A stretch of DNA of 41,084 nucleotides from Bacteroidota bacterium (GTDB lineage: Bacteria > Bacteroidota > Bacteroidia > Chitinophagales > Chitinophagaceae): the NCBI GenBank assembly GCA_003175935.1, contig PSRI01000008.1:1-41084 (forward strand), in the 5' to 3' direction. The notes beneath the pieces were generated by a model. It searched no databases and was not told where the DNA came from. It saw only the letters and a list, made by a program, of their open reading frames with translations. Both the position numbers and the translations under genes were made by a program. Positions within the stretch are counted from its first letter, which is position 1, and every line of letters begins with the position of its first letter. Positions 1 through 41,084 of this stretch are shown here, piece after piece.

Positions 1-1
1 G

Positions 2-583
2 GATCCCATGGTTTTTAATCCGGAGAGCGCGCTCGGCGTTCCTGGAATTATGAGTGCGTATAGAAAAGGCAATGTTGCACTTGTAAATGCTATCGGGAAC
101 GGTGTCGCAGATGATAAGGCTGTTTATGCTTACGTACCGGATATGATTAAATACTATCTCAATGAAGATCCCATTCTTCCAAATGTTCCAACTTATCAAA
201 TGAGTGATCCGGATGCCAGGAATTATACATTCAGGAATATTCAAAATATGGTAATCAAAAAGACCAATCAATCTGGTGGCTATGGTATGCTGATGGGCAA
301 TAAAGCTACTGAAGAAGAATTTGAAAAAATGATTGAAGATGTTGAAAATGATCCAAGAAATTACATTGCACAACCCATCATTAAATTATCTACCGTTCCT
401 TGTTTTGTAGATGGACAATTTAAACCCCGTCATGTGGACCTTCGGCCTTTTGCACTTTGCGGCCCGGGTGGAATACAAATTGTACCAGGTGGACTAACAC
501 GGGTAGCTCTCAGGGAAGGATCACTCGTCGTAAACTCATCGCAAGGTGGCGGTAGCAAAGACACCTGGGTAGTTGAAAAATAA
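2..583 (+). CDS. Circularly permuted ATP-grasp protein, C-terminal part (COG2308)
   Basis: The reading frame is open from base 2, and the two codons before the first ATG (Asp-Pro) continue the family motif, so this is a gene cut by the window edge rather than one starting at base 8. The visible 190-odd residues match the C-terminal part of circularly permuted ATP-grasp proteins (DUF404/DUF407, COG2308): an [10 protein letters not shown] segment, then a conserved P-R-H-V-D-L-R-P-F region, a G-G-L-T-R-V-A-L segment and a Q-G-G-G-S-K-D-T-W tail. The family is thought to form amide or peptide bonds using ATP; the substrate is unknown. It is followed within 55 bp by an alpha-E protein and then a transglutaminase, the conserved partner set for this family. 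The family call is firm; the function is inferred from family and context. Confidence 0.88.
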
Positions 584-638
584 AATAGGTAGATAAAGAT
601 TCAAATGATATTATTGATCACTAACAACTCAAGCCTGA

Positions 639-1580
639 ATGTTAAGTAGAATTGCAGATTCCCTTTATTGGCTCAACAGATATCTCGAACGTACGGACGG
701 CATGTTAAGGATTTTGCATACTAATTATGTTTTGTCGCTCGACAAAGGAGAATATGGCATGAATAGCTGGCGTCCTGTGTTAGAAATCTTTACTCACCTG
801 GACGAATCACAAATCAGCAAATTGGAATTCGACAATGCAGCAACACTGCGGCATTTAATTCTTGATACAGAAAACCATAATTCAATTAAAGTAATCATCA
901 ATAAAGCAAGAGAAAATGCACGTGGCGCCCAGGACCATATAACCAAAGAGGTTTGGGAACAGATTAATCATCTGTATCACTTAATAAATAATCCTGTCAT
1001 CCAAAGCAGGATTATCGGCGAAGGAGGGATTTCAGTACTTGACCAGTTGATGGATCAATCCATTTTGTTTAACGGCGTTACAGATAGTACCATGCCAAGA
1101 AATATTGGTTGGAGTTTTATGACGATGGGAAAATTTGTGGAAAGATGTCTCATAACACTGGTTGTAGCAGATAAACATTTTCAACAAATTGGCTACGAAA
1201 CTGAAACCTCCAAAGATGTTTTACATTGGCGCAATTTGCTTTTGTCACTTTCCGGATATGAGCATCATCTTAAAAATTACAATAATCCAAATCACAATCT
1301 CAATGTAGTCGATCAATTACTTTTCAATAAACAATTCACGCGTTCGGTAACTTATTCCCTGGATCGCATCGGATTTTACCTTGTAAAAGTTGTGAAACAA
1401 AATAATGCCGAAACAACCTCTCCTCTTTTAAAGCTTTTTGGAAGAGTGCATAGCCGGGTAGAATATGGAGATTTCGACATCATCAGACAAATGAGTTTGC
1501 AAAATTTTTTGCATGACACAAGAAATGATCTCTTACATTTCAATAAATTGCTTGGACAAACATTTTTCTCCTACACGTAA
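639..1580 (+). CDS. Alpha-E domain protein (DUF403, COG2307)
   Basis: The product has 313 residues, is all alpha-helical in character, and starts with the typical M-L-S-R-I-A-D-S-L-Y-W-L-N-R-Y-L-E-R motif of alpha-E (DUF403) proteins. No signal peptide or membrane segment is visible, so it should be cytoplasmic. The family has no proven activity; it nearly always accompanies a COG2308 ATP-grasp and a transglutaminase-like protein, and has been proposed to help in a peptide-ligation or peptide-tagging pathway. Here it sits 55 bp after the ATP-grasp gene and 10 bp before the transglutaminase, consistent with one operon. Family assignment is strong and role uncertain. Confidence 0.88.
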   Translation: MLSRIADSLYWLNRYLERTDGMLRILHTNYVLSLDKGEYGMNSWRPVLEIFTHLDESQISKLEFDNAATLRHLILDTENHNSIKVIINKARENARGAQDHITKEVWEQINHLYHLINNPVIQSRIIGEGGISVLDQLMDQSILFNGVTDSTMPRNIGWSFMTMGKFVERCLITLVVADKHFQQIGYETETSKDVLHWRNLLLSLSGYEHHLKNYNNPNHNLNVVDQLLFNKQFTRSVTYSLDRIGFYLVKVVKQNNAETTSPLLKLFGRVHSRVEYGDFDIIRQMSLQNFLHDTRNDLLHFNKLLGQTFFSYT

Positions 1581-1590
1581 TTAATTCATA

Positions 1591-2538
1591 ATGCCGATTT
1601 TTAAGATTCATCACATTACCAAATACGAGTACGACAGGCCGGTTAAAGATAGCATGAATGAAATTAGAATCTTTCCGTTTGTAGGAGCAGAACAAGAGGT
1701 TCTCATGCATGAGTTATTAATTACGCATCAACCGGATGTACATACCTATTTCGATTACTGGGGAAATAAAGCGGGCGTTTTTAACTTACCCGATCTCCAC
1801 AAAGAACTTATTCTCGAAAGTAAATTAATAGTCCGCACGCTCAACAGTCCCAATCATTACCTGAATTTTAATGGCGGATCAGCGTCCATCAAAAAAGACA
1901 TAAGTAATAATTTGCAATTACTCGAACTTTCAAGTGTAGCACCAATTAAAGCGCAAAAGGAAATAGACTCGATTGTTTCTCAAATTTCACAACCCTGGAA
2001 AACAGTAGCTGCAGTAGTGCAGGATTGCTGTCAATATATCTACCAGCATTTTCAATATATCAAAGGCATTACCAACATTGAAACCACTGTTGATGAAATT
2101 CTGGAACACAGAGCTGGCGTTTGTCAGGACTTTGCCCATGTAATGCTACATATCCTTAGAACTTTAAAAATTCCATCCCGTTATGTGAGCGGATATATTT
2201 GTCCAAATAAAAACGGTATGCGTGGCGAAGGCGCTACTCATGCCTGGGTTGAGGCGTGGATACCAGATCAGGGATGGATTGGCATCGATCCAACCAACAA
2301 TATTTGGGTAACAAATACGCACGTTAAACTTGCTGTGGGAAGAAATTTCTGCGATTGCTCGCCAGTGAAGGGCACATTTGCAGGTCCGGCAAAGCAGGTA
2401 TTATCAGTATATGTTGCAGTAAGTTATGAAGATGGGCACAGTTTTGAAGATAGCAGTCGGGTCAAAATGCTTTCACAGGCATCTTCAACAATAGATGATG
2501 ATCTCGCAGAATCTTTCGCAGCGCAACAACAGCAATGA
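1591..2538 (+). CDS. Transglutaminase-like protein with bacterial transglutaminase N-terminal region
   Basis: The product has 315 residues. The N-terminal half matches the bacterial transglutaminase-like N domain (from F-K-I-H-H-I-T-K-Y-E-Y). The C-terminal half is a papain-fold transglutaminase core with a visible catalytic triad: Cys178 in A-G-V-C-Q-D-F-A-H, His217 in A-T-H-A-W-V, and Asp233 in G-I-D-P-T-N. No signal peptide is seen. In this family context the enzyme may act as a peptidase or transamidase working with the ATP-grasp and alpha-E partners just upstream (10 bp gap). A Gln-rich tail (QQQQ) ends the protein. The fold and triad are seen directly; the substrate is unknown. Confidence 0.9.
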   Translation: MPIFKIHHITKYEYDRPVKDSMNEIRIFPFVGAEQEVLMHELLITHQPDVHTYFDYWGNKAGVFNLPDLHKELILESKLIVRTLNSPNHYLNFNGGSASIKKDISNNLQLLELSSVAPIKAQKEIDSIVSQISQPWKTVAAVVQDCCQYIYQHFQYIKGITNIETTVDEILEHRAGVCQDFAHVMLHILRTLKIPSRYVSGYICPNKNGMRGEGATHAWVEAWIPDQGWIGIDPTNNIWVTNTHVKLAVGRNFCDCSPVKGTFAGPAKQVLSVYVAVSYEDGHSFEDSSRVKMLSQASSTIDDDLAESFAAQQQQ

Positions 2539-2576
2539 TTTTCACTTCTCTTTAAGACCTGAATTCCTTAATTTGA

Positions 2577-3440
2577 ATGATGGTTAAGCTGAATACTGTG
2601 AAGATTGATATTATACATCTCGCCTTTTTTCTATTATTTATTTCCTGCAATCATAAGGATGAGCCGGCAAATAATAGTGGACAAACAAAACAAAATTTGA
2701 GCTACGGAGATAATCCTGCTCAAAAAATGGATTACTATCCTGCGGTCGATCAAACGAAAGAATCAAAAGTGATGATCATGATTCATGGTGGAGGATGGGC
2801 AACAGGCGATAAATCTGATTTTGATACCAATATTGTTTTTTTGAGAACTCAGTTACCAGATTATGCTGTTTTCAATCTCAACTATCGATTGGTTACAGGG
2901 TCGGGGAATAAATTTCCAACTCAGGAAAATGATATTAGCCAGGCAGTAGAATTTATTTTTAATAACAGGAACCAATATCACCTGTCTGATAAATTTGTAT
3001 TACTTGGTGCCAGTGCGGGAGGACATCTTGCATTACTGCAGGCTTACAAACACAATTCCATTGTTAGTCCAAAAGCTGTTGTTTCATTTTTCGGACCAAC
3101 AGATCTCGCAGCACTTTATGACAATCCTCCTACTTCAGAAATTTCTGATTTGCTTGCTCTGGCCCTGAATGGTACGCCCTCTACAAATCCGGATTTGTAT
3201 GAAGCATCGAGTCCGGTAAATTATGTAAAGGCTACTTCCGCTCCTACTATTTTATTACAGGGTGGATTGGATCCCCTTATATCGCCATCCCAGGCTTATA
3301 GTTTGCAACTCAAATTGCAAAGTGCCGGTGTGGTAAACCAACTGGTGTTTTATCCCAATGAAGGTCATGGGTGGGTGGGTGCTGACCTTGTAGATTCCTA
3401 CACTCAAATCCTCGCTTTTCTGCGCGCAAATGTGCAATGA
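2577..3440 (+). CDS. Lipoprotein alpha/beta hydrolase (esterase/lipase, Aes-like)
   Basis: The product has 287 residues and a lipoprotein signal: a hydrophobic stretch ending L-F-I-S-C with the lipid-modified Cys at residue 24. The mature part is an alpha/beta hydrolase of the hormone-sensitive-lipase/carboxylesterase kind. It has an oxyanion H-G-G-G-W at 70-74, the nucleophile elbow G-A-S-A-G with Ser146, an acid in G-G-L-D-P-L, and the His in N-E-G-H-G-W. It probably hydrolyses small esters at the cell envelope; the true substrate cannot be read. A second ATG directly follows the first, so the start could be 3 bp later. It seems independent of the upstream transglutaminase operon (38 bp gap). 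Confidence 0.85.
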   Translation: MMVKLNTVKIDIIHLAFFLLFISCNHKDEPANNSGQTKQNLSYGDNPAQKMDYYPAVDQTKESKVMIMIHGGGWATGDKSDFDTNIVFLRTQLPDYAVFNLNYRLVTGSGNKFPTQENDISQAVEFIFNNRNQYHLSDKFVLLGASAGGHLALLQAYKHNSIVSPKAVVSFFGPTDLAALYDNPPTSEISDLLALALNGTPSTNPDLYEASSPVNYVKATSAPTILLQGGLDPLISPSQAYSLQLKLQSAGVVNQLVFYPNEGHGWVGADLVDSYTQILAFLRANVQ

Positions 3441-3473
3441 TGAATTGGACAATTCCAGTCAACCTAAAGCAGG

Positions 3474-3481
3474 TATTTTTG
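3474..3481 (+). promoter_or_regulatory. Promoter -7 element (TAnnTTTG) for rarA
   Basis: TATTTTTG matches the Bacteroidota -7 consensus TAnnTTTG exactly and lies 16 bp before the rarA ATG. The -33 TTG is poor or wrongly spaced (nearest TTGGAC is too far), so support rests on the -7 alone. Confidence 0.4.
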
Positions 3482-3497
3482 TTAACTTGTTTTAGAT

Positions 3498-4760
3498 ATG
3501 AATCAGGCACCATTAGCGGAAAGACTTCGTCCGGAAACCCTGGATGATTTAGTGGGACAGGACCATCTCACAGGAAAGGGCAGTGTTTTACGGAAAGCCA
3601 TTGAGCAGGGCAAGGTTCCTTCAATGATTTTATGGGGACCTCCCGGAGTGGGCAAAACAACCATTGCAAATATCATTGCAAAAACTTTGAATGTTCCTTT
3701 TTATACGCTGAGCGCAATCAGTTCAGGAGTGAAGGATGTTCGTGAAGTAATTGAAAAAGCAAAAAGTGAAACGGGAAGTATTTTATTTATTGATGAGATT
3801 CATCGTTTCAATAAAGGCCAGCAGGATGCCTTATTAGGAGCTGTCGAAAAGGGAACCATTACACTTATTGGTGCAACTACTGAGAATCCATCGTTTGAAG
3901 TGAATTCGGCGCTTTTGAGCAGATGTCTGGTTTATGTATTAAAACCACTGGGAGAAAAAGAATTGATTCAGTTGCTTCATCATGCAATTGAAAAAGACGA
4001 AGAATTGAAAAAAAAGAGAATTGATTTGGCAGAAACGGAAGCACTCATCAATATTTCAGGGGGAGATGCAAGAAAATTGTTGAACCTTCTTGAACTGGTT
4101 GCCAATTCAACAACTAAAAAAGAAATCAGAGTGACTAATGACCTTGTGATGGATGTAGCTCAAAAGAGAGTGGCTCTTTATGATAAAAGTGGTGAGCAGC
4201 ATTACGATATTATTTCAGCATTCATTAAATCTGTTCGTGGAAGCGACCCAAACGCTGCTTTATACTGGCTCGCGAGAATGATTGAAGGTGGAGAAGACGT
4301 AAGATTCATTGCAAGGAGAATGGTCATATTAGCGAGTGAAGATATTGGTAATGCAAACCCAACTGCTCTTGTCATGGCCAATGCAACATTTGAAGCCGTT
4401 GACAAAATCGGTTACCCTGAGGCGAATATCATTCTATCACAATGTGTAATATATCTGGCGGCATCACCTAAAAGTAATTCAGCGGTAGCTTCGATTGGCG
4501 CAGCACTCGAAGCAGTTCGACAATCTGGCGACCTTCCGGTGCCCATGCATATTCGAAATGCTCCAACTCGCCTGATGAAAGACATGGATTATGGAAAGGG
4601 ATATCAATATTCCCACAGCTATGAAAATAATTTTTCGCTGCAGGAATATTTGCCCAAAGAATTATCAGGGAAAAAATTCTATGACCCCGGTAAAAATGCG
4701 CGCGAAGAAGAATTGCGAAAATATCTTCACAATCTCTGGAAAGAAAAATACGGATATTAG
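3498..4760 (+). CDS. rarA: Replication-associated recombination protein RarA (AAA+ ATPase)
   Basis: The product has 420 residues, close to the family norm. It is a AAA+ ATPase related to clamp-loader subunits: Walker A G-P-P-G-V-G-K-T at 47-54, Walker [11 protein letters not shown] ending near 104, sensor-1 region G-A-T-T-E-N-P-S-F, then the MgsA/RarA tetramerisation C-terminal domain with [10 protein letters not shown] and N-A-P-T-R-L-M. RarA (MgsA) acts at stalled replication forks and interacts with SSB in the cytoplasm. It stands alone, convergent with the PhyH gene downstream. Nothing is missing or unusual. Confidence 0.96.
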
Positions 4761-4793
4761 CCCGCGTCCCGGCGCTGCCTGGTATCTTTCTAC

Positions 4794-4827
4794 GTCCGCC
4801 ATAGTTAGCGGACCGCAACGAAGGCGG
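4794..4827. repeat. GC-rich intergenic inverted repeat between convergent genes
   Basis: GTCCGC (4794-4799) pairs perfectly with GCGGAC (4808-4813), and CCGCC at 4796 can alternatively pair with GGCGG at 4823-4827. The stretch is much more GC-rich than its surroundings and resembles the mobile-type palindromes scattered between Bacteroidota genes. It overlaps the last codons and stop of the PhyH gene. Copy number elsewhere cannot be seen here. Confidence 0.45.
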
Positions 4828-5701
4828 GGCGCGAAATCAATAGCGGAAAAAACTGCCCCTGCATTTTCTCGCCTTTCGGAATTGCGGGTACCCCTTGCAG
4901 TAAGGGTTCATTAGCATCGGAAACTACTCCATCGGCAAATGCATTAATCACAAATGCCCTCCTTGGTTTTGTGGATTTATTTTCTCCGGAACCATGCAAT
5001 GTTAGCGAATGATGAAATATGGCTTCGCCTGCTTTTACTTCCGCAGGAACCGGTTTGAACTGAGCTTGTTGTTCTTCGGTCAGGTATTCTTTAATTCCCA
5101 TCAAATCACCAGCGAGCACAGGTTTTTGAAGCAGGCCCCATTTATGTGATCCGGGAACATATTGAACGCAGCCATTTTCCAGATTTGAATCATCCAGACC
5201 ACACCAGCATGTAAGATGGGCGACTGGTTTTGTTCTGGTCCAATAAGAATAATCCTGGTGCCAGGCCACAACACCACCTTTCTTTGGGGGTTTCCAGAAG
5301 AGTTGATCGTGCCAGAATCGCACCGACTTATCTCCCAAAAGCTGACTGGCAGCCATCAAAAAGCGGGGATTCCAAAGTACATCATGAAATCCCGTCGTAA
5401 TTCTCCAGGCGCCCAATGCGTGAAACAGTATCTGCCCGGGGTTACCTGATTCATTCGAATGAAATTCATAAAACAAATCGTGACCAGGATAATTGATATC
5501 TGCAAGAGAAGTCAATTCATCCTGGAGTACCTGAATTTGATTTTGATCAAGCATTTTCACTCCCGCCAAATATCCATTCTCCTTAAAAAAAGAAACCTGC
5601 TCATCACTGAGCCGATATTCCTCCCATTCGGAAACTGATTTCGGCCTTTTAAACATGTCAGTGATCAATTCGTGAATTGTGCTTAGGTCCCGCGCAGCCA
5701 T
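4805..5701 (-). CDS. Phytanoyl-CoA dioxygenase (PhyH) family protein
   Basis: The product has 298 residues and belongs to the PhyH group of non-heme Fe(II)/2-oxoglutarate oxygenases. The metal facial triad is visible as His148 and Asp150 in W-H-Q-D-Y-S-Y-W and His236 in L-T-L-H-G-S-G. Arg247 or Arg248 in K-P-R-R-A-F is placed to bind 2-oxoglutarate. No signal peptide is seen, so it should be cytoplasmic. The last eight or so residues are encoded by a GC-rich palindrome that also supplies the stop codon, suggesting the native C-terminus was altered by that repeat. The hydroxylated substrate is unknown; neighbours give no clue. Confidence 0.88.
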   Translation of the reverse strand: MAARDLSTIHELITDMFKRPKSVSEWEEYRLSDEQVSFFKENGYLAGVKMLDQNQIQVLQDELTSLADINYPGHDLFYEFHSNESGNPGQILFHALGAWRITTGFHDVLWNPRFLMAASQLLGDKSVRFWHDQLFWKPPKKGGVVAWHQDYSYWTRTKPVAHLTCWCGLDDSNLENGCVQYVPGSHKWGLLQKPVLAGDLMGIKEYLTEEQQAQFKPVPAEVKAGEAIFHHSLTLHGSGENKSTKPRRAFVINAFADGVVSDANEPLLQGVPAIPKGEKMQGQFFPLLISRPAFVAVR

Positions 5702-5783
5702 GACTGGTGATTTGTTTAAAATTACTCAAATTTATGCTTTGAGGACTCCCTCTTGCTTTAATTTAGAGAACCAAAATATCTAC

Positions 5784-7133
5784 ATGAGAACGTTATTCAC
5801 ATTAGCATTTATCTTATGCTGCGTTAATATATGCAGCGCCCAGGTGATCATTCAAAAAGATCCGGAGATAGAAAAAATGGCTTCTGAAGTTTCGAAGGAT
5901 TCTCTCCAATCTTATATAAAAACCCTGGTCGGATTTGGAACCCGAAATACACTGAGCACGATTGATGATAAAAAGAAAGGCATTGGAGCAGCAAGAGAAT
6001 GGGTAGTAAGCAAATTCAAACAGTTTGCATTGAGTTCTGAAGGAAGAATGACAAGCGAAGTAGATACAACCACAATATCTGCTGATGGAAAAAGAGTGGA
6101 TGCACCAGTGAACCTTGGTAATGTAATGGCCATATTAAAAGGAACGGATCCAAATGACAACAGGATCTTTCTAATTAGCGGGCATCTTGACTCACGTGCT
6201 ACAGATGTAATGAACAAAACCATTGACGCACCCGGAGCAAACGATGATGGAAGTGGAACAGCAGCAGTTCTTGAATGTGCAAGAATCATGAGCAAGCACA
6301 AATTTCCTGCTACAATAATTTTTGTTGCAGTAAGTGGTGAAGAACAAGGATTGTTAGGTGCCGCATATCTCGCTGAAAAAGCAAAAAAGAATAATTGGAA
6401 TATCCAGGCTGTTTTGAATAATGATATTATGGGCAGCAATAATAGTAGTGAAACAAACATCATTGACAATACGAGGCTGCGTGTTTTCAGTGAAGGATTA
6501 CCTGCATATGAATTAGACAAGCAGGCGGCATCAATCAGAAATCTTGGTTTGGAAAATGATGGAAAGGCAAGGCAACTTGCGAGATATGTAAAAGAAATCG
6601 GCGAAAGATATGTGGCCAACCTCGAAGTTGTGATGGTCTATCGAAATGACAGATTCCTTCGTGGAGGAGATCATCTTCCATATGTTCAAAGAGGATTTGC
6701 AGCAGTTAGAATTACTGAGATGAATGAAAATTATGAACATCAACACCAGACAGTCCGCGTAGAAAATAATATTCAGTATGGCGACTTACCAAATTTTATG
6801 GACTTTGAATATCTCAGAAAAAATACCTGTGTCAACCTTAGCAATCTTGCAAACCTGGCGAAGTCGCCAGATACGCCAAATGATGTAATAATAGATACAA
6901 AGAACCTGACCAACGTTTCGCACATAATTTGGAAAATTCCAAAATCCGGAAAGCCGAAAGGCTATTATGTACTATTACGGGAAACCACAAGTGCAGTATG
7001 GCAGAAAAAAATTTTTACAACGCAAACAGAAATTGAATTGCCTGTTTCAAAAGACAATTATTTTTTTGGAGTGCAGTCTGTAAGTGAAGATGGAAATGAA
7101 AGTTTGGCAATTGTACCATCTCCAGCACGATAA
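5784..7133 (+). CDS. Secreted M28-family zinc aminopeptidase with C-terminal fibronectin-like domain
   Basis: The ATG at 5784 is chosen because it begins a clean signal peptide (M-R-T-L-F-T-L-A-F-I-L then C-S-A-Q); the longer frame from 5679 would bury it and overlap the divergent PhyH gene. The M28 core shows its metal ligands in order: G-H-L-D-S, N-D-D-G-S-G-T, S-G-E-E-Q-G with the catalytic Glu, N-N-D-I-M-G, and a late G-G-D-H-L-P-Y. After about residue 370 an Ig/fibronectin-III-like beta domain follows. The enzyme probably trims peptides in the periplasm or outside the cell. It reads divergently from PhyH. Confidence 0.9.
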   Translation: MRTLFTLAFILCCVNICSAQVIIQKDPEIEKMASEVSKDSLQSYIKTLVGFGTRNTLSTIDDKKKGIGAAREWVVSKFKQFALSSEGRMTSEVDTTTISADGKRVDAPVNLGNVMAILKGTDPNDNRIFLISGHLDSRATDVMNKTIDAPGANDDGSGTAAVLECARIMSKHKFPATIIFVAVSGEEQGLLGAAYLAEKAKKNNWNIQAVLNNDIMGSNNSSETNIIDNTRLRVFSEGLPAYELDKQAASIRNLGLENDGKARQLARYVKEIGERYVANLEVVMVYRNDRFLRGGDHLPYVQRGFAAVRITEMNENYEHQHQTVRVENNIQYGDLPNFMDFEYLRKNTCVNLSNLANLAKSPDTPNDVIIDTKNLTNVSHIIWKIPKSGKPKGYYVLLRETTSAVWQKKIFTTQTEIELPVSKDNYFFGVQSVSEDGNESLAIVPSPAR

Positions 7134-7152
7134 TTTATCATAAGTCAATTTT

Positions 7153-7599
7153 ATGAAAACAGAGTGGAGCATTAAATCATTTGATGAGTTAACATCACTG
7201 GAGCTATATAAAATTATTCAGCTGAGAATTGAAGTGTTTGTTGTTGAACAAAACTGTCCATTTCAGGATGCAGATAATAAAGATCAAACTTCGTGGCATT
7301 TTATGGGATGGCAATCAGATCAATTAGTTGCATACACGCGGATAGTCCCGCCAGGCCTGGCTTTTAGCGAACCATCGATTGGTCGTGTTGTTACTTCGAA
7401 ACTGGTGAGAGGCACAGGAATGGGAAGAATTTTGATGGAAAAATCAATGGAAGAATTGTACAAATTATATCCCTCTTCTTCCATAAAAATTGGTGCACAA
7501 TTATATCTCAAAACCTTCTACGAATCACTCGGCTTTGTTACCTGCAGTGATATATATTTAGAAGATGGAATCGAACATATCTACATGATTAAGGCTTAA
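7153..7599 (+). CDS. ElaA-like GNAT family N-acetyltransferase
   Basis: The product has 148 residues and matches the ElaA branch of the GNAT fold: L-R-I-E-V-F-V-V-E-Q-N-C-P-F, then D-Q-T-S-W-H, the strand with I-G-R-V-V-T, and the acetyl-CoA loop region R-G-T-G-M-G-R. It is cytoplasmic. The target amine is unknown for the family. It starts 19 bp after the M28 gene, so the two may share a transcript, though no functional link is obvious. Confidence 0.9.
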   Translation: MKTEWSIKSFDELTSLELYKIIQLRIEVFVVEQNCPFQDADNKDQTSWHFMGWQSDQLVAYTRIVPPGLAFSEPSIGRVVTSKLVRGTGMGRILMEKSMEELYKLYPSSSIKIGAQLYLKTFYESLGFVTCSDIYLEDGIEHIYMIKA

Positions 7600-7726
7600 T
7601 GTCTTATTTCTTCCCTCATTTCTTTTCCACAACCATCGAAAAAGCAGTTTGACATTATAATATTCTTTTACCGGAGACCGTTAATAATGCAGTCCAATAC
7701 TATTTGAAAGCATTAAATCCGGTATC

Positions 7727-8710
7727 ATGAAAAAATATGTACCTAACCTTTTCACCCGTGTTTGTATTGTTGCTGTAATATGTATGACCACCACTGTTGG
7801 CTTTGGTCAATACGTTTTCTTCGGCAAGCCAGAATACGAGATTGGTCTGAATGTAGGACCTTCCAACTTCCTGGGAGATCTCGGAGGAAACATGGGTAAA
7901 GGGACTACCTTCCTCAAGGACAACTCCTTTAAGACAACTAAACTTCTCTTTGGTGCATACGTTTCTGCACATCCAAGTGAATTCATAGGTTTTACTTTAT
8001 CGTTAAACTACACCAGACTCGAAGGAGCCGATAGTTTGATTCATGATAAAGGTGGTTATGAAGTTTACAGGAAGCAAAGAAACCTGTCATTCCGTTCACC
8101 GGTAATTGAAGGATTATTAACTACTGAAATTTATCCTTTTGTTTTTCTGGAAGATGATGACAAAGACCTTTGGCATAAATTCCGTCCCTACGGTGTACTT
8201 GGTATTGGAGTATTTCATTTTAACCCACAAACCATTTACACAAATTCAAGCGGCGTATCTGAGTGGGTTAATTTAAAACCCCTGCGTACAGAAGGTGAAG
8301 GAATGCCAAACTATCCTAACAGAAAAGAATACAGTCTCACACAATTCAATATCCCTTATGGTGTGGGTGTAAAATATTTCCTCTCTGAAAATGTAAGTGT
8401 GGCTTTTGAACTGTTGTCAAGAAAAACATTCACAGATTATATTGATGATGTGAGCACCACTTTTGTATCTGATGCTGATTTCGATAATTATTTCGGCGCC
8501 GGATCTGAGATGGCTGCAATGGCAAAACAGGTTCATAACAGATCAGCACTTGTTGGTCCTGGTACACGTATCCCCGGTTATAATGAAGGCGATAAACGCG
8601 GTACCACTACCCATAATGATTCATATTATTCAGGCACAATCAAATTGGGCATCCGTCTCGCAAGAGGTGAACATTCCTCAGTGCAGACTCGTTGTCCTCT
8701 GAAATTCTAA
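7727..8710 (+). CDS. DUF6089 outer-membrane beta-barrel protein
   Basis: The product has 327 residues with a signal peptide (M-K-K-Y then hydrophobic core ending G-F-G-Q). The mature start Y-E-I-G-L-N-V-G-P-S-N-F-L-G-D-L-G-G is typical of DUF6089 proteins, which are predicted small outer-membrane barrels of Bacteroidota. Alternating aromatic strands and a C-terminal segment I-K-L-G-I-R-L-A-R-G agree. The function of the family is not established. The 127-bp gap upstream shows no other gene. Confidence 0.85.
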   Translation: MKKYVPNLFTRVCIVAVICMTTTVGFGQYVFFGKPEYEIGLNVGPSNFLGDLGGNMGKGTTFLKDNSFKTTKLLFGAYVSAHPSEFIGFTLSLNYTRLEGADSLIHDKGGYEVYRKQRNLSFRSPVIEGLLTTEIYPFVFLEDDDKDLWHKFRPYGVLGIGVFHFNPQTIYTNSSGVSEWVNLKPLRTEGEGMPNYPNRKEYSLTQFNIPYGVGVKYFLSENVSVAFELLSRKTFTDYIDDVSTTFVSDADFDNYFGAGSEMAAMAKQVHNRSALVGPGTRIPGYNEGDKRGTTTHNDSYYSGTIKLGIRLARGEHSSVQTRCPLKF

Positions 8711-8741
8711 AACGATTATTCACGACTCTAAGAGAAAGATA

Positions 8742-8783
8742 TTTAGCAATGATTCGCTAAAACAGGATTATTACGCATAATCC
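8742..8783 (+). other. Two adjacent small hairpins downstream of the DUF6089 gene
   Basis: TTTAGC (8742-8747) pairs with GCTAAA (8756-8761), and GGATTAT (8765-8771) pairs with ATAATCC (8777-8783) around a 5-nt loop. Neither is followed by a clear U-run, so they may protect the mRNA 3' end rather than terminate. Confidence 0.4.
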
Positions 8784-8835
8784 GTACCCTATTGAAATCT
8801 AATGAAAAATTGAAATCCAAATAATCCGTAACCTA
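8777..8835 (+). repeat. Direct repeat pair ahead of miniprotein gene
   Basis: The 15-mer ATAATCCGTACCCTA at 8777-8791 recurs at 8821-8835 with one change. Both copies are followed by an AATGAAAAA stretch, so about 25-30 bp of leader has been duplicated 44 bp apart. The first copy's start forms the 3' arm of a hairpin. Confidence 0.5.
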
Positions 8836-8849
8836 CTAAATGAAAAACT

Positions 8850-8945
8850 ATGAGACGTAGAAAAAAAACAGAAGTTAAGATCGTTTTGATAAGAGTTGCA
8901 GTGATCGCAATTTTGGTCATCTACACGCTCATCGCTAATTCTTAA
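8850..8945 (+). CDS. Putative 31-residue single-pass membrane miniprotein
   Basis: An ATG at 8850 opens 31 codons ending in TAA. The peptide has a strongly basic start (M-R-R-R-K-K-T-E-V-K) and then an uninterrupted hydrophobic stretch of about 19 residues (I-V-L-I through Y-T-L-I-A), the layout of a small inner-membrane protein with a positive-inside N-terminus. It lies 140 bp after the DUF6089 gene and before the convergent PAP2 gene, in an otherwise empty 340-bp gap. I do not recognise a named family. Codon use and composition are compatible with translation, but the ORF is short and could be chance. Confidence 0.5.
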   Translation: MRRRKKTEVKIVLIRVAVIAILVIYTLIANS

Positions 8946-9052
8946 TTAAGATTGCGCCATATCAAGATCTGCAAGGGTAGAATATTGAGATAAAAAGCAA
9001 TAACAACCAAGACAGCAACACATCACATTCCTGTGAAAAACCGGGCTCTCTG

Positions 9053-9697
9053 TTAACTTTTTGCTTGTAATATTTTACCCTTATTTTTTTTGTCCCTCAC
9101 CCGCTCCACAATATAAATACTCACCATCGTAGTAAGTACTCCAATCAGGGATCCAAAAGTTGTATCTACTAAAAAGTGCTGGCCCAAATACATTCTTGAG
9201 TAAGCAACTCCCACAGCATATACTAATAGCAAAGCAGAAATTAATTTATTCTTAGTGTGATAAGCGAGCAATGTGGCTATGGAGAAAGCAGTAATGGTAT
9301 GTCCGGATGGGAAACTATTCGTTAAATGAATTTCAACGCCATTAACAACGTGCAACAGGCCAACTTCTTTCAATACTGCGAATGGTCTTGCTTCATTGGG
9401 ATAAATAACCTGCTTCATCAGTTGGGAAATAATCGTGGTGAGCGCAAAGCTTAGAAGTGCCATCCAGCCCCACCATTTGTTTCTGAAAAAAAGGATCAAA
9501 CATAATGCAACCAAAACCCAGCCTTCTCCGAGATAAGTATAGAATCTAAAGAAAATATCTCTTGCCGGAGTCCAGTGATTATTGATCCACTGTACAGATT
9601 CCGTTTTTGGGAAAGATGCTAACAATACTAGTCCGATCAGAAATATCAGTGCATATAGCAAATAGTAAAAAGGATTTTTTCGGATAATCTTGAGCAT
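9053..9697 (-). CDS. PAP2-family lipid phosphatase
   Basis: The product has 214 residues and about five or six membrane helices. The three phosphatase signatures are intact: Lys95 to Arg104-Pro105 (K-Q-V-I-Y-P-N-E-A-R-P), S-F-P-S-G-H-T at 128-134, and Ser167-Arg168 with His174 and Asp178. Family members remove phosphate from undecaprenyl pyrophosphate, phosphatidic acid or lipid A. It sits 39 bp downstream of a GT39 glycosyltransferase on the same strand, at the end of a GT2, flippase-like, GT39 run, suggesting lipid-carrier recycling or lipid A dephosphorylation. The exact substrate is not readable. Confidence 0.92.
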   Translation of the reverse strand: MLKIIRKNPFYYLLYALIFLIGLVLLASFPKTESVQWINNHWTPARDIFFRFYTYLGEGWVLVALCLILFFRNKWWGWMALLSFALTTIISQLMKQVIYPNEARPFAVLKEVGLLHVVNGVEIHLTNSFPSGHTITAFSIATLLAYHTKNKLISALLLVYAVGVAYSRMYLGQHFLVDTTFGSLIGVLTTMVSIYIVERVRDKKNKGKILQAKS

Positions 9698-9736
9698 TGA
9701 CAGGTAATTTCTAATTTGAGTATTACTGGTTCCAAA

Positions 9737-11308
9737 CTATTTCCAGAACAATTTTGTCACTGGTGTTTCGAATATATCCTTGCCTTCGTAAATCTTACTG
9801 AAATTGTTATTAGCAATATCATCAGTATTTCTTTCCTGGGTAAGAATATAAACATGAGGATTAGCATTGGAAACACTATCCACCTGATCTTTGGTTTCTA
9901 ATACCGGCACGGGTTTCCCCAGGTAAAAAATATATCCGGGATTGAAATCTCTGAATGCAACTACCGGGTATTTCTTATCTATCATTTTCAAACTTTCATA
10001 TACCGGGTTTTTACGATAGACTTTGGGAAAAACAATAGCAAGAAAAATTAAGGAGGTAAGGATGAATCCACCCGAAAGCCACAAAAAGAATTTTTGAAAA
10101 TTCTTTTTGTAGAGATATCTCAATGATATCGCAACGGTGATTGGCATAGTTATGAACCAAATCGAATCCCATTTCATGTCTTTGATTTGAGGTTCCATTT
10201 CAATGGCAAACCATAATGCAACCGGAATGACGGCCATAATGCCGAATAAAATCCATATTGGAACTTTTAATCCTTTCAATCCAAGCTCCCCCGCCTGCTT
10301 TAAAAATGCACCGATTAAAATGGCAATAAAAGGGTAGCAAGGCATTGTATAATTTGGCAGCTTTGTTTTTGACACTGTGAAAAAAAGTATGAACGACATT
10401 GACGCGAGAAATGAAAATAAAATGAAAGGATTGACCCTGGCTTTCCATGCCTTAATATGCGCCTGAAAAATGTACACTGAAAATGGAAGCAATCCTAATA
10501 TGACGAATGCAAGCGTGATTAGAAAAAAACCACCATGCCCTTCTTTAATTTTCGTGAAACGTTCCAGGTTATGCTCAATAAAAAATCCCCTTGTCCACTC
10601 CCCTCCTGTTGCTTTATCAACCATATAATACCAGGGTAAAGCAACACCAGCTACAATAATGAGACCTGCAATCGGGCTCAGTTTCCAGATGGATTTAAAT
10701 GAAAATTGTTTGCTCAAAATTAAATATGCGAGGACTAATAAACCAGGTAGCGCAATTGCAACGGGACCTTTAGTCAGTACGGATAATCCCATCAGGCCAT
10801 AAAACAGGTAGAGGAAATAAGCTTTGTTTGTTTGTAAGAAATGAAAAACACAAAATAAAGAAGTACTCAATAAAAATATCAAATAGGGGTCGGGTACTGC
10901 ATAATGCATTTCGAGAGAAAGATTCAATGATGAAAGAAAAACAAGACATGAAATGAATGCAACCTGAAGTCCAAGAAATCTTTTTGTAAAGAGGTAGAGT
11001 GATAAAACAGTTCCTACTCCAGCCAGTGCAGAGAAAAAACGGGCACCAAATTCATTAATTCCAAAAATAGCATAGCCCAAACTCATGAACCAGTAATGCA
11101 GCGGAGGCTTATCAGTGCGGAGCATGCCGTTGAATGTGGGAATGATCCAATTTCCTTTTTCATACATCTCCCTCGCACATTGTGCATTCTTGGCTTCATC
11201 CAAAATATAAATCGGAGTTGATCCCAGTCCGGCAAAATATAGGAATACCGATAAGATCAAAATGATATAGAAATAGTTCTTTTGATTTTTTAAATTCAGA
11301 AGCTCCAT
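9737..11308 (-). CDS. GT39/ArnT-like polytopic glycosyltransferase
   Basis: The start at 11308 (M-E-L-L-N-L-K-N) is preferred over 11353, because the longer version would overlap the upstream gene and add a non-hydrophobic tail before the first membrane helix. The protein (about 523 residues) has a dozen or so membrane segments and the first-loop D-E-A motif (I-L-D-E-A-K-N-A), followed by R-T-D-K-P-P-L-H-Y-W-F, as in ArnT/PMT-type glycosyltransferases. These move a sugar from a polyprenyl-phosphate donor to lipid A, protein or another acceptor on the periplasmic side. The neighbouring GT2 and flippase-like genes probably make and flip the donor. Confidence 0.9.
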   Translation of the reverse strand: MELLNLKNQKNYFYIILILSVFLYFAGLGSTPIYILDEAKNAQCAREMYEKGNWIIPTFNGMLRTDKPPLHYWFMSLGYAIFGINEFGARFFSALAGVGTVLSLYLFTKRFLGLQVAFISCLVFLSSLNLSLEMHYAVPDPYLIFLLSTSLFCVFHFLQTNKAYFLYLFYGLMGLSVLTKGPVAIALPGLLVLAYLILSKQFSFKSIWKLSPIAGLIIVAGVALPWYYMVDKATGGEWTRGFFIEHNLERFTKIKEGHGGFFLITLAFVILGLLPFSVYIFQAHIKAWKARVNPFILFSFLASMSFILFFTVSKTKLPNYTMPCYPFIAILIGAFLKQAGELGLKGLKVPIWILFGIMAVIPVALWFAIEMEPQIKDMKWDSIWFITMPITVAISLRYLYKKNFQKFFLWLSGGFILTSLIFLAIVFPKVYRKNPVYESLKMIDKKYPVVAFRDFNPGYIFYLGKPVPVLETKDQVDSVSNANPHVYILTQERNTDDIANNNFSKIYEGKDIFETPVTKLFWK

Positions 11309-11324
11309 TCTCACGAAGATAATA

Positions 11325-12206
11325 TCATTTAGCAGTTGAAATTTGTTTTTCAAAAGGGGATCGGAAAACGTATAGGATTCCGGTCAATGAAACTACAAGC
11401 GTAATCATGTAGAACCAAAAGCTTATTACCACTGAAACCTGTTGATCTAAATGCAGGTACTCGGAACCGTAAACAAATGTGAGTTCCCTTGCGCCTAAAC
11501 CTCCAATGGTAAATGGGAATATGGCAACTACAGATGAGACCAGAAACAGCAAGACATATTCAGGATAATGGCCTTCAATATTTAGGGCCTTCATTATGCA
11601 GATAGCAGAAATCACCTGGGCAATTTGAACAATAAGACCCTGTATATTAGTTGACCAGAAAACAGGCATGAAACCGGTAAAGAATTTCTTAAATATAATA
11701 TAGTAAGCAAGGCATGCAATAATTACAAATCCTATAATCGGTGATACCATTTTAATTTGAGGAAATATGAAAACGGCCAGCACAGCGCTCAAAAAAAGCA
11801 GGGCACTTAAACCTGTTACGCGATCGAGGAATACGGCCCAGAAAATTTTCTTTCCTGCGATATCTGTTCTCTTTTTGAGAACATAAATTTTATATCCATC
11901 CCCCCCAATGCCTCCGGGTAGAAACATATTGTAGTACATTCCGAGCCAGTATAAACGAAGATTATCTTTTTCGGGCAGCACAATTCCAATGCTCCTAAAA
12001 AATAAGTTGAGTCGGAACGAAGAAATAATTTTGGATAGTATAAAAAATATGACTGCAGGTAGTATCCACCATAAATTGGAATCCTGCATATGTTGCAGCA
12101 TTTCCCTGTAATTAATTTTCCTGAATACCAGGTACAGGAAGAAGGCCGAGAATGCAATTTTTGCTACCGTCTTAAGAAGGCTGCGCCATGGGTTGCTGTT
12201 TGCCAT
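11325..12206 (-). CDS. UPF0104 / LPG-synthase-TM flippase-like membrane protein
   Basis: The product has 293 residues and about seven membrane helices. It matches the UPF0104 (LPG synthase transmembrane, YbhN/AglD-like) family, with the conserved G-G-I-G-G-D-G-Y-K segment and the later F-P-F-T-I-G-G-L-G-A-R-E motif. Members of the group have been linked to lipid-linked sugar transport or lysyl-PG flipping. The start overlaps the upstream GT2 by 35 bp, which indicates tight co-translation. In this context it may flip a polyprenyl-phospho-sugar; that is inference. Confidence 0.87.
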   Translation of the reverse strand: MANSNPWRSLLKTVAKIAFSAFFLYLVFRKINYREMLQHMQDSNLWWILPAVIFFILSKIISSFRLNLFFRSIGIVLPEKDNLRLYWLGMYYNMFLPGGIGGDGYKIYVLKKRTDIAGKKIFWAVFLDRVTGLSALLFLSAVLAVFIFPQIKMVSPIIGFVIIACLAYYIIFKKFFTGFMPVFWSTNIQGLIVQIAQVISAICIMKALNIEGHYPEYVLLFLVSSVVAIFPFTIGGLGARELTFVYGSEYLHLDQQVSVVISFWFYMITLVVSLTGILYVFRSPFEKQISTAK

Positions 12207-13131
12207 TGAAAACGCGTCTTACCGTGTAGGTTTTTTTGTTTTGACTTTCGAAATAAGTACGCACACTTACTTCCGCCAGAATTCCTATCGTTATAAATTG
12301 GATACCACCGAGCAGGAGTAACAAACCCAAAATGAGCATGGGCTTGCCCCAAATATCGCGACCCATAATTTTTAATACCAGAAGGTATAAATTGATAATC
12401 ACCCCTATTCCGAAAGAAATAAAGCCGATGGTGCCGAACAGGTGCATGGGCTTCTGAATGTATTTCCTGAAAAAAACCATGGTGATCAAATCAGCCATCA
12501 CCCTAAATGTTCTTGTTAAGCCATATTTAGATTTCCCAAACTGGCGGGCATGGTGCTTCACATCCACCTGCGTAATCCTCGCGCCCTGCATAGCGGCCAG
12601 TACAGGAATGAAGCGATGCATTTCACCATAAAGTCCGAGTTCCTCAGCAATTTCCCTCTTAAAAACTTTTAAGGTGCAACCATAATCTTTAATGTAAACG
12701 CCGGTCATTCTTCTAATGATTGCGTTTGCAATATTGCTGGGAAGTTTTCTTAATAAGGCTCCGTCTTTTCTGTCCTTGCGATTACCTGCAACCACATCCC
12801 AATCCTCTGCCTTTAATTTTTCAAGCATGCCGGGGATATCAGAGGGATCATTTTGCAAATCACCATCAAGCAGTGCTATATATTTTCCGGTTGCATGATC
12901 GATACCCGCGGTCATTGCAGTACTCTGACCATAATTCTTTCTTAGTTCCACCAGTTTCACCTTATCATCAGCACAGCGCATGATTTCTTTTTGCGTCCCA
13001 TCGCTTGATCCATCATCCACAAAAACCACTTCATAATCCAATCCCTGCAAAGCATCACTGAGCGCACGAATCATGGGCTCAATATTGCCCAATTCGTTCA
13101 TTACAGGTATGACAACTGAAAGTTCTTTCAT
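12172..13131 (-). CDS. Family 2 glycosyltransferase (polyprenyl-phosphate sugar synthase type)
   Basis: The product has 319 residues. The N-terminal GT-A domain has V-V-I-P-V-M-N-E, D-D-G-S-S-D-G-T at 39-46 and the metal-binding D-G-D at 89-91 (L-L-D-G-D-L-Q-N-D-P). The C-terminal 80 residues hold two membrane helices, as in GtrB/DPM1-type enzymes that charge polyprenyl phosphate with a sugar on the cytoplasmic face. It is first in a minus-strand operon with a flippase-like protein, GT39 and PAP2. A consensus -7 element stands 17 bp before its ATG. Confidence 0.92.
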   Translation of the reverse strand: MKELSVVIPVMNELGNIEPMIRALSDALQGLDYEVVFVDDGSSDGTQKEIMRCADDKVKLVELRKNYGQSTAMTAGIDHATGKYIALLDGDLQNDPSDIPGMLEKLKAEDWDVVAGNRKDRKDGALLRKLPSNIANAIIRRMTGVYIKDYGCTLKVFKREIAEELGLYGEMHRFIPVLAAMQGARITQVDVKHHARQFGKSKYGLTRTFRVMADLITMVFFRKYIQKPMHLFGTIGFISFGIGVIINLYLLVLKIMGRDIWGKPMLILGLLLLLGGIQFITIGILAEVSVRTYFESQNKKTYTVRRVFNGKQQPMAQPS

Positions 13132-13147
13132 TATATTATCTCTATTG

Positions 13148-13155
13148 CAAAATTA
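13148..13155 (-). promoter_or_regulatory. Promoter -7 element for the GT2-GT39-PAP2 operon
   Basis: On the minus strand TAATTTTG matches TAnnTTTG and gives a leader of about 10 nt before the GT2 start. An imperfect TTT about 19 bp upstream could be the -33. Confidence 0.4.
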
Positions 13156-13166
13156 TGGCTTTGCAT

Positions 13167-13655
13167 TTATACATAAAGGCCCCATTCGTCCTCGTCGGAA
13201 TCCTTTACAAATGTGGCCACCCAACTTCTGAAATACTCTCTGAATTTATCCATTTCCTCCTCAATCGCTTCGGCGTATTTGTCCTCACCCGCACCCACAA
13301 GTGCTGCAAATTTTACCTGCTCCATTAACTCCCGGCAATTATGTCTGATTACCGAAGCATTTTCCATTTTCAAAACGTAAGAAGATGTTCCTGCCGCTCC
13401 AATGATTTTCGGAGCCACGATGAAAAGATTCTGATAAATCAACTCCTTATTTTGTTCCGAATGTTCATAGTCGACTGAATCCTGCAGTGTATCGCAATAG
13501 GATTCTACGAGCGGAAAGATTTCGCGCCATTTATTGTAAAGTGCTTCGGCAGCGTCCATTTGCTTTTTCATTTTCCATTCTTCTCCCTCGTACATTCTTT
13601 TCAAAAGCTTATGGTCGTTCCATTCGGGCAAACTGTTCAGGTGGTCCAGGTCCAT
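13167..13655 (-). CDS. Conserved protein of unknown function
   Basis: I do not recognise this 162-residue protein. It has no signal peptide or membrane helix, is acidic and rich in Glu, Met and Trp, and looks mostly helical. It starts M-D-L-D-H-L-N-S-L-P-E-W and ends with an acidic K-D-S-D-E-D-E-W tail. The frame has no competing ORF of comparable quality, and its base composition matches the neighbours, so it is likely a real cytoplasmic protein. It lies between the nucleotidase and the glycosyltransferase operon on the same strand. Confidence 0.7.
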   Translation of the reverse strand: MDLDHLNSLPEWNDHKLLKRMYEGEEWKMKKQMDAAEALYNKWREIFPLVESYCDTLQDSVDYEHSEQNKELIYQNLFIVAPKIIGAAGTSSYVLKMENASVIRHNCRELMEQVKFAALVGAGEDKYAEAIEEEMDKFREYFRSWVATFVKDSDEDEWGLYV

Positions 13656-13688
13656 TATATGCGGTTAATTAAATAAGAATCCGAAAGG

Positions 13689-13726
13689 CCTCTCGCAAAG
13701 TCGCAAAGAGACGCTAAGAACGCAAA
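13689..13726. repeat. Ubiquitous GCAAAG-type intergenic repeat
   Basis: A CTCGCAAAGTCGCAAAGAG stretch followed by ACGCTAAGAACGC resembles the CTTTGCG-rich repeats common between genes of Bacteroidota and other phyla. It overlaps the last codon and stop of the nucleotidase gene. Confidence 0.4.
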
Positions 13727-14241
13727 AATATTCGACGAGCTTCTTTCCAGTCATTAATCCTTTCATAGCCGGTTTCTTTGAGGTTATGTGGTGATGTGAA
13801 AAGGTACTTTTTTCCCGGGAAATGAATGAGGTTTCGCACGTGATCGTCAATCATATAATCTCCTGAAATCATTCTCTTATCTCCACATAAAACCAATTGT
13901 CGCCAACTGAAAAAAGGAAAATGTTCGAGGAGCCAGTCGAGCTTATCTTTTAATGAATTGGGAAATTCAGTTGCCGCAGACACAATGAAAATTTCATATT
14001 TCTCATTCATCTCACGCAATACATCAACACTGTCTTCCATTACTGGAAGGTTTCTGAAAAAGCCGGGACTTAACAATTTCTCCTTTACGATTCCGTGGTG
14101 CTGCTCAGGAAATCCCTTCGACCAGGATCCATCAATATTATCCCAATTGTAAGGCAATCCATATTCTTCATTATACCACCTTATCATCGCTCCCATTGGA
14201 TCTGCGATTACCTCGTCCATGTCAATGATCACTCTTTCCAT
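13714..14241 (-). CDS. 5'(3')-deoxyribonucleotidase (HAD family)
   Basis: The product has 175 residues. It begins with the HAD nucleophile motif D-M-D-E-V-I-A-D (residues 7-14), which matches the cytosolic 5'(3')-deoxyribonucleotidase (NT5C) group, and later shows I-V-S-A-A-T for motif II and D-D-H-V-R-N for the acidic motif. Such enzymes dephosphorylate deoxynucleoside monophosphates in the cytoplasm. The stop codon lies inside an intergenic GCAAAG-type repeat, so the last residues may not be ancestral. It is 48 bp downstream of uvrA on the same strand. Confidence 0.86.
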   Translation of the reverse strand: MERVIIDMDEVIADPMGAMIRWYNEEYGLPYNWDNIDGSWSKGFPEQHHGIVKEKLLSPGFFRNLPVMEDSVDVLREMNEKYEIFIVSAATEFPNSLKDKLDWLLEHFPFFSWRQLVLCGDKRMISGDYMIDDHVRNLIHFPGKKYLFTSPHNLKETGYERINDWKEARRIFLRS

Positions 14242-14289
14242 TCAAAAATAATTATTCATTTCAGTAACTACGGTAAACCTTAACCGAAA

Positions 14290-17202
14290 TTAATTCAATT
14301 CAGTTTTTAGAAACTGGCCGGTGTAACTTTCTTTACAATTAACCAGACCCTCTGGTGATCCTTCGTACAAAATGCTACCTCCTCCATCCCCACCTTCAGG
14401 GCCAAGATCAATAATATGATCGGCAACTTTTATCACATCAAGATTATGTTCAATTACAAGCACCGTGTTACCCCTGTCGGTTAGTTTATTGAGTACATCA
14501 AGCAGGTGCTGGATGTCCTCAAAATGCAAACCCGTTGTTGGTTCATCCAGTATGTAAAAAGTTTTGCCAGTGTCTTTCTTTGCGAGTTCTGTAGACAATT
14601 TCACCCTTTGTGCCTCGCCACCGCTGAGTGTAACGGCTGATTGTCCGAGCGTGATATATCCCAACCCCACTTCCTGCAAAACTTTTATTTTTCTATAGAG
14701 ATAAGGTACATTTTGAAAAAATTCAACAGCCTCGTCTACTGTCATATCCAGAACATCACTGATAGATTTCCCCTTGTATCGAATCTCTAATGTTTCACGA
14801 TTATATCTTTTGCCCTGGCATTTTTCACAGTGAACATAAACATCAGGCAAAAAGTTCATTTCTATAACTCTCATTCCGCCACCTTCGCATAAATCGCATC
14901 TGCCACTTTTTACATTAAATGAAAACCTTCCCGCATTATATCCGCGAATTTTCGCTTCAGGCACCGAGGCAAAAAGCGTTCTTATGTCAGTGAAAAACCC
15001 ACAATAAGTTGCGGGATTACTCCTTGGGGTTCTCCCAATTGGGGACTGATCAATCTCAATAACTTTATCTATATGATCCAGACCATTAATACCCGAATAC
15101 TCCAAAGGATGAACCCTGGATCCATAAGCATGGTGACTCAAAATTGGATAAAGTGTTTCATTGATTAAGGTCGATTTACCACTGCCACTAACTCCCGTAA
15201 CAACTATAAATTTTCCAAGAGGAAATTTCACACTTACATTTCTTAAATTATTTCCTTTGGCTCCTTTCAGTTCGAGGAATTTTCCATTTCCTTTTCTTCT
15301 CTCTGTTGGCACTTTGATATGTCGATGGCCATTCAGGTAAGAAGAAGTAAGCGTATCCAACTTCACAAAATCAGAAGGTTTTCCCTGGGCCATAATTTTA
15401 CCACCATGAAATCCGGCCTTGGGCCCTATATCAACCAAATGATCAGCAGCAAGCATGATATCTTTATCATGTTCCACAACGAGTACACTGTTTCCAATAT
15501 CACGCAAATTTTTCAATGCTTCAATGAGTCGATGATTATCGCGCTGATGAAGACCAATAGAGGGCTCATCCAAAATATAAGTGATACCCTGCAATTGCGA
15601 ACCAATCTGGGTGGCAAGCCTGATCCTCTGCGATTCACCACCACTAAGAGTGCGCGAAGGGCGGTTCAGCGTAAGGTAAGTCAAACCCACATCCAGCAAG
15701 AATTGCAGCCTTTCTCTTATTTCTTTTAATACATCTTTGGCAATTATTTTTTGTTTATTGCTGATGCGCAATTCTATTCCATCCAACCAGGCCGCAAGAT
15801 TATCAAGGTTCATATTGCCGAGTTCTGCAATATTTTTTGAATCAACCTTAAACCAAAGGCTTTCCTTTTTCAATCTGGCCCCATTGCAAACCGGACAGGT
15901 TTTCAATTCCATAAAACTTTCTGCCCATTGCTGAAAAGCTTCACTTGTTGATCCGGCGAACCATCTCTTCAATTGATTGACCACTCCTTCGTATTCGGTC
16001 GCATACATTTGACCGTTATCGTTTGGAGATCCAAAATCAAGATTCATTTCTACAGGCCCTGATTCATCCCCATACAAAATTATATTGAGCGCTTTTTTAG
16101 GGAGAGATTTCACGGGTGCATCCAGACTGATTTTATTTTTCTTCGCAACCTGTTGTACCTGTTTAAAAACAAATGCATCCCTTTCTTCACCAAGGGGAGC
16201 AATGGCGCCTTCGTTTATGGAAAGACTCGAATCTGGAATAACTGCGTCCATACTTATCTGGTATACAGTTCCCAGGCCCTTGCATTCCGGACAAGCTCCA
16301 TATGGTGAATTGAAAGAAAAACTATTAGGTGAAGGTTCTTCGTACGAGATTCCCGTGTCTTCGCACATCAACTGTTTGGAGTATTGTGCCTCTTCGTTTT
16401 CAGTTGAAGTTTTCGATCCTTTTCCAGTCGCTTCCGATTCTATCTGCACAAACATGAGATCCTTTCCCATGCGAAGTGTTTGTTGAACACTTTGGCTGAT
16501 TCGAAGTTTGAATTCATCTTCTACTTTAATTCGATCGATTACCACTTCAATGTCGTGGATTTTGTAGCGATCCACCTGCATCTTGGGCACCAGTTCTTTT
16601 ATTTCACCATCCACTCTTACTTTAACGAAACCCTTCTTTCTGATTTCTTCAAAAAGTTCCCGGTAATGACCCTTACGGCCACGCACAAGTGGAGCAAGTA
16701 AGCTGATTCTTTTCCCGTAAAATCTTTTGAAAATATTTTCTACAATTTCTTCCTCACTCCACTTCACCATTTTCTTCCCTGTATTGTAGGAATATGCTTC
16801 ACCGATTCTTGCGAAAAGCAAGCGTAGGAAATCGTAAACTTCCGTAATGGTGCCTACGGTAGATCGCGGATTCTTATTGGTAGTTTTCTGTTCAATGGAA
16901 ATAACGGGAGAAAGTCCCGTGATCTTATCAACATCAGGCCTTTCCATATCCCCAATAAACTGGCGTGCGTAAGCACCAAACGTTTCCATGTATCTTCTCT
17001 GGCCTTCTGCGTAAATAGTATCAAATGCCAGTGAGGATTTTCCGCTCCCACTGATTCCCGTAATTACAACCAGCTTATTTTTTGGAATGCTGATATCAAT
17101 GTTCTTCAAATTGTGCACCCTTGCTCCGAATACATCAATATGCTCGTGATCATACTGCGCGGACTGGATTGGAGGAATGCCATTGTTCTTTGCTTTAGCC
17201 AT
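14290..17202 (-). CDS. uvrA: Excinuclease ABC subunit A
   Basis: The product has 970 residues, normal for UvrA. It is the damage-recognition ATPase of nucleotide excision repair. Two ABC cassettes are visible: first Walker A G-I-S-G-S-G-K-S-S at 49-57 with signature L-S-G-G-E-S-Q-R-I, and second G-V-S-G-S-G-K-S-T with L-S-G-G-E-A-Q-R-V-K. The C-terminal zinc module is intact (C-D-L-C and C-E-K-C). The first zinc module is degenerate: Cys280 is followed by Thr283 where other UvrAs have Cys, while Cys304 and Cys307 remain. A perfect -7 element lies 12 bp before the ATG, so the mRNA is nearly leaderless. Confidence 0.97.
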   Translation of the reverse strand: MAKAKNNGIPPIQSAQYDHEHIDVFGARVHNLKNIDISIPKNKLVVITGISGSGKSSLAFDTIYAEGQRRYMETFGAYARQFIGDMERPDVDKITGLSPVISIEQKTTNKNPRSTVGTITEVYDFLRLLFARIGEAYSYNTGKKMVKWSEEEIVENIFKRFYGKRISLLAPLVRGRKGHYRELFEEIRKKGFVKVRVDGEIKELVPKMQVDRYKIHDIEVVIDRIKVEDEFKLRISQSVQQTLRMGKDLMFVQIESEATGKGSKTSTENEEAQYSKQLMCEDTGISYEEPSPNSFSFNSPYGACPECKGLGTVYQISMDAVIPDSSLSINEGAIAPLGEERDAFVFKQVQQVAKKNKISLDAPVKSLPKKALNIILYGDESGPVEMNLDFGSPNDNGQMYATEYEGVVNQLKRWFAGSTSEAFQQWAESFMELKTCPVCNGARLKKESLWFKVDSKNIAELGNMNLDNLAAWLDGIELRISNKQKIIAKDVLKEIRERLQFLLDVGLTYLTLNRPSRTLSGGESQRIRLATQIGSQLQGITYILDEPSIGLHQRDNHRLIEALKNLRDIGNSVLVVEHDKDIMLAADHLVDIGPKAGFHGGKIMAQGKPSDFVKLDTLTSSYLNGHRHIKVPTERRKGNGKFLELKGAKGNNLRNVSVKFPLGKFIVVTGVSGSGKSTLINETLYPILSHHAYGSRVHPLEYSGINGLDHIDKVIEIDQSPIGRTPRSNPATYCGFFTDIRTLFASVPEAKIRGYNAGRFSFNVKSGRCDLCEGGGMRVIEMNFLPDVYVHCEKCQGKRYNRETLEIRYKGKSISDVLDMTVDEAVEFFQNVPYLYRKIKVLQEVGLGYITLGQSAVTLSGGEAQRVKLSTELAKKDTGKTFYILDEPTTGLHFEDIQHLLDVLNKLTDRGNTVLVIEHNLDVIKVADHIIDLGPEGGDGGGSILYEGSPEGLVNCKESYTGQFLKTELN

Positions 17203-17213
17203 ACTGTGGTTTG

Positions 17214-17221
17214 CAAAGATA
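17214..17221 (-). promoter_or_regulatory. Promoter -7 element for uvrA
   Basis: On the minus strand TATCTTTG is an exact TAnnTTTG match, ending 12 bp before the uvrA ATG, which implies a leader of only about 6 nt. No SOS-type operator is recognised. Confidence 0.5.
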
Positions 17222-17304
17222 CGCAGTATAACAGGGTGAAATACTCATAATAATATCCAGATTTTTGCCCTTGTGAAGCCGCTGTTCCGACTTAACTTCA
17301 TAGG

Positions 17305-18306
17305 ATGAAAGTAGTGTATCTACCCGGGCCCAAATCCCCATTAGAAATACGTGAAATTCAAGACCCACAGCCGGGGGCTGATCAGATCTTAATCGCCATC
17401 CATTATGCGGGCCTCAACCACCGGGATCTGTGGATGAAACTAGGCCAATATGGGGGCAAAAAGGAGGACCTGGTCCTGGGTTCGGATGGCAGTGGAATAG
17501 TGAAAGAAGTAGGATCCGCCGTTGATAAAAAATGGATCGGCAAAAAAGTATTCGTTCATGCTGCACAGGACTGGGGTCCCGACAAAAATGCCCAGGGCAA
17601 GCAATTCACGATCCTGGGTAATCCGCGCCAGGGAACATTTGCTGAATATCTCGCCATCGAAGCCCAATATGTTTATGAAATTCCAGCCTACCTTGATCTA
17701 AAGAATGCCGCTGCAATCCCTTTAGCAGGAGTAACTGCTTTCAGGGCTTTATTCACAAGAGCCAGATTGAAACCCGGACAAAAAGTTTTGATTCGTGGTG
17801 TAGGCGCCGGTACGGCTCTATTTGCTCTACAATTTGCAATTGCAGAAAATTGTGCTGTTTATGTGACTTCAGGTCAGGATCATAAAATTGATCAGGCAAT
17901 AGCACTCGGAGCGAAAGGCGGAGTGAATTACAAAAATGAAAACTGGAGCACAACACTTCAGGAAATGGCGGGGCAATTTGATGTGATTGTAGATAGTGCA
18001 GCCGGAAGTGAATTCGGAAAACTAATTGAATTATGCAACCCGGGAGGCACCATCGTTAATTTTGGTGGCACCGCTGGCGCAATTACAAATATTACTGCCC
18101 AAAGAATCTATTGGAAACAACTCAATATTCTGGGCACTACCATGGGAAACAATGAAGATTTTCAAAACATGCTGGGCTTTCTGGAAAGGAAAAAATTGGA
18201 ACCAATCATTGATAAAGTTTTTCCAATGTCGCATGCTGAAGATGCTTTTAAAAGAATGGAGAAGTCAGAACAGTTCGGAAAAATTTTACTTGAAATTAAA
18301 TCTTAG
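17305..18306 (+). CDS. Zinc-free MDR-type alcohol dehydrogenase / quinone oxidoreductase
   Basis: The product has 333 residues and the medium-chain dehydrogenase layout: an N-terminal GroES-like domain with Y-A-G-L-N-H-R-D-L and G-S-D-G-S-G, then a Rossmann domain with G-V-G-A-G-T-A and a closing K-I-L-L-E-I. The cysteines of the structural zinc lobe are absent, as in the quinone oxidoreductase/YogA-like branch. It probably reduces an activated carbonyl or quinone with NADPH in the cytoplasm. Its stop codon falls within the first unit of an AGTACT repeat. It reads divergently from uvrA with a 102-bp gap. Confidence 0.88.
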   Translation: MKVVYLPGPKSPLEIREIQDPQPGADQILIAIHYAGLNHRDLWMKLGQYGGKKEDLVLGSDGSGIVKEVGSAVDKKWIGKKVFVHAAQDWGPDKNAQGKQFTILGNPRQGTFAEYLAIEAQYVYEIPAYLDLKNAAAIPLAGVTAFRALFTRARLKPGQKVLIRGVGAGTALFALQFAIAENCAVYVTSGQDHKIDQAIALGAKGGVNYKNENWSTTLQEMAGQFDVIVDSAAGSEFGKLIELCNPGGTIVNFGGTAGAITNITAQRIYWKQLNILGTTMGNNEDFQNMLGFLERKKLEPIIDKVFPMSHAEDAFKRMEKSEQFGKILLEIKS

Positions 18307-18331
18307 TACTGAGTACTGAGTACTTAGTACT
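18305..18331. repeat. Four AGTACT hexamers at 7-bp spacing
   Basis: AGTACT occurs at 18305, 18312, 18319 and 18326, forming a short palindromic heptamer array that starts in the stop codon of the oxidoreductase. The same GTACTNN heptamer ends each of the two 113-bp units just downstream. Confidence 0.7.
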
Positions 18332-18347
18332 GAGACAAAATTTTGGG

Positions 18348-18460
18348 TTCTGTCTACAGGAACCGCAATTCGATTCTTAATTGGCATAACGTAATGAGCT
18401 CCTGATGACATTCGCCCGGCGTCTTTGTCTGGGTACTAAGTACTTGGTACTTTTATCTTT
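18348..18460 (+). repeat. 113-bp intergenic repeat, copy 1
   Basis: This unit is about 90% identical to the copy at 18474-18586, equal in length, with a period of 126 bp. It contains an imperfect CATAACGTAATG palindrome, a GAGCTC site and three GTACTNN heptamers near its end. There is no ORF in it; it could be a mobile palindromic element or a structured RNA. Confidence 0.75.
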
Positions 18461-18473
18461 TTTCCGCCGTGCT

Positions 18474-18586
18474 TTCTGTCTACAGCAACCGCAATTCGAT
18501 TCTTAATTGGCATAACGTTATGAGCTCCTGGAGACAATCGCCCGGTGCTTTAGTCTGGGTACTAGGTACTTGGTACTTTAATCTTT
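18474..18586 (+). repeat. 113-bp intergenic repeat, copy 2
   Basis: This is the second copy, with roughly a dozen substitutions and no indels. Here CATAACGTTATG is a perfect 12-bp palindrome and CTCCTGGAG is also symmetrical. The copy ends 27 bp before the chitinase ATG, so it occupies the place where that gene's promoter should be. Confidence 0.75.
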
Positions 18587-18613
18587 CTTGCGTGAAATTA
18601 AATGCTTTAAATA

Positions 18614-19735
18614 ATGAAATCGTATTTACTATTCTCAGCTCTCGCACTTCTATCGCTTTTCACCCTTCAATTCACTCCGAAGAAAAAATCTGCGAAGAAA
18701 GTAGTGATCGCTTACGTTTTTGGTTCCCGCAGGCTTGTGAATCCGGATTCTGTTGACGCGGAAAAACTAACGCATATCAACTATGCATTTGTGAATATTA
18801 AGGATGGCAGAGCAATTTTGCAGAAACCCGACACAGATGCAATTAATTTGGGCAGACTGATCGATTTGAAAAAAAGAAATCCTGATTTGAAAATTTTAAT
18901 TTCAGTTGGTGGTTGGAGCTGGAGCAAATTATTTTCTGATGCTGCACTTACCGACAGCTCGAGAGCTTTGTTCGCTCAAAGCGCAGCTTCTATTGTTCAG
19001 CAATTTAATCTTGATGGCATCGATATTGACTGGGAATATCCCGGACTTAGAGGCGACAATAATATTTTCAGACCCGAGGATAAAGAAAATTTTACGCTGA
19101 TGCTTCAGCAATTGCGCGCGGAATTGAATAAACTTAAAGACAGCACTCACAAGCAATATTTTCTTACTGCTGCTACTGCGGGATTTAAAGCATTTATCGA
19201 ACACACTGAGCTCGAAAAAGCACAGCAATACATGGACTACTACAATGTCATGACTTATGATTTCAAAACTGAAGAAGCCCAATTCGCGGGCCATCATACG
19301 AATCTTTACAATTCTAAATTCGATCCGGATGGTGAATCAGCAGACCGTGCCGTGCAAAATTATATTAGTATAGGAGTGAAACCTGAGAAAATTGTAATTG
19401 GAATTGCATTTTACGGAAGAGGCTGGAAAACATCTGGAATAAATAATGATGGGCTTGGCGAGAAAACAATTTCCGGTGTAAGAGGAGGTGGTTATACAAG
19501 ACTTAAAGACAGTATTATTACCGCCCCTGGGTATATCCGTTATTGGGACAAAAAAGCAAGAGCTCCATATTTATTCAATCAAAAGGATAGCATATTTATT
19601 ACCTACGACGACGAAAAGTCCGTGAAACAAAAATGCCGTTATGTCAATAAACAAGATCTGGCAGGGGTGATGTTCTGGGAATATTTCGGCGATTCCAAGG
19701 GATATTTATTAGATGCAATTAAGAAAAATCTATAG
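18614..19735 (+). CDS. Glycoside hydrolase family 18 chitinase
   Basis: The product has 373 residues. A hydrophobic N-terminus (M-K-S-Y-L-L-F-S-A-L-A-L-L) should export it. The GH18 TIM barrel shows S-V-G-G at 97-100 and the catalytic D-G-I-D-I-D-W-E at 134-141, with Glu141 as the acid. Further support comes from M-T-Y-D-F and the late G-V-M-F-W-E-Y. It would hydrolyse beta-1,4-GlcNAc linkages in chitin or related polymers. There is no carbohydrate-binding module. It is preceded by the duplicated intergenic element and followed by a clear terminator. Confidence 0.94.
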   Translation: MKSYLLFSALALLSLFTLQFTPKKKSAKKVVIAYVFGSRRLVNPDSVDAEKLTHINYAFVNIKDGRAILQKPDTDAINLGRLIDLKKRNPDLKILISVGGWSWSKLFSDAALTDSSRALFAQSAASIVQQFNLDGIDIDWEYPGLRGDNNIFRPEDKENFTLMLQQLRAELNKLKDSTHKQYFLTAATAGFKAFIEHTELEKAQQYMDYYNVMTYDFKTEEAQFAGHHTNLYNSKFDPDGESADRAVQNYISIGVKPEKIVIGIAFYGRGWKTSGINNDGLGEKTISGVRGGGYTRLKDSIITAPGYIRYWDKKARAPYLFNQKDSIFITYDDEKSVKQKCRYVNKQDLAGVMFWEYFGDSKGYLLDAIKKNL

Positions 19736-19788
19736 GCTAACCTCTACGTCGAATAGTCTTACCAGTTAGCTAAAAATATTTGTAATAC

Positions 19789-19832
19789 AAGGCTTTATGG
19801 CGGGCTCTTATCCTGCGGTAAAGCCTTTTTTA
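19789..19832 (+). terminator. Rho-independent terminator after the chitinase gene
   Basis: AAGGCTTTA (19789-19797) pairs with TAAAGCCTT (19819-19827) and is followed by a run of T. The 21-nt loop has some internal pairing. Confidence 0.85.
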
Positions 19833-19891
19833 ATTCAAAAACGGGAAATATTCCAGACTATATTTCGTTATATAATCTATTCAAACACTTA

Positions 19892-20584
19892 ATGAAAAAC
19901 CTATTTATGAAAAAACTATTTGTTCCGCTAACAGTTGTGATGAGTCTTTGTTTTTTAGGTACGCAGGCACAAAAAAGTTCTGATGCTGGTGTCAGTTTTG
20001 GAATTCGTGCCGGAGTAAATTTTCAGAATATCACCGGAAAAGATAATGATGGAAACAAACTGGATTACAAAATGAAAACTGGTTTTCATGTTGGACTAAA
20101 TGCAGAAATTCCAATTACAGAACAACTTTTCTTTCAACCAGGATTATTGTTCAGTACAAAGGGTGCAAAATATAATAATGATGGCACAGGTTCAATCAAT
20201 CTTTCTTACCTCGAATTGCCATTGAATGTTATCTATAAGCATCCAGTAGGTTCAGGCCATTTATTGGTAGGAGTTGGTCCTTATTTAGCTTATGGTATTG
20301 GTGGAAAACTGAAATATTCCAATACTGGAACAGAAATCGACAAGGACATCACTTTTAAAAACAGTGTTAGTCCAACTGATTACATTGCAAACTTTGGTGC
20401 TTATTTCAAACCGCTTGATTATGGTTTGAATACACTAGTAGGATATGAATTTTCCGAAAATTTATCTGTACAATTGAATGGTCAGTTTGGTTTTGCAAAT
20501 AACATTCCTGATATTGAGGGATTCACTACAGATGCAAAAGCAAAAAATACCGGGTTCGGAATTTCTTTCGGGTACCGGTTCTAA
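19892..20584 (+). CDS. PorT-family outer-membrane beta-barrel protein
   Basis: The product has about 230 residues with a signal peptide ending G-T-Q-A-Q. An internal ATG at 19907 gives an equally good signal peptide (M-K-K-L-F-V-P-L-T-V-V), so the start is uncertain by five codons. The mature sequence F-G-I-R-A-G-V-N-F-Q-N-I-T-G and repeated amphipathic strands ending in G-F-G-I-S-F-G-Y-R-F are typical of the outer-membrane beta-barrel (PorT-like) domain, with a C-terminal aromatic residue. The specific role is unknown. It is flanked by terminators and is probably monocistronic. Confidence 0.87.
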   Translation: MKNLFMKKLFVPLTVVMSLCFLGTQAQKSSDAGVSFGIRAGVNFQNITGKDNDGNKLDYKMKTGFHVGLNAEIPITEQLFFQPGLLFSTKGAKYNNDGTGSINLSYLELPLNVIYKHPVGSGHLLVGVGPYLAYGIGGKLKYSNTGTEIDKDITFKNSVSPTDYIANFGAYFKPLDYGLNTLVGYEFSENLSVQLNGQFGFANNIPDIEGFTTDAKAKNTGFGISFGYRF

Positions 20585-20600
20585 TAAATTCTTAAATAAA

Positions 20601-20636
20601 AATGAAAGCCTTCCACATGGAAGGCTTCTTCATTTA
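20601..20636. terminator. Bidirectional terminator between convergent genes
   Basis: AAGCCTTCC (20606-20614) pairs with GGAAGGCTT (20619-20627) around a 4-nt loop. The flanks AATGA and TCATT extend the stem. It separates the barrel gene from the trans-sulfuration gene reading the other way. Confidence 0.8.
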
Positions 20637-20659
20637 GAGAAATTTATTAATCAATTTGA

Positions 20660-21829
20660 TTATGATTTTTCGAGTGCCTGTAGAATGTCTGCAATGATAT
20701 CTTCTACCTGTTCCAAACCTACCGAAATACGGATGAGTCCTGGTGTAATGCTCACTGCTTCCTGTTCTTCTTTTGATAGTTTAGAATGTGTTGTTGATGC
20801 AGGATGTGATGCAATGCTTCTGCTGTCACCTAAATTAGATGTAAGCGATAACATCTGCAGCGCGTCAAGGAATTTTCTTCCTGATTCAAGACCGCCTTTA
20901 AGATCAAATGTTATGAGTCCTCCGCCCCTTGTCATTTGTTTTTTTGCAACTTCGTATTTTGGATGTGTTGGATGAAATGGATACCTGATCCAGTTTATTT
21001 TAGGATTTCCTTCGAGAGCTGCAACTAATTTTTCTGCATTATCGCAATGACGCTGCATCCTAACATCTAAAGTCTCGAGACTCTTACTTAAAACCCAGGC
21101 ATTAAATGGCGAAATAGAAGGTCCGGTATTTCTGCAAAAAAGATAGAGTTCACGAATTAATTCTTTTTTTCCAACCACAACTCCGCCCAAAACTCTTCCC
21201 TGACCATCGAGCCATTTCGTGGCCGAATGCAAAACCAGGTCGGCGCCAAAATCAATCGGTCTTTGGAGAACTGGTGTAGCAAAACAATTATCAACCAAAA
21301 GAATTACGTTATGCTTCTTGGCAATTTTACCCAGCCATTCCAAGTCAACAATATCGAGTCCGGGATTGGTAGGCGTTTCAATGTAAATCATCCTGGTATT
21401 GGGCCTGATGAGCGCTTCCCAGGTTTCCGGGCGATGGATATCCGCATAGGAATATTCAATGTCCCAGCGGTACAAATATTTTGTGATGATAGTATGTGTT
21501 GAACCAAATACGGAACTGCAACTAAGTAGATGATCGCCACTATTCAAAAAAGTCATGAAGCATCCGAATACGGCACTCATTCCCGAAGCAGTTGCAAATC
21601 CATCTTCCGCTCCTTCAAGGGCGCATATTTTGTCGATGAATTCCTGAACATTAGGGTTGCTGAAACGGGTATAAATATTATCATCGCTTTCTTCTGCAAA
21701 TGCAGCGCGCATATCTTCAGCATTCTCAAAACAAAAACTTGAAGTGAGAAATAGCGGAGTGCTGTGCTCCATTTGAGGCGAACGAGGAGTTTGGATACGA
21801 ATCGCTTTTGTGTTCGGGCGTTGGTCCAT
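20660..21829 (-). CDS. metZ: Trans-sulfuration PLP enzyme, O-succinylhomoserine sulfhydrylase type
   Basis: The product belongs to the Cys/Met-metabolism PLP family. The PLP-binding Lys lies in H-S-A-T-K-W-L-D-G-Q-G-R, and I-E-T-P-T-N-P and the R-I-S-V-G-L-E C-terminal motif are present. The Q-G-R after the Lys region and the start M-D-Q-R-P-N-T-K-A-I-R-I-Q resemble MetZ, which makes homocysteine from an acylated homoserine and sulfide. The ATG at 21829 is preferred to 21874, which would add 15 atypical residues; the latter abuts the OsmC stop. It could alternatively be a cystathionine synthase or lyase. Confidence 0.85.
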   Translation of the reverse strand: MDQRPNTKAIRIQTPRSPQMEHSTPLFLTSSFCFENAEDMRAAFAEESDDNIYTRFSNPNVQEFIDKICALEGAEDGFATASGMSAVFGCFMTFLNSGDHLLSCSSVFGSTHTIITKYLYRWDIEYSYADIHRPETWEALIRPNTRMIYIETPTNPGLDIVDLEWLGKIAKKHNVILLVDNCFATPVLQRPIDFGADLVLHSATKWLDGQGRVLGGVVVGKKELIRELYLFCRNTGPSISPFNAWVLSKSLETLDVRMQRHCDNAEKLVAALEGNPKINWIRYPFHPTHPKYEVAKKQMTRGGGLITFDLKGGLESGRKFLDALQMLSLTSNLGDSRSIASHPASTTHSKLSKEEQEAVSITPGLIRISVGLEQVEDIIADILQALEKS

Positions 21830-21874
21830 AATAGTTAAAAAGGTTGGGTAATACAGTGAACGAAAAATCATCAA

Positions 21875-22318
21875 TTAATTTGACGACTCAACTTTTTTTC
21901 CATTTACATAAACTTCAAAACTGATAGTTGCACCAGCTCGTCTCAGCGTTTCTGCAACGGAACAATATTTCATAACAGATAATTCGGCAGCGCGATATCC
22001 TTTCAGAGGATCTACTTCGCCGGATATTTCAAATTTTGCATGCACTTTTTCCCAGAGTGAAGGTTCTTTACCTGCTTCCCTGTGACCGTCGACATGAATT
22101 TTCAATCCTTTAAGATCCTGCCTTTGTTTTTTGAGAATACTTACAACATCTGCACTACTGCAACCGGAAAATGCAGCAAGAACTGTTTGCATAGGTCTGA
22201 ATCCCGATCCATTCCCACCCTGATCAACGGGAATGTCTATAATCATTTGATGACCCTTTTCATCAGTGATGGTCATACCATATTCACCAATCGTTCTTTC
22301 AGCTTCCATTATAGCCAT
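21875..22318 (-). CDS. OsmC-family protein
   Basis: The product has about 147 residues and an OsmC/Ohr fold. The two conserved cysteines are present in F-S-G-C-S-S-A-D-V-V and M-K-Y-C-S-V-A-E-T-L. Members reduce organic hydroperoxides. The start at 22318 (M-A-I-M-E-A-E-R) is chosen because a consensus -7 element occupies 22337-22344, which rules out the ATG at 22339. The next gene begins at once downstream, suggesting a shared transcript with the trans-sulfuration enzyme, a plausible thiol-related pairing. Confidence 0.9.
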   Translation of the reverse strand: MAIMEAERTIGEYGMTITDEKGHQMIIDIPVDQGGNGSGFRPMQTVLAAFSGCSSADVVSILKKQRQDLKGLKIHVDGHREAGKEPSLWEKVHAKFEISGEVDPLKGYRAAELSVMKYCSVAETLRRAGATISFEVYVNGKKVESSN

Positions 22319-22336
22319 AGTTCGGAAATTGAGGTG

Positions 22337-22344
22337 CAAAGATA
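22337..22344 (-). promoter_or_regulatory. Promoter -7 element for osmC-metZ
   Basis: On the minus strand TATCTTTG matches TAnnTTTG exactly. Its position sets the OsmC start at the ATG 22318 with a leader of about 12 nt. Confidence 0.5.
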
Positions 22345-22388
22345 CGGCATAATGACAAGGAATTGGGTTCGCGGGATTGCCTTAAACA

Positions 22389-22420
22389 CAAAAAAATCCC
22401 GCCTGAGAACAGGCAGGACT
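22389..22420 (-). terminator. Terminator of the TonB receptor gene
   Basis: On the minus strand CCTGCCTG pairs with CAGGCGGG (one G-U pair) around TTCT, followed by A and a run of seven T. Confidence 0.85.
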
Positions 22421-22447
22421 ATTTATTGCCACGAAAATGATTGCGAA

Positions 22448-25297
22448 TTATGGGTTAGATTTCTTATCGAATAACGCATCAAGTGTCCAGGTCACATAAT
22501 AAAGAGCTCCAACTGTTGGTCCTCCTATGTATTGTGTGTAACGTTTATTTAGAATATCTGCTCCACCGATCTTAAAGCTGCTCTTGATTGGTGGGACCCT
22601 CAACGTAACCTGTGCATCGATGGTGCTGTACGCATCGACAGTTCCATTGCCAAAAAGGTTTTGCCAGTAGAAACTGTTCTGCCAGTGCCAAACTACATTG
22701 AAACCAATGTTTTTAGTTATAGCCCGATTACCAAAACTGAAATTTGTGAGCCAGTTTGGTGTATTGAAACCAGGAATCAAAGGATCTGCTGAATTTGTCT
22801 CAGCCAGCTTGTTGTAGTTTGCGTTGCCACTAATGGTAAATGTCTTGTAAAAATTATAGCTGATACCAGCTGCGAAACCGTAATTCTTCACTACAGACTG
22901 ACTATTCACCTGTACACGGTAACGGGTAGCTGCAGAATTATTATAAAGGCTCTTTAATACAGCAGTGTCATTGAAATTGGTTACACTTCCATTTGTTGGA
23001 ACAGTTACTTCCAATTGTCCGATAAAGTATTTATAGGCATTGAAATAAGCGTTAGCGTCTACGAATACTTTGTTATTGAATAAGGAAGCTTTATATCCTG
23101 CTTCAAAAGAATTTATTTGCTCGGGTCTGATTGGTTTCGGGTTGCCCACTTTTAACACATCCCTGGCCTGCCATTGTGCTTCAGCAAGCGTTAAACCCTG
23201 CTGGCTGACAAGCGTATTTACTTTAGTTGTATAAGCTGTTACTGAATTTGTAAGAGCCGAGTTGGTATAATATCCCAATCCTTCTTCCACAATAGGCAAG
23301 CCACCAACACGTCGAACGCCGCCATTATTTACAAATGAATAGGCTTCAAATACAGATGGGAAGCGGAACCCATTTTGCCAGCTTACTCTGAAATTATGTT
23401 TCTCGTTCAAAGTATATACAGCGGCCAGGCGAGGATTAAATGTTGCATCAAATTCTGAATTTTTGTCGAAACGAAGAGAGCCTGTAAATTTCAATTTATC
23501 ATCAAACACGGTCTTTGATGCCTGAACAAATCCTCCCACTTTACTGTAGTAAATATCTTTTCCACCGGGAGTATTGCGGTCTTTGATGGGTTTGCTGAAA
23601 TCAACAAAATTATTACCATCAGGGATTACGTCGTACAAGCGATAATCAGCTCCAACCAAAACATTCAGCCAGTTTATATACCGGTGCAGGTTCCAGGTTC
23701 CTTCAATATTATACATCCTGCTTTTGGTCCAGAATGCGGCGCCGCCTGTAGTATTGTCGGGATTGCTGCTGGTTGGATAAATATCCCAGTCATTAGTGTT
23801 GATGATTTTATTCAATTGATCATCAAATGCCTGAGTGCCCGGAGTAAAGCGTCCACTATCTGCAACAGCTCTCGCCGCATGATGAGCAGTTGCAATATCA
23901 TCCCCCGCAGCCAGCGCTTTATTTAATGCAGCTGTATAATCTTTGGACCATTGTTTATTTGGCTTAAATGAAAGTTCCAGGTTATCGCCCAGGGGGCGCA
24001 TGTTGTAAGACTTACCGGAATTTTCAAGTGAAACATATGCGCGGACGACATAGTCGGGATTTACAATTTCAATCTTGTGATTCTGAACATTTGCTCCTTT
24101 TAGTTGAATTCGATTTCCTCTTTGAAAGACGCCATCCATAGTTCCATAGCGGTATGTGTAAGAAATTACCGTTTTGGGATTCAATTTATATGAAAGAGTC
24201 CCATCAAATTTCAGGTTATGGGCATTATAATCTGTAAGGTCTTTTTCCCAGTAACCTGTTCTTCGAACATTGTATTTCTTGCCTTTTGAATCTGTAATTA
24301 CAATGTTTGTTTCATTACCATATGAATTCACACCATCATAAGCAGGATTGTCTGCTCCTGACAATTCCGGAAAAGCAGGGTTGGCAGTGGATTGAGGATT
24401 AAAATCGTTATGATTGTCGGCTACCCAGTCCGTACCTTTTAAATAACTGAAATTAAGCTTGAATGCAAACCTGTCATGGAAAGACTGAGCCCAGCGTATA
24501 GCCGTTTCCGTGAGTGGACTAACTTTTTTATCGATGCCGTCAACGTGGTTAAAGGCCAGCTTTTGATAAACACTTAAACCCTGTTGTTGAAAAGCGTCTT
24601 TGGTAATTAGGTTACTCATTCCATTAATCGCGTTCATACCATACAGGGCCGAAGAAGCACCGGGAGTGATTTCCACTGATTGAATATCGAGTTCTGTGGG
24701 CCCGATTGCGTTCCCAAGGGGCACACCAAGTGTTACTGCCTGAACATCCACACCATCGACCATTTGCATAAAACGGAAATTGTTCGGCACATTAAATCCC
24801 CTGGTGTTTGGTACTTTAAAGGTTAGGGAGGATGTAGTCAATTGGACACCAGTAACATTTCCCAGTGCGTCATAAAAGGAAGGTGAAGGAGTTTCCTTTA
24901 GTGCACGTATGTCAAGCTTTTCAATAGTTACCGGCGACCGCATTAATTTTTCACCCTGGCGGCTGGCAGTGACTACTATTTCATTCGCCAAATATGATTG
25001 GGTACTGAGTTGAATATTCAGTTTGCTGCTTGAATTGCGCACTTCCACTTCCTGTTCGCCATATCCAACAGAACTGATCACTAATACAAATGGGAATTTT
25101 TGATTAACTACAAGGGAAAATTCTCCTGTACTGTCAGTAGAAGTCCCTTTTGCAGACCCCTTTACGACCACACTCACTCCCGCGAGTCCGTCCCCTCTGT
25201 CGTTTACAATTTTGCCCCTTACCTGAAGGGAACCATTAAGTTGAGCCTCAACGATAAATGGTAATAAAGCAATTAATCCTGTCAAAATCTTCTTCAT
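22448..25297 (-). CDS. TonB-dependent outer-membrane receptor with carboxypeptidase-regulatory domain
   Basis: The product has 949 residues. A signal peptide (ending V-E-A-Q) is followed by a CarboxypepD_reg-like domain (about 24-100, R-G-K-I-V-N-D-R-G-D-G-L-A-G-V-S), a plug domain (about 118-240, with V-D-G-V-D-V-Q and Y-G-M-N-A-I-N-G) and a long 22-strand-type barrel. It should import a large ligand across the outer membrane using TonB. No SusD partner follows. It is the last minus-strand gene of the sulfur cluster, and its upstream region carries two copies of the TAGTCTA-N9-TAGACTA operator also seen before cysH, so the ligand may be a sulfur compound (inference). Confidence 0.92.
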   Translation of the reverse strand: MKKILTGLIALLPFIVEAQLNGSLQVRGKIVNDRGDGLAGVSVVVKGSAKGTSTDSTGEFSLVVNQKFPFVLVISSVGYGEQEVEVRNSSSKLNIQLSTQSYLANEIVVTASRQGEKLMRSPVTIEKLDIRALKETPSPSFYDALGNVTGVQLTTSSLTFKVPNTRGFNVPNNFRFMQMVDGVDVQAVTLGVPLGNAIGPTELDIQSVEITPGASSALYGMNAINGMSNLITKDAFQQQGLSVYQKLAFNHVDGIDKKVSPLTETAIRWAQSFHDRFAFKLNFSYLKGTDWVADNHNDFNPQSTANPAFPELSGADNPAYDGVNSYGNETNIVITDSKGKKYNVRRTGYWEKDLTDYNAHNLKFDGTLSYKLNPKTVISYTYRYGTMDGVFQRGNRIQLKGANVQNHKIEIVNPDYVVRAYVSLENSGKSYNMRPLGDNLELSFKPNKQWSKDYTAALNKALAAGDDIATAHHAARAVADSGRFTPGTQAFDDQLNKIINTNDWDIYPTSSNPDNTTGGAAFWTKSRMYNIEGTWNLHRYINWLNVLVGADYRLYDVIPDGNNFVDFSKPIKDRNTPGGKDIYYSKVGGFVQASKTVFDDKLKFTGSLRFDKNSEFDATFNPRLAAVYTLNEKHNFRVSWQNGFRFPSVFEAYSFVNNGGVRRVGGLPIVEEGLGYYTNSALTNSVTAYTTKVNTLVSQQGLTLAEAQWQARDVLKVGNPKPIRPEQINSFEAGYKASLFNNKVFVDANAYFNAYKYFIGQLEVTVPTNGSVTNFNDTAVLKSLYNNSAATRYRVQVNSQSVVKNYGFAAGISYNFYKTFTISGNANYNKLAETNSADPLIPGFNTPNWLTNFSFGNRAITKNIGFNVVWHWQNSFYWQNLFGNGTVDAYSTIDAQVTLRVPPIKSSFKIGGADILNKRYTQYIGGPTVGALYYVTWTLDALFDKKSNP

Positions 25298-25351
25298 AAT
25301 ATGCTGTTTGTTATCGAATTTTTGTTTGAGTTTGTGATTTGTAAATTTATC

Positions 25352-25374
25352 TAGTCTACTATTTTTATAGACTA
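25352..25374. promoter_or_regulatory. Putative sulfur-regulon operator, site A
   Basis: TAGTCTA (25352-25358), a 9-bp spacer and TAGACTA (25368-25374) form a perfect 7-bp inverted repeat. On the minus strand a -7-like TAAATTTA begins 2 bp downstream, so the site would block a proximal promoter of the TonB receptor. Confidence 0.7.
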
Positions 25375-25456
25375 ATAATTCAAAAAAATTAAACCTGCAA
25401 ACTCAACATCGTTCGACTTTTAAATTTCCCTGGTTCATAGATTTTCAATTTCGGTG

Positions 25457-25464
25457 CAAATATA
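25457..25464 (-). promoter_or_regulatory. Promoter -7 element, distal promoter of the TonB receptor
   Basis: TATATTTG on the minus strand is an exact TAnnTTTG match lying 2 bp downstream of operator site B. It would give a leader of about 150 nt before the receptor ATG. Confidence 0.5.
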
Positions 25465-25466
25465 TT

Positions 25467-25489
25467 TAGTCTACTAATTCAATAGACTA
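25467..25489. promoter_or_regulatory. Putative sulfur-regulon operator, site B
   Basis: TAGTCTA (25467-25473), 9-bp spacer, TAGACTA (25483-25489); with flanking TT and AA the arms reach 9 bp. It lies directly upstream of a perfect -7 element, where binding would exclude RNA polymerase. Confidence 0.75.
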
Positions 25490-25513
25490 AAATGTTAAAA
25501 AAAATTATTGCCC

Positions 25514-27049
25514 TTAGTGGATGACTCCTAAAGCTATCAGGAGAATCCTCAAGCTCGATATTATTACCAGTGCTCCAACAGATAAGAACATCGCCTTTAG
25601 GGGCAATTTCCCAACCAGCTTGGCCGCAATGGGTGCTGCAATGAATCCACCAATAATCAATCCAACGATAATCTGCCAATGACTAACTCCAATCATAGAA
25701 AAGAAAGTTAGTGCACTTGCCAGTGTAACAAAGAACTCTGAAATACTCACCGACCCGATCACATACCTTGGACTTCTCCCTTTGGATATCAGCGTACTGG
25801 TTACCAACGGGCCCCATCCTCCCCCACCAAATGAATCCAGGAATCCACCTGCACCAGCCAGCCAGCCTACCCTGCGTACCTTTTTAGGTTTCTTATTCTT
25901 CTTGTATGCAAAAGCTATAATTCTCAATCCCAATATCAAAGTATACGCTGCTAATATCGGTCTGATGTACTTCGCGTAGCTGTCACCGTATTTGGATAAT
26001 AAGTAAGCACCAATCACTGCACCTATTATTCCCGGAATCAGCAAAGCCTTGAATAATTTCTTATTTACGTTTCCGAATTTATAGTGACTGTATCCGGAAG
26101 CCCCACTCGCAAACATTTCCGCTGTGTGTACACTTCCGCTTATTGCAGACAAATTGATACCAAGTGACATCAATATGGTTGTGGAAGTAACTCCATATCC
26201 CATTCCTAACGCGCCATCAACCAGCTGCGCAAAAAAACCTGCAAAAATCATCCAGTAAAAACGGCTGTCTAAATTAGTAATTACATGTTTGCCAGAATTG
26301 ATCAAATCACCGAATGGCACATACGACAAAGTCAGTCTACCAACGAACATGAAAAATATTGCGAATAAACACCATGTTGCAATACGCTTCCATTTCCTTT
26401 CATTTTGTTGACGAATATCTGCATCGTCTTTTACCGAAAGGATCTTTGTAATATGATTTAATCTTTGAACTTTCTGCTCAAAGCTACCGTTCATTCTCTT
26501 CCTTATTTTTTCCATGTTATTTAAAACGTCGTCCAGTTCTTCAGGAAGCATTTCGGTAAACGCTTCTTTCAAACGCTTGGCAATGGTTGGTGATTTTCCA
26601 TTAGTTGAGATGGCAATTTTCAAATTGCCTTTTTTTACAACTGAACTCAAATAAAAATCACAGAGTTCCGGATCATCTGCCACATTAACAAGCAATCCCA
26701 ATTCATGGGCATCTTTAGTGATTACTTCACTCAGGACCTTATTATTAACTGCAACGATTACCAGGTCCGATCCTTCTAAATCAGATTTATCATATTCCTT
26801 TTGGTCGAGAATGATATTATTATGATGAAGTGCCAGCGAATGAACAGCGTGGTTGAATTCCCGAGCCACAACCCGAACAGATGTGCCAGGTGAATTTTGC
26901 AAAATGGCATTTAACTTCTCCAAACCAACATTTCCTCCTCCAAATAGCACCAGTTGCAATTGTTCCAACTTGATGAATACAGGAAACAAATTATTCTTGC
27001 CGGTCGCAACGGATGATATTGTTACAGATTTTTCCATTACTCTAATCAT
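25514..27049 (-). CDS. Fusion of siroheme synthase (CysG-N/Met8p) and TauE/SafE (TSUP) membrane permease
   Basis: The product has 511 residues with two unrelated parts. Residues about 20-205 are a precorrin-2 dehydrogenase/sirohydrochlorin ferrochelatase: G-G-G-N-V-G at 37-42 binds NAD, V-N-V-A-D-D-P-E-L-C-D-F-Y holds the catalytic Asp region, and S-T-N-G-K-S-P follows. Residues about 222-510 carry roughly eight membrane helices with the TSUP signatures (L-V-D-G-A-L-G-M-G-Y-G and the repeated G-G-F-L-D-S-F-G-G-G-G-W-G-P). The first part completes siroheme, the cofactor of the adjacent CysI, from the CobA product. The second probably moves sulfate, sulfite or another sulfur anion. It follows cysI by 8 bp. 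Confidence 0.92.
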   Translation of the reverse strand: MIRVMEKSVTISSVATGKNNLFPVFIKLEQLQLVLFGGGNVGLEKLNAILQNSPGTSVRVVAREFNHAVHSLALHHNNIILDQKEYDKSDLEGSDLVIVAVNNKVLSEVITKDAHELGLLVNVADDPELCDFYLSSVVKKGNLKIAISTNGKSPTIAKRLKEAFTEMLPEELDDVLNNMEKIRKRMNGSFEQKVQRLNHITKILSVKDDADIRQQNERKWKRIATWCLFAIFFMFVGRLTLSYVPFGDLINSGKHVITNLDSRFYWMIFAGFFAQLVDGALGMGYGVTSTTILMSLGINLSAISGSVHTAEMFASGASGYSHYKFGNVNKKLFKALLIPGIIGAVIGAYLLSKYGDSYAKYIRPILAAYTLILGLRIIAFAYKKNKKPKKVRRVGWLAGAGGFLDSFGGGGWGPLVTSTLISKGRSPRYVIGSVSISEFFVTLASALTFFSMIGVSHWQIIVGLIIGGFIAAPIAAKLVGKLPLKAMFLSVGALVIISSLRILLIALGVIH

Positions 27050-27057
27050 TTATGATT

Positions 27058-28728
27058 TTAATTCAACCATTTTCTGAATGCGAAATCTCCAAAAGTTTCC
27101 TGTAAATTTCTCTCTTTGCTATAAACCCCTAACAGCTGATCCAATTCGGATAAAATTCCTTCTTCGTTAAGATTCTCCTTATAAATCTTATTCAATCTTT
27201 TTCCTATTCTGTCCCCACCAAGGTATAAATTATATAACCCGTATGCGGTTCCTATGAATCCAATCTCGGCAATATAAGGTCTTGCACATCCATTGGGACA
27301 ACCAGTCATGCGAAGAATTATTTCTTCATTTCCCAAATTATATTTATCCAGGATAGGTTCGATCTTATTAATAAGTGTGGGCAAATATCTTTGCGCTTCA
27401 GCGAGTGCAAGCGGGCAGGTATTAAAAGCCACACAAGCCATTGCATTTCTTCTCAGCGCACGCGCTTTATCATTGTCTGCCTGCAAATGATACTTGCTTA
27501 ATATCGAATCAATTTCAGCTTTATCCTCATCAGCAATATCTGAAAGTATTAGATTTTGATTCGTTGTGAATCGAAAATTTGCTTTGCCGGTTTGAGCTAC
27601 TTCAAGTAATGCAGTTTTTAATGCCACATCCTGATCATCCCGAATCCTTCCATTCTCAATAAAAATGGTGAAATACCATTTGCCCTCATGATTTTGCTGC
27701 CAGCCGTAATAATCTTTCCTTTCAGTAAATTCATAAGGCTTCACCTTTTGAAGTGGATAACCATTTCTCTTGTCCAGCTCTGCCTTAAAATTATCAACTC
27801 CCATTTTGTCGAGCGTATATTTCAATCGCGACAATTTTCTGTCGCTCCTGTTTCCATAATCCCGCTGGATTGTAATAATATTATAAATGGTCTTCAGTAA
27901 TTTATCACCCGGTTCAGAAAATCCTATTTCAGTTCCCAACCTGGGATAAGTTTGCGCGTTACCGTGTGTAGTTCCTAAACCACCGCCAACAGCAATATTG
28001 AAACCTTTCAATTTTCCCTTTTCAACAATTGCAATCAACCCCAAATCGTTCCCAAAAACATCAACATCATTATTTGGTGGAATAACAATAGCAATCTTGA
28101 ATTTCCTTGGAAGGTATCTATCCTGGTATAAATCATCCGGCTCAGAGCTTTTGGTATCTGCCAGCGGTTGCTGGTCGAGCCACACTTCGTAATAGGCCCG
28201 GGTTTTGGGAAGCGCCATTTCACTAATGGTGCGAGCATACTGATAAATTTCTTCGTGTATCGGCGACTGTTTAGGATTAGCAGAGCATATCACGTTTCTA
28301 TTTACGTCGCCACAAGCCGCTATTGAATCGAGGTGAATTGTGTTAAACGACTTAATAGTTGGCTTGATATGAGATTTCAGGATGCCGTGCAATTGAATGG
28401 TTTGCCTCGTGGTAATCTTAATTACACCAGTAGAATGCTCACCCGCGATATGATGTAATTGAATCCATTGCTCCGGAGTCATAAAGCCGCCGGGCAATCT
28501 CAATCGAATCATAAATGAATACAACCATTCAAGCTTTTTTGCAGACCTTTCTTCCCTTCTGTCTCTGTCATCCTGTTGGTACATGCCATGAAACTTCACA
28601 AGCGCCTGATCATCTTCACGAAATGCTCCAGTGAGTTCATCATGCAAACTATCCTTCAAAGTGCCCCGCAGGCCCCTGCTTTGAGTTTTAATTCTTTCTG
28701 TTGGAGATAAATTGTTTTTGTCAGACAT
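27058..28728 (-). CDS. cysI: Sulfite reductase hemoprotein (beta) subunit
   Basis: The product has 556 residues, close to CysI length. The siroheme and 4Fe-4S ligands are visible in C-V-A-F-N-T-C-P-L-A-L-A-E-A and T-G-C-P-N-G-C-A-R-P; the partner loop R-Q-T-I-Q-L-H-G and the G-G-D-R-I-G-K-R-L and Y-K-E-N stretches agree with CysI. It reduces sulfite to sulfide using electrons from the flavoprotein gene just upstream (42-bp gap). Cofactor genes (CobA and the CysG-N fusion) flank the pair. It is cytoplasmic. Confidence 0.95.
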   Translation of the reverse strand: MSDKNNLSPTERIKTQSRGLRGTLKDSLHDELTGAFREDDQALVKFHGMYQQDDRDRREERSAKKLEWLYSFMIRLRLPGGFMTPEQWIQLHHIAGEHSTGVIKITTRQTIQLHGILKSHIKPTIKSFNTIHLDSIAACGDVNRNVICSANPKQSPIHEEIYQYARTISEMALPKTRAYYEVWLDQQPLADTKSSEPDDLYQDRYLPRKFKIAIVIPPNNDVDVFGNDLGLIAIVEKGKLKGFNIAVGGGLGTTHGNAQTYPRLGTEIGFSEPGDKLLKTIYNIITIQRDYGNRSDRKLSRLKYTLDKMGVDNFKAELDKRNGYPLQKVKPYEFTERKDYYGWQQNHEGKWYFTIFIENGRIRDDQDVALKTALLEVAQTGKANFRFTTNQNLILSDIADEDKAEIDSILSKYHLQADNDKARALRRNAMACVAFNTCPLALAEAQRYLPTLINKIEPILDKYNLGNEEIILRMTGCPNGCARPYIAEIGFIGTAYGLYNLYLGGDRIGKRLNKIYKENLNEEGILSELDQLLGVYSKERNLQETFGDFAFRKWLN

Positions 28729-28770
28729 ACAGTCAAATCGAATTTCCGTCTATAAAATCTTTTCTATTTC

Positions 28771-30465
28771 TTAATATACATCCTTTAAATACCTTCCTTC
28801 GTCTTTAAGTTGCTCGAGATACGCCAATGCATCAGCTTCAGATTTACCACCCTGTCTCGAAATAATTAGCAACAAAGTATTTTCTACATCCTTACTCATT
28901 GGCTCTTTCGCTCCGCATACATACAAATAAGCCCCGCCGCTCAACCAACTCCAAAATTCCTTCGAGTGTTCAAGCATTTTGTGCTGCACGTACACTTTCC
29001 ATTGTTGATCGCGACTGAATGCCAGGCTCACATTGCTCAGCACACCTGTCTGCACCCAATTTTGTATTTCAGTCTGATATAAAAAATCACTCGTAAAATG
29101 CTGGTCGCCGAAAAACAACCAGTTTCTTCCGGAGGCACCTGTAGCATCTCTTTGTGCAATGAAAGAACGGAAGGGTGCTATGCCAGTTCCCGGACCGATC
29201 ATAATCACATCCCTTTCGGGTGCAGGTAATTTAAACTGGAGATTCTTGTGAACATAAAATTCTAATTCGGTCTCTTCTTCAATTTTAGAAAGATACTCGG
29301 AGCAAAGTCCGAATTTCTCTTCTGCATTTACATTAAACTTGTCGAGGGCAACAGTAATATGCACTTCACCACTATGCGCCTCAGGTGAAGATGAAACAGA
29401 ATATAATCTTGGAACAATGGGCTCCAGGATTTCCAGTACTTTTTCAAACTGAGATTCGTCCTTCACCGGATAAATCCGCAGCAGATCCAATAAATCAATT
29501 CTTGTATCAGGAATTTCCTGCTTTACTATGGTAGAATATTTTTTGACAACACGCTCTGGCAGATGAACAATATTGAGTCGGTTTCCAAGAATTTGCTTCA
29601 AAGAAATTCTCTCCCCTTTATAATCAATTTGCGATTCGCCATCGGCACCTGCCAGTGCAAGAATATTGGTAACAATATCTTTTTTATTATGAGGAACGAT
29701 CCCGATAGAATCTCCGGGTTCATAATCTGCACCGTCTTCAATTGCCAATTCAATATGGTGCGTTTGTTTTCCAGAACCTGTGTCGTTCAGATTGGTATTC
29801 GAAATAACAATTCCCGAATAATTTTTCTTGTGTTTATGTTTTTTTGAAGCAGCAGGAACAGGCACGTTACCGTTCCCATCTGCCAAAACATTTAATACCT
29901 GGAAAAACCATGCATTCGCTTCTTCAGTATAGTCAGTGTCACATTTCTGAAGGGGAACAATCCTGGAAGCACCCAATTTTAGAAGTTGATGATCCACATC
30001 TTCTCCGGCCTTACAAAAAAGAGGGTATGATGTGTCTCCTAATGCGAGCACTCCAAATTTGAGTTTGTTCAGTGAAAGTTTATTCTGAAAAATATGATCG
30101 TAGAATTTCTTTGCAGTAGCAGGAGGTTCTCCATCGCCCTGAGTACTCATCACTATGAATAAATACTCTTCTTTAGGAAGATCATTCAGACGATATTGAT
30201 CTAATCCGGATAATTTTACATTCACTCCGGCCTTTTTTGCTTTTGCTGCAAATTCAGTCGCTAACTTTTTTGAGTTACCGGTTTCGGTTCCAAACAGTAC
30301 AGAAATCTTATTAACTTTTAGCCCTGGCGGAGCAACTTCAACTCCATTGCCATGCGATTCACCCAATACCAATCCAGCAAGGAATCCATTCATCCAGATC
30401 AATTCTTCCCGGGATGCATTAGTTATAAGTTCCTGAAATGTTTTCAACTTAGGCTCTGCTAACAT
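28771..30465 (-). CDS. cysJ: Sulfite reductase flavoprotein (alpha) subunit
   Basis: The product has 564 residues. After about 50 residues comes an FMN-binding flavodoxin domain (F-G-T-E-T-G-N-S at 58-65, then S-T-Q-G-D-G-E-P-P-A). It is followed by an FAD domain of the cytochrome P450 reductase type (P-R-L-Y-S-V-S-S-S) and an NADPH domain (G-P-G-T-G-I-A-P-F-R, Y-V-C-G-A-K). It passes electrons from NADPH to CysI. The start overlaps the cobA stop by 17 bp, indicating coupled translation. Confidence 0.95.
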   Translation of the reverse strand: MLAEPKLKTFQELITNASREELIWMNGFLAGLVLGESHGNGVEVAPPGLKVNKISVLFGTETGNSKKLATEFAAKAKKAGVNVKLSGLDQYRLNDLPKEEYLFIVMSTQGDGEPPATAKKFYDHIFQNKLSLNKLKFGVLALGDTSYPLFCKAGEDVDHQLLKLGASRIVPLQKCDTDYTEEANAWFFQVLNVLADGNGNVPVPAASKKHKHKKNYSGIVISNTNLNDTGSGKQTHHIELAIEDGADYEPGDSIGIVPHNKKDIVTNILALAGADGESQIDYKGERISLKQILGNRLNIVHLPERVVKKYSTIVKQEIPDTRIDLLDLLRIYPVKDESQFEKVLEILEPIVPRLYSVSSSPEAHSGEVHITVALDKFNVNAEEKFGLCSEYLSKIEEETELEFYVHKNLQFKLPAPERDVIMIGPGTGIAPFRSFIAQRDATGASGRNWLFFGDQHFTSDFLYQTEIQNWVQTGVLSNVSLAFSRDQQWKVYVQHKMLEHSKEFWSWLSGGAYLYVCGAKEPMSKDVENTLLLIISRQGGKSEADALAYLEQLKDEGRYLKDVY

Positions 30466-31303
30466 GTTCTTCCTGATTATTTTGTTTGATATCGTTTTTC
30501 AATGTGGCTACGGTCTTAAAATAATTTGCTCTGCTATCGCCATTTTGCAACCAAGCAAAAGATTCATGCAATCCAACCACCTTTCCAATTATTACGAGAG
30601 ATGGAGATTTCAATTTGATGCCCTGCAGTTTTTGATGGTATTCGTATACGCCACTCACCATCACCTGCTGCATCGGAGTAGTTGCCTGTTCAACTATTGC
30701 GACTTTTCTATCGTCTTTAACACCATATTTGATAAGGTTTGTAATAACGCCATCAATAGTTTCTGCAGACATATAAAACACCAGCGTATCATCAGTACCT
30801 GCCAATTCTTTCCAATAGGTATCTGTAACAATGTCCGACCGGTAATAAGTAAGAAACCGGACTGCAATAGCGTAATTTCTCGCAGTAAGCGGAATGCCCG
30901 AATATGCAGCAGCCCCTAATGCAGCCGTGATACCCGGAACAATCTCGTATGGAATTTGATGCTTCACCAGTTCTTCCAATTCATCGAACACATTGGAGAA
31001 AATACTTACATCACCGCCTTTCAACCGCACCACATATTTTCCTTTGCTGTAATGCTCAACAATCAATTCATTGATATATTCCTGGGGAGTAGAAAGTCCG
31101 GTCCTGCATTGTTTGCCAACATAAATCACTTCGGCATCCGCATTTACATATTCCTGCAAAATCACTTCACTAACAAGCCGGTCTGTCAATACCACGTCAG
31201 CTCTTTGCAGATGCCGAACGGCCTTCATGGTAATCAGCTCAGGATCTCCCGGACCCGCTCCGATTAGTATGACTTTGCCTTTATTGGTATTTCCTGTATT
31301 CAT
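30449..31303 (-). CDS. cobA: Uroporphyrinogen-III C-methyltransferase
   Basis: The product has 284 residues. The SAM-dependent methyltransferase signature G-A-G-P-G-D-P-E-L-I-T is at 15-25 and G-I-T-A-A-L-G-A-A-A-Y-S-G-I-P-L-T lies mid-protein. It converts uroporphyrinogen III to precorrin-2, which the CysG-N domain two genes on turns into siroheme for CysI. A TAGTCTA-type operator (31305-31327) ends 2 bp before the ATG. The 86-bp gap to cysN holds only this site, so cobA may be both an operon member and the first gene of a sub-operon. Confidence 0.94.
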   Translation of the reverse strand: MNTGNTNKGKVILIGAGPGDPELITMKAVRHLQRADVVLTDRLVSEVILQEYVNADAEVIYVGKQCRTGLSTPQEYINELIVEHYSKGKYVVRLKGGDVSIFSNVFDELEELVKHQIPYEIVPGITAALGAAAYSGIPLTARNYAIAVRFLTYYRSDIVTDTYWKELAGTDDTLVFYMSAETIDGVITNLIKYGVKDDRKVAIVEQATTPMQQVMVSGVYEYHQKLQGIKLKSPSLVIIGKVVGLHESFAWLQNGDSRANYFKTVATLKNDIKQNNQEEHVSRA

Positions 31304-31304
31304 T

Positions 31305-31327
31305 TAGTCTACTTTATTAGTAGGGTA
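31305..31327. promoter_or_regulatory. Putative sulfur-regulon operator, site C
   Basis: TAGTCTA (31305-31311), 9-bp spacer, TAGGGTA (31321-31327): the same layout as sites A, B and D with two changes in one arm. It begins 2 bp upstream of the cobA start codon, in the cysN-cobA gap. Confidence 0.6.
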
Positions 31328-31389
31328 TTTGTGCAAAAAAATTTATTCAGTTATACGCCTGTTTTTTAATTTTTTTCTCATGAAAATGA

Positions 31390-32631
31390 TTATTGAATCA
31401 TGCAAGCGCCGACGGTCACATTGCTTGTTTCATCAATCAGAATTGCTCCGCCATTTGCACGCAGCTCTTTATAAGTGTCGTATGACACCGGAGAAGCTGT
31501 TTTGATAGAGGCCCTCACGATATCATTGAGTTCTGCCTGGGCAGGGGAATATTTTTTCTCCAGACTATTAACATCGAGTTTATATTCCAGTTCTTTCACA
31601 ATCGCCCTAACTCTGGTGCTGTTAATCTGAAGCAGATATTTGTTTCCAGGTATCAATGGCTTATTATCCATCCAGCACAACAATACTTCCAGCTCATTGG
31701 ATATTTTTGGCTGATCTTTTCTGAGTGCAACAGTATCACCCCGACTGATATCAATATCATCTTCAAGTTGCATGATGATACTTTGTGGTGCAAATGCTTC
31801 GGGTACTGCGTTTCCCCCCAGTTCGAGAGATTTGATTTTACTATTCAAACCCGAAGGAATTAAGGTTACTTCATCCCCTACTTTATAAATCCCACTGATG
31901 ATTTTTCCTGCATAACCACGATAGTCGTGCAATTCTTCGGTTTGTGGACGAACAACATATTGAATCGGAAATCTTGCGTGTGTAAGGTCAATGTCCTGCT
32001 CCACATGAACGTCCTCCAGGAAATTCAGTAGTGGTTCCCCTTCATACCAGGAAAAATTAATGGATTTGGAAACAATATTATCGCCATTCAGCGCACTAAT
32101 TGGAATATAAGTAATCTCTTTCAGGCCCAGCGTTTTCGCAAGATCTGCATACTCGATCACGATGTTGTTATAAACATCCTGACTATAATTCACGAGATCC
32201 ATTTTATTAATGGCAACTACTACGTGAGGAATGTTCAGGAGTGAAGCAATGATGCTGTGTCTGCGAGTTTGTTCTACAACTCCATTTCTCGCATCAACCA
32301 AAATAATAATAAGGTCAGAATTTGATGCCCCCGTAACCATGTTGCGGGTATATTGAATATGCCCGGGTGCATCTGCAATTATGAATTTGCGTTTGGGGGT
32401 AGAAAAATATTTATAGGCAACATCAATGGTAATTCCCTGCTCGCGTTCTGCGCGCAAACCATCAGTAAGAAGTGCAAGATCAATTTCACCTTCATCCTTG
32501 TTCTTACTCTGCTTCTCAATAGCTTCCAGCTGATCGATCATAATACTCTTACTATCGTAGAGTAATCGACCGATTAACGTGCTTTTGCCATCGTCTACAC
32601 TTCCCGCAGTTATAAATCGCAACAGATCCAT
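31390..32631 (-). CDS. cysN: Sulfate adenylyltransferase subunit 1 (GTPase)
   Basis: The product has 413 residues and is an EF-Tu-like GTPase: G1 G-S-V-D-D-G-K-S at 10-17, G3 D-A-P-G-H at 87-91, G4 N-K-M-D at 142-145, followed by two beta-barrel domains. It drives ATP sulfurylase (CysD) to make APS from sulfate. It is a bare CysN without a fused APS kinase, shorter than the fused CysNC form, which fits the APS-reducing CysH upstream. Gap to cysD is 34 bp. Confidence 0.95.
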   Translation of the reverse strand: MDLLRFITAGSVDDGKSTLIGRLLYDSKSIMIDQLEAIEKQSKNKDEGEIDLALLTDGLRAEREQGITIDVAYKYFSTPKRKFIIADAPGHIQYTRNMVTGASNSDLIIILVDARNGVVEQTRRHSIIASLLNIPHVVVAINKMDLVNYSQDVYNNIVIEYADLAKTLGLKEITYIPISALNGDNIVSKSINFSWYEGEPLLNFLEDVHVEQDIDLTHARFPIQYVVRPQTEELHDYRGYAGKIISGIYKVGDEVTLIPSGLNSKIKSLELGGNAVPEAFAPQSIIMQLEDDIDISRGDTVALRKDQPKISNELEVLLCWMDNKPLIPGNKYLLQINSTRVRAIVKELEYKLDVNSLEKKYSPAQAELNDIVRASIKTASPVSYDTYKELRANGGAILIDETSNVTVGACMIQ

Positions 32632-32665
32632 TGAAAATTGGTATTGGTTGTTCTTAATCTAATTT

Positions 32666-33571
32666 TTAGAAATATCCATTTTTCTTACGGTCTTCCATAG
32701 CCGCTTCAGAAAATTTATCATCAATCCTTGTTTCACCGCGTTCACTGGTTTTTGTTGCAGTGATTTCACGGATAATATCATCAATATTAGTGGCATTTGA
32801 TTCCACTGCAGCTGTACATGTCATATCACCCACAGTACGATATCTCACTTTTTTATTTACGATGGAATCGCCTTCATCAATCCTGATAAATTCAGAAACA
32901 GCCACAAGTTGTCCTTCATGCTCCAGAACCTGTCTTTCATGAGCAAAATATATCGAAGGCAGATCTATTTTTTCTCTTCTTATGTAATTCCACACGTCCA
33001 GTTCGGTCCAGTTGCTAATCGGAAACACCCGCACATTTTCGCCCTTATTTATTTTTCCGTTATAAATGTTCCACAATTCGGGTCTTTGACGGCGTGGTTC
33101 CCATTGACCGAATTCATCACGAACGGAAAAAATTCTTTCTTTAGCGCGAGCTTTTTCTTCGTCTCTTCTAGCTCCGCCTATGCAGGCATCAAATTCAAAT
33201 TCCTGTATCGCATCAAGCAGCGTATAAGTTTGAAGCTGATTCCTGCTTGCAAATTTTCCTTTTTGTTCTGTGAGTTTTTTTGCGCGAATAGTATCTTCTA
33301 CTTTTCTAACAATCAACTTTTCTCCAATCCTTTCTGCCAACTGATCCCTGAAATCAAGTGCTTCAGGAAAATTATGACCCGTGTCTATATGTACTAATGG
33401 AAATGGAAATTTCCCCGGTCTGAAAGCTTTTAATGCTAAATGCACAAGTGTAATGGAATCCTTTCCACCACTAAACAGCAGGGCTGGCCTTTCAAATTGC
33501 CCGGCCACTTCACGAAATATGTGAATGGCTTCCGACTCCAACTGATCCAAATAGTCCAACTGATGACTCAT
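32666..33571 (-). CDS. cysD: Sulfate adenylyltransferase subunit 2
   Basis: The product has 301 residues, standard for CysD. The PP-loop S-G-G-K-D-S is at 34-39, followed by L-V-H-I-D-T-G-H-N-F-P-E and the typical R-R-D-E-E-K-A-R-A-K-E-R. It transfers AMP from ATP to sulfate, activated by CysN. It lies 5 bp after cysH, so the two are co-translated or nearly so. Confidence 0.96.
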   Translation of the reverse strand: MSHQLDYLDQLESEAIHIFREVAGQFERPALLFSGGKDSITLVHLALKAFRPGKFPFPLVHIDTGHNFPEALDFRDQLAERIGEKLIVRKVEDTIRAKKLTEQKGKFASRNQLQTYTLLDAIQEFEFDACIGGARRDEEKARAKERIFSVRDEFGQWEPRRQRPELWNIYNGKINKGENVRVFPISNWTELDVWNYIRREKIDLPSIYFAHERQVLEHEGQLVAVSEFIRIDEGDSIVNKKVRYRTVGDMTCTAAVESNATNIDDIIREITATKTSERGETRIDDKFSEAAMEDRKKNGYF

Positions 33572-33576
33572 AACTG

Positions 33577-34335
33577 CTATCCGTTAATAGTTTTAATTTC
33601 TTCTATTGAATTCTCCACTTCATGAACATGTAATCCGCACTCTTTCTTACTTGCATCTTCCCACCACCATCTTCCGGCTCTGAAATCTTCACCGGCTCTT
33701 ATCGCTCTTGTGCATGGTGCACATCCGATACTCACGAACCCTTTATCATGAAGTGGGTTGTAAGGAATATTATATTCATCTATCAAAGCCCGAACTTGTT
33801 TGGTATCCCAATTCAGCAGAGGATGATATTTAATGATATTGTTAGTTGCATCCCATTCTACCTGATCTGTATTTATTCTTTCAGGAGAATGTTCTGCACG
33901 AATGCCCGTGATCCAGAGCTTTTTGTCTTTAATGGCTCTTTGTAAAGGTTCCACTTTACGAATGAAACAGCATTGTTTGCGATTTTCAACTGATTCGTAA
34001 AAACTATTTGGACCTTTTTCTGCAACAAATTTCTGCAATGAATTTGCCTGAGGATAATATGCGATAATGGGCTGTCCGTATTTTTCTAAAGTTCTCGTCC
34101 ACGTAGAATAAGTCTCAGGAAATAATCTTCCAGTATCCAACGTGAAAACTTCGATATCTAACTTTTCAGAAAAAATAAAATGTGTGATGAGCTGGTCTTC
34201 GAAACTAAAGCTGGAAGAAAAAACGGCCTGACCAGGAAATTTTTCACTGATCCTCCTGAGATTAGTAACAATTTCGGGGGAGCTTGTAAGTAGTATTGTT
34301 TCCTGTATTTCGCTTTGATGGACCTTTTGAGACAT
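33577..34335 (-). CDS. cysH: Assimilatory adenylyl-sulfate (APS) reductase
   Basis: The product has 252 residues. Besides the PAPS-reductase-like PP fold (S-S-S-F-S-F-E-D and L-D-T-G-R-L-F-P-E), it has Cys122-Cys123 and Cys205-x2-Cys208, the four ligands of the 4Fe-4S cluster that marks APS rather than PAPS reductases, and the catalytic Cys233 in K-E-C-G-L-H. It makes sulfite from APS with thioredoxin as reductant. No APS kinase gene is present in the cluster, in agreement. It is the first structural gene of the cys operon and is preceded by the Cys6 leader ORF. Confidence 0.95.
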   Translation of the reverse strand: MSQKVHQSEIQETILLTSSPEIVTNLRRISEKFPGQAVFSSSFSFEDQLITHFIFSEKLDIEVFTLDTGRLFPETYSTWTRTLEKYGQPIIAYYPQANSLQKFVAEKGPNSFYESVENRKQCCFIRKVEPLQRAIKDKKLWITGIRAEHSPERINTDQVEWDATNNIIKYHPLLNWDTKQVRALIDEYNIPYNPLHDKGFVSIGCAPCTRAIRAGEDFRAGRWWWEDASKKECGLHVHEVENSIEEIKTING

Positions 34336-34356
34336 ATTTCAATTCATTGACGGGGC

Positions 34357-34395
34357 AAAAACATCGTTGTGAAGTAAGATTATTATCTACAACAA
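34357..34395 (-). terminator. Candidate attenuator hairpin overlapping the Cys codons of the cysH leader
   Basis: On the minus strand TTGTTGT (34395 to 34389, within the last three Cys codons) can pair with ACAACGA (34370 to 34364): seven pairs, one of them U-G. An inner AGAT/ATCT stem lies in the loop and TGTTTTTG follows (five T at 34361-34357). It is modest in strength, but its 5' arm is exactly where a Cys-starved ribosome would sit. Inference. Confidence 0.4.
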
Positions 34396-34430
34396 CAGCA
34401 ACAACAACTATATAAATGCTTTTTTACCAT
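34383..34430 (-). CDS. Polycysteine leader peptide of the cys operon (MVKKHLYSCCCCCCR)
   Basis: An ATG at 34430 on the minus strand opens 15 codons ending in TAA; residues 9-14 are six consecutive cysteines (TGT TGT TGC TGT TGT TGT, 34406 down to 34389). It begins about 30 nt after the predicted transcription start, is the first ORF of the transcript, and ends 47 bp before cysH. Six Cys codons in a row directly ahead of the operon that makes the sulfide for cysteine is the signature of an amino-acid attenuation leader peptide, as in trp and his leaders; polycysteine ORFs with this job are known in mycobacteria. The codons are seen directly; translation and stalling are inferred. Confidence 0.85.
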   Translation of the reverse strand: MVKKHLYSCCCCCCR

Positions 34431-34444
34431 CAAAGCGATTTTAA

Positions 34445-34467
34445 TACTCTATTAAAGTGGTAGACAA
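34445..34467. promoter_or_regulatory. Putative sulfur-regulon operator, site D (cysH leader promoter)
   Basis: TACTCTA (34445-34451), 9-bp spacer, TAGACAA (34461-34467): one mismatch per arm from the perfect sites A and B, same spacing. It overlaps the end of the -7 element and covers the expected transcription start, a typical repressor position. Confidence 0.6.
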
Positions 34468-34472
34468 ATATA
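34465..34472 (-). promoter_or_regulatory. Promoter -7 element for the cysHDN leader
   Basis: TATATTTG on the minus strand is an exact match to TAnnTTTG. It places the start of transcription near 34458, within operator site D and about 30 nt before the polycysteine leader ORF. Confidence 0.55.
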
Positions 34473-34698
34473 CAATCTAATTTGTAAAGGACCCCTAATT
34501 ATGCTTAAAAATTTCTAAAAATTGGGTATCCTCTTGACAATTTGACAAATCTCCCTTAACAAACTAACAGTTGTTAGACGCTTGTCCCGACTTATAAATC
34601 GATTAACTTATCATTTGATTCAAAGCATATAATCTGCGGTTTTGATTAAGACTCAAAAAAAAATTCCTGTGGTATGCCGATATTTTGAGTTTTACAAT
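34473..34698. other. Intergenic region between divergent cys and met leaders
   Basis: This AT-rich stretch carries no credible ORF. The only structure noticed is a short symmetrical element, CTAAC then AGTT then GTTAG, near 34564-34577. It must hold the upstream promoter parts for both divergent transcripts. Confidence 0.5.
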
Positions 34699-34706
34699 TA
34701 TCTTCG
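34699..34706 (+). promoter_or_regulatory. Likely -7 element upstream of the SAM riboswitch
   Basis: TATCTTCG differs from TAnnTTTG at one base and lies about 20 bp before riboswitch helix P1. No convincing -33 was found. Confidence 0.35.
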
Positions 34707-34726
34707 CACCAGTTCTTTGCAAAAAT

Positions 34727-34844
34727 ACTTATCAAGAAAGGCTGAGGGACTGGCCCAATGAAGCCTTGACAACCTGATCTTCCTCTAAAAACGGAAGAAA
34801 AAGGTGCCAATTCCAGTCTCGCTTAAATGCGGGAACAGATAAGT
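34727..34844 (+). promoter_or_regulatory. SAM-I (S-box) riboswitch
   Basis: P1 is formed by ACTTATC (34727-34733) and GATAAGT (34838-34844). Between them are the core S-box blocks in order: CTGAGGGACTGGCCCAATGA, then a GACAACCTG block, a P3 hairpin (TCTTCC with GGAAGA), AAGGTGCCAATTCC, and a P4 hairpin (TCTCGC with GCGGGA). The RNA binds S-adenosylmethionine and shuts off downstream genes. It precedes the trans-sulfuration gene at 35047. Confidence 0.95.
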
Positions 34845-34898
34845 CTGAAGAAAGCTTCATACTATTATACCTTATTATATAGAGCTCTTCTGATGACT
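34842..34898 (+). other. Candidate antiterminator of the SAM riboswitch
   Basis: GAAGAAAGCT (34847-34856) can pair with AGCTCTTC (34883-34890) with one bulged base, and AGTC (34842-34845) with GACT (34895-34898). This uses the P1 3' strand and the terminator 5' arm, so it excludes both, as expected for an S-box OFF switch. Inference from base pairing by eye. Confidence 0.5.
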
Positions 34899-34919
34899 AT
34901 CGGAAGAGCTTTTTTATTT
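34883..34919 (+). terminator. Intrinsic terminator of the SAM riboswitch
   Basis: AGCTCTTC (34883-34890) pairs with GAAGAGCT (34903-34910), extended inward by TGAT/ATCG to a 12-pair stem with a GACT loop, then a T-rich run. It is the expression platform for the switch. Confidence 0.9.
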
Positions 34920-35046
34920 TATGACTATGCCTGTAAAAAGTCGGGCTGACTCATATCTTATTAAAACCCCTTTCGAAGATCCTTCCGTATTTCTTGCTAA
35001 GTGTTGATGCTATTGTCTAACAAACGCGATTCAATCGCAACAAAAA

Positions 35047-36249
35047 ATGTTTAACATGCAAACCAACACAAAACTTATCCATTCAATTCCTGTCGACGAA
35101 CTGACAGGTGCTATCAGTGTGCCCATTTATCAAACTTCCACTTATGTACAGGAAGCGCCGGGTATCAACAAGGGTTTCGACTATTCACGCACTAATAATC
35201 CAACCAGGGCAACGCTTGAGTCTTTAATCGCCACACTGGAAGAAGGCGCTGTTGGTGCTGCATTTGGTAGCGGACTCGCTGCTATTGATGCCGTGGTAAA
35301 ATTATTGCAAAGTGGAGATGAAATCATTGCGGTAGATGACATCTACGGTGGTGCTTTCCGGTTATTTACCCAGGTTTATGAAAAATTCGGCATCACTGTA
35401 AAATATGTTGACTCAACAGAAGCAGAAAACATATTTGAAGCCATTACTCCTAAAACCAAATTGATCTGGATCGAAACGCCAACGAATCCAACACTCAAAA
35501 TTTCTGATATCAGGGCTATTGCGAAAATTGCAAAGGCCAATCGATGTTTACTTTGCGTGGATAATACTTTTGCTTCACCCGCCCTTCAAAAGCCTCTCAC
35601 ACTGGGAGCTGATATTGTAATTCACAGTGCAACAAAATACCTGGGCGGACATAGCGACCTTATTGCGGGATTGGTTGTGGCAGCAGATCCAACTATTGGA
35701 GCACAAATAAAATTCCTTCAAAATGCTTCGGGTGCAATACTTGGACCATTCGATAGCTGGCTGGTAATTCGGGGCATTGAAACTTTGCCTGTCAGGGTGA
35801 AAGAACATTGCCGAAATGCGGAAATTGTCGCTGAATTTCTGAATAACCATCCTGCCGTTAGTAAAGTCTATTATCCCGGACTTTCATCACATAAAAACCA
35901 TGAGATTGCCACAAAACAATCAAAGGGATTTGGTGGAATTGTTTCATTCTCATTGAAAAATGACACACAGGAGGCCGCTTTTGAATTCGTGAAATCGACT
36001 CAATTGTTTAAACTGGCTGAAAGTTTAGGAGGAGTAAAGAGCCTGCTTTGCCATCCCGCGAGCATGACTCATAAAACTATTCCAGAGGAAAAAAGAAGAG
36101 CTGCAGGAGTATCGGATAGTCTCATCCGTTTGAGTGTTGGTTTGGAAGACGCTGAAGATTTAGTCCGTGATATTGAACTTGCTCTGGAGAAAATTGAAAA
36201 TTCAACCAGGCAAAAATCTGAATTAAAGAAAGAAATTATTGTTGGATAA
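35047..36249 (+). CDS. metB: Cystathionine gamma-synthase-like PLP enzyme
   Basis: The product has 400 residues of the Cys/Met-metabolism PLP family: Y-S-R-T-N-N-P-T-R, I-E-T-P-T-N-P-T, the PLP Lys in H-S-A-T-K-Y-L-G-G-H-S-D, and R-L-S-V-G-L-E near the end. The family cannot be split into gamma-synthase and gamma-lyase with certainty by eye; placement directly under a SAM-I riboswitch favours a biosynthetic role joining cysteine to acyl-homoserine. A second ATG at 35056 (M-Q-T-N-T-K-L-I-H-S) may be the true start. A 13-bp palindrome, GCGATTCAATCGC, lies at 35026-35038 just before it. Confidence 0.88.
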   Translation: MFNMQTNTKLIHSIPVDELTGAISVPIYQTSTYVQEAPGINKGFDYSRTNNPTRATLESLIATLEEGAVGAAFGSGLAAIDAVVKLLQSGDEIIAVDDIYGGAFRLFTQVYEKFGITVKYVDSTEAENIFEAITPKTKLIWIETPTNPTLKISDIRAIAKIAKANRCLLCVDNTFASPALQKPLTLGADIVIHSATKYLGGHSDLIAGLVVAADPTIGAQIKFLQNASGAILGPFDSWLVIRGIETLPVRVKEHCRNAEIVAEFLNNHPAVSKVYYPGLSSHKNHEIATKQSKGFGGIVSFSLKNDTQEAAFEFVKSTQLFKLAESLGGVKSLLCHPASMTHKTIPEEKRRAAGVSDSLIRLSVGLEDAEDLVRDIELALEKIENSTRQKSELKKEIIVG

Positions 36250-36334
36250 AATTCTGATGAATGGTAAAACGCTGCATGCACAAGATGCATCCAGGTGTTA
36301 CTTTAGGAAAAATTAACAAATAAAAATTTGGAAA

Positions 36335-36469
36335 ATGGAAATCAACACCGCTAATTTTATGCTGTACATGACTACTGGAATGAGTACAGCACCCACCTTC
36401 GAAATATCAGACGTCCCCGCTGAGCAACCGGTACAATGTTGCTGTTGTATGCCGCAAGGCATGCTTTAG
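36335..36469 (+). CDS. 44-residue small ORF with Cys4 run, candidate metY leader peptide
   Basis: ATG at 36335 to TAG at 36469. Residues 35-38 are four consecutive cysteines (TGT TGC TGT TGT, 36437-36448), followed by only M-P-Q-G-M-L before the stop. It lies in the 317-bp gap between metB and metY. The Cys run near the 3' end of a short ORF, ahead of a sulfur gene and with a terminator-like hairpin downstream, repeats the plan of the cysH leader. AGCAAC (36423-36428) and GTTGCT (36438-36443) can pair across the first Cys codons. A working Cys-rich miniprotein (metal or thiol binding) is the alternative reading. Not a family I recognise. Confidence 0.72.
   Translation: MEINTANFMLYMTTGMSTAPTFEISDVPAEQPVQCCCCMPQGML
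36447..36464 (+). other. Small GNRA-loop hairpin at the end of the Cys4 ORF
   Basis: GTATGCC (36447-36453) pairs with GGCATGC (36458-36464), one G-U pair, closing a GCAA tetraloop. It overlaps the last Cys codon, so a stalled ribosome would melt or mask it. Confidence 0.55.
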
Positions 36470-36497
36470 TACATATCATCTATTCGTTAACTGGTTT

Positions 36498-37892
<1,395 letters not shown>

Positions 37893-37901
37893 TCATTCAT
37901 T

Positions 37902-37934
37902 GAATCGCAGAGATTTTTCTCTGCGATTCTTTTT
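37902..37934 (+). terminator. Rho-independent terminator after metY
   Basis: GAATCGCAGAG (37902-37912) pairs perfectly with CTCTGCGATTC (37919-37929), 6-nt loop, then five T. Confidence 0.92.
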
Positions 37935-37960
37935 AATATAGTTTCATTTTATCATAAAAC

Positions 37961-39028
37961 ATGTCTACACAGGTTTTTCATTACAATAAGCCCTTACAAC
38001 TGGAAAGTGGAGAATCGGTTTCGCAATACCATCTTGCGTATACCACACTGGGAAAATTAAACAGCAGAAAAGATAACGTTGTCTGGGTTTTTCATGCCCT
38101 CACAGCAAATAGTAATCCGGCAGACTGGTGGTCGGGACTTGTTGGTACCGGAAGATTTTTTGATCCGGAAAAATATTTTATCATTTGCGTTAACATGCCC
38201 GGCAGCTGCTATGGCAGTATTGGACCCTTAGAAATAAATCCTGCCACCAATTCGAGGTGGTATCATGATTTCCCTCTATTTACAACCCGCGATATGGTTC
38301 GCGCTTACAGTCCATTAAAGGATTATCTGGGAATCAAAAAAATCCATATTGGAATTGGCGGATCCATGGGTGGTCAGCAATTACTGGAATGGGCAGCCGA
38401 AGAACCAGAACTGTTTGAATATATTATACCACTGGCTACAAATGCACAGCATAGCCCATGGGGAGTTGCATTTAATGCATCACAAAGAATGTGTATTGAA
38501 AGTGATCAAACCTGGAGCCAGCTTCAACCTGAAGCCGGTATTGAAGGAATGAAAGTTGCCAGAAGTATTGCATTGCTGAGTTATAGAAATTATACAGCTT
38601 ATAAATTAACACAACCAAGAGATAAAAAAACGGCCTGGCCGGTTCAACATCCTTTTGGAGGAGAAGCGGCAGAAAGCTACCAAAGATATCAGGGTGATAA
38701 ACTCGCGAAGAGATTTAATGCATTTAGTTATTATAGACTAAGTCAGGCAATGGATACCCAGGATTTGGGTAGGGATCGTGGTTCGCTGGAAGATGCATTG
38801 AAGAGAATTACTGCTAAAACATTGGTGATTGGAATTATTTCAGATATACTCTTTCCATTGGAAGAACAGGAATTTCTGGCAAAATATATTCCTGATTCCG
38901 AATTTCATGCCATAGAATCTTTTTATGGTCATGATGGGTTTTTATTAGAATATGAGAAGATAGAAGCGCTGCTCAGAAAATTTATAGACGAAAGTGCAGC
39001 GAGTTATTTAAAAATTGTAAATGAGTAA
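37961..39028 (+). CDS. metX: Homoserine O-acetyltransferase
   Basis: The product has 355 residues, an alpha/beta hydrolase of the MetX type. The nucleophile Ser135 is in G-G-S-M-G-G (133-138), H-A-L-T-A-N and N-M-P-G-S-C-Y-G-S-I-G-P shape the acyl site, and the Asp and His are in I-S-D-I-L-F-P and Y-G-H-D-G-F-L-L-E. It activates homoserine, most likely with acetyl-CoA (a succinyl variant cannot be excluded), to feed MetY. It overlaps the homoserine dehydrogenase gene by 8 bp. Confidence 0.95.
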   Translation: MSTQVFHYNKPLQLESGESVSQYHLAYTTLGKLNSRKDNVVWVFHALTANSNPADWWSGLVGTGRFFDPEKYFIICVNMPGSCYGSIGPLEINPATNSRWYHDFPLFTTRDMVRAYSPLKDYLGIKKIHIGIGGSMGGQQLLEWAAEEPELFEYIIPLATNAQHSPWGVAFNASQRMCIESDQTWSQLQPEAGIEGMKVARSIALLSYRNYTAYKLTQPRDKKTAWPVQHPFGGEAAESYQRYQGDKLAKRFNAFSYYRLSQAMDTQDLGRDRGSLEDALKRITAKTLVIGIISDILFPLEEQEFLAKYIPDSEFHAIESFYGHDGFLLEYEKIEALLRKFIDESAASYLKIVNE

Positions 39029-40289
39029 TATGGAAACGCACAAGAAGTTAACGATTGGATTGTTTGGATTTGGCGTGGTAGGAGAAGGTCTTTATAAAGT
39101 TCTTCATCAAACTCCATCATTGAATGCAAACATCAAGAAAGTTTGTATTAAGAATCCTGGTAAAAAGAGAAATGCACCCGCAGAGCTCTTTACGACAAGC
39201 AGGGAAGAAATTTTATCGGATCCTGAGATCAATGTAGTTGTTGAAGTAATCAACGAATCAGAACCAGCTTTTGAAATTGTTTCTACTGCCATTAAAAACG
39301 GGAAAGCTGTTGTAAGTGCGAGCAAGAAAATGATTGCTGAGCATCTCACAGAAATCCTGGATTTGCAAAAAACATATGAGCAGCCATTTTTGTATGAGTC
39401 AGCAGCATGTGCTTCAATACCCGTAATCAGAAACCTGGAAGAATATTACGACAATGACCTGCTGCATTCTATGAGGGCCATTGTAAACGGATCGACGAAT
39501 TTTATTCTTACCAAAATGTTCGAGGATAAATTGGATTTCAAACAGGCCCTTATCCTTGCACAGCAGTTGGGCTTCGCTGAAGTTGATCCTTCATTGGACG
39601 TAGAAGGATACGATGCAGTCAATAAATGGACATTCCTTCTCACACACGCATACGGAATTATTGAAAAACCATCGAATATAGTTTTTACCGGTATTCAAAA
39701 TATTCAGGCAGGCGATGCCGGAGTTGCCAAAGAGAAAAATTTCCAGATCAAGCTTGTTGCCCAGGCTAAAAAATTAAACAATGGAAAAGTAGCGGCTTTT
39801 GTTCTTCCGCAATTCGTAACTGCAGAGGAACCTCTTTCATTCGTAAAAAATGAATTTAACGGAGTTGTAATCGAAAGTGGATTTGCGGACAAGCAATTCT
39901 TTTACGGAAAAGGTGCTGGAAGTTTTCCCACAGCCTCAGCAGTATTGAGTGATATATCTGCGCTACGCTATCACTACAGGTATGAATACAAAAAACTCTA
40001 CCATCATACTCCCAACAAACTTACGGATGAATTTTTCATAAGGGTGTACGTGAGTTTTGATGATTGGAAATATGTTCCCCGTGATAAATTTGAATGGATT
40101 GAAGAATGGCATGCAGAACAGGATCGCAAATACCTGATTGGTGTACTACCATTTTCAAGCCTGCGCGAATCTAACTGGTGGAGAGAAAATAATACATCAC
40201 TGATCCTTTCTCCTGATCCAATTATCGAGGACATCGAAATCAGGAAACTGAAAAAGATGAGTCTCGAGTTGGCCGGAATACTCGATTAA
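39021..40289 (+). CDS. hom: Homoserine dehydrogenase
   Basis: The product has 422 residues. The NAD(P)-binding G-F-G-V-V-G is at 16-21, followed by S-A-S-K-K-M-I-A-E and the catalytic-domain signature V-N-G-S-T-N-F-I-L-T. It has neither a fused aspartokinase nor an evident ACT domain in the last 60 residues, which are instead a family-specific extension. It reduces aspartate semialdehyde to homoserine, the substrate of the overlapping metX. An ATG three codons in (39030) is an alternative start. Confidence 0.93.
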   Translation: MSNMETHKKLTIGLFGFGVVGEGLYKVLHQTPSLNANIKKVCIKNPGKKRNAPAELFTTSREEILSDPEINVVVEVINESEPAFEIVSTAIKNGKAVVSASKKMIAEHLTEILDLQKTYEQPFLYESAACASIPVIRNLEEYYDNDLLHSMRAIVNGSTNFILTKMFEDKLDFKQALILAQQLGFAEVDPSLDVEGYDAVNKWTFLLTHAYGIIEKPSNIVFTGIQNIQAGDAGVAKEKNFQIKLVAQAKKLNNGKVAAFVLPQFVTAEEPLSFVKNEFNGVVIESGFADKQFFYGKGAGSFPTASAVLSDISALRYHYRYEYKKLYHHTPNKLTDEFFIRVYVSFDDWKYVPRDKFEWIEEWHAEQDRKYLIGVLPFSSLRESNWWRENNTSLILSPDPIIEDIEIRKLKKMSLELAGILD

Positions 40290-40305
40290 TATTTTTCATT
40301 CGTAA

Positions 40306-40359
40306 TTCGTCGGTGGCATCTCATTAAAATCCTTTTGATGCCCCGACGAAAATTTTTTT
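40306..40359 (+). terminator. Terminator of the metX-hom operon
   Basis: TTCGTCG (40306-40312) pairs with CGACGAA (40344-40350), with GGCATC/GATGCC continuing the stem inside, then AA and seven T. Confidence 0.85.
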
Positions 40360-40373
40360 ATCTGGCTACGAGT

Positions 40374-40430
40374 AAGAAAGAGAAAGAGAAACAGAAAGAG
40401 AAACAGAAAGAGAAACAGAAAGAGAAGAAG
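40374..40430. repeat. Hexanucleotide purine repeat (GAAAGA/GAAACA)
   Basis: About nine units of a 6-bp repeat, mostly alternating GAAAGA and GAAACA, with all purines on the plus strand apart from the C. A similar, longer array lies at 40939-41084 on the other side of the four-helix-bundle gene. Confidence 0.85.
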
Positions 40431-40443
40431 TGTTTGACGGCAT

Positions 40444-40493
40444 AAAAAGAAAAGAGAAAGAATTCAGTATCGCTCTTCACTCTCTTTCTCTTT
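40444..40493 (-). terminator. Terminator of the four-helix-bundle gene, built from repeat units
   Basis: On the minus strand AAAGAGAAAGA (from 40493) pairs perfectly with TCTTTCTCTTT (ending 40451), followed by a T-rich run. The arms are inverted copies of the neighbouring hexanucleotide repeat. Confidence 0.55.
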
Positions 40494-40498
40494 CTGTC

Positions 40499-40849
40499 TT
40501 AGTTATTGAGATTCCTAATCATAGTAAACAGCATTCTTGAAATTTCGTCGAAAGCAGAGTATAATTCAACTTTTAGGATATCGGTGACTTCCCCTTCATC
40601 ATAAAGGAAATTAATTAGTGCAGAACATTCAAATGCAGACCCCCTGGCTATTACGAAGAAATTTTTTCTATCCCTGGCGCTGACCTTCGCACTGCCTTCT
40701 GCAATGTTGAGCATTATACTTAGACATGCCCTCCCCAATTGATTTTTAACAAATGGTGGTATTGTGCTTTTTTCTTTGAGTAAACGATACACTTTCTGGT
40801 TGGCCGAGTAGGCCTTCTTATAGACTTCGAGCTGCTCGAAGGGAAACAT
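40499..40849 (-). CDS. Four-helix-bundle protein (23S rRNA intervening-sequence / S23 type)
   Basis: The product has 116 residues. It begins with the F-E-Q-L-E-V-Y-K-K-A-Y motif and carries L-N-I-A-E-G-S-A and the R-G-S-A-F-E-C motif of the four-helix-bundle family first seen as an ORF within 23S rRNA intervening sequences and related to Avd of diversity-generating retroelements. No reverse transcriptase or rRNA is nearby. The gene is flanked on both sides by purine hexanucleotide repeats, as though moved as a unit with them. Function is unknown; it may bind nucleic acid. Confidence 0.9.
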   Translation of the reverse strand: MFPFEQLEVYKKAYSANQKVYRLLKEKSTIPPFVKNQLGRACLSIMLNIAEGSAKVSARDRKNFFVIARGSAFECSALINFLYDEGEVTDILKVELYSAFDEISRMLFTMIRNLNN

Positions 40850-40938
40850 AAAAAATTATTTAAAAATAAAATTATGATCATGTCGGGAAATGCTATTATG
40901 GTAAAATCAACCGAAAAGAATGAGAAAAAAACAATGGG

Positions 40939-41084
40939 ATGAAAGAAAAAGAAGCGGAAAGAGAAACAGAAAGAGAAACAGAAAGAGAAAGAGAAACAGA
41001 AACAGAAAGAGAAGCGGAAAGAGAAACAGAAAGAGAACAGAAAGAGAAACAGAAAGAGAAGCGGAAAGAGAAACAGAAAGAGAA
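40939..41084. repeat. Hexanucleotide purine repeat array, runs off the window end
   Basis: Over 20 units of GAAAGA, GAAACA and GAAGCG with one 5-bp phase slip near 41031. Higher-order blocks starting with GAAGCG or AAGCGG recur. The array continues past the window. It keeps a frame open from the ATG at 40939, but low complexity makes a real gene unlikely. Confidence 0.85.

Follow-up and report, generated by a model that had tools for sequence, protein, structure and literature searches.

Cysteine-codon leaders before sulfur genes of a Chitinophagaceae bacterium suggest ribosome-mediated attenuation of sulfate assimilation

Why should a sulfate-assimilation operon be preceded by a very short open reading frame (ORF) that devotes six consecutive codons to cysteine, the end product of the pathway? 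The question is raised by the cysH locus of a Bacteroidota bacterium of the family Chitinophagaceae (GenBank assembly GCA_003175935.1, contig PSRI01000008.1). The locus lies in the stretch of 41,084 nucleotides analysed here, which is called the window. The leader ORF, MVKKHLYSCCCCCCR followed by a TAA stop, has 15 codons as read from the sequence (ATG GTA AAA AAG CAT TTA TAT AGT TGT TGT TGC TGT TGT TGT AGA TAA). It ends 47 nt before the cysH ATG at 34335 (Table 1). An earlier annotation, the sequence-only reading, had reported the six-Cys-codon run in a 15-codon ORF at this distance from cysH, and its coordinates and sequence proved exact on re-reading. It had also interpreted the ORF as part of a ribosome-mediated attenuator. 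This interpretation is supported by conservation of the leader in the family, by two further leaders before sulfur genes and by the terminator behind the cysM leader. Very probably, the cysH leader senses cysteine for a ribosome-mediated attenuator that controls the cysH-cysD-cysN-siroheme-cysJ-cysI operon.

The locus has the sequence features of a leader-peptide attenuator. A short ORF with consecutive end-product codons stands at what the promoter box indicates to be the head of the transcript. The downstream genes (cysH, cysD, cysN, a siroheme methyltransferase gene, a cysJ-like gene and cysI) make that amino acid, and their NCBIfam matches define a sulfate-to-sulfide pathway. Across relatives the codon run is conserved and its flanks vary. 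A Bacteroidetes-type -7 box read from the sequence would place the transcript start near 34458, and its position, the only basis for placing the start, implies a 5' UTR of about 28 nt before the leader AUG.

Table 1. Positions of the cysH and metY leader features in the window, with the Flavobacterium leaders used for comparison
Feature	Position	Strand	Basis or remark
Promoter region	34448..34472	-	-7 type box TATATTTG (34472-34465) running into imperfect palindrome TCTACCACTTTAATAGA (34464-34448)
Leader start segment UCGCUUUGAUGG	34427..34438	-	5' strand of long-range helix with cysH start
cysH leader ORF	34383..34430	-	Sequence; Cys run kept, flanks variable in relatives
Six consecutive Cys codons of cysH leader	34406-34389	-	Read from sequence
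Leader-cysH gap	34336..34382	-	Terminator-free; candidate rut region by position in relatives; mildly C>G here
CCGUCAA before the cysH AUG, 3' partner of UUGAUGG in the leader	34347..34353	-	Conserved pairing
CCAUCAAAGCGA, cysH codons 5-9	34310..34321	-	Alternative 12-bp partner of leader start
cysH, phosphoadenylyl/adenylyl-sulfate reductase, first operon gene	33577..34335	-	NCBIfam NF002537 above cut-off
cysD, cysN, uroporphyrinogen-III C-methyltransferase (siroheme), cysJ-like flavoprotein, cysI	27058..33571	-	NCBIfam matches
metY leader MEINTANFMLYMTTGMSTAPTFEISDVPAEQPVQCCCCMPQGML, Cys4	36335..36469	+	Before O-acetylhomoserine/O-acetylserine sulfhydrylase gene at 36567
AUGCC-GCAA-GGCAU hairpin, GNRA-type loop, straight after metY-leader Cys codons	36449..36462	+	Read from sequence and relatives
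Flavobacterium tandem cysH leaders (L135, L147, L158)	Upstream of cysH		Terminator per leader

The palindrome that directly follows the -7 box recurs in the family. At least 8 of the 10 positions of TCTAC-N7-GTAGA are matched at 27 of 41 family cysH leaders, with a mean of 8.07 vs 6.39 in shuffles. In the form TCTACY-N5-RGTAGA, it directly follows a -7 box TAnnTTTG upstream of 27 of the 41. The palindrome is likely an operator for a transcription factor, namely a sulfur regulator; that an Rrf2/CymR-like protein binds it is only a guess.

The sequence-only reading had proposed to look in related Chitinophagaceae for a Cys-run ORF with variable flanks before cysH, and had named its absence from close relatives as evidence that would count against attenuation. 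cysH was searched in 149 genomes of the family, and 89 upstream regions were read. A Cys-run leader ORF precedes cysH in 40 of the 57 closest family orthologues; among the 32 more distant orthologues, 1 has it. These genomes share ancestry and do not count as independent events. The idea thus survived the comparison, with approximately 30% of the closest orthologues having no detectable leader. The set of 41 leaders was picked partly by Cys doublets and is slightly generous; the strict count, of ATG-started short ORFs with at least three consecutive Cys residues (CCC), is 34 of the 89 regions. The leaders end 36-134 nt before cysH. Their flanking residues, their length, and the number and spacing of their Cys residues vary, and the Cys run is kept. 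In a leader of the same genus, MDMKHWKYCCCYCCCR, many flanking residues differ around a retained Cys run. Further examples from the family are MTYQTIYCCCCCFC, MEKMKKYMCCCCCCR, MIINTNTTSMIFTCCNSCCCC and MFRSHAIQIMYISCCNKYCCC.

The Cys-run leader before cysH is more than chance. Dinucleotide shuffles of the 89 regions gave a mean of 0.21 CCC ORFs (maximum 2), and their antisense strand gave 0. Upstream regions of other genes gave 3 in 349. Among same-residue runs in the 89 regions, the next amino acid was Leu with 8, about four times rarer than Cys. Sense tracts of (TGY)3 or longer were in frame with an upstream ATG in 38 of 39 cases, and the antisense strand held only one tract. The leader stop codon directly follows 17 of these 38 in-frame tracts. 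Both Cys codons are used in the tracts (TGT:TGC = 155:61).

Such runs are also rare in the genome itself. In the 4.43 Mb of assembly searched, from a genome that is only 87% complete, (TGY)5 or longer occurs at three places: the cysH leader, the leader of a cysM-like gene on contig C239, and a stretch opposite the Gln codons of a coding ORF. Lowering the threshold to (TGY)4 added one intergenic case, the metY leader in the same window; the other (TGY)4 places with an assigned locus are mostly inside or opposite long coding frames. A fourth candidate, at C198:15987 and close to the end of its contig, was rejected as a plain low-complexity simple repeat. Most other (TGY)6 matches across the family were likewise set aside, since they overlap a coding frame on either strand or their surroundings are not those of a leader.

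The genome thus has two extra Cys leaders, and both stand before sulfur genes. A Cys-run ORF precedes metY in most of 30 family relatives. Many of these leaders end in CC-x-CCMP, and an AUGCC-GNAA-GGCAU hairpin is often found at the stop codon. When the hairpin pattern TGYTGYATGCCGNAAGGCAT was searched in 296 genomes of the phylum, only this genome matched; the pattern is too strict to judge distribution. The cysM leader, MINRSNLIICCCCCCCTTDSTGMRVDEIPVYR, precedes a gene for a cysM-like cysteine synthase, which has 11 matches in the family with E values under 1e-60. In all 10 of these whose upstream region is readable, a poly-Cys leader and then an intrinsic terminator were found; a typical leader-terminator sequence is AGCTCCACC...GGTGGAGCTTTTTT. 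GGUGG after the Cys codons is invariant and complementary to the CCACC arm of the terminator in nearly all of them. In the cysM leader of L186, the terminator arm is changed and the match of the leader is only partly kept. From complementarity and position, we infer that GGUGG acts as the antiterminator. In equilibrium folding of the cysM leader, the terminator won in every state and did not yield to an antiterminator. The switch went unseen because nested folding cannot see a loop-to-arm (pseudoknot) antiterminator. As the same sensor stands before cysH, metY and the cysM-like gene, three or more operons probably answer to a single cysteine signal.

How would the cysH leader act on its operon? 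Under a shortage of Cys-tRNA(Cys), a ribosome translating the leader would stall at its terminal Cys run, and the operon would be expressed. With ample cysteine, the ribosome would go on to the stop codon and leave, and expression would be cut. An intrinsic terminator, as in the classical trp type, was found at the cysM leader and at some cysH leaders of Flavobacterium and Saprospiraceae. In the window, there is no intrinsic terminator between leader and cysH. At relatives' cysH leaders, only weak matches were found, the majority lying within leader ORFs and one lying in a gap. Since cysH lacks a terminator, control behind the sensor is probably exerted by Rho or on translation.

The composition of the leader-gene gap bears on the first of these. 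RNA that is unstructured, poor in G and richer in C than in G is used as a mark of Rho-loading sites (PMC9426467). After the leader stop codon, this is the picture at family level: in the 41 leader-cysH gaps the fractions are C 0.23 and G 0.11, C exceeds G in 40 of 41, and folding of the family leaders shows the gap to be less structured than shuffles. The C-G skew of +0.126 compares with +0.006 in 142 control upstream regions (p about 1e-13) and with +0.019 before leaderless cysH genes. The skew begins at the leader stop codon and fades approximately 60 nt into cysH. The metY leaders of the family have no terminator either, and the gaps between them and their gene likewise have C above G (18 of 19). 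Rho-dependent attenuation is favoured because the gap has this composition and lack of structure and because Rho is encoded in the genome. Rho would load on the C-rich gap once the ribosome has bared it and would end transcription before or early in cysH, and a ribosome parked on the Cys codons beside the stop codon would deny Rho its site. The Rho step is uncertain: with 10 C and 6 G, the window's own 47-nt gap has only a weak excess of C, and a stalled ribosome would shield no more than a part of such a gap. A further weak point is that the later mycobacterial work on poly-Cys short ORFs reportedly preferred hidden ribosome sites. We consider a Rho-dependent output at cysH to have about an even chance.

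Translational control behind the same sensor is the strongest rival. The leader start or the Cys tract would pair with the cysH start and hide it, and a stalled ribosome would separate the two. A 12-bp pairing joins the window's leader start to codons 5-9 of cysH (z -5.4 vs shuffles). Leader UUGAUGG also pairs with CCGUCAA upstream of the cysH AUG, the codon 5-9 match being the stronger. A core helix of UUGAUGG with C(C/U)AUCAA, the latter shortly before the cysH AUG, is kept in the sequences of 12 close relatives, which were picked by eye, a choice that favours the helix. Within one genus, both partners of a pair in this helix have changed, from A-U to G-C. The distance from the AUG to the first Cys codon, 22-28 nt in the window's close clade, also fits this mechanism. 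However, the covariation is moderate, its score being reached by 23 of 500 shuffles. Shifting the columns of the helix alignment by one or two destroys the pairing, and a shift of three leaves 67%. Across the 41 family leaders, pairing between leader start and cysH start has a median swap rank of 0.28 and is significant only in the window's close clade. Moreover, nested folding under the stalling model predicts a small opening of the cysH start (unpaired 0.51 to 0.59), and the gap has less structure than expected where more would have been in favour. Translational control in place of Rho is rather unlikely; in the window's clade, start-start pairing probably adds translational repression to the Rho step or replaces it. 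The (UGU)n tract was also considered as a general anti-ribosome-site element that pairs with the cysH start; this was rejected as not significant, with a mean z of -0.17 to -0.28 over the 41 leaders, although by eye such pairing looked attractive in L028 and L051. Counting against the sensor reading as such, the cysH upstream regions of two relatives, L010 and L219, have lost the Cys run through an inserted, self-complementary repeat and retain the leader start and its pairing partner.

The two other rivals deny the leader its role as a ribosome sensor. The intact ORF does encode a Cys-rich peptide, which could act as a small metal- or redox-binding protein. Yet only the Cys run is kept across the variation in length, flanks, and Cys number and spacing described above. 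Such ORFs also stand specifically before cysH, metY and cysM-like genes, and the RNA downstream forms a terminator in the cysM leaders, which makes a function as protein very improbable. A functionless TGY trinucleotide repeat expanded by slippage would account for the simple repeat, as at C198 in the same genome, but it is scarcely credible given the frame, the near absence of antisense tracts, the mixture of TGT and TGC, the rarity of the next run type, and the in-frame, in-place conservation before the same genes across genera, which was looked for and found.

Cys-codon leaders also occur outside the family and differ in what follows the Cys codons. Flavobacterium humi, F. limnosediminis and F. 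urocaniciphilum have two serial Met/Cys leaders before cysH, each followed by a terminator. One tandem example is MTNQVLNMMMCMCCPNQGEVFAIR, followed by a leader with CMMMMCCM; in L147, one of the two terminators was listed by the terminator scan and the other was read by eye. A Saprospiraceae metagenome-assembled genome (MAG) has one cysH leader with a terminator. In Rufibacter ruber, a C-terminal Cys run in the cysH leader is followed by a C-rich gap. A Mucilaginibacter MAG has a C-terminal Cys run and a C-rich gap before a gene other than cysH; this leader, MKIFKHFHTLKPMRMGYSISPSFRYCCCCCCC (L107:6128-6226, plus strand), precedes a gene for a secreted, possibly porin-like protein near cysH. 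Among the sampled cysH genes of Mucilaginibacter, Pedobacter, Sphingobacterium and Chryseobacterium, most have no leader directly upstream.

Poly-Cys leaderless short ORFs reportedly occur at six loci in M. smegmatis, and work on mycobacteria is said to favour hidden ribosome sites as their mode of action. That Cys-codon leaders are known in mycobacteria, as the sequence-only reading had stated, is borne out by the leader peptides described for cys/cbs operons of mycobacteria and other actinobacteria (Seliverstov 2005, PMC1262725). Rho-dependent attenuation has already been guessed for mycobacterial cys operons (PMC1262725). Control by mycobacterial poly-Cys short ORFs has been termed translation attenuation (PMC13236596), and work on the leaderless ones (Canestrari 2020, doi 10.1111/mmi.14498) is cited in PMC9094748 and PMC13236596. 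The cysH leaders resemble the actinobacterial ones in the Cys run near the stop of a short first ORF before sulfate or cysteine genes, in the lack of a terminator, in the pyrimidine-rich gap and in the several loci per genome. They differ in phylum and in being known here from sequence alone. The mycobacterial short ORFs are leaderless, whereas the cysH leader probably does not stand at the very 5' end of its transcript, and one locus here, the cysM-like one, uses an intrinsic terminator. The uORFC-8-2 motif before cysS of Rhodobacterales, with tandem Cys codons in a short ORF and then a terminator (PMC8632094), is similar to the cysM-type leader on C239. It differs in controlling Cys-tRNA synthetase, in having two Cys codons and in belonging to alphaproteobacteria.

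The trp, his and leu leader-peptide attenuators also use a codon run for the pathway product; unlike them, cysH here has no intrinsic terminator. In E. coli tnaC, which is Rho-dependent, a ribosome parked near the leader end determines whether Rho can reach an unstructured stretch with C>G. A parked leader ribosome governs Rho access to such a stretch in Bordetella CruR as well (PMC9426467). The cysH leader may share this mechanism. In tnaC and CruR, tryptophan or copper causes the stall by way of the nascent peptide, whereas hungry codons are proposed to cause it in the cysH leader.

The leaders may belong to one Bacteroidota cysteine circuit in which hungry Cys codons are read by several output stages, together with the conserved promoter palindrome. 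The stages would be Rho-type C>G gaps at cysH and metY, intrinsic terminators at cysM and at the tandem Met/Cys leaders of Flavobacterium, and start-start pairing in the window's clade. We propose this circuit, and equally this set of stages taken jointly, tentatively and at slightly less than even chances. The sequence-only reading knew of no Cys-codon leader in Bacteroidota, and we found no report of one in the open-access literature. Leader-peptide attenuators were already suspected in the phylum, as F. psychrophilum has candidates before amino-acid operons, and the main text of that study names no cysteine leader (PMC9723704). Priority is uncertain because the details of those attenuators sit in its supplements. 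As far as checked, Cys-codon attenuation would be new for the phylum, its principle being already known from mycobacteria. It would extend to a major phylum in which little is known of cysteine control, with clear predictions for culturable hosts. Several unlinked operons are apparently tied to one ribosome signal, and intrinsic, Rho-type and translational outputs behind one sensor offer a natural comparison.

A search of Rfam returned nothing above the gathering score at the cysH leader locus except a SAM riboswitch on the opposite strand, and no other family at the loci of six relatives. This SAM-I riboswitch (RF00162, 82.6 bits) lies at 34726-34845 on the plus strand, with a terminator at 34881-34912. 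It precedes a divergent gene of the cystathionine gamma-synthase/lyase type at 35047. Neighbouring sulfur operons thus use a riboswitch and leader peptides side by side.
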